DNA from: Metaphire vulgaris
Lineage: Eukaryota; Annelida; Clitellata; Crassiclitellata; Megascolecidae
Direction of reading: 5' to 3'
Length of the DNA stretch: 64,000 nucleotides
Assembly (NCBI GenBank): GCA_018105865.1
Contig: CM030832.1
Coordinates: forward strand, 19,101,519 to 19,165,518
The notes beneath the pieces are model-generated. The model saw only the letters and a program-made list of their open reading frames with translations, did not search any database and had not been told where the DNA came from. Of this stretch, positions 1 to 64,000 are shown piece by piece. The translations under genes and the position numbers were made by a program. The number at the start of each line of letters is the position of its first letter. Positions within the stretch are counted from its first letter, which is position 1.

Positions 1-137
1 CTTGTCCTTCCAGCTCAGTTAAATGATCAAGCATTAACTGTGACAATATTATAAAACAAGAAATTACCAGAATTAATAACTTTTAAACAGAATTCTTTAC
101 ACTAAAAGTCAAATTAAATTCAACTGACTGCACTCAC

Positions 138-203
138 ACGTTCACTCCATGACACAGATGTCACAGAATCTGTTTCACATGACAAATCACAAAGTCTTGT
201 AAC
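138..203 (-). CDS. FZR1: FZR1 coding exon 6 (first WD40 blade)
   Basis: 22 codons, VTRLCDLS...[11 protein letters not shown]. This continues exactly from ACTSQ of exon 5, as in known FZR1 ([19 protein letters not shown]). Acceptor TTACTCAG, donor CGT|GTGAGT (consensus), phase 0-0. The next expected exon (GNLVAVGTHKG...) is not in the window and should follow beyond coordinate 1. Confidence 0.94.
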
Positions 204-3200
204 CTGAGTAATAAAAATAAGTAACATTGCAATTCTCAAAATAATGTCTAAGTATGTATGACAAACTTCCATAATGAAACACTGAATACCATGAAATTAT
301 AACAAGCTGCAGGCAGCTAAGAATATGACTGGATATGATTGACATTTTTTATGTCACTGGAAGTTTAACATGAAATTATTTTGTTGCCTGCCAGTTCCAT
401 TGCTTCAACCCTTAAACTTCATATAACTTTTTGCTGCATTTACATTAGCAGCATTGGGTGGTATTCAGCAGTCTTGATCCCAGCCTCTCACAAAATGATG
501 TGTGAGATTTGCACAAATCAATTGAAATAACTTGCTGGATATCAGGTTCACCATTGAAGACCTTAAATTTATAGTGGCAGTACCGTATTTGCACAATTAT
601 TACCTGCGGGTAATACAAGAAATTACAAACCACAGCTCCCCTTGCGGGGTATATTCATATGCGAGTTATACTGAAAACTTGAAACCTCGTCAACGCTCTT
701 GGCGCCCCGTCAGTGCTTTCGGCGCCCTGTACATCATAGCGTCGACACTTCCATATACCTGAAGACTAGCAAATGCGGGTTATATAACCCCGAGACTTAA
801 GAAATCCAACAAAGATTCTGCCGATTGTGAAGTCGTACAGACAGTATTATCAAAGTTTCTCCAGCGGCTTGTTTCTCATCAACTCATTCGCTGCCTGACA
901 ACATCCAATCTGCTTCCCGATATACAGTCTGCAAACCGTACCTACCACTCTACTGAAACCTCAGTGTTGAAAGTTACATCTGACATTCTTCGTACACTCG
1001 ACATGAAGGATGTAGCAGTCATCGTGCCGCTGAACCTTACTGCCGCCTTTGACACAGTGGACTATGGAATGCTGCTGCATAAGATGGAAGCTTCGTTCAG
1101 AGTGGGCGGCTCAGTGCTCCACTAGTTCACTTCCTACCTATCGAATTGCATGCAAAACGTACGCTGCTCCAACCTCGCTACGCCGCTGATCCAGGTATTG
1201 TGCGGGGTTCCACAGAGGTCCGTCCTTGAACCTATTCTCTTCGCTCTCTGCATTGCCAACATAGTGAGCATCATTCAGCGGTTTGGACTGCATGCCCACC
1301 TCCATGCAAACGATACACAGGTCTACGGGGGGCTATAACCCTGCGACAACCGAACTGCTCCAGCAGAGAATCAAGCTGTGGTTGACAGAGTTGTCCAAGT
1401 AGCTGAGGTCACATCGGCTACAGCTGAATGCTGCTAAAACCGAGGTCCTTTGGTTGGCTGCTGAGAGCAAAAACATTTGATACCGTCAACCTGCAATGCA
1501 TAGACGGAATTGAAGTGCAGCCGGTGTCGTCGGTGCGGAACCTTGGGATATTCCTGAATAGTGTCGTATCAATGAAGACACATAATGACAAAGACTGTGG
1601 CTGGATGCTTCAATGTCCTCAGGCTGATTAAAAGTCTCTGTCGTTCAGTGTCAGCCACTGCACTCAAAACACTGGTCTCCACTCTAGTGTTGACCAAATT
1701 AGATTATGGCTATGCTACCCTCACCAAAATATGGAAAAACCTTCTCAACCGTCTTCAGTCCGTTCTGAACGCTGCTGCTTGTATGATCTGCCATATTCCA
1801 CCAGGTGAACATGTGCCTCCATCACTTTGTAATTTGCACTGACTGTCAGTGCCAGAAAGAATCCACTTCAAGCTTGCGTTATTAGCCTACCGATGCCTGA
1901 ATGGGGTCAGCCCTGCATACCTGGAGACTGAACTGGTACGAGTGGCTGACTTAGAAGGACAGCAATGCCTGAGATCCATCTGATCCACCTCACTTGTCGT
2001 CTGAGGACGCACCTTCTGTCGGTGATTGCGCATTCCCTGTGGCCGCGTCAAGAGCGTGGAACTGTCTACCTCCAGCTGTGAAACTCTGTCCATCTCTCAA
2101 CATCTTCAAAGATAAACTTAAAACCTGGCTATTCCGCAGGAGCTACTGATGATTTCTTGTGTTTTTGTAATGTGTTCACGTGGTTATTATAGGACGAGTT
2201 ACCACAATAATCAGTACCTTGTAATAAAATAATAAATAATACATAATAACTATATATATCTATCACATCACTGCATACGCCATTCACATATAGATATTAC
2301 GTCACTAATATGTTGTCTCTCTGCTATTGATGGCAGATATTAATGTTAAACATAACTAGGGGTGTCAACGAGTGCCTGGGAAACTGGGTACCCATTGGAT
2401 TCTTATTACCTGGGCAGCAAAATTGGGTACAGGCACCCCCAAAAACACGACCCTTATGACAAACTCCTCCTCCATTCACTGCAACTAAGGACAGAATCAT
2501 TAATTGCCACACTCTGAGGGGGAGTGTGATAGTGACACCATTATGTCACCCTCCCGTCATTGATAAAATCATTAATTGCAGCTACAGAAGGGGAGAGGAG
2601 GGTGATGTGTGACAAAACGGAGGAGGTAGTCTAATAGTTGCAAGACAGCTGGAGGGGTAGTGTAGTTATTTAGCTGGGTGTACAAATAAGAGGCCACAAT
2701 GAAGATTATGCTAATTCAGGTAACCAAACATAATTTGGATGGGTGTAGCTGGGTAACCTTTTAAAAAATATTGACAGCCCTAAATGTAACCTAGTATAAT
2801 AATGGCCTATGTGTAGTTCAAGCTCTTGGTTTTAAAAGCACTATGTATTTTTAAGCTCACACCCACCCTCCCACTCATGTAACGTTTCATAACATTTTTA
2901 AGGACCCCACTGACCTACCCTCCAGCATTAAGAATAAGTCTACATAATTATGCAATGACCCCTAAACATCAACACATTTCATGATACAGCAAGTTAACAT
3001 CATGTTGCATTGCTGAATTATTTTGGCATGTCAATATTTGAATTAGTCTGTATATCAATATTTGAATTAGTCTTGCCTTCTGTAATTATCTGTAACTCTC
3101 AAGCCAAATTTAGATGCCTAATGAACTTTCTGAATTTTGTTATAACTACATGACTTAGAATTTCTAAGTCTGCTCACCAAATACAACTTCAAAAACAACA

Positions 3201-6200
3201 TTATGATGAATTTACAGTAGATTAAGATCTAAATTTCAGAACCAAATATAGAGGAGTACTCCTGGCAGATTTCTTTGAAAACTAATATTCCAATATCAAA
3301 CTATTCAATAAGTGATTTTAAAACAATATACCCCGGTAATTTGTAAAGTGTGAAATTCATGAATGCTCAATTGACCAGTGAACTTGCATTACAATTTTCT
3401 AACTTAAAAAATAAACCAACACAAAACATATTATCAGTTAACAGAAAAAGCTAAAATAATATTCTGAGAAAACTTGTTTAATGGCTAAGGTTCATTCAAT
3501 TAGAATGACTGTATGCAATTTTGGCTAAAGTCACAGGTTTCCTGGCTATCAAAAAAGAGGTTCACAGCTTTTGAAAGATTACAGAACACTGCATAAGAGG
3601 ATATACGTATACACATGTAGCGCTTCAATGCTGTTAATGGATCAACAAATATTATATTTAGTCTAATTAAAGAGTAAAGGTCAGCAGTGTCGAGTCTATA
3701 CAGCAGGGGACAAACACCGATCCTTCTTCTTTCTTCTTCTTTATGTGTCGTCCTCTATCAGAGGGTTGACAGTCATTTTCCTCCAATTCTCTCTATCTTC
3801 TGCCACTCTTTTTAGGGCTCCATAGTTCTTTGTGTTTGCCCATTCAAAGATGTCATCCATCCAGCTTCTTCTCGGTCGCCCCCTTCCCCTTGTTCCTTCT
3901 ATTCTACCTTCCATTATTATCAGTGATAGGTCTCCGTGACCAGCGTAGAACATTTTTCATCGTATCATTTCCTGTTTCCGCATTGCTGTTGTTTTGCTTC
4001 TTTCTAGGACTCTGTTGTTTGTAACCTTGTCCATCCAGTTGATCCTCAAGATCCTTCTATAAAACAAAAATTCAAAGGCCATGATCTTTTTCATAATTTT
4101 CCTGTTCATTGTCCAGGTTTCACATCCATAAGTCAGCACAAGGAAGATGCAGCATTGGATGAGCCTTTTCATGCACTCGATGTTGAGATCTCTTCTCATA
4201 AGCTCTTTCCTCTTCCAAAAGGCTTCCTTGGCCATACCTATTCTTATTCTGATCTTCTCATTTTGACCGTCGTCTGTGATATAACTCCAAAGGTATTTAT
4301 AACCTTCCACCTGCTGAAGCTGTACATTGTCGATAATGATATTGCACTTTTTCTGAGCTTCTTTGCCGACTATCATGATTTTTGTCTTTTCAAGTTTAAT
4401 TCTATTCCGTATTCTTTTCCCATCTTAACTATGTTCATCACCAGGGTCTTCAAGTCTTCTTCATTTTCAGTTAATAGGGTGGTGTCATCTGCAAATCTTA
4501 TGTTGTTTATATCGTACCGTCCTGTTTTAACTCCAGGTAATCCATTCAGGGCTCCTGATAGTAGGCATTCACTATAGAGAATAAATAATATGGGTGACAG
4601 CATGCATCCCTGTCTTACTCCTCTTCGGATTTTAAAATATTTTGTTTCTCCTGATTTAGTCCTGAAACAAGCTTCTTCATTTCAGTACAGATGTTCTATC
4701 AGCTTTCTTTCCAAGTCTGGTATCCCTACTAGTTTCATGACTTCCCTTAATTTGTCATGTTTCACTTTATCAAAAGCTCTTTGAAAATCTATGAAGCATA
4801 TGTAGGTAGTCTTTTTCATGTCTAGATTTCTTTCATATCCAATATAGTTCACAGTTGTAGGATAGCCTCCTCTTGTGCATTTGCCTTTTCTAAATCCGGG
4901 TTTTATTTTCAGGAATGAGTTTTGCTATGAATGGAGTGATTCTGTCTTTTATTGAGTGCAGCAGAATTTTTGAGGAATGTGAGGTCAGACTTATTGTCTT
5001 AAAGTCGTTGCACTGTTTTGCCTTCTAAGTCTTAGGGATGGGAATAAATATGCATTTTAGAAATTCATCTGGTATTTCTTCTGTACTGTATATTTTATTT
5101 ATTAGTGTTGTCATTATCTCTATTCCTCTTTGTCCATGTCTCTGTAAAAACGCTGCCGGTATTTCATCTGGTCCAGGACAGTTCTTTTTTGGCAGTTTTC
5201 TTATTATTAATTACATTTCTTTGGTTATTAGGTTTTGAGCATTTGTTGGATTCCAGTTCTCTTCTTCTCCTCTGTTGTCTGTGTACAAATTTTCCACGTA
5301 TTCTTCCCATCTGTTTAGTATTTCTACTTCATTTGTCAAGAGATTACCATTTTTGCTTTCAGTCTTGTTGAAGTGTTTTTGATGAATTGTGTCATTTCAT
5401 TTACCTTCTTATAGAACAATGGATTATGTCTTTTGTCCAGTTCCCCCAATTCTTGACACTTTTCTCTGAAGAAGTCTGCTTTTGCTTTTCTACAGTTTTT
5501 GTATTTTGTGATGAATGTCCTTCAGGAACACCAAATGAAACATGGAATCAACTTGAGCACAAATGCTCCATAACAATCATTCGAGATCATTTTGAGAGTT
5601 AAATCCGTGAAGGAAACAGGAGAAGATGTTGTCAAGATCTGCAATGGTTTAAGTTCTAAGTTGAAGTAACATCATGAGTTTCCTTTCTCCAGCAGGATGT
5701 CCTGTGTTTTCATGACTGCTGACAACTGCAATCCACCCAGCAGTGTTATATTCGTTAAAAAAATAAAAATAAAAACTCAAATTATTTTAATTTTGGTACC
5801 TAAACCTAAAACTATTTACAAAATGAAAACTAAATAAAAACTAAAATAGCCGCTCAAAAAGAAAATAAAAATGATTTGCAAAACTAAAATTGTTAAAATA
5901 TTTTTAAAATGTTTCAAAAATCAGTATGTTATTTTTGGATTAAATATGAAAACATTAGCATACTGGCACAAATTTTAATTATGATTAAAGTCAATGGCCC
6001 TAAGACTTGTTGCAGTGCAACAGCTTATTTATGAGCATTCTTTGTTCATTTTCATCCAATCAAACTATGTACCAAAATAGTCTTACAGAAATCTTTGCAA
6101 TTTGCTTCTGTGCAACATTCACAACATACAAATTCATATGTTCTGTTTTATTTTGTGCAGTCTCTGCATAAAAGATGTGCAGTTAAAATTTTAACAAGAA

Positions 6201-9200
6201 TAAGCACTATTAAGCAGTGCTGAAGGTCAGCCGGAACACGACGGAACTGAGTTCCGGCACTTTTTTGGAACATGAAAATTTTTTTCCATAATTTTTCAAT
6301 ATTTGTTCCAATATTGTAAAAGCACTGTGTACTTGTTGCAAAACTATTAAGCTAAGATTTAAAAAGCGCTATAGAAAAGTAAATGATGGCTACCCATAGT
6401 TCGTTAGGGTTAGGCTAGGGTTGTGCCAAGAGAGTTCCTGCACCTTTTTTCAGACTATCAGCACTGAGGTTGCAAACAAAACAAAATATGGATTTTTAAA
6501 ATATAATGAAAATAAGAATAAAAGCAAGAATTCCATTTAAAGAGAATAAGTCTACAGTAAGTCACTCACAGGTTGCAAACATGACAAAATATGGATTTTT
6601 AAAATATAATGAAAATAAGAATAAAAGCATGTGCCTGACAGACATCAGATGGGCCAATTTGAAAGAGTTAGCTTCTGTTCTGTTTTCTTACCTGACTGGT
6701 ACAAGCACTCCAAAGATAGACACAAGAACCAAGACCAACACTAAGAATGTTTTGAGATGACCAATCAACTAAATTAAGATAGAAATCATCTTGCAGCTCA
6801 GGTGCATCAAGAACTTTAAATGGAATTCGTGAGATCTTCCTTACAGCCTATACAATTGAAAATTCATAAGAAAAATTTTATTAAATGCATGCAAACATTC
6901 CCATCAACTCAGCACTCTGATGAAATCAATTATTTAAACCAGGGGTGGCCAAACCCATAGAAGGTGAGAGCCACAAATGACAATTTTCAAAAGCTTTGAA
7001 GCAGCAGTGTCACAATTAGACATGAAAATGAGGTAGTGTGATCCAAATCTTAGCAAAATATCATTAAATCTTGGCTGCTATTTATAAGGGATCTATGATA
7101 AAACTGGCAAAAAGGCAATATTACAGTTGTGTGGCAATTGCATGCTTCTGTTGATCTGTTTATCTGCTAATAAAAATTAACTTTTCATGGGCTGCACTCT
7201 GCAAGAAGAGTCACATGCAGCTCGTGAGCTGCAGTTTGGCCGACCCGATTTAAACAAACAAGTTAATCGCAAATATTCAAAATTTAAAAAATTCTATCAA
7301 GCAAGAAATTAAACTGAATACAGTAAGCTATGAGCATGAATCATCCAGACAAACTTGTCAAACTATACTTCACATTCTTAACCTTTTGCTCGGGTTAGCC
7401 GTTTTAAGACGGCGGCGGAAAACTTTGACCAAACAGGGTTAGCCGTCTATAGACGGCGCGCTATATAAGCGACTGCGTACTGCGGACCTGCACGATTTTC
7501 AAAAATCCAACCGAGTTAGCTCACATCCATTCGATAGGCGGCAGCACCGTTTTCGATAATACTGACTATATATGCAAGGGATATTGACTGTAGACTGACC
7601 AAGGCTGGAAAATGTATAGGAAAAATCTTCAGCCGGAGGCTAGAATGGCCATAACTATGCCGAATATGGTCCGATCTTCAAAATTTTTGCACTATTCTGT
7701 TCCAATTACACCACCCAACAACTTTCCCGCTCACAGTTGGGGGGTCACCGCTGAAAAAATTTTTTTATTGAGCTTTGAAAAATTTTTTGTCGGAGATGGT
7801 CCGATTTTGGGGTGTAGAGTGGACCCTACCCCCAAAATTTCTTTTGCACGGATGGTTCGAAAGCCCAATAAAAATGCTCAACAATGGTGCAAACCGCATC
7901 TTTCTAGCTTCTATATAGCCTGAAATATACCGAGTTGTTCGGTTTATCACATTGAAAATCCGTTCGCGTAATTGTCATTTCAGCAAGCAATTGGTACTTG
8001 GGTATGAAACTCCATAATTACCCCAAAAATGGTCCGATCTTCAAAATTTTTGCACCATTCTGTTCCAATTACACTCCTCTAGAACTCTATCGCTCACATT
8101 TGGGGGTTTACCGCTGAAGACGTTTTGCTATTGACCTTTGATCAAAATTTGAACAAAATGTTGGGGAGGGGTCCGATTTTGGGGTGTAGAGTGGTCCCTA
8201 CCCCCAACTTTTTTCTTTTGGCACGGATGGATAGAAAGAGCAATAAAAATGCTCAACAACGGTGCAAACCGCATCTTTCTAGCTTCTATATAGCCTGAAA
8301 TTTAGTAAGTTTATAGCGTATATGTTCACGTTTTCATACGAACGCCTTTTCCAAAAATTAATTCCCCCGACGCGGGATGACTTTAAAAATTTAATTCCCC
8401 CTTTAAAAGGTTAAAACAGACAATCAGTGTGGTTTCAGTTCTTGATTATTTTTCAGTTTCAGTTACAGTTAAAGTTAATTGAATTATTATTCAGTTGTTT
8501 TCAGTTCAAGTTCTTGTCATTTTTCAGTTTCATTTTCAGTTCTTTTTCAGTTATTTTCACTTAATTGCCATTATTATTATTATTATCCAGGACAATTTAT
8601 ATAGCGCTGTACGCATGGTTTAAAATCCAAAATCAAAAGCGGTTTGACACCGCCGACATGTCAATGAAGGTCAGAAGGTGGCGATGTTAAAATCCACTGT
8701 GATGATAGAAAAAACTTTGCTGCCGTGAAGAAGTCCGGTGCAAAGTGCTTTAGAAGCGGTCCTTCAAGGAAAACTAGCCCCATTGACATGCCGAGGAGCA
8801 GAAGATGATGTTGAAAGTCAGTGAGTTGGTAGTAGGAGTTTCTCCGTGCGGATATAACCACCGGAAAAGTTCCTGAAGAAGCGGTCTTCCGCAAGAAGAT
8901 AGTTCCGTAGTCCAAATCGGCAAAACCGACGAAGATGGAAAATCCAGCGAAGTCCAGAAACGACAGCCAACCGCAAATCCGCCGAATTTTCATGCAGCAG
9001 CCGATGCGGCTGACTTTGGCGCACACCCGACGGATGGCGACTGACTTGAACTTCCAGGACGACGTGGAAAGGTAGAGGTCTGAGGACAGCACGAGACACG
9101 TCGGAACCGAAGAGCGGAACGCCGTCCTCGCGAAGATGAATGCTCGAGCGAAGCCCAGAACGACAGTCGATCATCGCATGGCGCCATAACAATAGCCATC

Positions 9201-12200
9201 ATGGCGACGTCCTGCACAAGCGGCGAGACCGACTCGAGGCTTCCGAAACGATCGCGAAACAGTTGAGGACAGCCAAAACTCTTCAGCAGACCGATGGACT
9301 CGAAGAAATCCTCATCTCCGGTGCAACGTGGCATGTACAAACGCATGCAAGGCAGCCATAGATAGGCGCCATAATACATTAATGAAATTTCTGTTTTTTT
9401 CTTATTTGGCGCCACTATCGTAATGTCCAGGGCATCAGCCGATGGGGCACCATTCCAAATCGAGTTAACTACTACCGTATTTTCGCGCATATAAGACGCA
9501 CCCGCGTATAAGACGCACTAGCGTATAAGACGCACCCGCGTATAAGACGCACCCGCGTATAAGACGCGGGTTTTGTTGTTTGTGTTAAAATAATTTTGGA
9601 TAAGACGCACCCACATATAAGACGCACGCTCCCGGCGAAAGGCGCGCCCCGGCGACCCGTCAGCACTCGTCGACCGGTCGCCGCTCCCGGCAACCCGTCG
9701 CTCCCGTCGGCATCCCGTCCCGCCGGCGCCCCGCCGGCGCTCCCGGAGACCCGTCGGCGCTCCTGGCGCCCCGTCGGCGCTCCCGGCGACCCGTCGGCGC
9801 ATCCGTCGGCGCTCCCGGCCTCGTCGGCGCTCCCGGCGACACGTCGGCGTCGGCGCGTCGGCGCTCCCGGCATCCGGCGCTCGGCGACCCGTCGGCGACC
9901 CGGCAACCCGTCGGCGCGCCCAGGCGACACGTCGGCGCTCGGAGGCGACCCGTCGGCGCTCCCGGCAACCCGTCGGCGCTCCGAGACCCGTCGGCGCTCC
10001 TGCAGACCGGCGTCGGCGCTTCATGTTCCAAAAAATTTAGATAAGACGGAGACGCACCAAGGGGGCTAATTGTGTAAAATTCGCTCCCGGACCCGTCGGC
10101 GCTCTCAGGCGACCCGTCGGCGCTCCCGGCAACCCGTCGGCGCCCGTCGGCGTCCCAGCGCCCCGTCGGGCGCTCCCGCCGGCGCTCCCGGACACCCGTC
10201 GGCGGCGCCCCGGCGCGGCGCCCCGTCGGCGGTACACCCGTCGGCGCTCCCGGCGCCCCGTTGGCGCTCTAGGTGAGCCGCCGGCGCTCTAGGCGACTCG
10301 TCGGCACAGTTATTCATGTTCCAAAAAATTTAGATAAGACGCACCCGAGTATAAGACGCACCAAGGGGGCTAATTGTGTAAAAATTCGTATAAGCCGCGG
10401 CTTATATGCGCGAAAATACGGTACTACTTCTCTTTCGTCCCTCTCGTTTTATGATTTCCGCTGCAATCGCTACCTGATTAGAATCAATGGTGGCCAGGCA
10501 GCCCCTATCCACCGAACGCCGAGTAGGAAATCATTAATTAATCCTAATTACCCACTTACAAATACAATCCGGTTATTATTTTCTTTATTAGTTTGCTAAA
10601 TAAATAAAGATATGACTCACTGTATTCTCCTCCACATATAGTGAAAAAAGATCAACTCAGCTTAAAACGATTTTAAAGTAACATGTAAAAATTCCTAATT
10701 TAGCGACGGAAGCAGGAAGACAAAAGCTCTCTTTGCATGGTGTTATCGCTACAACATTGCAAATATCCTGCATCCCTAGTTAAACTGCGCAGATTACCCC
10801 TAATTTCGGAAGATCGAGAGCTTCAATGTGTTCACTAGAAGATCTTTTCTTTGGGTGTTTGACTTCTTAAGTTTGCCATTTATTTTTCAGTTATTTTAAC
10901 TATTTCAGTTCTTTATTTTTCAGTTCCAGTTCCAGTTATTGGCATTTTTCAGTTTCAGTTTCAGTTAACTGATTGGTTATTTTTCAGTTAACTGATATTT
11001 CAGTTTCAGTTACAGTTAACTGAAACCACACTGCAGACAATGCATAATAACAGACTTAAATTCACAAATGAGCATGTGTCAAGTCTAGGGATGACAATGC
11101 CTTGATGGAATTATTAGTACCAAACACAAATAACATCTGTTATTGCCAACTGTTGTCATAGGCCAGCTCCAAACAAAGGTCTGCCTCTACCAGGTGTATA
11201 TACTTCCAGTGCTCCTTTATGGAGCTGAAGCATGGACACTGGCATCTTTGTTGAACCATAGACTATTCTTTCCATCAATGGTGTCTCCAAGGACTGCTTT
11301 GTACACCTTACACCTTGAACATGACCAAAGCAGAAGTCTTCCAGCTCACGGGCAAGGGTTCAATCTCAGCCAAAATTCATGCCAGTAGGTTGCACGTATT
11401 TGGACAAGTTGCACGGTCCAAACCATACGTGCTACAATTTTTGGCCCACCTAAACACTGGAAGCATCCAGTTGCAAGATCACACACCACCTGGTCAAGGA
11501 CAATGATGTTCTGTGGCTTTGGCTGATACTTTTGATATCTGTCGAGCATGATTCCTCAGACGTGAAAGTCAAGTGGATTGATATCTGGGGAGTTGGGTAG
11601 CCAGTCATCTTTCTTGATGAAATCTGGACAATTTTGCTTCAGAAAATCCTGGGTCCTGAGAGCAGAGTGGGCAGGTGCTCCATCTTGTTGGAATATAAAA
11701 TCTTCTCCTAGCAAATCATGAAAGTCCTGCAGGAGATCTGGTAGCAGCTGAGTTACGTAGCACTCGGCATTCACTTTGGATTTGTCTGGTACGAAGTGCA
11801 GACGACCCTTGCCCTGATGGCACACTCCAGCAGACACCATGACATGTCAGAAAAACATTGCCCGCTGCTTGACAAGTTGTTCTGATGGCAAATCTCTTTT
11901 CCTTCCCACACCCCACACATGCTTGCTTTGACTGTTGACTGGTGGATCAAGCTAGAAGGCCTTTTCGTCAGTGAAAAACACCTTCTTAAGTCCCATCAAA
12001 CGTCTGCAGCGAGACAAGCGCTTGTTCCTGGCTGCGACATTGTAAATTTTAAAATGTGCGTCTCTTTAGCTTTTTGGCCATATTTCAGCAAACACTAAAG
12101 ACATCAGCATGCATTTGGCAATTACATCAGAAACATCCCCAGGTATATGGCATATACATTTTATTGAAATCACTACACACACGGCTGAGATATTAAATGT

Positions 12201-15200
12201 TAAATAACGGTCCACTTTTTACTTTTACACCCTATGTCTATACACAGACACACACACATGTACGATAGGTGGCGCCGTTCCTGGCTGCCTGCAGGTAAAT
12301 GTGCCTGCCGGATTTTTCTCGCTTTCTTCGTCTTTTCTCAAGTAGTTCGTGTCTCTTTTCGACAGTTATTCGGATTTTGACCTTGTGCTCCCGCATCACA
12401 CGTATTCCATCAGCTTGGGTTAGCGGAATTTGCAGTTTGATGGTGTTTGGATGTTGGCCAGTGGGCGGTGTTCGCCACCTCTGGTTTCAGTTGCACTCGC
12501 TAGGCGGAGTCGCGTGTTGACAGGGTCGGTTGTGGTAATAACAGTTCGCTTCATCCATAGTACAGTTTTATGAGTAGCGTTTTCGATGACGATTGCTCGG
12601 CCATACATGCACTCCGAGCTTATGGAACTTGGATCAGATACGGACGTCATCCTTTCGACCTCACCTTCGGTGTCGGATCGATCATCTCGTTGTCCATCCA
12701 CCTCGTTGGAGCAGTCGACGCAGATGCAGGGCCGGCCAGCGTCACCAAAGGACTATTCCTGTGACGACGACCTCCCTTCGTCATCATCACCCCATGCCCA
12801 GATTGCGTGACGTTTCGCGAACGGGCTACTGCGGCCGAGAATCGAGCGTCATTGTATCTCATCACCGGGACGTTTCAGACCAGGTCTGCTCAACATTCGT
12901 TCAGTCAACAAGAAGACGGAGAACGTTCTGGACCTGTTACAGGAGCATGGTCTAAGCGCTCTATCACTTGTTGAAACTTGGCATGAGGACACAGATAGCG
13001 CTGCCTTGAAGAGGCTTCATGGTCCGGGCCTCAATGTCGTTGAAGCTGCCCGCGCTATTCCGTCTAGCACAGCGCTCGATAGCAGTCATTTCATTAATCA
13101 TGGAGGACTCGTCCTCATCACCAAGCCAGGTGTTAACAATTCGAAGATTGATACCGGCCTTACGCCGCGGACTTTCGAGCATCTTTGCTGCTGGGTTCGG
13201 AGCGGGAATGCGCCATTCATCATCGCAATCATCTACCGACATAGCTCTCAGAGTGTCAGCGATCTGTTTTTCGCTGACTTTTCCTCCCTGTTGGAGTCAC
13301 TGGCGACCATCAACTGAGCGATTTGGGTCGTTGGAGATATTAACATCCATCTTGAACGACCTACCGACAGCCATAGTCAGAGGCTGGAAGAACTTATTAA
13401 GGCACATAAACTGCGACAGTACATAAGCGAGCCAACCCACGACCAAGGAGGCCTGCTTGATGTCGTGATAGCAGCTGACGACGGAGCCATGACCGACGAC
13501 GTCACTGTGGTTGAGTCTAGGTTATCGGATCATAACCTGATACACTGGGCAAAGTCTGTGGCCCGCCCTTGACAGCCGTACAAGAAGCTACGTCGAAGGA
13601 CCTAGAAAAACTTCAGGCTCGATCCGTTCGTCCAGCAGTTGGAACGCTCACAGCTCTGCCAACCGGTCAACCCAAGTAAGTTCGCCACCGATCTCGCTCT
13701 CTGCTTCGAATCCGTCACAACCACGATACTCGACGAGCTTGCACCGGTGATCGAGGTCTCCATTCGTCCTCGTCTTCATCGAACGTTCTACAACGCCGAG
13801 TGTCGACAGGCCCCACTGGCTCAAGAGGGCCCACCATGCTAAGTGAGGAGCTACAGATGAGGAGGAAGCACTGTCTACATGGCGTTCATCACTTAAGGCC
13901 AGCAGACAACTGGTGCGAGAGAAGGGGCGTCAACACTGGTGGAGGGCCTTGGATTCTTCGCACTCCAACACTAGGGGTATGTGGAAGCACCTTGACAGGC
14001 TGCTCGGTCGGAGTGGTAACCCCTCCAAGATCACCCCTAGTTTCACAGCCGAGGATTATCATCGGTTCATCTATGATAAGGCCAACGGTGTTACGAGCAA
14101 GAGTGCTAACGCTGGCCCAGCTGACTTCAACAAATACGGCGGCTCCTCCTTCTCCGTGTTTGCGCCCCCCACTGTATCCGAAGTCATGGTGTACCTCAGG
14201 GCTGCACCGGATAAAGTGTCCATCGGATCCTCTCCCGATGTGGCTGTTGAAAGAGGTCATCGATACGTTGGCCCAGTTCATCACCGCCCTTTTTTTCAGC
14301 CTCACTTTCAAGCGCGGAGTTTCCATCACCGTGGAAACACGCCATCATTCGCCCGCACCTGAAACGCCCGGGTCTGGATCCGTCGGATGTTTCTAAATTT
14401 TGTCCGGTAGCGAATTTGCCATTCTTGTTGAAACTGCTGGAGCGTCTGGTGAACAGGCAACTCGTGACGCACCTCATCAGGAACGGTCTACTTCCAAAAC
14501 ATCAATCGGCCTATCGTCAAGGCCACTCCACCGAGACGGCCTTCCTTAAAATACTTAACGACATCGTAGACTCGACGGCGAATGGCGAACTGTCACTCTT
14601 GTGTCTTCTCGACTTCTTGGCCGCTTTTGACACTGTAGAACATGCTACGCTCTCTCGTCGCCTCAAACTTACCTTCGGGGTCACGGGTCCAGCCCTGGCG
14701 TGGCTGCAGGACTACCTGGCGGATCGCACACAGTCAGTGTCCTGGAATGGTTCTGTGTCCGCCTCACACAGGGTACTGAGCGGCGTGCTGCAGGGATCAG
14801 CCCTCGGCCCTATCCTATTCATGCTCTACGTGGCGGATGTCGGGCGGATTATTGAATCGTTCAGTTTATCCTGGCACGCGTACGCTGACGATGGGCAGGT
14901 GTACTCCTCATGCCTGCCATCGGAGTCCGATCATCTTTTTAAGTGTCTAGAGGAGTGCATACGTGAGATCGCGTGCTGGGCGCTGTCAACCGGCTGGCCC
15001 CGAACCCTAAGAAGACCAAGCTGATCTGGTTTAGTACTCCGAGGAGGAAACCTCTGATCATTCATACCGAGCTTCACCTTGAAGAAGCCGACATTCGACC
15101 ATCAATGGAGGTGCGCCTGCTTGGAGTACTTTTCGACGAAACGCTGTCGTTCGCTGGGCATGTCGATAACGTGACTCGTGCGTGCTTCCGGCAACTTCGA

Positions 15201-17759
15201 ACGATTAGAGAGGTCTGTTGGTACATTTCGACTGCGGCGGCCATACAGCTGGTTCGCACCTTTGTGGTATTGCGGATTGACTGCTGCAACGGGTTACTTA
15301 TGGGCCTTCCCGACCGTCAGCTTGCCAGGCTGCAGTCAATCCTCAACGCTGCAGCTCGGTTAATCTTTAGGGTGCGTTGGCGCGATCACGTGACCATTCT
15401 ACTTCGGGACAAACTGCATTGGCTCAGGGTCCCAGAGCGTATCGTGTTCAAGCACTGTCCGTTGAGGTTCCGGGTTCTACACGATCCATTCTGCCCGGAA
15501 TACCTCGCGACGCTCGTTCGAAGACCGGTGTGGAGCGATCGACGGCTTCACCTTCGTTTCAGTAGACGAATCCAGCTGTACGTTCCACCTCCGTCGAAGA
15601 CCGCCAAGTTCGGAGAACGTTCATTCTCGCACGGAAATCCCCTCCTTTGGAATTATTTGCCGGACAGCGTATCATCCGTCACTTCCTTTGGAGAGTTTGC
15701 CAACAAACTAAAGACGTATTTATTTAATATCTCATTTCCACGTTCATTGCAAAGCAACCTTGACTTTGGCCCTTGCTATGTCATGGCGCTATATAAATTG
15801 TCATGAACAATAACAATAACATGCCATTTAGTAGGAATTGACAAAAAATGTTACCTTTCTAGGTGACCTCAGTAACCTCTGACTTTTGTTACCCACTGGT
15901 GACAACGAATATGGTGACGATTCACATGATGTGGGGGCACTATTAATGCGGTACTAAAAATAACATAAAGTCAGAATATTCACATTCTAAAAGACACCAA
16001 TTATAATTATTTAGAGGTTTGCACACACACACACACGCAATACAAGAAAGCAATTGCAGTCGTTTTTGAGATTGGTGGAAAGATCTAGAACAGGCACCTA
16101 TTGAGTGGACCGGTGGAACAAGGTTTGTACAGTTTTTTAATCTTGGGAAACAGCGTTCAAACTTGAAATTTGTATTTTCTACTGGGAAAGACAGTAAGCT
16201 GTGAAAATGATATGAATTTGTAATTAAGCTGTAAGAACTAGCAGATCTATGTTCAAATAAGTGGTTTTTATTAACCTCTTAACTGGGGTCGCTGTTTTAA
16301 AACGGCGCACGCCAATCATTCCTCAAATGGGAGCGTCGTTAACAAACGTTGCTCAACTTCAGCGTCTGTTCCGCAAATGGGTTCGCCGTTTATAAACATT
16401 GCAATGTAATAATTCGATTTAGTTATTATCCATTCGCTAGATGGTAGCTCTTTTTAGCTCTTGTGCTCTCTATAAGCAAAAAATATAGATTTTATTCGAC
16501 CGAATATAGATTTTATTCACAAAATTGTCATTTCTCCGAGCAATGAGTGCTCGGGTTTGAAATATGATAACTACCCCAAATGGGGTCTGATCTTAAAAAT
16601 GTTTGATCTATTCTGTTCCAATGATATCTCTTACAACTTTGCCGCTCACCCAAATTTTTGCTATTGAGCTTTGAACAAAATTTTTGGAAGGAGGTCCTAT
16701 TTTAGGCTGTAGAGTAAACCCTACCCCCAAATTTTTTTGGCACGGATGGATAGAGAGAACAAAAATGCTAAACAACGGCGCAAACCTCATTATTTTAGCT
16801 TCCATATAGACTGAAATATAATAAATTTAAAAAGTACATGTTCACAGTTCATATGCATGCTTTTTCCAAACTTAATTACCAAGAATGGTGATGTCTTGTA
16901 AAATTTAATTCCTCTGTTAAAGGGTTAAAATATGAGTTCAATGACAATATATAATGTAAAAAATGAGATGTTATTAACACATTCACAATGGAAGATGTTA
17001 ACTACAGTGTAACTGTGTAATACTTCTACCGTATATATTCGTGATAAAGTCGAGAAATTTAAGGCCAATTCACAGGTTATATATCCTGACCTCGACTTAT
17101 ACTCAAGGCACTAACTGTTGGGTAAAGTTTCCATACATAGCATGTCGAAATTAATTAATTTAGCTAACTGCGTAATTATTTTCAACATACGCTACGGCAT
17201 CTAAATAAAAGTTCACGTCAGCGCTTTTAAGATTGGTAATTTATAGGCGCCACATAAATATTAATTAAATATTAATTAAATATTGGCGCTACATAAATAT
17301 AAAAAATTCAAGATTACTGGTAATTAAGATTTTTATATTGTCAAGAATGAGCGAATAGCAGGTTTAAAATTTTCTTAATCGTCAGGAATCAATCTGGGAA
17401 TGTGAAAATCATTCAGTTTCTCGATAGTTCAAAGCTAAAACGCAGTTTTTCAATCAAAACAATGGCGTCGCTGCCGCCACATGCCCACTTCGCGTCCGCC
17501 ATTGTTCCGACTCTCACTATCACCTCAAGAGGGTTCGCCGCGATGACGTCACTCCGACTTATTCCCGGGTCAATGACTTTAGACACCTTCAAATACCCAA
17601 AATCTAGGGGCCGACTTATACCCGGATCGACTTTATCTCGAGTATATACGGTAAGCAGAATGAACAGAATTTAATTCAAAGAAGGTAACATGAATCTAAA
17701 TTGACACATAACACAAATTTAATGTTAAATTCATACATGTCTGACTAATGCACAAGATA

Positions 17760-17803
<44 letters not shown>

Positions 17804-20800
17804 AATTGCTCTCTGCCAACTCATTATTGGCAATAGCTAGTCAGAAAACATTTCCAGGCTTTTTTGTCAAATGCTAGTTTTCTTCCTTCTACAATTGTCA
17901 GTTGTCTTTCATTGAAATATTCTTTTATGTTGTCTGTCCATTTTTTTCTGGACCTGCCTCTTCCTTTTTTGCCTTCTTTGTCTGTGAAGAGTGCTTTTTT
18001 GGGAAATCTCAAGCCTTTCATCCTGTTAACATGTCCATATCATGTTAGCCTCCTTTTTCTGAGTTTGTCCATGATGGTATTCTTTAGCCCAATCCGCTTC
18101 CATATATCTTCATTTCTAAGCTTTTGAAGTCTTCAAACTCCAAGAATTCTTCTTAGGCAGCTCATTACTGCAGCAAGTAGTCTTTTTTCATCTTCTTTTA
18201 TGACCCAGGTTTCATATCCATATAGTATATGAGGAATGACAAAGTTGTAGATTTGGATTTTGGTGCATATTTTGATTTCTTTAGAGTTCCAGATGCGTTT
18301 CAGTCCTCCCATTGTTTGTAATCCTTTTGCTATTTTCAGTTTGATGTCTTCTTGGTGGCTTCCATTGCTTGTTATTTGTCCTCCTACATATGTAAAGCTT
18401 TCAACCTGTTCAATTTTTGTACTTTCTAGAGTCAATCGCATCTTCTTTTCTCCTGTTTTGCTGACCACCATGGTTTTAGTTTTTGCTGCGTTTATCATAA
18501 GGCCGAATCTTTGGCTCGTGATATTGACTTTGTGTGTCAGTTTTTGTAGATCTTTCCTGGATTCTGCAAGCAAGGAGACATCACCTGCAAACTTTAGATT
18601 ATAAATATTTCTCCATAGCACTTTACACCAATGTTTAAGTCTTTGGTTGCTATTTTGTATATGGCCTCAAGAATTATGATAAACAGCATTGGTGAAAGAA
18701 TACACCCCTGTCTTGTTCGGAAGTTGTTCCTACTTCTGTCTTAAACAATTCTGCTAGTTCATGTTCCACCCTCACAGCATTTTCTGCTTTTCTATAAACC
18801 GTTTGGATTAGCTTTATTAATTTTTCTTCAATTCCGAAATTTTTCATTGCTTGCCACAGCCCATCATGCCACACTGAATCAAAAGCTTGTTTGTAGTCAC
18901 TACAGTTAATGTAGCATGTATTGTTAGTCTCAATATATTTTTCCAAGATTTGTCACTATTGTGTCTCCTCCAGCCTTTATTAGTTCTGCTGGGATATTGT
19001 CAATTCCTGATGCTTTATTTCTTTTTAGTTCTTTTATCGCTTGTTCTATTTCTGTTTTAAGGAAGTCTTCTGTAGATTTCTCTAGGTTTGTGCTTGGTAT
19101 TTCGACTAGTATATTTGGATCTGTCTTGTTCTGAGTATTATATAACTCTTCAAAGTGTTCTTTCCATCTTAATTTAACTTCATTTGGCTGGTTATTGCTT
19201 TCCTTTGTTTATCTTTGATTGTAGTCATTTTCATTTCAAAATCATCGCTTATTATCTTTATGTCTTTATATGCTTCCCGTGTCCTGTTTGCGCTGAAATT
19301 ATTTTGTATTTCTGTACATATATTTTGCAGCCATCCCTCTTTATTCCTCTTCAGTTATCTTTTAATTTCTCTTGTTATCCAGTTGATTTGTTGCTCGTTG
19401 GATGATTTGATTCTTAAATTTCTTCATTCAGTGTTCTTCTACAGAAGCTTGCTGAGTTGTTTTGGCCATTTTATTCTTTATTTCTTGTTTGTATTTGATC
19501 CTTGTTTCCTCTTAATCCAGTTTTGCAACATTAAATTTTATTCTTCTTTTTGTTCCTTGCAGTTTCCTTAGTCGTATCTTGATCTTTGACATCACCAGTT
19601 TGTGATCTGACCCAATTTCAGCTGCACATGTTCTTACATCCAATACATTTGTTTTACATCTTCTATTAATAATGATGTAGTCTATCATATTTTTTGTTTT
19701 CCCATCTGGTGATTCCCGAGTCCACTTTTATTTGGTTCATTTTTCAAAAAATATGTTCATTATTGACAATTTGTTTGATGCACAAAAGTTAAGTAAACTT
19801 TCCCCTCTATCATTTTCTTCTCCAATCCTATGTTTGCCAATAGTACCTCCCAAGTGCCATAGTCTGTCCCAACTTTAGTATTCCAGTCTCCGGTTTGATG
19901 ACATGGGTATTTTGAGGCCCAATAACAGTGAAAACGAAAAAAATTCTGCTGGGCAGAACGAAAAAGTCTTTGAACTTTCGTGACGTGTCAAAACTATGTA
20001 CCGTATTTTCGCGCATATAAGACGCGGCTTATACGAATTTTCACACAATTAGCCCCCTTGGTGCATCTTATACTCGGGTGCGTCTTATCTAAATTTTTTG
20101 GAACATGAATAACTGCGCCGACGGGTAGCCTAGAGCACCTGCGGCTCGCCTAGAGTGCCGACGGGGCGCCGAGAGCGCCGGTGGCTGGCCGAGAGTGCCG
20201 TCGGAGTGCGCCCACCGACGGGACGCCGCCGGGGTCGCCGAAGGCCGGCGTGGCGTGCGGGACGGGTGCGCCCGTCGCCGTCGGGTGCGCGCCCGACAGC
20301 GCCGGTTAAAGTGCCCGGCCGACGGCGCCGACAGCAACGACGGTCGCCCGGAGCGCTGACGGGCGCGGAGCGCCAACGGGGCGCCGGGAGCGCCAACGGG
20401 GCGCCTTTTGGTGCGTCTTATATATGGGTGCGTCTTATCCATAATTATTTTAACACAAATCATCAAAACCCGCGTCTTATACGCGTGTGCGTCTTATACG
20501 CGGGTGCATCTTATATGCGCGAAAATACGGGTATGTCATAATTGCTTTGACACATTTCACATAAGATCATTTCTAAACTAAAATATCACATTGTATATAA
20601 TTTTTAATGTCTATAACATATTTGTACATGTTTTCAGATAGTTTTCTGATAGTTTTTCTCCCTAGAATTATCTTTTGGAGATGCAGTCTTGGTTCCATTT
20701 AAATCTGTTCATAACTTAGGTATATTATTTGATACCGATTTATCGTTCAAGTCTCATTTTTCTAAATTGTCACAGTCTTGTTTCGCATTCATGCGTCACT

Positions 20801-23800
20801 TTAGAGGGATTCGTAAGACATTGGACACAAGGTCTTCAATAATCTTAGCTAATGAATTTATTTCGTCTAAAATCGACTATTGTAATTTGCTTTTTTTCGG
20901 GTTGCCGAAGTGTTCTCTCCAACGTCTCCAGACTATTCAGAATGCTGTTGCGAGAATTGTAATTCCAACGGGGAAATTTGATCACATTACCCCTGTCCTT
21001 CATAGGTTGCACTGGCTTCCCATAGCGTAGTTTACAAATTATGTCATCGGCATGTCACGTGATAGCTATTTATAGATTTGAGCAAGGTCATGGTCGAAGC
21101 GGACAAACATTGTAAAATCAACATGATGGACTCGCGTTTTATTAATGTTAAATTAACCGAAGACGATGTTCCTGGAGCAAAACTTGTTTATGCTGATGTT
21201 GAACAGCATTCTTGTGTTCAATTGAAGCGATGGTTACAATGTCGAGGGCTTGCAGTCGGTGGGAAAAAAGAACAACTGTGTAAAAGGTTGGTACTTGTTG
21301 TGGAACTTATGGTGCTACAGTGCCCTACAGTGTGTAATAATAATCCGCTGATCTGAGCTGATCTCCGTTTGAAATCAATCAATAAACTTCTATGGCGCCA
21401 CTATCATAATGCCCAGGGCATCAGCCGATGGCGCACCAAACCCAAATAGAATTAGAGCCAGGTCAATCCGGAAGATCAGTCAGAACAGCGGGTGAGCAAG
21501 CAGTGGCGGCTCTAGGATTTGGCAAGTGGGGGGCCGTTGGGGTGGCAACTTCTAATCATGGGGGCCAACCATTTGTTTTTTAATGTATGTAGCATTAAGT
21601 ATAGGGTCCCAACTGGGGGGCCACTGGGGGGCCAGTCACTCAATAGGGGGCCCCCGGTGGAGCCGCCTCTGTGAGCAAGGTAAGGGGGATAAGCCAAGTC
21701 AAACAGGTAAGTTTTAAGACTAGATCTAAAAGATGATAATTTTTTAGTTTGATATTGATAATGAATTCCAAAGCTTAGGGCCACACACTGAGAAACAACT
21801 AGTGCCAATGACTGTGCGAGAATAAGGAACAACAAATGAAAGTCCTGCCGAATACCTAGTGGATTGAGCAGTAGGTCGAGGGATTAGTCGCATCTTAAGG
21901 TAATATGGTTCATTATATAATATAGACGTTTAGTGGTCCGATCAGCGGCTATAGAGGGGGAAGAGATCAGCGGATATGGAAGGGATAACATATGACCTTT
22001 GGTTAGCCCATTTCTCATAATTGAACCATATACTTTCCATATTACGATGTCTTTTTACATGATATAGAATTGCATAAACTGTATATGTTAAATATCATGT
22101 ATGTTTAATCTTCTTCCTCGATAAATAAATTGATTGATTGATTGAAATTACTGATGTGCATAAATCCTTATTGTTCATTAACAGAATTCGGGATTGTTAT
22201 GATGCGAAGAAAGACAAGGAACTGTCAATAGCAATAGATGAAGGGAAATGGTATGAGAGAAAGCTTGCTTCTTTTGCAGCGTCATCTTCTTCAGTAGATA
22301 CGGATCTGTCAGACTGTCCATGGAAAACGTTTCCTTCTGTTATAATCCCCCAAAACTTCAATTGCGGAACTATATACCATCACCTCATAGAGTCGGTGCA
22401 ATTTGTAGACAGCATCACAGGTGATACTGAAAGACCGTTCGATGATTTGCATACAGCTAAACCACTGAGACGTGGCAAACAGTACTACGATAGTAGGAAT
22501 GTGTCAGCAATGCAAGACTGCTATAAGCAAGGCAGTTATTGCGTAAAAGCTCTTGTTGCACATTCGATGACAACAGGACACTACACAGTTAATGTTGAAC
22601 TTTTCAAACAGTCTGGCTTTGTAAAAACTGCTAGTTGTGAATGTAGAGCAGCAGCAATGGGGAGATGTAGCCATGTTGCCGCTGTTTTATATGCTATATT
22701 AGATAACATGAATAGGCCTCACGACAATTTATCTGTTGCAAGCACAAGTAAGCCGTGTGTTTGGGACAAAGGCAAAAAGCATCGCAAACATCCCAGAAAA
22801 ATTACTGAAACGGATTACTTGACTAGAGCTCCAAGAAAGCCATCCAAGGTACTGCAGTTTGATCCAAGACCTCCTGCTTTTCGTGATGCAACTTTGAATA
22901 AGAGTGACTTTAACAGTTTCATAGTCGATCTACAATCATGTGGCAATGGAACTCAGACTAGCATGTGGGAAACTCTGCTACAGCTACAGTACAACGATTA
23001 CAATTTGACATTCAGTGAAATTGTCCTGTTGAAGGCCAAATGCACACAGCTAGTCGACAGTCTGAGAGTTCCGGGTTAGAATTTTTTCTATTTTGCAAAT
23101 GGCTACTTATTTACTATGAATTGCAGATGTAATTGCATTTAAGTAGTATTCAAATATGCATTATCAAAAGTTGACATTTCTTTTAAATATATTTAATAAC
23201 CATTCACAATATATTTCACTTTACAGTACTAGATGTGATATGTTTCACAATTTTTGCATTGTACCTGTTTATAGGTTGTAAGCCTGTTGAAATTGTTACT
23301 AGTCAGAGGAGTCCAGAATGGTATCATCAGCGTCGATTGCGCATAACTGCATCAAATTGCCACGATGTATCATCTTGCAAGTCATCTCAACGTGCAGGTA
23401 GCATCATTAACAAGCAACTGTGGTCTAACCAACCCCTATCAACTGTTTCAATGAAGTATGGTCAGCTGCACGAGTCAGATGCCAGATTAGCTTTTTGTGC
23501 AGCTATGCAAATGTCGGTCTCTGGTCTAGCAGTCATAGAAACTGGAATGTGGGTAAATCCACAGTTTCCTTAGATTGCCTGTTCTCCTGATGGTCTTGTC
23601 TATGATCCAACAATGCCAGTTGCTAGTCAGTATGGGCTTATCGAAATCAAGTGTCCAAAAGTCATTGAAAACACAAGCCCTCTTGAAGCTAAAGACAGCC
23701 TCACCAAAGAACAATGGCATTCATTTTGTTTAGCAGACAGTGAGGGCAAACTGATGTTGAAAAGAAGCCATAAGTATTATTATCAAGTGCAGTGTCAACT

Positions 23801-26800
23801 GGGTGTTTGCGAATTGTTATGGTGTTATTTTGTTGTTTGGTCAAAAGAAGGGATTTTTATAGAAAAAATTTATGCTGACCCAGTATTTTGGCAAAGTACA
23901 AAAAAGAAGTTATTGTCTTTTCATGAGAAGTACCTGTGTCCAGAGTATTTTGAAATGCGCCTTCCAAGGAAACTAAGCCTTATAAAGTTAGAATAAGTTA
24001 TTGTGTTCTTATACTGTTGCTGGTCACTTTTCAAACATAGTTTCAATTGGACACCAAAATTTCACCACATGCATTTTTTCTTCACTTACGTTTGCAGGCA
24101 AATAGTTGCTTTGCAGAACATGTTGTTCATTGTTTCATCTTGTCTAATGTTTGCTGACACCATAGTTACTATGGTCATATAGATTAAATGATTAAATGCG
24201 ACCAACTGTAAGCTGAACTATATTCATATTTCTTTACATCAATATGCTCTTTTTAAGTTTTTGCTGCTTTTATTATACATTGAAATATAAACAGGCAAGC
24301 AATTGATTTATCTCTTCATTTTTAACATAGCGACCTTAACTCCCAAAGTAATTAACTAATAATAACATAATCAGAAACATGCAATATTAGTATCATATAA
24401 AAACCACATCTCTTACAGTACTATTTAACAATAGGCTCTTGAAAATTAACCAAACATGCACAAACAAATACAATTTGAGAAAACACTGGTGTTAGGGAAA
24501 GTGGTATTACTTTTTGCAACAAACAATATTTTTTAAGCCTCTCAATTGCACGTTCTACATGTATGTGAACTTTTGCTATCTGCTTCGTTTTAGCTTCTTC
24601 TTGGGGGATAAATTTATTCCAGCCATGCAGAAACGGTGGAATGTTCAAGTCAACCCCTCTTTCACTCAGCAAATCGTTTATTACAAATCCTCTGTCTGCC
24701 AGTACCATATCCCCTGCATGCAGTTTGTCTAAGAAGCCTGATTGAATTACAATATCCTTATCACTAATAGATCCTTCATATGCATCTGAAGCGTACATAA
24801 TTGCACCACTAGGCGATATGCCAATCAAAACCTTAAACGTGGTATGACTTTTATAACTAGAATACAAATTTCCTTGCTGTTCAAAGTTAGCAGCCATTTG
24901 AACTCGAAACTCACTACAATCAATTATCATCCTAATGTTCTTGTAACGACGAAAACAGGCAGGCATGTGGCATTGTAAGTTTTGTCGTGGGGGAAACATC
25001 TCATTTCGTAATCGATTAAACTGTAAGTACAAGAACTGAATCCACGTGGTAATAGTTATTGTCAAAACTGCTTCAGAGACACAGAAGCGAAATGCCAGAT
25101 CCTTATTTAAAAGCCCTAGCCGTAGTCTCATTAATGTTAAAAGTAATTGATCTCTGTACGACAAAATGCTTGGTCGTCCGCAGGCACTGCCTTTTCCATG
25201 TGACACCTCAACTTGTCCTTTCCGTCGACTTTTTTCTCCTCTATAATATTCCAATGTCTCTGCACTGGGGCCTAGAAATCGCAGCACACAAAGAAATTGC
25301 AACCAACTGAGCCCTGTATAGAAGCGATATTTCTTCTCGTCATTTTCCACATCGGCTACTGAAAATTTCTTGGACGTTTTCAAGTTGGTACTGTTGCTTA
25401 TTGATTCCAGTTTTCTTTCCTATTCCTTGATTTTGAGTTTTGCCATCAAAAGCTCAGATACTTCAATACGGACTTGAACTGCCTTGTCAACCATAACTGG
25501 ATGGTCAGTCTGTACTTGGATCACTCGCACCTTGACAGGTGTATACTGTGATTGACAATCATTAAACGCGATTTCGTAATCAGCAACAGACACATCAGTT
25601 GCTGCTGCAGCTTCAGACGTCGTTTCAATAGGTTTCTCTGTAACCGAAGGCTCAGACATTTTTCTTGTGGCTGGGCATTTCCGTTTTCGAGCAAACCTAG
25701 CCACCTAAACAATATGAACAACAGTAGTTATCATTGCTGCATACATATATTTCTAGTCAGCAAAGTTATAGTTCTATATACAATACACAATTATTTTCAA
25801 TATAGTTAGTATCATGTCAGTATTCATATTCGTCTCATTTTTTAAAGTTAGTACCGACAACAATTTACTTCCAAATAGCTACACAGTAAGATTACAAGGA
25901 TCATAATGATTTATATCATTGGACTAATTCTCTTTGCTCCACTATTTTGATTAGAATGGATGCTCAATTCTCTGCTCAATTTTTTTACTCTAATGAATGC
26001 TTAATGTGAGAAATTGATGTTTTTATACATGTAGCTGATATGCTATTCTGTTGGAAATAATTTAATTTAATTTTAAAAATATATAATACAAAATACCCAG
26101 ACATATTACAATAGGCCTATTACAATTTAAAACAAAATTGTTACCTTATCAGCAGAATAGGTAGCCGGAATAGGATCAGGATTATCATCAGTTGGTCCTT
26201 TACCTCCAACAAAATGAACACTGCAAATGTATGTATCTTTGGTAATGTTTTTGTATGTGAATCCTTCCCGGCCACAATTGTTCGCCCACACCTTACATTT
26301 CTCAAGATAGATGTTCGGCTTTGGGAATCGTATAAAAAACACATCTTTCATGTAATCCTTGTATGTATATCGGCTGTCGTTTTTGCAAACCCCATAACAG
26401 CAGTGTTTTGTAGCAGGCATCGTTTAAAAACCTTTATAAAGTTTGTATATATAAGTTTATAATTATAATGTTTATATCCGTTTCGCTAACTCGCATACAA
26501 CAATGTTTGTCCGTTAGGGCGTGACCAACCGCGCATGCACAGTTGGCATGAGGTCATAGGCTATTTTTAGGTCTCGCGACCACATTTGTAAACTACCCTA
26601 TTGAACAACGTATTAAATTCAAAATTGCTACCCTCACTTTTAAGATATTAAGAAATCAGCATCCCACTTATCTTCGAGAAATGCTATTATATCATCAGCC
26701 ATATATATCCACGAGGTCTGCAAATAAATGCCTTCTTGAAATTCCCTTTCGTCACACTAAATCTGGATGTAGGGCCTTTAGTTATGCATCTCCATATGTT

Positions 26801-29800
26801 TGGAACTCCCTTCCCCTTGATATTCGGATGGCCTCTTCTCTAGATATTTTTAGGCGTCACCTTAAAACTTATTTATTTCCTCCTTAAGTCTTGGTATAGT
26901 CCTGACTGATTTTTGGTTTTTGACCTGGACAGAACCGACCCTCCTCAGCTACAGTCTGCTCTGCCGATGAGCACTGTGGTTTGTGGTCTGAGGTGTCCCC
27001 GATGAACACCTGTGTTTGAAACGGACGATAAAATTAAATTAAATTAATAATAATAATAATAATAATGTGTCTTGTTGCTGACAAAACCTTTCAGGAATTT
27101 TTGTGACAAGTGCCAAAATACATATGCCGTAATTGCTTTGAGACCCTTCACACAAAATCCTCTGTAAACTCAAATATGACACTTATACATCTATATATAA
27201 ATTTTTACTAGAAAGATGCTCGCTTCGCTCGCGCTCGCTTCGCTCGCAGTGCAGGATAATACTAATCCAATACCTACCCCTAATACCCAATCATTGAATT
27301 CATGCTGAACAACATTTCGATGACGTACTGTACATACGTCACCTAGCCAAGCTCTGCGCCACGTAATAATTAGGCCTATGTACGTTAAAATCATGCAACT
27401 GTGACCATTTGTGACGCTGTATACACACGTATTTTTTGTGTACGTTGAAATTGCGCAACTTCCTCAAGCTACGCCCACCAACGCATCTCGACGTTGTACA
27501 CATTATGACGCTGCAATGAACAATTGAACTTGTGACAAGTGCCAAAATACATATGCCGTAATTGCTTTGAGACCATTCACACAAAATCCTCTGTAAACTC
27601 AAATATGACACTTATACACATATATATAAATTTTTTGATTGGTTGACTATTGGTACTTGTCACAAAAATTCCTAAAAGGTTTTGTCAGCAACAAGTTTGG
27701 TTACCAATAGCAACGTCGTCTTCGAACATCGCGCACCAACGCATCGCGACGTAAGGACTAAACCGTCTACCAATAGTCAACCAATCAGAACGCTTGAAGG
27801 TAACAGAAATACAGAATAAGGATCTTAATATTATAGATATGCTTATTACTGTATTACGTATTTGTACATGTTTCAGATAGCTTACTTACACTGTTTTGTT
27901 ACTGACAGAGTTTTTGATGAACTTCAAAGTCCAATTTTAATTTTTAACTTGTTTTATATCATCTCATGAAGTATGAAGAATGTAATTGCAAATGTTAAAT
28001 TTTTTGTTTCATATTCTTGTAGATAATCAAAAACCCTATCCATTGAGACACATACATTGTCAATATTGCTGTGATATTTGATTTAAAACATTTTGAGGGA
28101 ACTGTTGGGGGGTAAATTCTGTGAAAACAACATGGATGCCAAAGAGTTAATTTATTGTTCCTAGGTAATCTAGTTAACAGTTTATCCAGTTCATCAATAA
28201 ACAATTCAACAGAAGTGCCAGGCAGTCTGTAAATACATACTATAGTGATATTTTTGTTACTTAGAATCTCAGTTTGAATGGTTATATATTCAAAAGTAGA
28301 AACAACTTCTAATATAGGATCTATACGTTTGTAATTAATCATGGAATTAATAAGAAAACTCACCCCACCACCTCTTAATTAATTTGGTCTATGACAGTGT
28401 TTTTCAAACTTTTTCCTCTCGCGGCACACTAGAAATATGTGAAAACATCGGAGGCATATGTGAAAACATCGGAGGCACACTTGAAATGATGTCACAATTT
28501 TTGGCAGATGAAAGGCTTCAAAACCTTCCATAGTGAAAAGCCAGTGAACATCAGTTATGGTATAATAGGCACGTATATTCGGAATCCATTGCCTCACAGA
28601 GCTTTGAAAGAAGTCAAGATTTAAGTGGTCGAAATTTTATGAAGTTCACAACTTATTCAGAACAAACTGCAAGTCCTCTCTGTCGGTACACAGCCGCTCT
28701 GCAGATAAGACCCATGCGGTATACATCTACTTAGGTGTCATGTAGAAACTGGAAACCTTGCACATATCCAGCTACTTAAGAGAAGAAAGCTCCCCAATCA
28801 AACCATACACATAGCATGGGTTGTATCTTAGTGGCTTAGTTGTACTTGGCCCCACGTAGTCTTAACTGCAGGTCACAACCCCTCCCCACACCATCATCGT
28901 CTCGTATACCAAGGGACTTGGCATGCAATAGTGAGCTTCCCGTCCTCACAGGTCCCAGGAGGCGAATTATCAAGACTAGATTAATCAGACACATCAGTGA
29001 TGCTACAGCCTTCACTGGCTACGCGTACAAGATAGAGTGTCGAAGCACAGTCATTGATCAGAGACATTTAAAACATTGGAATTCTAAATTTAATAGAGTT
29101 TCCAAAAAATCCCATGACACGCCTGATAATCTCACGCGGCACACGAGTGTGCTGCAGCACACAGTTTGAGAAACACTGGTCTATGATTATGTTCAAAGAT
29201 AAAACCAGGAATTTGAATAAGTTCAGCTAATTCTTGTTGAAGCCACGTCTCTGTCAATGCTATAATTTTTGTCATTATTTTGGCTATAAGTAAGGATATT
29301 TCATTTACTTTGTTGTACATGCTACAGAAGTTTATGTGCAATAGACTAAATAAGGGATTATAATTAAATTTGGCCAGATAGGAATTCATATATTTTAAAT
29401 CCAAGTAAACACTAGTAGGGATAGTCATATTATTAAAATAATTAATATCTGGGTCGTGATCAATTTCCTGGTTTGATAAGTTATCTTCACAATATTTGCT
29501 AATTTTATAGTATATCTTACTTAAGTTAGTATTTATATCATTAAATTCATTATTATTATTTTATAAGCATTTCAGAATTCATATACATATGATCAAAAAA
29601 TGTGATAATAAGGACCGTGGCAATAGTACTCCACAGACTCCAATGAATGATAAACAAAAAGAATAATTCTTAATTAAGCTTAATTAAATTACACTGTAGA
29701 GAAGAGAGAATGATGAAAAAAAGGAAAAAATACAAAACAAAACAAAAAAAGACAAAATCTTAATTAAACTCAATTAAATTACACAGTTAAGAAAAATGCT

Positions 29801-32800
29801 AGGCTAGGTAAACACAGCAAGATTACAAAGTTAAGTTATTTCCTATTAAGTTACTTCCTGAAGCATAGCACTTTGCACTGTAATCCTTCTACTGTTGTGT
29901 AGAGTTCTCCTCTCCATTTCCATCTAGTCTCGGATAACCCTACAATGTCCCATTGGTATCTGTTTATTTCCTGTATGACCAGTGTTAGTCCTCCAGCATA
30001 TTTCAGTGTTCTGCCATTTCATATTAATATTCCTATATTTTGTTTTCACAAAGTTTTTCTTGGTACTCAGTAACTGCCTTAGTCATATTGCCCTAGTATT
30101 CAAGTAACCAGAGAGGCAGAATTCCAGGCGTCAACCAATCCGGCATGATTATTTGAATTTGACCTGTTCATTTTTCTGACTTTCCATGGTCTTAGTTTCA
30201 CCAAGCACTGGCCAAGAATTCTTGGTAAATCAAACTGACTGCAGTAACCTAATAAATTGGAAACACGCTCTCAGCCTGCTCGCCTGTGTGCAAAGATCAT
30301 CTGCCTCCATCGCCGTTGTCCGCTGCTTTGTTGATCTTCCGCCAATGAAGCCATTGTCTTCTTAGCCTGTAACCCCAGGCTAGGGGACTGCATTATACCC
30401 TGCAGAGTTGGGTCCCTACTCGAGGACAGTACTAATAAATAAACTTAAAATTTCATAACTTTTTGATGATGGTCTGAAACTTGAATATTAAAGTCAACTG
30501 AAGCAAACAGCACACAGTACATTGAATTCAATCAATCACAAATGGTGTAATATTAAATTCAACATATGGTTAATATCTCTTATAGAGTTCATTGTTAAGC
30601 GCTTTTGACTTTAGTCTTCACTATGCTTAAACTTAAAACAAATAAATTGTCTTAATAATAATAATAATAATAATAACAAGCCCGCCATTTTTATAATAAT
30701 AATATAAAACATAAAAGATGGGGACCCCATTATTAACAATGGACTTTGGGGTCCATAACTAAAGATAGCGTTATAACGAGGTCCGTTGTATACTGAAATG
30801 GACCATATGCGGCGCTATATAAATTTTATTAGCCATCATGATCATAATGGAACAACCACGATTATAAAAACCCTTGAAAACATCTTCTTTTCAATACGAT
30901 CACAGAATAAATGTCGGTGCATCGTTCTATGAGGGTGGATTTGTTCAGAAATATGCAATTAGCACAGAGAGTGTTTTGACCAGCAAATCCATATCTGATG
31001 CAGATGAAGCCCGGTCGATAATACAGTAAGTAACAGTTTGTGGCAGACATATTGATGAATATTAATAAGAACATTGTACTTATGAATATTCATTAATTAA
31101 GTCCTAGAAACTGTTACTTATTAATATTCATTAAGTAAGTCTCCACAAACTGTTACTCGACTTTAGCAGCTAATAAGCTTTGACAAAAGTCAGTCATATT
31201 GGGAAATATTCCACTCAGAGGCAGAACACAACTTTCGCTCACGCCCTGAATTATTTATGGTCATATTTCTGGGACTTTATCTTTGGATGGCTAGCAATTA
31301 TCTAAAAATATGAGTTTTGAAAGCCTAATGGTAAGAATGGCGTCTCTGGTAGTTTCGAGAAGCGTCAGCCGTGAGGCCACGACACCTTTAGATTAGCGTT
31401 GGCCGCACAGATCGCGGAGCTAAGCTTATGCAGTAGACGGCACAAAAAGGGAATAAACAGTCGGTAATTTTAGATCATTCGCGTGATAACAATTTTTGTA
31501 TACTGTAATTCAGCTTCTAAGTTGGGATCCAAGCCCGTGTCCGCGCTATAACCGAATCCGCGCTCAAACGGGGCGCGCTTTAACGGGGGTCCCCTGTACA
31601 TTCATCTTGCACAAGATATTAAGAAATGGAAATATGGTACAAGAATATTAATGAAGGTTAAACACTTTTAAGTCAGAGAAAGTGAATGTTAAATTGAAAA
31701 TAATTTCCCCACATACAATATGAAATAATGTGTCCAGCATGACGCCAAGCTTCCTTTTACACTATGTGAAACTTAAAACAAATTAAAGTCAAAGTTTCAT
31801 CGCAGTCATTTGATACACTCGAAGACAAGCCCGCCATTTTTGATGAACAGGAAGTCTCAACTTTGAAAGATGGTGCATTCCATTGTTAACAATTTTCAAG
31901 CAAGTATGTAGTGTAAAGATAGCGTTAAAGATACCTTGTTGCATAGAGAAATGAATGCCCTTTACGAAATTGATGATTTCGCCATTAAGAGGTTATGCGC
32001 ATTTACCTCCTTATTCCACCGGTCCATTCAATTGTCGAGAGGTTTGCGTGCGTGCATTCACTGACTCGAAATCTAGATTGTCATCTATACCAGAGACTGG
32101 CCAGCTATCCATATCTGATGAGGTACGGTGTGCCAATCACACATCGGCCAGTTCATATCCATCGAAGCTAAAAGAACTTATTGAAGCAGGTGAATACACT
32201 CCAGAGCAGCTGTACAATGCTGACAAGACCTGTGCTTATTACAAGATGCAGCCTGACTAGACTTTAGCAGTGAAATCGATAGAAAACAGTTCTACGGGAT
32301 TTGAGGCAATCAAAGAACACAATCAACCTTCAACAGGCTACATACCAATCTTCAACAACAATCAACAGGCTACATACCAATATTTTCAAAAGACATGACA
32401 TTGGGATGAAAACAAAATTAAGAATTCTCAACACTTGTGTAATACCAATACTAATTTATGGATGTGAATCTTGGACCATAAAATGGAATTTGAGAAAAAC
32501 TAGTAGCAACAGAAAATAAATGATAACTTTGAAGAATACTAAGGATTGAATACAAAGAACATATAACAAATGAAGAAGTTAGAGAGAGAACACTGCAACC
32601 GTTAGCATTGGAAGTTATCAGAAGATGAAGAATGAAATGGACTGACACATACTCAGAATGGAAGAAATAAGAAACCCAAAACGAATTTTCAACTGCCAAA
32701 CCAGATGGGAGAAGATCTAAAGGAAGACCTAAAAGACTGGGTGGACGGTTTCAAGAGGATCTGCACATGGTTTATTGGGATGAACCTCAATGGAAAAACT

Positions 32801-35800
32801 GATGGAAGACATCAAATGACTTTGGAAGAAATAGCAAAGAACAGAGAATTTTGGAGAGATGTCATGGAGTTTTGATAGATGGTCACAGCTGGAGGTCTTA
32901 TTGACCTGACCTGACCTGAAGAACACGCCACTTTGTTGTTCATTAACTATAACATGGGCAGCCACAAAACTAAACCTGCTTGCTAATTGGCAAGTCCAGA
33001 AACCCCCGCTGCTTCCAACATCTATCATATTAAAAAAGATTATTCTGTATGTAGGTTACCCAAAAAAGTTCTGATTGGTTGAGATAGAGACCGTTCTGAT
33101 TGTTTGGCTATTTTTCTGACCTTTTGGCTCAACTTGGCTGGGTGAAAATTCTGATTGGTCATTCTATTTTTATCTGGAAGGGAGTGCTCAATGACCTCAC
33201 AAGTTTGACCATTGTACAGATTTCATTCTAGTGTCAATATGAAATCTCTTCCATTTTCGTATGCTCATTCTAAAAAGCTTGGAAGAGAAGTGCTATTTTT
33301 GAAGAATAGTTTCACAAAGAGTTTGTGGCTTGTGTGCAAAAGCAACTCCGATCTTTGAAATTACCTGAGAAGGCGTTGCTTCTCCTTGACAACTGTTTTG
33401 CGCATCTTCCAGGGGACATGCTGAAAATTCACAATAGACTAATCAAGGTGTCTTACCTACCAAAAAACATGACATCGTTAATTCAACCACTTGGTCAGGG
33501 CATTATTGCAACGTTCAAGCAAAATTATACAGTAGCTGCCCATTACCGTTATATAAGAAGTCAAGTCTGTATATCGAAATCACGTTTTATATTGAAGTTT
33601 GAGTCTAGCAGTTTACGTCCAAACAGTGTTAATGATAAAAGCTGGTGTGAATCGGATATAGGAAGCTCGGATATATCAGAAAGTATTTATCACGATCCTT
33701 GAATTCTGAATAAAGAGGTTCTACTGTAAATGGGAACTGATAACAAACATCGTCAATGGAGACACGTCTGTCAGGGTGTTCTTAAAAAACATGTCTCTGA
33801 AAGATTCCATGTACTATGGTGAAGTAGCATGGCGGAGGATATTGGCTCACAACATATAAGGCTGTTGGGTGCGTGGTCTTGCAGATACATTTTAAGATCC
33901 CAATATGCCCAAAGACGACAACGACAACGAAACAGCCAATGCAGCTACATCATTGGACATCAGTGGAAGCAGTGATGAAGAATCATTCGAATACTTCTCA
34001 GAGGCAGAAGTTGAAGAGGCTTATGCCAGGCAGACTAGGCACTTCTGTTATGCTTTGGCGGATGATGGCCTGGTATCACAGAAGAGGACATCAACACCTA
34101 GATAACTTTTGACAATCCTCTTGAAACTGCCGAACTGATGAAGTTTTGGAAATCAGACAAAGCCCTGTTAGCATTCCTTCAGAAGATGAAGACAGCAAGT
34201 AGTGATAAGGTTCAGAAAATCCCAAGCCTCTCTAGCTTCTCTATTTCTCTTCTAGAGCTCTCTCTCCTTAGAAATTTCTCTGGCTCTCTTTGCCCATCCA
34301 TTAAAAGGACAGCACACCTGACACCTGTCAACTGATTTCCTTCCTATCAAGATTGGTCACATTGGGTTTATTGTTCATGTCTCCAGCTTATATCACTGTC
34401 AGACCAATTTGCAAACGTCTGTAAATAAAGAACCTTAGAAAGATTATTCAAAGAGTGTGGTTTTGACAGATGGTCAAATATAAAGTCTTATTGGTCTGCT
34501 AGCCTCCCAACAACAGCCTTTTATGGTCTTTATTCATTAACTATGTGTTCAGGAATGCTTGTAAACAAGCGCTGCTGGCTAACACACCAAGCTCTACATG
34601 ACCCCTTCTGCCCTGACAACCTAGCTACATTGGTGCAAAGATCTACGGTGAATGAACAACAATCTTGTTCAATCGCAGCTACGGTCTGTGCACAGACTTG
34701 TTCAATATTAAATATTAGTAAAGTAGCTTATACTACTGAAAACACAACTCCATGTCTAAAAGAGCAAAATTACAGCAAGAGCAAGCGTATGTTGTGGCTT
34801 CAATGTACTATTTGGGTTGCCATAACTTATTTTAAAGCATCTGACCAGTTCATATCCCACAATAAAAAAATCCCACATATAATGTTCCTGCCTTAGAGCA
34901 GTCAAGAAGAGAGCTAATTAGTCCAAACCAAAAATAGCTAATAGTCTAGGGTATAAGTAAAGTAATGAGATAGCCTCAGAAAGTGGCTAGTATGACAGGA
35001 GCCCTATAAGATTGAGAGATCAATAACTAACAAATTACTTGCATATTAATTATGATAACATATCACAAAAAGGTTACAATATCTAGCAGACTGCAAATCC
35101 AAAATGGTGACTAAAAGAAGTTACAGGTCAGAGCATGAAACACTGAGTAGCAAAGAACAGCTATTGTTATTTTCAATAGCAAACTCTACTAATTAAAAAT
35201 GCCTGTCACTAAACCAAGTTGACAAATATTACACTCCACATGCCTTTCGCAGCTCTTCACTTGAATCACTATGAAAACTAAGTTAAAACAAATTACAACA
35301 AGAACTAATGAAAAACATTTTGTTGTTTCTCAGTTCTGTAACACATTCTAAGTAATCTTAAAATTATAATACAATTAAAATAAATTCTTGGAAAGTGGAA
35401 AGAGCTTTAAAATGTACACTCATGCTAAAATGGATATACAGATAACTGAAATAAATACTGTGTCTGGATTAAAAGGGGCCAACTCTATTGTCACTATAAC
35501 TTTAAGAAAACTTTACCGATTTCTATAAAAATTTGCAGTTTGAAACAGGAATAAACTGGCTTCAGATAGATACAAATGTTACCTGAAAAAGTTTACAATT
35601 AATATTCAAAATGTCTACCACCAAAATTGACACATGATTTCAGACATCATCGCCACTGATGAATTGCTGCTGCAATGACGGTGTGATCGAGCTTAGCCCA
35701 CTCACTCACCAGTCACCAATCTCTGCTTCAGTTCATTCTGTTTAGAAATGCGTGACCGGTAGACCCTTTCCTGTAGATTACCCCACACGGAGTAGTCCAC

Positions 35801-38800
35801 CGGGTTCAAATCTGATGAGTTTGGTGGTCACGGTGTGAGAGGCATGAAAGCAAGTCTCCTGTGCAGTACTTCAACAGTGTCATGAGCGGTTCATATATTA
35901 TGTCAAAAAATAACTAAAGTGTGGGCACGTAAGGGTGCATCTTTATATCCAGTGATTTTGAATTCAGCCCCACACAAACCATCCAAATTTTTATAGAAAT
36001 CGGCCAAGTGTTCTTACAGTTATAGTGAACATAGAGTTGGCCCCTTTTATCTGGACACGCTGTACACTTTCAAGAATATTAATTGCATAATGCATTAAAT
36101 AAAAGTGGAAAGCCACCTGAAAAAGATTTTTATGCTCTCGTTGAATAAGTGCTGCTCTTTGTCCATCACTAGTTTGATCTTTAACATCTTCTATACCTGC
36201 ATTGAGAAGTTCATTCTTCAGCAAACACACATATGCTGCACTGTCTTTGGAATTATCTGAATTAACCTTCTGATAATTAATGACTGGTGCGACATTCTGC
36301 ATCAAGTTTTCCTATTCAACATTTAAATTACATCATAATCAGTGCTATTTCAACAATTAATTTATTTATTCGCGATCAATCGTGCAATTAAAATTATTAA
36401 TCGAATTAATTGTGATTAATCACATTTTCTTTAGCGACGTTATTCTGGTCCTGAAGTAGTAATTAAATTTAAATAAACAATGCACCAGTTGCACCGTTTT
36501 GATGCCTTACGCTGTACTTAACTTTCGTCCATCATGCAGTAATAATTTTTATATTTGAAATTTTAAACTCAAAACGAAAACTCCGACAGCGTCACTAATT
36601 GTAGACTACAGATGGAAGACACGTGACCACACCACATTCAAGTGACCACGCATAGCATTATATAGCACATTCATCATCCATTTCAGTCAACTTTAAACAA
36701 AAACTCCTGACGTTATCACTTTCAAGCTCAGTTTTTTAAAGTTTCTTTAGAGAAATATGAAGCAATTAATTATGATGTGATTAATTTTCTAATCGCAATT
36801 TTTAAAAATCGCCATTAACAGATTAACGCGTTAATCACGCGTTAATTGCGATTTACCTTTACCGTCCATTAAAATTTTCAAATCCGTTGCCATTGCGGCC
36901 ATTTCTTTTTTACATGGCAATGTATTATTTTAGATAGTCAAAATACTTCAGAATTTGAGATGTAGAAGCGAAGGAAATATTAAAAATTTGATAATTAGGT
37001 TACATTCAGTATTCCTTTATCACTTTATGTCCTCAATCACTGAATTTTTACTCAGACATCCAACAAATGTGCTATGAACGCTATAACAAAAGGCCGCTTG
37101 CTATAACCAAAACAACTCCTGTTCAGCATCGTAAATTTCCATTCTACTGCAGCCAGAAACTTCAAATTGGCTCTAATTCTATTTATATTAGCTTTTGCTC
37201 TTGATTTCGGGCGATTTTTCCCCACTTTCTGTTGTAATATCGCCGCATAGCAACGAATCTCCGCCAAGGCGCTGCCACTAGTGGATCAACTATTCATTGG
37301 ACTGGACGAAATAAATTCGAATTTTGACAAATATTCGTCAAACTACTCGATATATCAACTACATTTACTGAAGTGAACGATACCGAAGCTATATTTAGCG
37401 TTTAGACACATTTCTTCGGGGTCGCCGGCTAAACGGTCTGGAAAGTAGCAGACGAATATATTCGGGGTTGCCGCTACAAATGCAGCCATTGGATGACGAA
37501 TATCTTCGGGGTTGCCGGCAAAGGGATTAAAGGGCAGCACTAATCATAATACATTAACTTTACATTCAACACTCTAGTGCTGTCAACAACATTCGCCAAA
37601 AGCAATCTCAAGTCAATAATGGGATCACATTCACAATCCCATTATTGACCATGAACAAACTGTTCAGTTGTTGGCCTCTTTCCACAGAGGTAAAAAGGTA
37701 AAGTTTCGCCCATACTCAAATTCGAGCATTTTGCGTGGCACTGATCTCCGGTTTCAAGCAAGCAGCAAAGCAGGTGGCCTGTGCCATTAATTTAGAGTAG
37801 TTTGCCATTGCTTTCTGCAGACCCGCGTTTTACCTTCACTGCCAAAGATGCTAGCCATTCATTTACCACTCCCTCTAGCGAATGAAGGCCGGGTCAACCT
37901 TGGGACTCTTGCGGGAGTAGAACCTGTTCCATTGGTATGCTGCTCTAGTGGGCTACCAATCTGCCATCTTCCCATTCCAAACTAATGTTCCCATACCTAG
38001 AATCGAACCTGCACCACCAGTGTGAAAGGCTGGAATCCTGGCCACTACACCATTAAGCATCACTATTATATAACACAATTTCTAAATTTTTTAAACAGAG
38101 AACTTCTTCCACATGTATGGTGGGAAATCCATTCTTCCAGTGAAGTTAATTGAAAGAAAAGGGATGTTCGAGAATGAAACACATTGCAAAACAAAAGTTT
38201 CTGCAATTGACAATCGGGTAAACAATCACGTCATCTTTTATGTCTATCAGCATAAAGGGAAAAAGAAGCATAGAAATAGGAGGTACAAGAAAACATTCAA
38301 ATTTTAAGAATTTTTCTTCACAAGTTTCCTTTATCGCAGAAAAAATAAAGTAAATTTGTAATGTCAAAGCCAAGAAGTTTTGCATTACTGTCTCTGGATG
38401 ACAGGCCCACACAACAGGCAAAACAGACTGCTGATGTGAAAGTCGTACAGACTGATCTCTAACCTGACAGTATTATCAAAGCTTCTTGAGCGGCTTGTTT
38501 CTCATCAACTCATCTGCTACCTGACAATATCCAATCTGCTTCCCGATATACAGTCTGTATACCGCACTTACCACTCTACTGAAACCGCACTGTTGAAAGT
38601 TACATCTGACATTTTCCGTGCGCTCGACGGGGATGTAGCAGTTATCGTGCTGCTGGATCTTACTGCCACCTATGACACAGTGGACCATGTCACGCTGCTA
38701 TGTAAGATGCAAGCTTCATTCTGAGTGGGCGGCTCAGTGCTCCAGTGATTCTCTTCCTACCTATTGAATCACACGCAACACGTATGCTGCGCCAACTCCG

Positions 38801-39886
38801 CTACGCCGCTGATTCAGGTAGTGCGTGGGGTTCCCGAGGGGTCCATCCTGGGACCTATTCCCTTCATGCTCTACATCGCCGACATAGTGAGCATCGTTCA
38901 GCAGTTTGGACTGCATGCCCACCTGTATGCAAACGATACACAGGTCTATGGGAGCTGTTCCCCTACGACAACCGAACTGCTCCAGCAGAGAATCACGCTG
39001 TGGTTGAGAGTTGTCCAAGTAGCTGAGGTCACATTGGTTACAGCTGAATGCTGCTAAAACCGAGGTCCTTTGGTTGGCTGCTGAGAGCAGAAACATTTGA
39101 TACCATCAACCTGCATACGCTTTGATGGAATTGATGTGCAGCCGGTGTCGTCGGTGCGGAACCTTAGGATATTCCTGAATAGTGTCGTATCAATGAAGAC
39201 ACATATGACAAAGACTGTGGCTGGATGCTTCAATGCCCTCAGGCTGATTAGAAGTCTTTGTCGCTCAGTGTCAGCCACTGCACTCAAAACACTGGTCTCC
39301 ACTCTGGTGTTGACCAAATTAGATTATCACAATGCTACCCTCACCAGAATACAGAAAAACCTTCTCAACCGTCTTCAGTCCGTTCTGAACGCTGCTGCTC
39401 GTATGATCTGCCATACCTGGCGACTGAGCTGGTACGAGTGGCTGATGGAAGGATGGCAACGCCTGAGATCTGCCTGATCCACCTCGCTGGTCGTCCCAAG
39501 GATGCGCCTTAAAACTGTCGGTTATCATGCGTTCCCTGAGGCCGTGTCGAGGGCTTGGAACTGTATACCTCCATCTGTGCAACTCTCTCCATCTCTCAGT
39601 ACCTTCAAAGAGAAACTTGAAACCTGGCTATTCTACAAGAGCTTCTCATGATATCTTGTGTTTTTGTAATGTGTTCATGCCTTCAAATGTCAGTGATCGC
39701 GCATTCCCTGTGGCTGCGTCGAGAGCATAGAACTGTCTACCTCCAGCTGTGAAATTCTCTCCATTTCTCAACACCTTCAAAGAGAAACTTAAAACCTGGC
39801 TATTCTGCAGGAGCTACTTGTAATTTCTTGTGTTTTTGTAATGCGTTCATGCAGTTCTTATGGGACGAGTTACCACAATAATCAGT

Positions 39887-39931
<45 letters not shown>

Positions 39932-42900
39932 CACACATCGATCTTTTGCCATTGCATAAAATTAGTACATTAATTGATCGTATTCGACCGACGCTGGAGC
40001 AGGCCGAAAACGGAGCATTTCACTAAGTCAATTTCAGGCGGAGGAGACTCTCCTCATGTGCAGTCTGTTCATGTGCAGTCTGGCGTCCGCCGGCCGTTCT
40101 ACCCATACAAACTTTTCAACACAAAGAAAGCGCAGGTAACGTTATAGCCTTCAGCTTTTCAAATATCCGGTCGCTTAACAACAAGTTATACGACCTTCAA
40201 GAAGTTTGTCGGGAGCACTTGCTGTAAGTCATTGGCTTGTGTGAGACATGGCATGACGAAAACTCGGCCTGTATTGGTAGACTTCTTAGCTATGGATATC
40301 AAGTAGTTGAGAAGGTATGCCCCTGCTACCTAGTAGACAGCAATCGTCCGACCACCAACCATGGCAGAGTAGCCATCGTTGCTGCTCCTGGTATCTGCCT
40401 GTCTAAGCTGAAGGTTTCGAGACAGTTTCAAACTTTCAAGTTGGTAGGCGCTCTTGTTTCCTCTGTGGAGTTGTGTGTATTGGCCTTGGTATACCAACCC
40501 GGTTCAGCCGTGATCACGCAACTCTCCTCCAAAATGTCAGAGCTGCTAGGAGACCTCGCGGCTCTATCGGGACCTGTGTATGTCGCAAGAGATCTCAATG
40601 TGCGACTCGATCGTGAAGATAAGGCAGCCACTCCCCAACTCGGAGAGCTCCTCTTGACCTAGAACTTCATGTTCCAGAAGACTCAGGTGACGCAAACCGG
40701 TGGGGGTGTGCTTGATGTGGTCGCGTACCACAATGATACTGTGCTGCCACAGATCAGTGTTGTTGACGTTAGCCTGTCCGGCCATCATCTGGTTTGATGG
40801 ACAGTGCTACTCACCAGACCACGCCCAGTCTATGTACCAGTCGCACGGCGTGCTTGGTACATGTTGGATACCTCCTTGTTCCGGAAGAAGCTAGAGATGT
40901 CCAGACTCTGTCAACCAGCGTTATGATCCTCGATGACCACTGACGAACTGGCTCAACTTTACAACCAGGAGATTACCAATATTGTGGAGAGACTGGTGCC
41001 GGAGGCAACGGTGAACTGTCGACGCTGCTCCTCTGACCCTTGCTTCAACGAGGAGTGTCGGATGGCTAAGAGGAAGTTACGGCTTGCTGAGCGGAAATCA
41101 CGTGAAGTTTACTCAGACCCGGGTGAAGCGGCAATGGGAGTAACCTGTTGGATGGAATGGTGGGGGATAACAAGCTGAACTCGACATCTGGAGCAAAGCC
41201 GCGAGCGTGTGTCAGTTAGGGAGGGTCGGTGTACCAGTCTAGAAAGATACTGCGAACAGCACGGGTTGTGCAGAGCCCTGAACGTAAGCCAACATCTTTT
41301 GAAAGTTATCCGTTCAGGAATCCGAAGCCAGTGAAGGTGGTCTTGCAGTAATGGTGTAACATGTTAATTCCACCTGACTCCAAATATATGCCGTGCAGAA
41401 ATGTTAAGTGCCGACTGAAGACGGTTCAGCAGGCTGTCTGGGAGTCTGAGTAGTAGACTGTTACAATAATCCACACATGTCAGGATAAGAGAGCGCAAAC
41501 TGACTTAATCACATCCGGTAGTGGTAGGTAACGACGGATCACTTTAATCCTGCGCAGGTGGTAATAGCAGGTACGAGTCACACTTTTTAAGTCCCCGGAG
41601 AGGGAGGCATCTCGTCCAGAAGAACTCCGAAGAGAAGTAGCTCAGTCATCGGCGCGATGTTGACCCCGTCGATCATGAATGGGTTGTGGTTGATCAGATG
41701 AATCCACCTCAGTGTGGTGAACCAGAAGAACTCAGTCTTTCTAGGGTTAACCCGTTACAGGGGTTCGACGTCTTAAAACGTCGCCCGGAAATCATATGCG
41801 AACGAGGTCCGACGTTTTAAAACGTCGCGCAACTGTTTTGCTCTTCCACCACGGTGTTCGCCGTTTAAAAACGTTTTCTTGATTTGATTTGATTTCCTTT
41901 TTGGCATGGATGGATGGTAAGTACAATAAAAATGCTAAACAATGATGCAAACCACATCTTTGTAGCTTCTATATAGCCTCCAAGGTAAGGTGTTTCAGAT
42001 TTCAAGATTCTCGCAAAAAAATTTCACTTCTCCGAGCAACATGCGCCTGGTGTAGAAACACCATAACTCCCCCAAATTGGGTCCCATCTTCAAAATTTTT
42101 GAACTAATCTGTTCCAAAGACACCCACCTACAACTTTGCCACTGAACCTAGGGGGTCACCGCTGAAAAAAATTTTTTATTGACCTTTGAACGTATTTTTT
42201 GGAAGAGGGTCATATTTAGGTCTGTAGGGTGGGCCCAACCCCCGAAATTTCTTTTTTGGCACGGATGGATGGTAAGTACAATAAAAATGCTAAACAATGA
42301 TGCAAACCACATCTTTGTAGCTTCTATATAGCCTGAAATATAGTAAGTTTAAAAAGTACATGTTCACAGTTCAAATAAACGCTTTCCCCCAAAATTAGTT
42401 ACCAAAATTGGTAACGTCTTGTAAAAATTAATTCCCCCTTCAACGGGTTAAGGGATAGTCGGTTTGCGTCTGTCCATTGTTTGATTGCGCAGATACAGTC
42501 TGTTATTCTGGATTGAAGTCGGTCAACTTCGGATGGGTGGCAGGATGAATAGACTTTGAACATCGTCCGCATAGGCATGCGAGTCCAGACCATATGACTC
42601 GATAATTTGGCCGATGTCTCCTACGTATACAGTAGTACAAATAGTAGCAGGCACAGATTAAAGACTAAGACTACTGCAGCAAGACTAAAGGTCTCGCAAA
42701 TAATTCGAGGCTAGTCGCATTGGTCACAATGTCCCGCAGTGAGTTCCAGAGGAAGAAATTTCCCTGGGTGACTGTCCTCTCGCCAAATCTGAGTCTTTGC
42801 CAGGGGGAAGAAACTGCCAACAGGACCTGATTGGAAGAATGAAGTTGCTAGCGACAGTCGGTGAGTGGGGTCCTATGGAGTAGCTCCACTAGGTAGCCTG

Positions 42901-45900
42901 GACAGGCATGATCATTGAGAACAAGAAATGTAAACCAGCATCTCTTGTAGATTACGTGTTCCAGGATGCGTAACCAGTGCAGCTTATCTTGAGCAAAGGG
43001 GTGACATGATTGCAGGCAGAGGCATTGAGAACCATCTGCAAGCGGCTCAGCTGGCTGTCTAGTAGACCAAATAGGATGCTATTACAATAGTCAATCCTCG
43101 TTAGGATGATAGTGTGCATGAGTTGAATCACTACCGACGTTGGAAGGTACCGATGAATCACCCTGATCTGCCGAAGCTGCTGGAAGAAAATTTGAGTTAC
43201 ATTGCTGATGTGGCTGCTGAGCAAGAGTGATTCATCTAAGAGGACCCCGAGAAGGCGAACTTCTGCAGACAGGACTATGTGGAACTGGTCGATGACGAAC
43301 GATGCACGGCTAATCAAGTGCCTCCTCCTGGGGGTGGCAATCCACGGCACTTCAGTCTTGCCAGGATTTAAGGCTAGACAATTAGCTTCAGTCCAATGTT
43401 TGATCTTTGTAATACAGGCAATGACACCGTTGCGTAGTCACTCCATGTCCGTAGGAAGGCATGAAGAGAGTATCTGCACATCATCCGTATAGGCATGTGC
43501 AGCGAGTCCACACAATTCGATGATTCGTCCAATGTCTGCCACGTACAGGACGAACAGCAGTGGGCCAGAATGGACCCTTGCGGCACTCCACAAAAAATAG
43601 GGTGCAAGGCGAATATGGAGCCGTTAGAACAGACTGACTGCGATCTATCTGTGAGATAGTCGCAAGTCGAAAAGAGGACATTGCCTTTGATTCTATAGGT
43701 AAGATCAAGGCGACGGAATATAATTTCATGGTCCACCGAGTCGAAGGTCACCGAGAGGTCCAGCAGACAGAGGAAAGCCACCTAACCGTTTGTATACCAC
43801 GTCGACAATGCTGTCTTTGTTTTATTTACAGTCTGTTTTGTAAAGCAAATTCTGTAAATTTTGTAAAAAGATGGGCAAAATATCGAAAGATGGTCATTTC
43901 TTGATAAGGGGTTTGCATTAGAGGAATATTTTGGAGTTTCCGACAGAATTTCCGACTAAGATGTGGAATAGAAAAGTCTTGGACGCCTGCTGAAGAAAGT
44001 CAATAGCACCAGTGTGAAGGATAGGCAAGCAGGCATCGATTGCTTTTGCTCTGTCCAGATGAAAACCAATATCACAATTTTTAAAGAATTAAAATGCAGC
44101 CAAGACAAGCCACAGACATATAAGCTGACATATAAGTCCGTGTGAAATTGTATAACAGACTGGATTTTGTCACTTTTGAACCAGCTTCTAATTTTATCAA
44201 TCAAACATAGTAGCTCATATATTTTATGAACGTGTCCAACCTCTAATCTGGTTTTTGCTAGTTAGTTAGTTAGTTAACAAGTCAATTTCTATAGTGCAAA
44301 AAACATGGGAGAAGGCCAAAGTCAGGAGCGCTTTACAGTTCGTACGACGTCTGATAAAGGTGAGTTTTGAGTTTCTTTGCAAATAATTCCAGGTTCGACT
44401 CTCTTGTTACGTCACTAGGTAACACATTCCAAAGATTAGTATTTCCTTGCGTGAACGATCTTTCTCCAAAAGATCGTTCACTAGGTTGCTAGGTTGTGCC
44501 ACTGTTCTTTGGAATTTGAGAACAATTTAAATGGCTGCATTCAGGATACAATACTGCAGAAGAGCACCAAATTTCAGTGGCTGTGAAAATATTTACAATG
44601 AAACAGAATGGTACCATTTTATTGGTCCACCCTGTATATGGCTCACAGGATATTTTATTAACCTCTTGACTGCGCCGTGACGCGAGTGTCGTCATAAATT
44701 TCTTTTCGCCGTTGCAGCGTGACGACGAGCTTCGTCATATAGTAGTATGTATTCCCATTGTGCTGTAATGGTCTTATGTCCACAGTATTGAATTGCCTAA
44801 TGACCGCAGTAGTGAATAGATATTTTTGTTGCTGAGTAGCTGATGCCTAGATGGAAGTCACATGACATCAGTGACACTATCTAGGGCAGGAAAAGGGGAG
44901 TGCCTGGCTGTAAGCAGGATAATCAAGCAGCAGTTTGTCGGATAAGTTGACTGTTTCCAGTCCTATCATACAAAAATTAAATATTGGCAGTGACTTTTCT
45001 GCCATTTTCAGTAAGCCAGTTGGCGTGAAAAAATAGCGTTAACTTTTTTAAAACTTTTTGATAACTGCATTTTGTTTCGATTTAGTTATATTTGTTAGCA
45101 AATAGCAATATTATGTTATATATGTTATATATGTTATATAAATAACATATATATTGCACTCATATATATATATATATAACATATATGTTATATATAACAT
45201 ATATGTTATATATAACATATATAACATATATATAACACATACAACATATATAACATATATATATAACATATATATATATAACATATATATATATAACATA
45301 TATATATGTTATATATATATATGTGTAATAATAGTAATGTGACACGTGTCTGTTATTATCACTTATGGAGAATATATATATACCAATGGATGCTGCGATA
45401 CAACTGATTCGGGCGCTTGTTCTATCCAGGGTTGACCAATGCAATGGAGTCCTCCTCGGCCTTCCAGAGAGCCAGCTAAGCCGCCTCCAGTCGGTGCTCA
45501 ATGCATCCTCTCGCTTGATCTTTGGAGCCCGCTGGAATGATCACGTGACACTGTTGCTTAGAGACAAGCTTCACTGGCTTGGGGTTCGAGAACGCATCAC
45601 CTACAAGTGATGCCTGATTACATATCGGGCCCTGAACGACACTACCTGTCCTGACTACATATCAACACTTGTATGCAGGGCAATAACAACAGACGCGCTG
45701 GAACTTCGTTCCAGTAGTCGGACATTGTTGATCGTCCCTCCGCCTTCAAAGACTGCCGTGTTGGTGACAGATCAGTCACGCTGGGAAACCCAGCCCTGTG
45801 GAACAAGCGATGTTATTAATGCGAAAGTCCGTCGGCTGTTTTGAGAAGCTCCTAAAGACACACTTATTTAACATCTCTTATAAGTGACTCCTTTGTAAAG

Positions 45901-48900
45901 CGCTCTTGACTTTAGCTCCAGTTATGCTGGCGCTATATAAATTGTCGAGATAATAATAATAATAATAATATATATATATAACACATATAACCTATATAAC
46001 ATATATATATATGTTATATTATATGTTATATGTGTTATAATTACATGCAGACACAGATCACAACTTGGTAGTAATGAAGGTGAGAATACAACTGAAATAT
46101 ATAAACAAGAGAAAACAATTAAATATACAATGGGATAGAGATAAAATCAAAGAAAAGGCAACAGAAATTATGGGAAGATTGAAAAACAAAGCGACAACAA
46201 ACACAGGAGAGACAACGGAAGAAAGATGGGAAAAACTAAAATCTGTGGTAGTAAGAGAACTAGAGCAAGAAGTAGGAAGGAAGAAAAGAAGGAAAGCTAA
46301 AAAGCCATGGGTGACAAATGAAATGATAGACGACATGGAGCAGAGAAGAAAATGGAAGAAGCAGAACACAGAATATGCAAAAAAAGAATATAGGAGACTA
46401 AATAACCAGCTGCGAAGATCAACAGAAAAGGCGAAAGAGAAATGGTGGGAGAATAAATGTCAAGAAATAGAAAAGTTACAAGGACAAGGGAAACAGGATC
46501 AAGTATATAAGGAAGTAAAAGATTTAACAAAGAAAGAAGGTATGCAAGGGAGCAGGGCGGGTATTAAAGACAAACAAGGAAATACACTCACAACCCAACG
46601 AGAAGTGGAAGAGAGATGGAAAGAATATACCGTATTATCTCGGGTATAATACGCACTTTTTTTCCAAAAAAAAATGCTAAAAAGTCTGGGTGCGTATTAT
46701 ACATAGGAATAAATTTTTTTCACTCTTCAGTCAAATGCAGAAGCAACGCTATGGTACATTCCCGTTATTGTTAGGTATGTAGTATTAAGTATACCGTATT
46801 TTCGCGCATATAAGACGCACCCGCGTATAAGATGCGGGTTTTGGTGATTTGTGTTTAAAAAATTATGGATAAGACGCACCCATATATAAGATGTTGGAGG
46901 TGAGTATTGACATCAGGGCTAAAGACCAAAATATCGTCCAGGTAGCATAGAACATATTGATAAGTCATGCCCTTGAAAACGTGGGCCATCATGCTCATGA
47001 ATGAAGCAGGTACATTACATAAGCAAAAGGTAATCGCAAAAATTGGCACTGACCAGAATGTGTCAGGAATATTGTTTTCTCTTTTGTACTTGGGTCCAAT
47101 GCAACTTGCTGATACCCTTTCTGCAAGTCAAGGACAATAAAATTGTAGGCTTCTACACTTTTTGTGTGGACGACTGCTCCCACAGAGGATCACCACAGCG
47201 AAATGCGGGCTATCATGCTCATGAATGAAGCAGGTGCATTACACAAGCCAAAAGGTAATCACAAAAATTGGTACTGACCAGAATGTGCCAGGAATATTGT
47301 TTTCTCTTTTGTACTTGGGTCCAATGGAACTTGCTGATACCCTTCCTGCAAGTCAAGGACAATAAAGTTGTAGGCTTCTACACTTTTTGTGTGGACGACT
47401 GCTCCCACAGAGGATCACCACAGCGAAATGTGGGCTATCATGCTCATGAATGAAGCAGGTGCATTACACAAGCCAAAAGGTAATCACAAAAATTGGTACT
47501 GACCAGAATGTGTCAGGAATATTGTTTTCTCTTTTGTACTTGGGTCCAATGGAACTTGCTGATACCCTTCCTGCAAGTCAAGGACAATAAAATTGTAGGC
47601 TTCTACACTTTTTGTGTGGACGACTGCTCCTGTTGACCTGGCACAGTTATGCATTTTAAAAACCTGTAAATCCCTAAATTTTCCACGTTGACTTATACGC
47701 AGGTCATAGCAAATTTCTTAGATTTTGGCCTAAAACTGGGGGTCGACTTATCTGTGAGATTGACTTATACGCGAGTATATGATTAAAGGTGGTCCGTTTT
47801 GCCTCTTTCAAACTGGAAAGTTGACCGCTGGTTCTCAAAATTTCAGGTGCGTATTATACATAGGTGTAAAGATTTTTGCATTATGATAAATTTCGAAACT
47901 CAGGGTGCGTATTATACACGGCTGCGTATTATACCCGAGATAATACGGTATAGAAGAATTATACCTGAAAGACAGCAAACCAATGGAACTCAATATAGAG
48001 GAACAGCAAACAGTTGAAAGCGAAGAGCTAGGACCAGGACTGATGAAAGAAGAAATTCTGCACGCATTAGAAGAGATGAAAAACAACAAAGCAGAAGGAG
48101 TGGACCACATACCAGCAGAAGCAATAAAGATACTAGGAGAGAATGCAACGAACGAACTGGTCGAAATCTGCCAACAAATCTATATGACAGGAGAATGGCC
48201 AAACGATTTTCTACAATCAATAATGATTCCGATTAAAAAGAAAGTAAATGCAATGGAATGCGAGGACCATAGAACTATCAGTCTATTATGTCATGCGGCG
48301 AAGATAATACTCAAGGTCATTACAAAAAGAGTACAAGCGAAAACAGATGCAATAGGATTCCTTGGAGAGGATCAGTTTGGGTTTCGGAAGGGAAAAAGAA
48401 CACGGGATGCAATCGGATGCTTAAGAATGCTAAGTGAGAGAAGACTTCAAAATGGAAAAAATATCTATACATGCTTCGTGGATTACGAAAAAGCGTTTGA
48501 CAGAGTAGATTGGAGGATTTTGATGAGAGCACTGAAAAGGGTGGGAGTGGATTGGAGAGACAAAAGACTGATAGCAAACCTATACCTTGGACAGTCAGTG
48601 AAGGTGAGAATAGAGGGAGAACTGAGTGAATCGTGTATGATTGGGAGAGGAGTAAGGCAGGGATGTCCACTGTCACCGCTGTTGTTTAACATATACATCG
48701 AAGAATTAGTACAAGAGGCGATGAAGAATACAGATAAGGGAGTAAAAGTCGGAGGAGTACTACTAAAGGCGCTGCGCCATGAGACGATCAGGCCATGCTA
48801 GCAAGTAATCAAAAAGGGCTTCAGGAAGTAATGGATAAACTGATAAAAGTGTCAGAAAAGTATGGAATGAGAATCAATACAAAAAAGACTAAAGTTATGG

Positions 48901-51900
48901 TAATAAGTAAAAAAGAAGGAATGAGAGTAGACATAAAAGTTTACGGACAGATCATAGAGCAAGTGAAGGAATTTAGCTATCTAGGAAGTCTGATAACAAC
49001 TGATGCCAGATGCAATAAAGAGATAAGAAGACGTATAGCAATAGCAAAGGAAGCTTTTTACAAGAGAAAGGAGCTGATGCAAAGTAAACTAAAACTAAAC
49101 CTAAAAAAGAGATTGGTAAAAACATTTATATGGAGTGTGGCGTTGTATGGGGCGGAGACGTGGACAATGAGAAAGGAAGATATAAAACGATTAGAGGCTT
49201 TTGAAATGTGGATTTGGAAGAAAATGCTAAAAGTAAAATACACAGAGCATAAAACAAACGAGGAAGTCATGAAGGAATGAAGGAGATAGAGGAAGAAAGA
49301 AGCCTGATAGATACAATCCAGAAAAGGCAGAGAAATTGGATGGGACATGTCCTCCGGCATGACTCTCTACTAAGAACAATAATCGAAGGAAAAATGGAGG
49401 GAAAGAGAGTGAGAGATAGACCGAGAAAAATGATGTTGGAGTGGATGATGAATAAAGGATATCAGGAACTCAAAGAAGAAGCAAGCAATCGATCGGAGTG
49501 GAGAAACTGGATACCTGGACCTGTCGAGAGACAGAAACACTGATGATGATGATGTGTTATATATATGTTATATATATGTTATATGTGTTATATATATATA
49601 TATATGGTATATATGTTATATGTGTTATATATGTTATATGTGTTATATATGCTATATTTGTTAGCAACTGTTTTGTTAGCAACAGTTTACGCGCAGATTA
49701 GAAATTAACCGGTCGCAGCAGCATATATATTGCCGCAACGCGGTCAAGGGGTTAAACATTCAGGTGATAGCATTCTGGTTAATCAGTGAAGGCCGAGTTC
49801 AATTCTCAACAGCCCTCACATGTGGGATAGCTGTGATATGAGGCCTACTTGTCTTTCAATCCTACAAGTTAGTGAAGAAGGATCAGTTTAGGAGGACTGC
49901 CTGCACAATTCTACATGCTTGACTAATGCTGACTTGAGGATCCAAGAAAAAAGCATCAACGCCTTCAATCTTTTAACCTTGCCAATGAGCACCTTAACAA
50001 AGTTAAATTATTAAACCATTTATGCCAAACAAAACACATGAATTTTATTAACTAAATTGAAAGAGATAGCCACTAAGAGGTAGCCACTAATGATAGGCAA
50101 AATATTCAAAAATGACCGACACTAACTGGCTTAAGGTCAAAGTTGATTTGCCAAACAGCTTTGCTTCTCATAGGTATAAAACGATCACCAAAGCTCTCCT
50201 TAACTGGGCTACGATAGACCTGCATCACAAAATACAACGTTACCAACACCAGAAATATGAAACAATTACATGTAATGTCCACCACTGATATAACTTGCTG
50301 TTTGGGAGACAAACTTTGAACAACCATGCTTAAACGAAGCAAGTTAAAACAACGCACTGAAATAACTTGCAAATATCCAAAGCAGACTGTATAATACTCA
50401 GATAACTTTCCCTAAAACACACCTGAATAAATAAATTTGGGCAAATTCATCTTCACCAAAACAATAATAAGAACTGTTTAAATGTTTAATGTCTCTGTGA
50501 TGAAAGCAATGATTTCATTGTTGGTGTATTATAGCTTTAGTTTATAAATATCAGACTTGTAAATAGAGGTTGCGAAAAGTTTGACATAGTACCTGCCTGT
50601 GAGAAATTGTTATGCAACTCAACAAAAATAATCAAATGCAAATGAATGATGAAAATTTCAATTAAATTCTACCAAAATAACATTCATATTGAAAACCGTA
50701 AAATATAGCGATGCTGTAACATTGATGCAACAAAATTAGTGATGTAGCATGGTGAGCATTAGTATAAAGTCATGACTGCTAAATCACTTACTATCTATTA
50801 CAGGGATATTCAAATGATGGCCAGTGGGCCAGATCAGGCCCGTCAAGGATCGGATCGTTTCAGTCTCTATCTCAAGACGACGTGGCATCGGCGATTCATG
50901 CATTGCCGGACAAGCAGTGCGCCAGCAACCCACTACCGACAGTTCTTCTAAAGGAATATGCTGACTTACTGACACCATTCATCACCGACCTTTTTAACCG
51001 CTCAATGTCTACTGGGATCGTGCCTATGTCCTTTAAGACTGCCTACATTACTCCCAGACTTAAGAAACCTAATTTGGATGCCACAGATATCAAGTCGTAC
51101 TGACCAATTTCCAACCTGACAGTGTTGTCGAAGCTGCCTGAGCGGCTTGTCACTCATCAACTTATCTGCTACTTATCCACTACCAATCTACTCCCAGATC
51201 GACAGTCTGCATACCGTGCCTTCCATTCAACTGAAACTGCGGTGCTGAAGGTCACTTCAGATCTTCTTCAAGCCTTGGACGCTGGAGACATAGCGGTCTT
51301 GGAGCTGCTGGACCTTACCGCCGCCTTCGACTCTGTGGACCATGCTACGTTACTGAGGACGATGGAAGTATCGTACGAGGTGAGCGGCTCTGTGCTTCAG
51401 TGGTTCTCTTATACCTTGAGAACCGAATGCAGTAAGTGCGCAGTGCCAGTTCTACCACGTCACCGACACGAGTAGTGCGAGGAGTTCCTCAGGGCCCCAT
51501 CCTAGGACCCATCATCTTCGTACTCTATCTTGCTGACATTGTGCGCATCGCTCAGCGGTTTGGACTGCAAGCTCACCTTTATGCGGATGACGCGCAAGTC
51601 TATGGGGGCACTCCCCCTGCGGCGATCCAGTTGCTCCAGCAACGTATTACGATGTGTTTAGCCGAGATAAGTAGGTGGTTGAAGTCACACCGGCTGCAGC
51701 TCAACACTGCCAAGACGAAGGTGCTCTGGATGGCTGCAGAGAGACAGAAACACTTGATACCGTTGTCCTGTATACGCATTGATGGGATCGATTGTGCGGA
51801 ATCTACCGTATATACTCGAGATAAAGTCGATCCGAGTATAAGTCGACCCCTAGATTTTGGGTATTTGAAGGTGTCTAAAGTCATTGACCCGGGAATAAGT

Positions 51901-54900
51901 CGAAGTGACGTCATCGCGGCCAACCCTCTTGAGGTGATAGTGAGAGTCGGAACAATGGCGGACGCGAAGTGGGCATGTGGCGGCAGCGGCACCATTGTTT
52001 TGATTGAAAAACTGCGTTTTAGCTTTGAACTATCGAGAAACTTAATGATTTTCACATTCCCAGATTGATTCCTGACGATTAAGAAAATTTTAAACCTGCT
52101 ATTCGCTCATTCTTGACAATATAAAAATCTTAATTACCGGTAATCTTGAATTTTTTATATTTATGTAGCGCCAATATTTAATTAATATTCATGTGGCGCC
52201 TATAAATTACCAATCTTAAAAGTGCTGATGTGAACTTTTATTTAGATGCCGTAGCGTATGTTGAAAATAATTACGCAGTTAGCTAAATTAATTATTTTCG
52301 ACATGCTATGTATGGAAACTTTACCCAACAGTTAGTGCCTCGAGTATAAGTCGGGGTCAGGATATATAACCTGTGAATTGGCCTTAAATTTCTCGACTTT
52401 ATCACGAATATATACGGTAGGAATATATCTTGATAGTACTGCAGCAATGAAACCACATGTAGCAAATAATGTGGCAGGGCACTTCAAAGCCCTGAGACTG
52501 ATCAAGAGTATTCGTCGATCAGTGTCTGCCAACATTCTTAAAACACTGGTCTTCATACTGGTGTTGACAAAATTAGACTATGGCAATGCAACTCTTGTTG
52601 GGATACAGAAATACCTACTCAGCCGTCTTCAGTCCGTTCTGTTCGCCGCAGCGCGGATGATCTGCCATGCCTCATTAGGAGAACACATTACTCCGCTGCC
52701 CTGCGACCTGCATTTGCTGTCCGTACCCGAGCAGATCCACTTCAAGCTGGCAACATTGACTTTCCGTTGTCTGAACAGTGCCGGTTCTGAGTATCTTGCG
52801 TCCGAGTTCTCACAAGTGGCAGATCAAGCGGGCTGGCAACACCTGAGATCAGCTGGATCTGCATTACTGGTCGTCCCGAGGACCCGAATGCGCACTGTTG
52901 GGGATAGAGCATTTCCTGTGGCAACTGCACGGGCATAGAACTGTCTACCTCTATCTAGTATACAGCTCTCTCCGACTTTAGATACCTTTAAGAAGAGACT
53001 TAAAACATGGCTATTCCGCACGAGTTATCTGTAACATTGTAATGTGTTCATACAGTTCGGCTGAACGAGTTACCACATTAATCAGTACGTTAATAATAAT
53101 AATAACAATAATAATAATAATAATAATAAGGGATGCAAAATGGCCTGCAAAGATACTCAAACACTCATCCTTTTTCTAATACTTACAAAATATTGATATG
53201 ACAAGTATCGTATTTTCGCGCATATAAGACGCACCCACGTATAAGACGCACCCGATTATAAGACAAAGGTTTTGATGATTTGTGTTTTAAAAATTATGTA
53301 TAAGACGCCCCCGTATATAAGACACACCAAAAGAGTCAAATATTGAGTCTCTATTCAGTTACCTGGTTAATTACAATCCTATCTAACCAGAATGTGGCTG
53401 CCTGCAGAGAGCAAGAGATAGGAGAGATGAGGGAGAAAAGAGGGAGGGTAGAAGAGATTGCCTGAATTGGAAGGGGTTCCGTCAACTGTCATAATGTTAA
53501 AATAGACCTACGTCAATAATTTAAACATCTAGCACTAAATCTTTATTCAGTAATCTGATCAATTACAATCGTCTTTCATTTCCATGTTGCTGCCGGCTGA
53601 GAGAAAGACAGACAGACAGAGAGAGACACAAACACAGACAGATAGAGACAGAGATAACCTTGAATTGGAAGGGCTTCCCTCCACTGTCATCGGCCATCAT
53701 ATAATGTCTACACATTAGTTGCTTAACTGTCTATTGTGAAATCTATTCAGAATTCTGATTAATAACAATATTCATTCACTTAAATGTCACTGCCAGCAGA
53801 GAGAGTGAGATGGACAAAGAGATACTGACAGACAAGAGAGATTGCCTTGAATTGGAAAGATTTCCCCTCCAACACTTCTACTTGCATCTACTTGCAGTCT
53901 TGGAATTAGTTATTGATGGTGACTTAATTAGATGCTAGTTCTTTGTGTTACAAAATATTTAGATCAGACGCACCCGAGTATAAGACGCACCAAGAAGGCT
54001 AATTGTGTAAAAAAATTGTATAACCCGCGTCTTATATGCCCGAAAATACGGTATAGATTTCAAAACACCTGGCCTTTGGACACCAGTCACCAAAACATGT
54101 TGACCCTTCATAAAATTTAATGAATATCCCTGGTCTATTACATTTTCCTAAGATATTTACACTCTAAACCAGCAATTAAATCTACTTTTGTACAAAAGAA
54201 TTCAGCTTATTGTATTCTTTGAGTGAATTGTTAACATTATTATCACTATAAGATCATTGCAGTAATAGTTGTTAACCTTTTAAAGGGGGAATTAAATTTT
54301 TAAAGTCATCCCGCGTCGGGGGAATTAATTTTTGGAAAAGGCGTTCGTATGAAAACGTGAGCATATACGTTATAAACTTACTAAATTTCAGGCTATATAG
54401 AAGCTAGAAAGATGCGGTTTTCACCGTTGTTGAGCATTTTATTGCTCTTTCTATCCATCCATGCCAAAAGAAAAAAGTTGGGGGTAGGGACCACTCTACA
54501 CCCCAAAATCGGACCCCTCCCCAACATTTTGTTCAAATTTTGATCAAAGGTCAATAGCAAAACGTCTTCAGCGGTAAACCCCCAAATGTCAGCGATAGAG
54601 TTCTAGAGGAGTGTAATTGGAACAGAATGGTGCAAAAATTTTGAAGATCGGACCATATTTGGGGTAATTATGGAGTTTCATACCCAAGTACCAATTGCTT
54701 GCTGAAATGACAATTACTGAACGGATTTTCAATGTGAAAAACCGAACAACTCGGTATATTTCAGGCTATATAGAAGCTAGAAAGATGCAGTTTGCACCAT
54801 TGTTGAGCATTTTTATTGGGCTTTCGAACCATCCGTGCAAAAAAAAAATTTTGGGGGGTAGGGTCCACTCTACACCCCAAAATCGGACCATCTCCGACAA

Positions 54901-57900
54901 AACATTTTCAAAGCTCAATAAAAAAATTTTTTCAGCGGTGACCCCCCAACTGTGAGCGGGAAAGTTGTTGGGAGGTGTAATTGGAACAGAATAGTGCAAA
55001 AATTTTGAAGATCGGACCATATTCGGCGTAGTTATGGCCATTCTAGCCTCCGGCTGAAGATTTTTCCTATACATTTTCCAGCCTTGGTCAGTCTACAGTC
55101 AATATCCCTTGCATATATAGTCAGTATTATCGAAAACGGTGCTGCCGCCTATCGAATGGATGTGAGCTAACTCGGTTGCCGCGTTGGATTTTTGAAAATC
55201 GTGCAGGTCCGCAGTACGCAGTCGCTTATATAGCGCGCCGTCTATAGACGGCTAACCCCATTTGGTCAAAGTTTTCCGCCGACGTCTTAAAACGGCTAAC
55301 CCAAGCAAAAGGTTAATAAGATTGTTAACGGTTAACCGGTTAACCGGTCCTAAGAGCAACAACCAGTCCTTTTAACTGTGACCGGTTAACCATAATTTCA
55401 ATTTGAAAACATCAAAACGCTTTGTTGTAGCAGCGCAGGACGCCGGCATAGGCTCCGGCGGCATCAAAGCGCTTTGATGTAGCCTCGCAGGACACCGACA
55501 TAGGCGCCGGCGGCATCAAAGCGCTTTTATGTTGGCAGGACACCAGACTGCCGCTAACGAGCGGTTAACCGGTCTTTTTTTGAATGGTTAACCGGTCCTT
55601 CAAAACCAGCAGTCTTAACAACCTTAGTTGTTAAGAACAAGGATATGAAACAAAAATTCAGCAATCTGACCACAAGCAATACATCAATTTGTATGGTCAA
55701 TTGATCACCTGCTAGTTTTTTTGGCCCACAAATTGTATGCTGCAATATCATGCTAGCACGTTATACCAATGAAAACATGGTAACTTTTTTTGTTTCGGAA
55801 GACAGGCTCATATCACATCATATCAATTTTCATGTTAAATCGATGCATGCTATATCTAAGGTGAACTGCACTAGCAATTATTAGTGCTCAAATACATAAA
55901 TTATACAAGTTGCTAGATTAAAAAATTATGAAACTATCATAACATTATAAAGCACCTTGCTTTAGTGCAATCAAAAAGCAAGATTATACTTCCACTAAAC
56001 ATTTTGGCTATAGATAAGGATAAGAAAGCTATAACCCCTCCAATGGGCGCAACGTCTCAGACACGTCCACCGCCACCTTTCCTTATTTGGGTGCTATGTC
56101 ACAGACATATCCTGTAACTTTTTTAGTGGTTCGTCAAACGGGCACAACATATCAGATACGTCTTATGCTATAAATCGCTTTAGTATCTATCCAGTCACTA
56201 GCTGGAACCTAATTTTTTAGCTAGTTTGACTATGCGATAGGGAATATATATTCTTTTGGACCGAGGGAGCCAGACCTTGGGGGTCAGACCTTGGGCTGTG
56301 TTGTGTAGAAAATGGCTTCGAGAAAACGACTTGTTTGGGTCATAATTGATATATCTTTAGTCTTTACCAAATGTTGGTTGACCGATTTTCAAACTTTCGA
56401 TTTATTTTGTTCCACTGACATTCCCCTACAACAGCAGTGCACAACCTGCAGCCATACAGCCGCATGCAGCCGTGGGTAACAACTTGTGCGGCCATGCACA
56501 TGTATTTTAAAATGTATGTGATGGTGGCCGTTGGCATAGGCAGGAAAGAGTGGAATTTTATTCCGCGAAAAACAAGAACTGTCCCTTGCTAAACAATGAT
56601 GACTTCCTCATATCCCTGGCTTTTCTGGTGGATGTGCTAACCCATCTCAGCCATCTTAATCAAAGTCTGCAAAGCAAAGCAACAACAGTTTGCCTCATGC
56701 ATAGAAAAGTTAAAGGCTCCCTTGACAAATGTCATCTCCTGAAAAGCAAGGACAAGCCTAAGGCTAGCCCCCCCCCCCCCAACCCCCAAATGAATTCAAA
56801 ACCAAATGGCATTGCAGGCTCAAAGGGAAGAAAAGGGAGTGAATCTTTGGCTTCAGCACCCCAAACATAAAATCCTGCCCATGCCTAGCTACGTCCCTGC
56901 TCAAAAGTCATCTGCGGCAGCGCAATTTCTGCCATTTTCCACAACTTGTGGCTCTGAGTGACAGCAAAGACATACAAGCACATGATATTCCAACCATCCA
57001 CTAGTCTAGTGTTTTCGATAGACTGTTGCAGGAATTCGCCGCCCGCTTCCCAGATTTTGATAAGATTTCAACAACATTAGGACTAGTTGCTTCTCCTCAT
57101 CTGATGGAGACAGAGTGTACCGTTTCATCTCAAATGGAACTGGTTTGAGTTGAAGAAGAATTTGAGCAGCCTGTGAAGAAGTTTGCCGATGAGAACGATC
57201 TGCTGGACACGTGAAAAACAGCAGCGGAATACCCAAAACTACAAGAACTGGCCAGAAACATTCTTGTTCTTTTCGGAAGCACGTGTCCAAAGCAGCGTTT
57301 TCTAGAATTAAATATATGAAGAGCAAATACCGGACCAGGTTGGGAAACAGCATTCTGGAGTCGGGAATAAGGCTGATGGTCTCCAGCGAGTCTCCTGATT
57401 TCACAAGTCTGTCTGCAAGCAAGCAAGATGAGGGCAGCCATTAACAAAACTGGTGATGACTGAGTCCACAAGATAGCATACAACTATGGTATAGAGTAAG
57501 ACAGCTGAAAGTTGAAGCAAGTAATAATCAAAGTCTATGTCTCTATGACACAGAGGGCAAAAAGAGATTCCTATAATAGATTTGCGCATGTTCCTCATTC
57601 TTAGAGCAGGCCGGATTAAAAGCCTTGGCGGGTCATATCTGGCCCGCAGGCTGTACTCTGGAGACCCCTGATATAGCACAAGCATCGTCCATTATAGTCA
57701 ACAACAAAAATTCACTACAGTATCACTTTCAAGCAAAGTTTCTTAAAGTTTCTTTAGAGAAGTATGAAGTCATTAATTTTTTAATCGGGATTGATGAAAT
57801 TAATCGCAATTAACAGTTTAACATGTTAATCACATGTTAATTGTGATCAAAGCAAAGCACTAATATTTATATATTCAATTTCATAACAATTCAATTTAAT

Positions 57901-58156
57901 TCCCAAAGGGAAGACATGAAAGGCAGCTGGATAATGTAAAAGATTGGGCAGATATTTCAATCTACAGAGAAATTAAAAATACTGCTGAAGGCTGAGATAA
58001 ATGGCGACAAATCATAACCGCCAACCCTTGAAATGAGGACAGCACATATGGTGATGAACAATTTAATTATAATAATGTTCATACTGGAGTTCCAGCTGAT
58101 CTCTGGCCATTCTGTACATGTAGAAGACGCTGCTCAAATTCAGGATCCATTTTCAT
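138..58156 (-). CDS. FZR1: Fizzy-related protein (FZR1/CDH1), APC/C co-activator: 5' half of the gene, six coding exons
   Basis: FZR1/CDH1 activates the anaphase-promoting complex in late mitosis and G1 and recruits D-box and KEN-box substrates through a WD40 propeller. Six exons on the minus strand, 22+31+65+33+52+22 codons, all phase 0-0 with GT..AG borders, join into one frame of 225 codons. In order they give the MDPE-type start, the C-box (DRFIPMR), the [11 protein letters not shown] block, SPYSLSP plus RLLRSPRK, the [25 protein letters not shown] block that opens the propeller, and the first blade (VTRLCDL...TSVSW). The family is about 490 residues long, so the rest of the propeller must lie beyond coordinate 1. 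The [14 protein letters not shown] form, with [11 protein letters not shown], is the fizzy-related type and not CDC20. Introns are about 7.9, 13.8, 20.2, 9.0 and 6.5 kb and packed with transposons; no exon is broken. Confidence 0.94.
204..581. other. Intron 5 sequence, no recognised feature
   Basis: AT-rich intron DNA upstream of exon 6. Short open frames on the minus strand at 445-633 have no family signature and no matching splice context for FZR1. Nothing else is seen. Confidence 0.6.
582..760 (+). repeat. Possible relic of a CCGTAT-type MITE
   Basis: TA-CCGTATTTGC at 580 and a short GC-rich stretch (CGCTCTTGGCGCCCCGTC) near 690-735 resemble the left end and core of the element at 9475-10421. 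No right end is seen: a LINE starts at about 770. Weak. Confidence 0.25.
770..2262 (+). mobile_element. CR1/L2-group LINE, 5'-truncated, decayed (copy A)
   Basis: A non-LTR retrotransposon reverse transcriptase in several broken frames. It has [17 protein letters not shown] and DTVD motifs near 840-1080, [13 protein letters not shown] at 1200, and HANDTQVYG at 1300 where an active enzyme has YADD. The thumb motif [10 protein letters not shown] is near 1690, and the C-terminal block ends at about 2150 with [10 protein letters not shown]. The 3' UTR runs GGACGAGTTACCACAATAATCAGTAC into an AT/AAT-rich tail. It is the same family as the copies at 38428, 50856 and 60055. It is antisense inside FZR1 intron 5. 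Confidence 0.85.
2357..2782. mobile_element. Non-autonomous hAT element, 426 bp
   Basis: Ends TAGGGGTGTCAA at left and TTGACAGCCCTA at right form an inverted repeat with one mismatch in 12. Flanks AACATAAC and AATGTAAC are an imperfect 8-bp target duplication (6 of 8). No transposase inside. Confidence 0.65.
2791..3715. other. Intron 5 sequence, no recognised feature
   Basis: AT-rich DNA without long frames. It has a short direct repeat TCAATATTTGAATTAGTC at about 3030-3075. I see no exon or transposon ends. Confidence 0.6.
3716..5560 (-). mobile_element. RTE-group LINE, 5'-truncated, decayed
   Basis: The minus-strand frames give the 3' two thirds of an RTE-type ORF2. The linker is near 5500. 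LSPILFILY and [14 protein letters not shown] (catalytic FADD kept) are near 4600-4450. The thumb is at 4376-3957 with [12 protein letters not shown] and [10 protein letters not shown], and the C-terminal block at 3953-3741 has [21 protein letters not shown]. The tail is GAA-rich at 3718-3740. At least three frameshifts or stops. Long plus-strand frames over it are antisense shadows. Confidence 0.85.
5600..6210. other. Intron 5 sequence, A-rich, no recognised gene
   Basis: It includes an AAATAAAAACTAAAA-like stretch at 5755-5910 that resembles the A-rich ends of some hAT elements, but no inverted repeat or target duplication was found. Confidence 0.45.
6215..6466. mobile_element. Possible hAT MITE, 252 bp
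   Basis: CAGTGCTGAAGG at left and the complement of CAGTGCTGATAG at right form imperfect inverted ends, with GTTCCGGCAC-type internal sequence. The flanks do not give a clear 8-bp duplication, so the call is tentative. Confidence 0.4.
6692..6847 (-). CDS. FZR1: FZR1 coding exon 5 (entry to the WD40 propeller)
   Basis: 52 codons giving [30 protein letters not shown] and [18 protein letters not shown]. This is the most conserved signature of CDH1-type co-activators and separates it from CDC20. Acceptor TTGTATAG, donor CAG|GTAAGA, phase 0-0. A 308-bp hAT MITE (6940-7247) sits 92 bp upstream of the acceptor. Confidence 0.97.
6940..7247. mobile_element. hAT MITE, 308 bp, 8-bp target duplication
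   Basis: Exact duplication ATTTAAAC at 6932-6939 and 7248-7255. Ends CAGGGGTGGCCAAAC and the complement of CGGGTCGGCCAAAC are the Charlie-type hAT terminus. No coding capacity. It lies 92 bp upstream of the FZR1 exon 5 acceptor. Confidence 0.88.
7382..8410 (+). mobile_element. piggyBac-like MITE with an internal ~364-bp duplication (copy 1)
   Basis: Flanked by TTAA at 7378-7381 and 8411-8414. Termini are CCTTTTGCTCGGG and the complement of CCTTTTAAAGGGGG. Near the left end are the perfect palindrome GCCGTCTATAGACGGC (7442-7457) and a second near-palindrome GCCGTTTTAAGACGGC. The body has two diverged tandem units starting near 7650 and 8014, each with GGTCCGATCTTCAAAATTTT and TAGCTTCTATATAGCCTGAA. 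No transposase. A reverse copy lies at 54276-55312. Confidence 0.8.
8585..9465 (-). mobile_element. Unclassified retroelement fragment
   Basis: Read on the minus strand, the low-coordinate end shows AGCGCTATATAAATTGTCC followed by TAATAATAATAATAAT, as at the 3' ends of the LINE families here. The segment 9410-9465 (GGCGCCACTAT...GCATCAGCCGATGG) recurs at 21393-21440. The part between is GC-richer with overlapping short frames and no protein family I recognise. Confidence 0.45.
9475..10421. mobile_element. CCGTAT-class MITE (class 1), 947 bp, TA target
   Basis: Termini CCGTATTTTCGCGC and its complement GCGCGAAAATACGG sit inside TA duplications (9473-9474, 10422-10423). Subterminal zones carry repeated ATAAGACGCAC motifs on both sides. 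The core is a GC-rich minisatellite. No transposase. Other class 1 copies: 20001-20531, 53208-54051 and a left end at 46794. Confidence 0.8.
9625..10310. repeat. GC-rich minisatellite, unit about 18-20 bp
   Basis: Dozens of degenerate units of the form CCGTCGGCGCTCCCGGCGA, interrupted at about 10020-10080 by a copy of the element's ATAAGACG-type sequence. The long open frames over it, rich in R, P, A and G, exist in several frames at once and are products of the repeat. Confidence 0.85.
11143..11500 (+). mobile_element. LINE ORF2 C-terminal fragment
   Basis: [15 protein letters not shown] near 11190-11250, then in another frame [14 protein letters not shown] and [12 protein letters not shown] (11320-11440). 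These match the thumb and C-terminal blocks of non-LTR retrotransposons. Frameshifted and short. Confidence 0.6.
11505..12235 (-). mobile_element. mariner-family transposase relic
   Basis: Minus-strand frames give [11 protein letters not shown] (first Asp), [32 protein letters not shown] (second Asp) and [15 protein letters not shown] (third Asp). This is the catalytic triad order of mariner/Tc1 transposases. Frameshifts and stops separate the blocks (breaks near 11905, 11840 and 11556). A terminal-repeat-like stretch is at about 12190-12232. It belongs to a different lineage from the 605-bp element at 35458. Confidence 0.8.
12265..15828 (+). mobile_element. CR1/L2-group LINE, nearly full length, decayed (second family)
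   Basis: It has an apurinic endonuclease domain at about 12870-13560 ([55 protein letters not shown]) in shifted frames. A linker follows to about 14400, then reverse transcriptase at 14400-15000 with [42 protein letters not shown] and [10 protein letters not shown] (YADD kept). The thumb and C-terminal domain are at 14973-15806, ending [11 protein letters not shown]. The 3' end is GGCGCTATATAAATTGTCATG followed by AACAATAACAATAAC. Several frameshifts and stops. It ends 27 bp from FZR1 exon 4. Confidence 0.88.
15855..15953 (-). CDS. FZR1: FZR1 coding exon 4 (SPYSLSP / RLLRSPRK)
   Basis: 33 codons, very easy to miss between two transposons. It encodes [13 protein letters not shown] and RLLRSPRK, near-identical to the [21 protein letters not shown] region of known FZR1. 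This part carries S-P sites of the type phosphorylated by CDKs to block APC/C binding, and half of the basic nuclear-localisation stretch. Acceptor ATTTTTAG, donor AAG|GTAACA, phase 0-0. It lies only 27 bp from the 3' end of a nearly full-length LINE (12265-15828) and about 320 bp from a piggyBac-like MITE (16275). Confidence 0.95.
15954..16270. other. Intron 3 sequence next to exon 4, CA repeat
   Basis: It holds a short (CA)n at about 16022-16037 and otherwise unassigned AT-rich DNA. A stretch near 16100-16140 resembles, on the minus strand, the TTCCACCGGTCCA motif found in the pogo-like element at 32013; too short to classify. Confidence 0.4.
16275..16924 (+). mobile_element. piggyBac-like MITE, 650 bp, single internal unit
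   Basis: TTAA at 16271-16274 and 16925-16928. Termini CCTCTTAACTGGGG and the complement of CCCTTTAACAGAG. The near-left palindrome GCTGTTTTAAAACGGC is present. Only one copy of the internal unit (GGGTCTGATCTTAAAAAT ... TTAGCTTCCATATAGACTG). Confidence 0.75.
17029..17651. mobile_element. CCGTAT-class MITE (class 2), 623 bp, TA target
   Basis: Termini CCGTATATATTCGTGATAAAG and the complement of CCGTATATACTCGAGATAAAG, flanked by TA at 17027-17028 and 17652-17653. Subterminal GACTTATACYC motifs. A near-identical copy in opposite orientation is at 51806-52417. Confidence 0.85.
17757..19905 (-). mobile_element. RTE-group LINE with a (ATG)n tail, decayed
   Basis: Minus-strand frames give the endonuclease C-terminal half (GDWNTKVG near 19900, [10 protein letters not shown] and [14 protein letters not shown] at about 19690-19570). 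Reverse transcriptase blocks follow: [14 protein letters not shown] at 18890, and [18 protein letters not shown] at 18600, where FAGD replaces FADD. The thumb has [13 protein letters not shown] and LYGYETWVI, and the C-terminus [17 protein letters not shown] (18000). The 3' tail is a perfect (ATG)n run at 17761-17803. Multiple frameshifts. Plus-strand frames across it are shadows. Confidence 0.85.
20001..20531. mobile_element. CCGTAT-class MITE (class 1), 531 bp
   Basis: Termini CCGTATTTTCGCGC and GCGCGAAAATACGGG, TA at 19999-20000 and 20532-20533. Subterminal ATAAGACGC repeats. The GC-rich core (20110-20400) has units like GGGCGCCGAGAGCGCCGG. Reverse orientation relative to the copy at 9475. 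Confidence 0.8.
20660..21023 (+). mobile_element. LINE ORF2 C-terminal part, left half, split by the ISL2EU element
   Basis: Open frame [18 protein letters not shown] ... [15 protein letters not shown] ... [11 protein letters not shown] ... LHRLHWLP, typical of the CR1/L2 group. The frame stops at the element border and resumes at 26602 as [17 protein letters not shown]. Removing 21024-26599 and one AT restores the conserved [13 protein letters not shown]. This half is not otherwise broken. Confidence 0.9.
21024..21039. repeat. ISL2EU left terminal inverted repeat
   Basis: AGCGTAGTTTACAAAT, preceded by the target duplicate AT at 21022-21023. One mismatch to the right end. Confidence 0.92.
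21090..23996 (+). CDS. SAP-SWIM-YqaJ nuclease of the ISL2EU element (one in-frame stop)
   Basis: Three exons: 21090-21286, 22185-23074 and 23275-23996 (introns GT..AG, phases 2 and 1), 602 codons. Residues ~43-70 form a SAP DNA-binding helix pair ([10 protein letters not shown]...KKEQLCKR). Residues ~217-232 are a SWIM zinc finger, [13 protein letters not shown] (CxC..CxH). From ~370 there is a YqaJ/lambda-exonuclease-type nuclease: [21 protein letters not shown] (metal-binding Asp), LIEIKCP (ExK) and [14 protein letters not shown] at 23571-23573, just before SPDG, is the only break. The role is inferred to be processing DNA ends or joints during transposition. An in-frame ATG at 21123 is an alternative start. 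Intron 1 (898 bp) is enlarged by later insertions. It converges on the transposase gene 424 bp away. Confidence 0.88.
21385..22145. mobile_element. LINE 3'-end fragments inside nuclease intron 1
   Basis: On the minus strand 21385-21900 gives a LINE C-terminus ([17 protein letters not shown]) and a 3' UTR ending GGCGCCATAGAAGTTTATTG, with an (ATTG)-type tail. The UTR part matches 9410-9465. On the plus strand the segment ends in another (TTGA)n tail at 22126-22145, suggesting two fragments in opposite orientation. Borders are approximate. Confidence 0.6.
21501..21671. mobile_element. hAT MITE, 171 bp, exact 8-bp target duplication
   Basis: TGAGCAAG at 21493-21500 and 21672-21679. Ends CAGTGGCGGCTCTA and the complement of CAGAGGCGGCTCCA. 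Inserted in the LINE fragment within the nuclease intron: hAT in LINE in ISL2EU in LINE in FZR1. Confidence 0.92.
23997..24420. other. Spacer between the convergent ISL2EU genes
   Basis: 424 bp of AT-rich sequence holding the two 3' UTRs. No further frame. AATAAA-like signals are not clear. Confidence 0.6.
24421..26420 (-). CDS. THAP-DDE transposase of the ISL2EU element (one in-frame stop)
   Basis: Two exons: 26420-26145 and 25704-24421 (440-bp GT..AG intron, phase 0), 520 codons with stop. Residues 1-~85 are a THAP domain: [19 protein letters not shown] and YICSVHF (the C2CH zinc ligands), with a final PxTYS-like box. A linker with S/T/E-rich and R/K-rich parts follows. The catalytic domain is the DDE_4 type (IS5/Harbinger-like): IIDCSE (first Asp), MVLADRGF (second Asp, 74 residues between) and [10 protein letters not shown] (Glu, 46 between). 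CFRRYKNI and [13 protein letters not shown] are the usual flanking motifs. TAG at 25420-25422 (codon ~187, between THAP and catalytic parts) is the only break. It would bind the terminal repeats and cut and join the element. Confidence 0.92.
26584..26599. repeat. ISL2EU right terminal inverted repeat
   Basis: ATTTGTAAACTACCCT, complement AGGGTAGTTTACAAAT, followed by the AT duplicate at 26600-26601. Confidence 0.92.
26600..27066 (+). mobile_element. LINE ORF2 C-terminal part, right half and 3' tail
   Basis: Continues from 21021 with [49 protein letters not shown] and [12 protein letters not shown], stop at about 26885. The 3' UTR ends ...GGACGATAAAATTAAATTAAATT and an (AAT)n tail at 27039-27064. 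The C-terminal frame is clean, so this LINE was probably young when the DNA transposon landed. Confidence 0.88.
27066..27790. repeat. Foldback-like repeat structure
   Basis: The arm at 27066-27110 (CTTGTTGCTGACAAAACCTTT..) is inverted at 27655-27697 (..AAAGGTTTTGTCAGCAACAAG). A ~105-bp direct repeat (CAAGTGCCAAAATACATATG...) occurs at 27100-27205 and 27536-27640. A second inverted pair GATTGGTTGACTATTGGTA / TACCAATAGTCAACCAATC lies at 27637 and 27768. CTCGCTTCGCTCGC is repeated at 27219-27248. A diverged piece recurs at 20533-20625. No coding capacity. Confidence 0.65.
27990..29430 (-). mobile_element. LINE endonuclease-domain fragment split by a hAT element
   Basis: On the minus strand, 29428-29190 gives [19 protein letters not shown] and [10 protein letters not shown]..., and 28385-28000 gives [12 protein letters not shown] and [19 protein letters not shown]. 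Together these are the start of an apurinic endonuclease domain of a non-LTR retrotransposon. Removing 28395-29178 and one GTCTATGA joins FEHNHRPN to RGGGVSF in frame, with one stop between. 5' sequence continues to about 29830. Confidence 0.8.
28395..29178. mobile_element. hAT element, 784 bp, exact 8-bp target duplication
   Basis: GTCTATGA at 28387-28394 and 29179-29186. Ends CAGTGTTTTTCAAAC and the complement of CAGTGTTTCTCAAAC. A short tandem repeat (ATGTGAAAACATCGGAGGC) at 28436-28476. No transposase recognised. Inserted in a LINE endonuclease frame. Confidence 0.9.
29430..29850. other. AT-rich sequence upstream of the split LINE
   Basis: It contains imperfect direct repeats TTAATTAAACTYAATTAAATTACAC at about 29670 and 29762. 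Probably the 5' UTR of the minus-strand LINE; no frame. Confidence 0.4.
29860..30430 (-). mobile_element. RTE-group LINE 5' region (endonuclease N-terminus)
   Basis: Minus strand 30050-29870 reads [39 protein letters not shown], the start of the RTE endonuclease. Upstream (30050-30430) is 5' UTR-like sequence. The rest of the element is absent. Confidence 0.7.
30440..31020. other. Intron 3 sequence with (TAA)n and a TIR-like patch
   Basis: A LINE-type tail (GTTAAGCGCTTTTGACTTTAG ... (TAA)n at 30652-30676) is followed by sequence at 30677-30790 that recurs at 31825-31925 (AAGCCCGCCATTTTT, AAAGATAGCGTTA). A pogo-like end (AACGAGGTCCGTTGTA) is near 30775. No gene. Confidence 0.4.
31025..31158. 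repeat. Small inverted repeat, arms about 42 bp
   Basis: AGTAACAGTTTGTGG..ATTAATAAG at 31025-31066 is inverted at 31117-31158 (CTTATTAAT..CCACAAACTGTTACT). A foldback-like MITE or a cruciform-forming repeat. Confidence 0.6.
32316..32925 (+). mobile_element. RTE-group LINE 3' fragment
   Basis: [20 protein letters not shown] and [11 protein letters not shown] (32405-32500), then broken frames with [28 protein letters not shown] and the tail-end IDGHSW..Y. The 3' tail is GACCTGACCTGACCTGA. Inserted in the pogo-type relic. Confidence 0.75.
32926..33240. other. Unassigned segment within the pogo-type relic
   Basis: It carries direct repeats of TTCTGATTGGTT at about 33070, 33093 and 33150. No frame or transposon ends recognised. 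Confidence 0.4.
33890..34330 (+). pseudogene. Unrecognised acidic coding relic
   Basis: 33905-34105 encodes an S/D/E-rich stretch ([31 protein letters not shown]). After a frameshift near 34100 it continues [20 protein letters not shown] to about 34220. It could be the C-terminal tail of a pogo-type transposase or another transposon protein. I do not recognise it. Confidence 0.35.
34430..34660 (+). mobile_element. Short RTE and CR1-like LINE scraps
   Basis: 34440-34500 reads [18 protein letters not shown], like the RTE C-terminal end. 34575-34650 reads [20 protein letters not shown], like the HWL-downstream block of the LINE at 12265. Both are fragments. Confidence 0.5.
34890..35455. other. 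Intron 3 sequence, no recognised feature
   Basis: AT-rich DNA without frames, inverted ends or repeats that I can assign. Confidence 0.6.
35458..36062. mobile_element. mariner-type deletion derivative, 605 bp, ~74-bp inverted ends
   Basis: TA at 35456-35457 and 36063-36064. Long inverted ends (CTGTGTCTGGATTAAAAGGGG and the complement of CAGCGTGTCCAGATAAAAGG) continue for about 74 bp to GATTTCTATAAAAAT. The core, on the minus strand (35980-35610), keeps a mariner transposase C-terminus with breaks: [37 protein letters not shown] and [13 protein letters not shown]. The first two catalytic Asp are deleted; the third (SDLNPVD) remains. It ends 54 bp from the FZR1 exon 3 donor. Confidence 0.9.
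36117..36311 (-). CDS. FZR1: FZR1 coding exon 3
   Basis: 65 codons. The hallmark is [18 protein letters not shown], matching the LAYSALLKNELLGAGIE block of animal FZR1. It is followed by a variable acidic/polar linker ending KNLFQ. Acceptor GTTGAATAG, donor CAG|GTGGCT, phase 0-0. A 605-bp mariner MITE begins 54 bp downstream of the donor. The reading frame stays open past the donor into the mariner repeat, so an unspliced reading would run into transposon sequence. Confidence 0.94.
36330..36860. repeat. Repeat family with TTAATCGCGATTAAT-like ends
   Basis: Both ends are rich in palindromic GATTAATYRCGATTAAT-type sequence (36375-36425, 36780-36855). The segment AAAGTTTCTTTAGAGAAATATG near 36740 and its AATCGC surroundings recur at 57740-57850. 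Probably a non-autonomous DNA transposon; superfamily not assigned. Confidence 0.5.
36861..37375. other. Intron 2 sequence, no recognised gene
   Basis: A minus-strand frame at 37267-37052 has no family signature and no splice borders matching FZR1. Nothing else assigned. Confidence 0.45.
37415..37530. repeat. Three repeats of a GAATATNTTCGGGGTTGCCG motif, possible transposon end
   Basis: TTCGGGGTCGCCGGC, TTCGGGGTTGCCGCT and TTCGGGGTTGCCGGC occur at about 37417, 37460 and 37506. The last runs into AAAGGGA-TTAA, resembling a piggyBac-like right terminus. A left end is not seen. Confidence 0.4.
37612..37649. repeat. Perfect 14-bp stem hairpin
   Basis: GTCAATAATGGGAT and ATCCCATTATTGAC around a 10-nt loop. 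It lies next to the SINE at 37690. Confidence 0.7.
37690..38060 (-). mobile_element. tRNA-Glu-derived SINE
   Basis: On the minus strand TGGTGTAGTGG (38052-38042, box A) and GGTTCGATTC (38009-38000, box B) sit in a tRNA-Glu-like head. A body follows ending near GTTTACC-type sequence at 37690. RNA polymerase III internal promoter type. The acceptor stem does not pair well, so this is not a functional tRNA gene. Confidence 0.75.
38061..38427. other. Intron 2 sequence, short basic frame, unassigned
   Basis: A plus-strand frame at 38113-38307 with a K/R-rich end has no family signature. It may be part of an older transposon. Confidence 0.35.
38428..39935 (+). mobile_element. CR1/L2-group LINE, 5'-truncated (copy B), duplicated 3' end
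   Basis: Same family as copies A and D. Reverse transcriptase with [18 protein letters not shown] and [11 protein letters not shown] (38925-38955; YADD replaced by YAND). Thumb region [20 protein letters not shown], then [14 protein letters not shown]. An internal deletion of about 130 bp at 39413 removes the block after MICH. The C-terminal and 3' UTR segment is present twice in tandem (39530-39680 and 39690-39880). Tail (AAT)n at 39892-39928. Nearly identical over about 1.1 kb to 60196-61340 on the other strand. Confidence 0.87.
39945..41195 (+). mobile_element. CR1/L2-group LINE, 5' half (endonuclease), 3' end missing
   Basis: 40150-41190 has the endonuclease domain: [19 protein letters not shown] start, [34 protein letters not shown] and [12 protein letters not shown] (usually GDLN). 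[14 protein letters not shown] follows after a stop, then [16 protein letters not shown] and [20 protein letters not shown]. Same family as copies B and D. It stops abruptly at about 41195 against a minus-strand LINE, so it was truncated after insertion and not by reverse transcription. Confidence 0.75.
41300..42640 (-). mobile_element. CR1/L2-group LINE fragment split by a piggyBac-like MITE
   Basis: Minus strand: 42640-42452 reads [20 protein letters not shown] (YADD kept) and WTDANRLSL. After the MITE, 41750-41310 reads [16 protein letters not shown], ... [11 protein letters not shown] ... [17 protein letters not shown]. Removing 41751-42447 and one TTAA gives [14 protein letters not shown] without a break. 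Confidence 0.82.
41751..42447. mobile_element. piggyBac-like MITE, 697 bp, TTAA target, empty site restored
   Basis: TTAA at 41747-41750 and 42448-42451. Termini CCCGTTACAGGGG and the complement of CCCGTTGAAGGGG. Perfect palindrome GACGTTTTAAAACGTC at 41811-41826. One full internal unit and one partial (41900-41985 repeats 42255-42335). Excision restores the host LINE frame, which proves the TTAA duplication. Confidence 0.88.
42645..43790 (-). mobile_element. CR1/L2-group LINE fragment (second family type)
   Basis: Minus strand 43781-43374: [36 protein letters not shown] and [10 protein letters not shown]. 43350-42952: [44 protein letters not shown] and [11 protein letters not shown]-terminal blocks with frameshifts to about 42650. 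5'-truncated in the palm. Confidence 0.8.
43800..44268. other. Intron 2 sequence, no recognised feature
   Basis: AT-rich DNA with short frames lacking any signature. Confidence 0.5.
44270..44500 (-). mobile_element. LINE 3'-end fragment with (CTAA)n tail
   Basis: Minus strand [33 protein letters not shown], then a 3' UTR and a (CTAA)n tail at 44260-44278. A 12-bp stem hairpin GTGAACGATCTT/AAGATCGTTCAC lies at 44451-44481. Confidence 0.65.
45111..45345. repeat. TA-rich microsatellite (TATATGTTA/TATATAACA)
   Basis: Alternating TATATGTTA and its complement, strongly self-complementary. The frames over it (Y, I, M and N only) are meaningless. Confidence 0.95.
45360..45960 (+). mobile_element. 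CR1/L2-group LINE 3' fragment (second family)
   Basis: [55 protein letters not shown], then frameshifted C-terminal blocks. The 3' end is GGCGCTATATAAATTGTCGAG and (AAT)n. Related to the copies at 12265 and 58876. Confidence 0.85.
45961..46045. repeat. TA-rich microsatellite, second block
   Basis: Continuation of the TATATGTTA-type repeat interrupted by the LINE fragment. Confidence 0.9.
46794..46892 (+). mobile_element. Left end of a class 1 CCGTAT MITE, truncated
   Basis: CCGTATTTTCGCGC followed by repeated ATAAGACGCAC units, as at 9475. It stops at ATATATAAGATG where the Ty3-type fragment begins. No matching right end. Confidence 0.75.
46895..47630 (-). mobile_element. Ty3/gypsy-type reverse transcriptase fragment in tandem triplicate
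   Basis: Minus-strand frames give palm-domain motifs of an LTR-retrotransposon reverse transcriptase: [20 protein letters not shown] (47160), FLRLPFAYV, and [15 protein letters not shown] (46960). A segment of 224-225 bp is repeated, starting at 46983, 47207 and 47432, the third cut at about 47630. The YLDD part occurs once, at the low-coordinate end. No LTRs, protease or integrase. Plus-strand frames across the repeat are shadows. Confidence 0.8.
47680..47790. mobile_element. Right-end relic of a class 2 CCGTAT MITE
   Basis: GACTTATACGCAGG, GTCGACTTATCTGTGAG and GACTTATACGCGAGTATAT resemble the right end of 17029-17651, lacking the final CGG. Confidence 0.55.
49552..49660. repeat. TA-rich microsatellite, third block
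   Basis: GTTATATATATGTTATATG-type repeat, the continuation of 45111-45345 on the other side of the RTE. Confidence 0.9.
49756..50126. other. Intron 2 sequence next to exon 2, no firm feature
   Basis: A weak tRNA-like patch (GTGATAGCATTCTGG ... GAGTTCAATTC at about 49763-49805) could be an old SINE; not convincing. Confidence 0.35.
50127..50219 (-). CDS. FZR1: FZR1 coding exon 2, carries the C-box
   Basis: 31 codons. The exon contains GDRFIPMRS, the C-box (D-R-[FY]-I-P-x-R) that docks the co-activator on the APC/C, followed by a VWQINFDL stretch matching the conserved W.(V/I)NF motif. The acceptor is TGATGCAG and the donor GTTAGT. Both borders are phase 0, so skipping this exon would keep the frame but remove the C-box. 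The 5' end of the hAT shell at 50801 lies about 580 bp upstream in intron 1. Confidence 0.95.
50220..50800. other. Intron 1 sequence upstream of exon 2, no recognised feature
   Basis: AT-rich DNA between the exon 2 acceptor and the hAT shell; no frames or repeats assigned. Confidence 0.55.
50856..53128 (+). mobile_element. CR1/L2-group LINE, 5'-truncated (copy C), split by a class 2 MITE
   Basis: 50882-51100 [20 protein letters not shown] and [20 protein letters not shown]. 51122-51420 [20 protein letters not shown] and [17 protein letters not shown]. 51470-51800 [32 protein letters not shown] (YADD kept) and [13 protein letters not shown]. The frame is interrupted at 51805 and resumes at 52420 with [51 protein letters not shown] and [15 protein letters not shown]. 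The 3' UTR GAACGAGTTACCACATTAATC and (AAT)n tail are as in copies A and B. Stops at 51103 and a shift near 51430. Confidence 0.88.
51806..52417. mobile_element. CCGTAT-class MITE (class 2), 612 bp, empty site restored
   Basis: Termini CCGTATATACTCGAG and the complement of CCGTATATATTCGTG, TA at 51804-51805 and 52418-52419. Near-identical, in opposite orientation, to 17029-17651. Excision restores VRNLGIYLDS of the LINE, proving a TA duplication. Confidence 0.92.
53208..54051. mobile_element. CCGTAT-class MITE (class 1), 844 bp, different core
   Basis: Ends TCGTATTTTCGCGC and the complement of CCGTATTTTCGGGC, TA at 53206-53207 and 54052-54053. Subterminal ATAAGACGC motifs as in 9475, but the core is three diverged repeats of about 210 bp (TCTATTCAG..TGATTAATTACAAT .. 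GAGAGAAAGACAGACAGA .. TTGAATTGGAAGG..TTCC) and no GC-rich minisatellite. Confidence 0.8.
54276..55312 (-). mobile_element. piggyBac-like MITE with internal duplication (copy 2, reverse)
   Basis: TTAA at 54272-54275 and 55313-55316. Near-identical reverse complement of 7382-8410, including both internal units and the palindrome GCCGTCTATAGACGGC at 55237-55252. Confidence 0.85.
55318..55640. repeat. Repeat with AACCGGTTAACCGG-type ends and a palindromic 63-bp tandem
   Basis: AAGATTGTTAACGGTTAACC at the left and the complement of AAGGTTGTTAAGACTG at the right look like inverted ends. The core (about 55420-55545) has three units of about 63 bp, each with CATCAAAGCGCTTTGATG or a variant. A second copy begins at 63813 and runs off the window. 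Confidence 0.6.
55641..56026. other. Intron 1 sequence, no recognised feature
   Basis: AT-rich, no family signature. Confidence 0.5.
56027..56430. mobile_element. Diverged relic of the piggyBac-like MITE family
   Basis: CCCCTCCAATGGGCGCAACG after TATAA at 56027 and an internal-unit-like stretch at 56340-56430 (GACCGATTTTCAAACTTTCG, TTTTGTTCCACTGAC). Cut at right by the hAT remnant. Confidence 0.4.
56431..57670 (+). mobile_element. hAT (Charlie-type) transposase relic
   Basis: 56555-56700 reads [36 protein letters not shown], like ZBED/GTF2IRD2-type hAT transposases. After a deleted stretch, broken frames at 57040-57440 give FPDFDKIS, the dimerisation region [39 protein letters not shown] and [17 protein letters not shown]. 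Left-end-like CAGTGCACAACCTGCAGCC (56435) and right end (complement of CAGGGGTCTCCAGAGTACAG) at 57670; flanks do not match. A run of about 13 C occurs at 56768. Confidence 0.75.
57700..57850. repeat. Second copy of the TTAATCGC repeat family
   Basis: AAAGTTTCTTTAGAGAAGTATG, AATCGCAATTAACAG and TTAATCACATGTTAATTG match 36740-36855. Confidence 0.5.
58085..58150 (-). CDS. FZR1: FZR1 coding exon 1 (start codon, 22 codons)
   Basis: It opens with [10 protein letters not shown], the conserved start of fizzy-related proteins, and ends ...SAGTP before a GTATGA donor. Splicing in phase 0 to exon 2 (VYRSPVK) gives the expected S/T-P-rich run before the C-box. A second in-frame ATG lies two codons upstream at 58156, with a TAA just before it. 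I prefer 58150 because family members start MDPE and because its context (AAAATGG) is better. A non-coding 5' exon may exist further upstream but is not recognisable. Confidence 0.9.
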
Positions 58157-58725
58157 TTAAAAGATGATTCCAATGTAATTTATAGACCTACAAAAATATT
58201 GCGTTAATTTTTCAAACATTCATATAAATCAATTAGATGAAGCTATGAATATGAATACTCCTGCAACTATATTTTTGTGTAAGCAGCATTAATGCCGCAT
58301 TAATTGTAAGACTCTGAAGCTACCCAATAAATAAGGCAAAAAAATTAAAATTCATAATTTTTACAGAACTGCCTAAAATGGCACAACCACAGGCCTAAAC
58401 CTCATATAAATAATTTAGATTAGAAGAATGCATCCATGAAACTTACACTTCTACTCATTGGAACATCCATCACTTACAACAAGCACAACTTAAATGCATA
58501 TCTGATTTGTTCATTTGGCTTAAGTACTTGTGCTGTGAGAATTTTAAAGTACTAGAGTTATTATAAATGTGTGGGTCAAGCTGACTGTATCATTAAATTC
58601 AGTTCATTTAGTAGCATCTTTAACACCTGTGTTCTAAAGTACACATTGTATGCTTCCTGAACCTGCTTTAGTTGTCAAGAATGAATGAACATTCCAAAGG
58701 CTCAAACAAAAATCAAGAATCATGT
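58157..58725. other. Sequence upstream of the FZR1 start codon
   Basis: AT-rich. An in-frame TAA lies at 58157-58159 (minus). I see no CpG-rich promoter and no initiator that I would defend; a 5' non-coding exon further upstream is possible. Confidence 0.4.
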
Positions 58726-58733
58726 CACACAAT

Positions 58734-59688
58734 CAATGCTCCCTCTAAGGTAGGCACGTGGGCATGCACCCAAAAACGAGACATGTGCCCAAAAAAACAT
58801 TTTTTATTGCCCAAAAAATTTGCAGGTTTTATTTTTTAGGAAATATAATATTGTCTAAATATTTTGCAAAAAAGGTCATCACCACATGACCTGTACATTA
58901 CCGGTTATCGACTACGCAACAGGACACTGCTGGGCCTTCCTGATCGTCAGCTCGCCCGACTCCAATCAATCCTCAATGCCTCCACTCGAGTGATCTTCAG
59001 GGTGTGGTGGCATGATCACGTGACCTCACTACTCTGGAACAAGTTGTACTGGCTACGTGTCCCAGAGCGAATCGTGTTCAAGCGCTGCTGGTTAACGTTT
59101 CGGGCTCTACACGACCCATTCTGCCGGAATATCTTGCGACGCTTGTTCGAAGACTGGTATGGACAGATCAACGGCTCCACCTTCGTTCCAGAAGTCGAAT
59201 TCAACTTTACGTTCCACCTCCGTCGAAGACCGTCAAGTTTGGAGAACGCTCTTTCTCGCGCGGAAATCCTCTCCTGTGGAATTCACTGCCGGACTGCATG
59301 TCGTCCGTCACATCCTTCGGAGAGTTTGCGAACAAGTTAAAGACGCACCTATTCAACATCTCGTTTCCACGCTTATTGTAAAGCACCCTTGACTTTGGCC
59401 CTTGCTATGTTACGGCGCTATATAAATTGTCATGAACAATAACAATAACCAGTATATATTATATTTAATATTATCCATAAAATACCTGACAAGCCGGCAA
59501 AAAGGTCACCACCACTTTTTTAACAATTGGCACATGGTTTATATTGGTCGCTGACTTAATTATATTGCCGCACATAATTTCCTTTCTTTGCACAAAGTAA
59601 ATTTGCCCAAACGTTAGTCAATTGGGAAATTGCTACCCAATAGAAAATTCATGTGCACACAGACCCTCAAGAATTAGAGGGAACATTG
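58734..59688. mobile_element. hAT element, 955 bp, exact 8-bp duplication, with LINE insert
   Basis: CACACAAT at 58726-58733 and 59689-59696. Ends CAATGCTCCCTCTAA and the complement of CAATGTTCCCTCTAA. It carries the LINE fragment at 58885-59495. Confidence 0.9.
58885..59452 (+). mobile_element. CR1/L2-group LINE 3' fragment (second family)
   Basis: [60 protein letters not shown], then shifted frames to [17 protein letters not shown]. The 3' end is GGCGCTATATAAATTGTCATG and AACAATAACAATAAC, as at 15828. A possible target duplication AAAAAGGTCAYCACCAC is at 58868-58884 and 59497-59513. Confidence 0.85.
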
Positions 59689-59699
59689 CACACAATTAA

Positions 59700-59960
59700 A
59701 AATTCCATATCATCATTTTCTCTGTCCTTTGACAGGTTCATGGCTCCATCAGTTCCATTCTCTCTGTCTTGCTGCTTCCTTAATTTCTGCATAGGTTTTG
59801 TAACACTGTGCATCTGTTTTCATCATCCAGTCCAACAGCATGCTCCTTGGTTTTCCTTTTGTCTTTCCTCCTCATATACTTCCTTCAATTTCTGTTCTAA
59901 GCAATGTTCATCTTCTTAGCACATGTCCAATTCTTTCGTTATCCAAGACTTTCTAGAGTC
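59700..59960 (-). mobile_element. RTE-group LINE 3' end, separated from its 5' part by a LINE
   Basis: Minus strand NERIGHVLRR, LLRTEIEGS, GKPRSMLLDWMM and YAEIKEAARQREWN, with an ATGATGATATG tail. The matching endonuclease part lies at 63450-62890 on the same strand, beyond the LINE at 60055-62885; the reverse transcriptase part is absent. Confidence 0.75.
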
Positions 59961-59987
59961 TTTATTTGCCTTGTGTTCCATTATTAT

Positions 59988-59997
59988 TATAATTATA

Positions 59998-60050
<53 letters not shown>
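59988..60050. repeat. (TTA)n microsatellite, tail of LINE copy D
   Basis: About 20 TTA units; read on the minus strand it is the (TAA)n 3' tail of the adjacent LINE. Confidence 0.95.
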
Positions 60051-60054
60051 TACA

Positions 60055-62885
60055 ACGTACTGATTATATTATTGTGGTAACTCGTCCCATAAGAACTGCG
60101 TGAACACATTACAAAAACACAAGATATCATGAGAAGCTCTTGTGGAATAGCCAGGTTTCAAGTTTCTCTTTGAAGGTACTGAGAGATGGAGAGAGTTGCA
60201 CAGATGGAGGTATACAGTTCCAAGCCCTCGACACGGCCTCAGGGAACGCATGATAACCGACAGTTTTAAGGCGCATCCTTGGGACGACCAGCGAGGTGGA
60301 TCAGGCAGATCTCAGGCGTTGCCATCCTTCCATCAGCCACTCGTACCAGCTCAGTCGCCAGGTATGGCAGATCATACGAGCAGCAGCGTTCAGAACGGAC
60401 TGAAAACGGTTGAGAAGGTTTTTCTGTACTCTGGTGAGGGTAGCATTGTGATAATCTAATTTGGTCAACACCAGAGTGGAGACCAGTGTTTTGAGTGCAG
60501 TGGCTGACACTGAGCGACAAAGACTTCTAATCAGCCTGAGGGCTTTGAAGCATCCAGCCACAGTCTTTGTCATATGTGTCTTCATTGATACGACACTATT
60601 CAGGAATATCCTAAGGTTCCGCACCGACGACACCAGCTGCACATCAATTCCATCAAAGCGTATGCAGGTTGATGGTATCAAATGTTTCTGCTCTCAGCAG
60701 CCAACCAAAGGACCTCGGTTTTAGCAGCATTCAGCTGTAGCCGATGTGACCTCAGCTACTTGGACAACTCTGTCAACCACAGCGTGATTCTCTGCTGGAG
60801 CAGTTCGGTTGTCGCAGGGGAACAGCTCCCATAGACCTGTGTATCGTTTGCATACAGGTGGGCATGCAGTCCAAACCGCTGAACGATGCTCACTATGTCG
60901 GCGATGTAGAGCATGAAGAGAATAGGTCCCAGGACGGATCCCTGGGGAACCCCACACACTACCAGAATCAGCGGCGTAGCGGAGTTGGCGCAGCGTACAT
61001 GTTGCGTGCGATTTGATAGGTAGGAAGAGAATCACTGGAGCACTGAGCCGCCCACTCAGAACGAAGCTTGCATCTTACATAGCAGTGTTTCATGGTCCAC
61101 TATATCATAGGCGGCAGTAAGATCCAGCAGCACGATAACTGCTACATCCCCCCTGTCGAGCGCACGGAGAATGTCAGATGCAACTTTCAACAGTGCGGTT
61201 TCAGTAGAGTGGTAAGTGCAGTATGCAGACTGTATATCGGGAAGCAGATTGGATGTTGTCAGGTAGAGGATGAGTTGACAAGAAACAAGCCGCTCGAGAA
61301 GCTTTGATAATACTGTCAGGTTAGAAATCGGTCTGTACGGCTTCACATCAGCAGGTCTTTGTTGGATTTCTTAAGTCTCGGGGTTATGCAGGCTGATGCT
61401 GTCGGCAAGATTCCTGCAGACATCAAGCGATTGAAGAGTGCAGTGCAATGGCAATGGTGCAAGTAGACCAGAGAATTCCTTTAGAAGAACAGTCAGCAGA
61501 GGGTCATTGGCACATTGCTTATATGGCAGTGCTCGTATGTTTGAGACCACCTCGTCGGTGTAAAGAGGCTGGAACGATCCAAAGTAGCACTGTGTGAACG
61601 GTGCACTGGGCACAAGAGCAATATGAATGATCACCTGTCGCTGCACATAACCCTGCCTCCTTATCACGGAGGTATTCGGTGAAGGCGTCAGCTGTGGGTG
61701 TTCCATGAGCTTGTATTTGACCTCGGCCAAGTAGAGTGTTCAAGGTCCGTCAGAGACATCGAAGATCGGCGCACTCATAGTTGACTTTGCCGCCCAGAAA
61801 GCTTCACACTTACGACGAAGTAGTTGCCTATGGGCTCTCCGTTGTTCCATCCAGTAGGTTGCTGCTGCGGCAGTAACAGCAGGGTCCAGGTGAGCTATAA
61901 GAGTTTTCCATTCCACAGTTTTCCATTCCATTTTCATTTCCACAGCAGACCACAACTCTTATTTGGCTTCTGGCACTTCTCATCAAACCAAAGGTCGGAG
62001 GGGCGACGGCGATAGCTCACTGTCATCACTGGCAACAGTCTCTCCACAATGTCACTGATCTCCCGGTCATAGAGAAGGGCAAGCTCTTAGATGTCCAATG
62101 TGGACCATAGAGCTGGTTGGCAGAGTTTGGAGATCATAGACCGGGCACAGTTTAGTGAGCGGCACTATCCATCGGACAAGATGGTGATCAGACAGCTCCA
62201 CATCTACAACGCTCATCTGGGGCGGCACAATGTCATTGTGATATGTCACGACATCCAGCAGACACCCCCTGACGTGCGTGGCCTCAGTTTTTTTAAACAC
62301 CAAGTTGTAGGTTGTGAAAAGCTCACTGAGTTGTCAATTGGCGGCATCGTCTTCACGGTCGAGCTGCATATTAAGATCTCCTGCTACGTACACAGGTCTG
62401 GATAGAGACGAGAGGTCTTCAAGCAACTTGGACATCTTGGTCAAGAAGAGTTGCATGATCGCAGCAGAACCAGGTCTATAGACCACGGCCATCACGCACG
62501 ACTCCACAGAAGAAACACGAGCACTCACCCGCTCGAAGGTTTGGAATTGTCGGAGGACTTCAGTGTAGTCAGTCGAATGCCAGAGGCAGCACAGATGTCT
62601 ATGTCTCCATGGTTTCGTGGTAACACAGTCGCTGTCATCTAGGGTATGAGGGCGTGCCCTCTCTGCCCAGTTGATAGCCATCAAGAAGAAGTTGCCCTAT
62701 CCAAGCCAAGTTCTCATCATGCCACGTCTCACAGATGACCTTCAGCGAGTGACTCTGCAGACTTCTTGTAAGTCATACAGCTTATTGTTCATCGAACGTA
62801 TATTCAGAAGTCCGAAGGAGATGGTACTGCCCACGGCTTCGGTGTGTCAAAGAGTATGGACACTGGACAAGCAGAGTAGATGGTG
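60055..62885 (-). mobile_element. CR1/L2-group LINE, nearly full length (copy D), decayed
   Basis: Minus strand from the endonuclease start [17 protein letters not shown] (62830), VSSVESCVMAVVYRPGS and VAGDLNMQLDRED (62500-62340). DVVTYHNDIVPPQMSVVDVE and LSDHHLVRWIVP (62290-62180) follow. The linker has LPYKQCANDPLLTVLLKEF (61520). Reverse transcriptase: [40 protein letters not shown] and LLDLTAAYDIVDHETLL (61350-61080). Then [19 protein letters not shown] and [12 protein letters not shown] (60950-60840; YAND in place of YADD), thumb, and C-terminus to about 60120. It carries the same 130-bp deletion as copy B. Confidence 0.88.
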
Positions 62886-62889
62886 GACG

Positions 62890-63450
62890 TCTCTGTGGCC
62901 TCAGATCTCTGTGGCCTCTTTTATTATTATCTTAGTTCTTTAAGCTTCTCCCATCTTACTTCTGTTGTTCCCAAAGTACTCTGTTCTTTTACTTTGTTGT
63001 ACACTTTTATAAATAGCCAGCTGTTTCCCTTTTTTCTTCAAGTCTTCCTTGTTCCATTGTTTTTTCTTCATCATTCTCTCTCCTACTGTTTTCAGTGAGA
63101 TCTATTTTCATTATCACAAAGTTATGGTCTGTATCTGCATCTGCTTCTGATAGGTATGGGCATTCTAGGTACTAGTCCTGTATCTTTGTTTAACCATAAT
63201 GTAGTCCAGTTGGTATCTTTCCTCCCTCCAGGTATCGTCCACGTATTCCTCTCCATGTGGTGTTTAAAACAAGTAGTTGTTATTATCAGTCTTTGATTCT
63301 TACAGAATTCAACTAATCTTCTCTCTCTCTGTTGTTTCTGTTTCCTAGCCCATATTTGCATAAACAGACTTCTTCCTTTCCACCTCCCACTACAGCATTC
63401 CAATATCCTATGATGATTGAGTATTCTGTATAAGTATAATGCCATATGTG
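62890..63450 (-). mobile_element. RTE-group LINE endonuclease part
   Basis: Minus strand ERRLVEFCKNQRLIITTTCF, KHHMERNTWTIPGGRKD (NTNWT.W) at 63330-63210, the IIT.T.F..H..R..TW motif of RTE endonucleases. It continues to K/E-rich linker sequence at about 62900. See 59700-59960 for the other end. Confidence 0.75.
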
Positions 63451-63812
63451 GGCCAAGTAAACAAACATATAAATCTCACAAATTTATACAGTGCCCAGGA
63501 GGTAGTTCCATAGTAGCTGCTTATCTTAGGCACTTACAGGTAATATATCCTTGAAAAAAATAGATGCATATGGTCAGGCAGATAAGGCTGGACAGTTCGT
63601 ACTGCTAGCACATAAGAATGGCAGCACAAAATAGTTGCTCACTAAAATGTGGGTAAACCTCAAGTTTCAACACCTCACAGAAATTTCACAGCAAACATTT
63701 GTAATATAATGTAACAGAATATTTGCATAGTGCCTCTTCTGAATTATCACACAGAAGCGCTCCCATTGCAATTACAACATTTCAGGCGGTTTAACTCAAC
63801 TGGCTTTATTTA
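63451..63812. other. Upstream sequence, no recognised feature
   Basis: AT-rich. A GTAAGTG donor-like site on the minus strand at about 63537 could belong to a non-coding exon, but nothing supports it. Confidence 0.4.
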
Positions 63813-64000
63813 AGGTTGTTAGCGGCTAACCGGTTAACCCATCCTAACAGCAAAGACCGGTTCTTTTAACTTTGACCAGTTAAGCGTAATTTCAATTTGG
63901 CCTATAAATTATGCTAGCTCGAGCGCCAGATATTTGATGCAAGCAGTGCAAGATGCAGAGTGCAGAGTTACTAGAGTTTTTGACCAACTTCAAGACTAGT
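63813..64000. repeat. Left part of a second AACCGGTTAACC repeat
   Basis: AAGGTTGTTAGCGGCTAACC, then ACCGGTTCTTTTAACTTTGAC, parallel to 55318-55410. Truncated by the window end. Confidence 0.6.

Follow-up and report, generated by a model that had tools for sequence, protein, structure and literature searches.

Positions 21024..26599 of the 64,000-nucleotide stretch of Metaphire vulgaris DNA analysed here (the window) hold two convergent genes, one encoding a lambda-type exonuclease and the other a DDE transposase, enclosed by short inverted repeats and lying within a LINE. This arrangement raises the question of whether the two genes form a mobile element, of which kind, and what an exonuclease might contribute to its transposition. 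Our analysis indicates, with a probability of roughly 0.93, that the segment is a young copy of an ISL2EU family (PHIS group) that was inserted by cut-and-paste and is still full-length. The family is new; ISL2EU elements as a kind are already known. The features of the locus, with exons as predicted, are as follows.

20653..26884, + strand: host LINE fragment interrupted by the element; its reading frame is open once the flanks are joined
21022..21023: left target-site duplication AT, from the empty-site comparison
21024..21039, + strand: left terminal inverted repeat AGCGTAGTTTACAAAT
21100..21113, + strand: left subterminal inverted repeat CGGACAAACATTGT, at element positions 77-90 and 9 bp upstream of the nuclease ATG
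21123..21286, + strand: nuclease exon 1 (SAP)
21501..21671: nested hAT-like MITE in intron 1 of the nuclease gene, with TGAGCAAG on either side
22185..23074, + strand: nuclease exon 2 (SWIM, C-x-C...C-x-H)
23275..23996, + strand: nuclease exon 3 (YqaJ / lambda-exonuclease domain)
23571..23573, + strand: premature stop TAG, ahead of the catalytic D-E-K; missing in four close copies
24421..25704, - strand: transposase exon 2 (HTH_Tnp_4, DDE_Tnp_4)
25420..25422, - strand: premature stop TAG, ahead of the DDE core; missing in four close copies
26145..26420, - strand: transposase exon 1 (THAP)
26500..26513, - strand: right subterminal inverted repeat, 79 bp upstream of the transposase ATG
26584..26599, - strand: right terminal inverted repeat AGGGTAGTTTACAAAT, one mismatch to the left one
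26600..26601: right target-site duplication AT

Insertion site and ends of the element

As the sequence-only reading had proposed, deletion of the element together with one AT restores the host LINE, which then reads CCC ATT GAA (P I E) across the joined site. In the same genome, 40 of 242 candidate LINE paralogues were scored, and all 40 match across this site. The six paralogues that were read by base carry CCCATTGAAC without any gap, from which it follows that the duplication is AT and not TA; a TA duplication would leave two extra bases and a frameshift in the LINE, and is contradicted by all six of these empty copies. AT is duplicated in 13 of the 14 two-ended copies of the family. The base preceding it is A, and the base following it T, in 10 of 13 copies each; most other copies have the target A-AT-T, and the copy studied here C-AT-T.

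The 16-bp ends with one mismatch (15/16 matching), the AT duplication and the convergent spliced genes for nuclease and transposase had all been read correctly from the sequence. One correction concerns the mismatch: the right-end CCCT is absent from the other right ends examined. Among 13 other two-ended copies, six have a perfect 16-bp repeat, five show one mismatch because their left end reads AGCGCAG, and in two (L093 and L107) the right end is damaged. Except for minor damage in L093, L097 and L107, copies end at the same positions rather than elsewhere, and at several unrelated loci both genes lie inside the terminal repeats. Within the window, the pattern AGSGTAGTTTACAAAT is found at three places when up to three mismatches are allowed (1.55 expected by shuffling), and without mismatch at the two element ends only. 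Genome-wide, the 18-mer left-end pattern AGCGTAGTTTACAAATTA occurs 19 times and its reversed control not once, so that the terminal pattern goes beyond chance.

The 14-bp subterminal repeat is the longest word shared between the two ends, a length reached in none of 300 shuffles, and is present with at most two mismatches at all 18 left and all 16 right ends examined. The MITE nested in intron 1 we take to be of hAT type from its 8-bp duplication and its CAGTGGCG end. Rfam gave no match in the window at gathering thresholds.

The two genes

Pfam identified SAP (8.5e-6) and YqaJ (5e-14) domains in the nuclease, as well as SWIM with a value of 0.001 and 19.0 bits, slightly below the 19.6 cut-off. 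The nuclease also gave profile matches to the solved lambda exonuclease 1avq (3.4e-14) and to the exonuclease 3syy (1.1e-29). It resembles lambda exonuclease, which is Red alpha, and exonucleases of the virus collection in its catalytic core, by profile match, and in its D, E and K residues. Of 33 aligned relatives, 32 retain D-E-K and all retain the E that precedes it; in SWIM, the C-C-C-H residues are conserved in all 32 aligned relatives covering that site. The predicted junctions 21286/22185, 23074/23275 and 26145/25704 are of the GT/AG type and connect open frames, and the first preserves a KR-x-x-C stretch that is also found in relatives. A mechanical junction scan yielded alternatives with equally open frames, so that the exact junctions predicted here are one choice among several.

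A search of the virus collection with P0001, a close relative of the nuclease, found nothing. The same collection searched with the nuclease alignment returned exonucleases, at least 431 of which were confirmed among the 600 stretches listed. The best 80 of these matches lie within residues 264-556 of P0001, with 22-30% identity in the best segment; since none starts before residue 264, the SWIM part of P0001 is not covered by them. With the transposase alignment, the virus collection gave 77 candidates and no relatives.

In the transposase, THAP (4e-8), HTH_Tnp_4 (2e-10) and DDE_Tnp_4 (5e-41) all exceed their Pfam cut-offs, and the THAP part has a profile match to solved THAP domains. The three acidic residues D/D/E are present in 31, 29 and 28 of 31 aligned relatives, respectively. 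Where the list of relatives gives an organism, it is an animal; ISL2EU elements are described as restricted to animals.

Relation to known transposons

In the parts of PMC4482050 used here, ISL2EU elements are described with an AT duplication, a THAP-HTH-DDE transposase, a YqaJ exonuclease gene, short terminal inverted repeats and a length of about 5 kb, all of which the present element shares. Its 16-bp repeats fall within the 6-259 bp range given there, and the A|AT|T target preference is seen in the family as a preference, the present copy itself having C before AT. The repeats begin with AG, whereas those of ISL2EU usually, and not exclusively, begin with GG. SAP and SWIM on the nuclease and the subterminal repeat are present here and are not mentioned for ISL2EU in those parts of the paper.

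PIF/Harbinger elements resemble ours in having two genes and a related DDE transposase, but are described in the parts of PMC4482050 and PMC9179366 used here as duplicating 3 bp (TWA) and encoding a Myb/SANT protein as the second product, in contrast to the 2-bp AT and YqaJ of our element. The Pfam search of the element gave no Myb/SANT match; this and the AT duplication speak against membership in PIF/Harbinger. The AT duplication and the two genes likewise do not fit Spy, which has a single ORF and makes no duplication. KolobokE also combines a DDE transposase with a lambda-exonuclease-like nuclease; according to the sections of PMC9587614 used here, however, its transposase belongs to another superfamily, and the nuclease is placed downstream of the transposase domain.

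The family in the M. vulgaris genome

Taken alone, the element at 21024..26599 is an ordinary, well-preserved member of ISL2EU. The 728-Mb genome contains four further near-complete copies (~98%), two more divergent copies and deletion derivatives of two or more classes that retain both ends. The minimal ends common to copies are ~141 and ~167 bp long. One nested insertion is common to two copies whose sites and flanks differ, and a mosaic tract of ~1 kb was observed among copies.

The sequence-only reading had noted one stop per gene, which is correct (TAG at 23571-23573 and at 25422-25420). As each lies ahead of the catalytic core, this copy could move only with help in trans. The four close copies lack both stops; their existence, together with the nested insertion shared at different loci, shows that the family has moved recently. 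The expectation that active relatives probably exist is only half borne out, however: no copy with both genes open was found among the five near-complete copies in the assembly, the present one included. Between them, the remaining four have 16 small indels in coding sequence, 11 of which lie in runs of at least three equal bases, and one additionally carries an insertion.

The same two genes were found at nine of 25 other transposase loci, convergent in all nine. At the remaining 16, no nuclease was detected within 10 kb, and five nuclease loci have no listed transposase nearby. Judging by these unpaired loci, some lineages may do without the nuclease; alternatively, the loci have decayed or were missed.

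Possible roles of the nuclease

Empty sites, many same-ended copies at unrelated loci and the nested insertion shared between different flanks refute the notion that the segment is no mobile element and represents a pair of host genes, or a fortuitous arrangement that happens to lie between short inverted repeats; no point in its favour was found, and we consider it extremely improbable. In our reading, the THAP domain of the transposase would recognise ends composed of the terminal inverted repeat and the subterminal repeat, and the DDE domain would excise the element and then insert it with a 2-bp AT stagger. The present copy has probably been decaying since its insertion.

How the nuclease contributes to transposition had been called unsettled, in agreement with the parts of PMC4482050, PMC9179366 and PMC9587614 used here; the first stated in 2015 that the role of the second ISL2EU protein was unknown. 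We tentatively favour the view that the SAP-SWIM-YqaJ protein may be a DNA-bound lambda-type exonuclease acting on the break left by excision or on intermediates of transposition, where it would most likely resect the donor gap, which is then refilled from a sister or another copy. It is rather doubtful that the YqaJ protein mainly serves as a DNA-binding helper, equivalent to the Myb-like protein of PIF/Harbinger and with incidental nuclease activity. Such a helper would fit the SAP and SWIM matches (the latter slightly below cut-off), the invariant SWIM residues and the report that Harbinger transposition in vitro needs both genes (PMC9179366, in the part used here). A mere binder, however, would need neither the conserved D-E-K nor the preceding E, and a THAP domain is already present in the transposase itself.

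It seems unlikely that the nuclease helps the element to survive against its host or against rival elements instead of serving transposition, for instance by destroying competing linear DNA or changing the choice of repair. The sections of PMC9587614 used here describe exonucleases in unrelated transposons, lambda-exonuclease-like in KolobokE and DnaQ-like in KolobokD, which would be in line with such a role, but they also suppose that the KolobokD enzyme acts on transposition intermediates; moreover, the convergent arrangement at all nine paired loci suggests a joint function with the transposase. Returning to resection of the donor gap, a stronger form, which we regard as improbable, is that ISL2EU carries its own recombination arm, in which the Red-alpha-like SAP-SWIM-YqaJ protein would resect the excision break and force homology-directed refill from other copies. 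Cut-and-paste would then become a net gain of copies and leave mosaic copies like the ~1-kb tract. A very recently mobile family whose minimal ends are mapped, and for which both deletion derivatives and empty sites are at hand, offers material for testing the role of the nuclease.

Divergence of the two genes

Across eight two-gene elements, the divergence of the two genes is correlated (r = 0.89, P 0.002-0.003). The correlation falls to r = 0.55 (P 0.028) without the most distant element, and to about 0 when either member of the closest pair is removed as well; therefore, we did not use co-divergence as support. Comparison of the present copy with its close copies gave dN/dS values of 0.89-1.29 for the transposase and, with the four close copies, 0.14-0.26 for the nuclease. 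We do not accept this difference as relaxed selection on the transposase, because the mosaic tract deepens the history of nuclease exon 2. Nuclease values are higher elsewhere, reaching 0.72 for the pair C1-C2 (seven differences) and 0.57-0.63 among L093, L094 and L095.

An ISL2EU element fixed by its empty site

The element in the window represents a real, young and well-delimited ISL2EU family, ordinary in kind. A sequence-only reading had proposed a near-intact transposon of this type, and its ends, empty site, genes and genomic copies bear this out. Its main features are as follows.

21024-26599: full-length element inside a host LINE, with convergent nuclease (plus strand) and transposase (minus strand) genes
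21024-21039: left terminal inverted repeat, AGCGTAGTTTACAAAT
26584-26599: right terminal inverted repeat, AGGGTAGTTTACAAAT
23571-23573, plus strand: premature TAG in the nuclease gene
25422-25420, minus strand: premature TAG in the transposase gene
77-90 from the left end and 87-100 from the right end: subterminal inverted repeat, CGGACAAACATTGT

The termini are identical at 15 of 16 positions, the single mismatch having been noted from the start, and AT adjoins the element on each side. Because the element starts with A and ends with T, the duplication is readable as AT or TA; TA is rejected, since the LINE frame CCC ATT GAA is regained with AT only. When the joined 323-bp flank was compared with the same genome, all 40 scored LINE copies (of 242 candidates) matched at 96-98%, and the six empty copies read by base all carry CCCATTGAAC without a gap. 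The frame-restoring AT and these gapless copies fix both borders to the base, confirming the proposed duplication and exact empty site. Six LINE remnants within the window have the motif at the same spacing, which is weak evidence as this spacing was preset by the search pattern.

Gene content and known systems

The introns first proposed have GT/AG borders and leave the frames open; since a mechanical scan found alternative junctions with frames just as open, the junctions stay predicted. Of the two products, that of the plus strand (591 aa) has SAP, SWIM and YqaJ matches, with SWIM slightly below the cut-off, and that of the minus strand (519 aa) has matches to THAP, HTH_Tnp_4 and DDE_Tnp_4, in agreement with the two genes as originally described. 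The SWIM C-C-C-H residues are present in all 32 aligned relatives covering the site. Compared with solved structures, the nuclease profile matched exonucleases, lambda exonuclease among them, and its D-E-K residues are conserved in 32 of 33 aligned relatives (46 were found). The transposase D, D and E are conserved in 31, 29 and 28 of 31 aligned relatives, drawn from 120 listed and 604 found in all. Among the relatives listed, the nearest to the two proteins reach 60% and 64%; as both lie on contigs of 4600 bases, they probably share one contig. Four more pairs of nuclease and transposase relatives occur on contigs of matching size.

PMC4482050 characterises ISL2EU by its A|AT|T target with AT duplications, together with a YqaJ protein and a THAP-HTH-DDE transposase, and gives the function of its additional ORFs as unknown; PMC9179366 concurs on gene content. 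The window element is alike in its AT duplication, transposase and YqaJ protein. Kolobok lineages with lambda-exonuclease-like and DnaQ-like nucleases are described in excerpts of PMC9587614, so that nuclease capture by transposons probably occurred more than once. The accessible text of PMC12730594 assigns ISL2EU to the PHIS group and does not treat its nuclease; judged by titles and the start of abstracts, none of the papers found on SWIM with YqaJ concerned the window element. The interest lies in the role of the ISL2EU nuclease, a question for which this genome offers good material and no answer.

We compared 25 hand-listed transposase loci outside the window's family with 15 nuclease places. 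At nine a nuclease lies within 10 kb, always convergent and once 7.9 kb away; at 16 none was detected within that distance, and five nuclease loci have no listed transposase nearby. Both pairs examined by sequence (L130 and L131) are convergent. L130 (G000:C14:15589500-15596500) is likewise an ISL2EU-like element of two genes. Its inverted ends AATTAGGCTGATCGCGGAA are separated by about 5.6 kb, and its intronless open nuclease frame of 544 aa is about 35% identical to the close nuclease relative P0001.

Copies and recent mobility

The genome (728 Mb, 246 contigs) holds at least 106 DNA matches to the element (40 of 5260 candidates scored); copy counts are lower bounds, and 20 + 1 stretches were examined by sequence. 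Four further near-complete copies, named by contig as C5, C32, C1:4.22M and C2:23.59M, match it at about 98%, and C11 and C9 are more divergent. Visible ends agree with the borders of the window copy, small damage in L093, L097 and L107 aside, so the copies ending elsewhere that might have contradicted the proposed element were not encountered. Among the 13 other two-ended copies, six have a perfect 16-bp repeat and five one mismatch, from the left end AGCGCAG; the window's right-end mismatch is in no other right end examined. Of 14 two-ended copies, 13 have duplicated AT; the other is L107, whose right end is damaged. An 18-base left-end pattern occurs at 19 places, against none for the reversed control.

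C1:4.22M (L091) and C2:23.59M (L092) carry the same nested insertion (192-195 bp, GCGACCTT duplicated) at one element position, and their outer flanks differ, each with its own AT duplication. The element therefore transposed after being hit; for one transposition, the events can thus be placed in a dated sequence. Active relatives had been predicted from the single stop in each gene of the window copy. Recent transposition and the absence of both stops from the four close copies favour this, but no copy with both genes open was found among the five near-complete copies in the assembly. Private substitutions number 34 in the window copy and 10-14 in the others. The four close copies have 16 coding-exon indels of 1-2 nt, all of which may be assembly errors; 11 of them lie within runs of at least three equal bases. 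In C32, nuclease exon 1 is further interrupted by a 942-bp insertion with an imperfect 16-bp duplication.

Exchange between copies

Compared with the four close copies, the window copy has dS 0.029-0.042 and dN 0.004-0.008 (ratio 0.14-0.26) in its nuclease gene and a ratio of 0.89-1.29 in its transposase gene. Higher nuclease ratios come from other pairs (0.72 for C1 vs C2, with 7 differences; 0.57-0.63 among L093, L094 and L095), and many pairs give lower transposase ratios, of 0.30-0.50. The nuclease differences from the window copy are mostly in exon 2, where codon changes are mainly synonymous (12/6, 9/4, 10/7 and 9/7 in the four close copies), because the informative sites show a tract with another grouping. 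At element positions 1165-2159, 11 of 12 such sites place the window copy with C32; outside them, C5 is paired with C32 at 17 sites. Sites of either kind are clustered along the element (29 sites, 5 runs, P 9e-5), and the more diverged copies agree with the window copy's base at 9 of the 11, which together indicate a tract of about 1 kb exchanged between copies. Gap repair, gene conversion and ordinary allelic recombination can each leave a tract of this sort.

Deletion derivatives and minimal ends

In six copies, positions 1-286 of the element survive along with internal pieces; five also keep 5405/5410-5576, the right end of L103 lying beyond the stretch examined. Twelve other loci retain the last ~290 bp and an internal piece of the right half, and the two examined (L106 and L107) keep the first 141 bp. 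Two-ended derivatives thus have in common about 141 bp on the left and 167 bp on the right, containing the terminal repeats and the 14-bp subterminal repeat. The latter is longer than anything in 300 of 300 shuffles, and it occurs with at most two mismatches at 18/18 left and 16/16 right ends (15 of each without mismatch), a conservation weak by itself as the copies are 77-98% alike. The better argument is that every derivative examined has kept it. Preceding both start codons, by 9 and 79 bp, it may have a part in transposase action, in expression or in both.

All six of L100-L105 contain an internal right-end-like ATTTGTAAACTATGCT some 315 bp in from the left, altered at one more position in L102. 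The first 315 bp of these copies resemble a small element within a larger one.

Other features of the window

21493-21679: 171-bp MITE with 8-bp duplication TGAGCAAG, in intron 1
46983-47630: 225-bp unit, 2.9 repeats at 96%, with a LINE-like open reading frame on either side
9644-10305 and 20117-20204: GC-rich degenerate minisatellites of CCGTCGGCGCT-like units

A MITE related to that of intron 1 is nested elsewhere, in opposite orientation, in the C1:4.22M and C2:23.59M copies. Both minisatellites adjoin 17-bp repeats CGCGTATAAGACGCACC, and sequence similar to these arrays recurs directly upstream of the host LINE.
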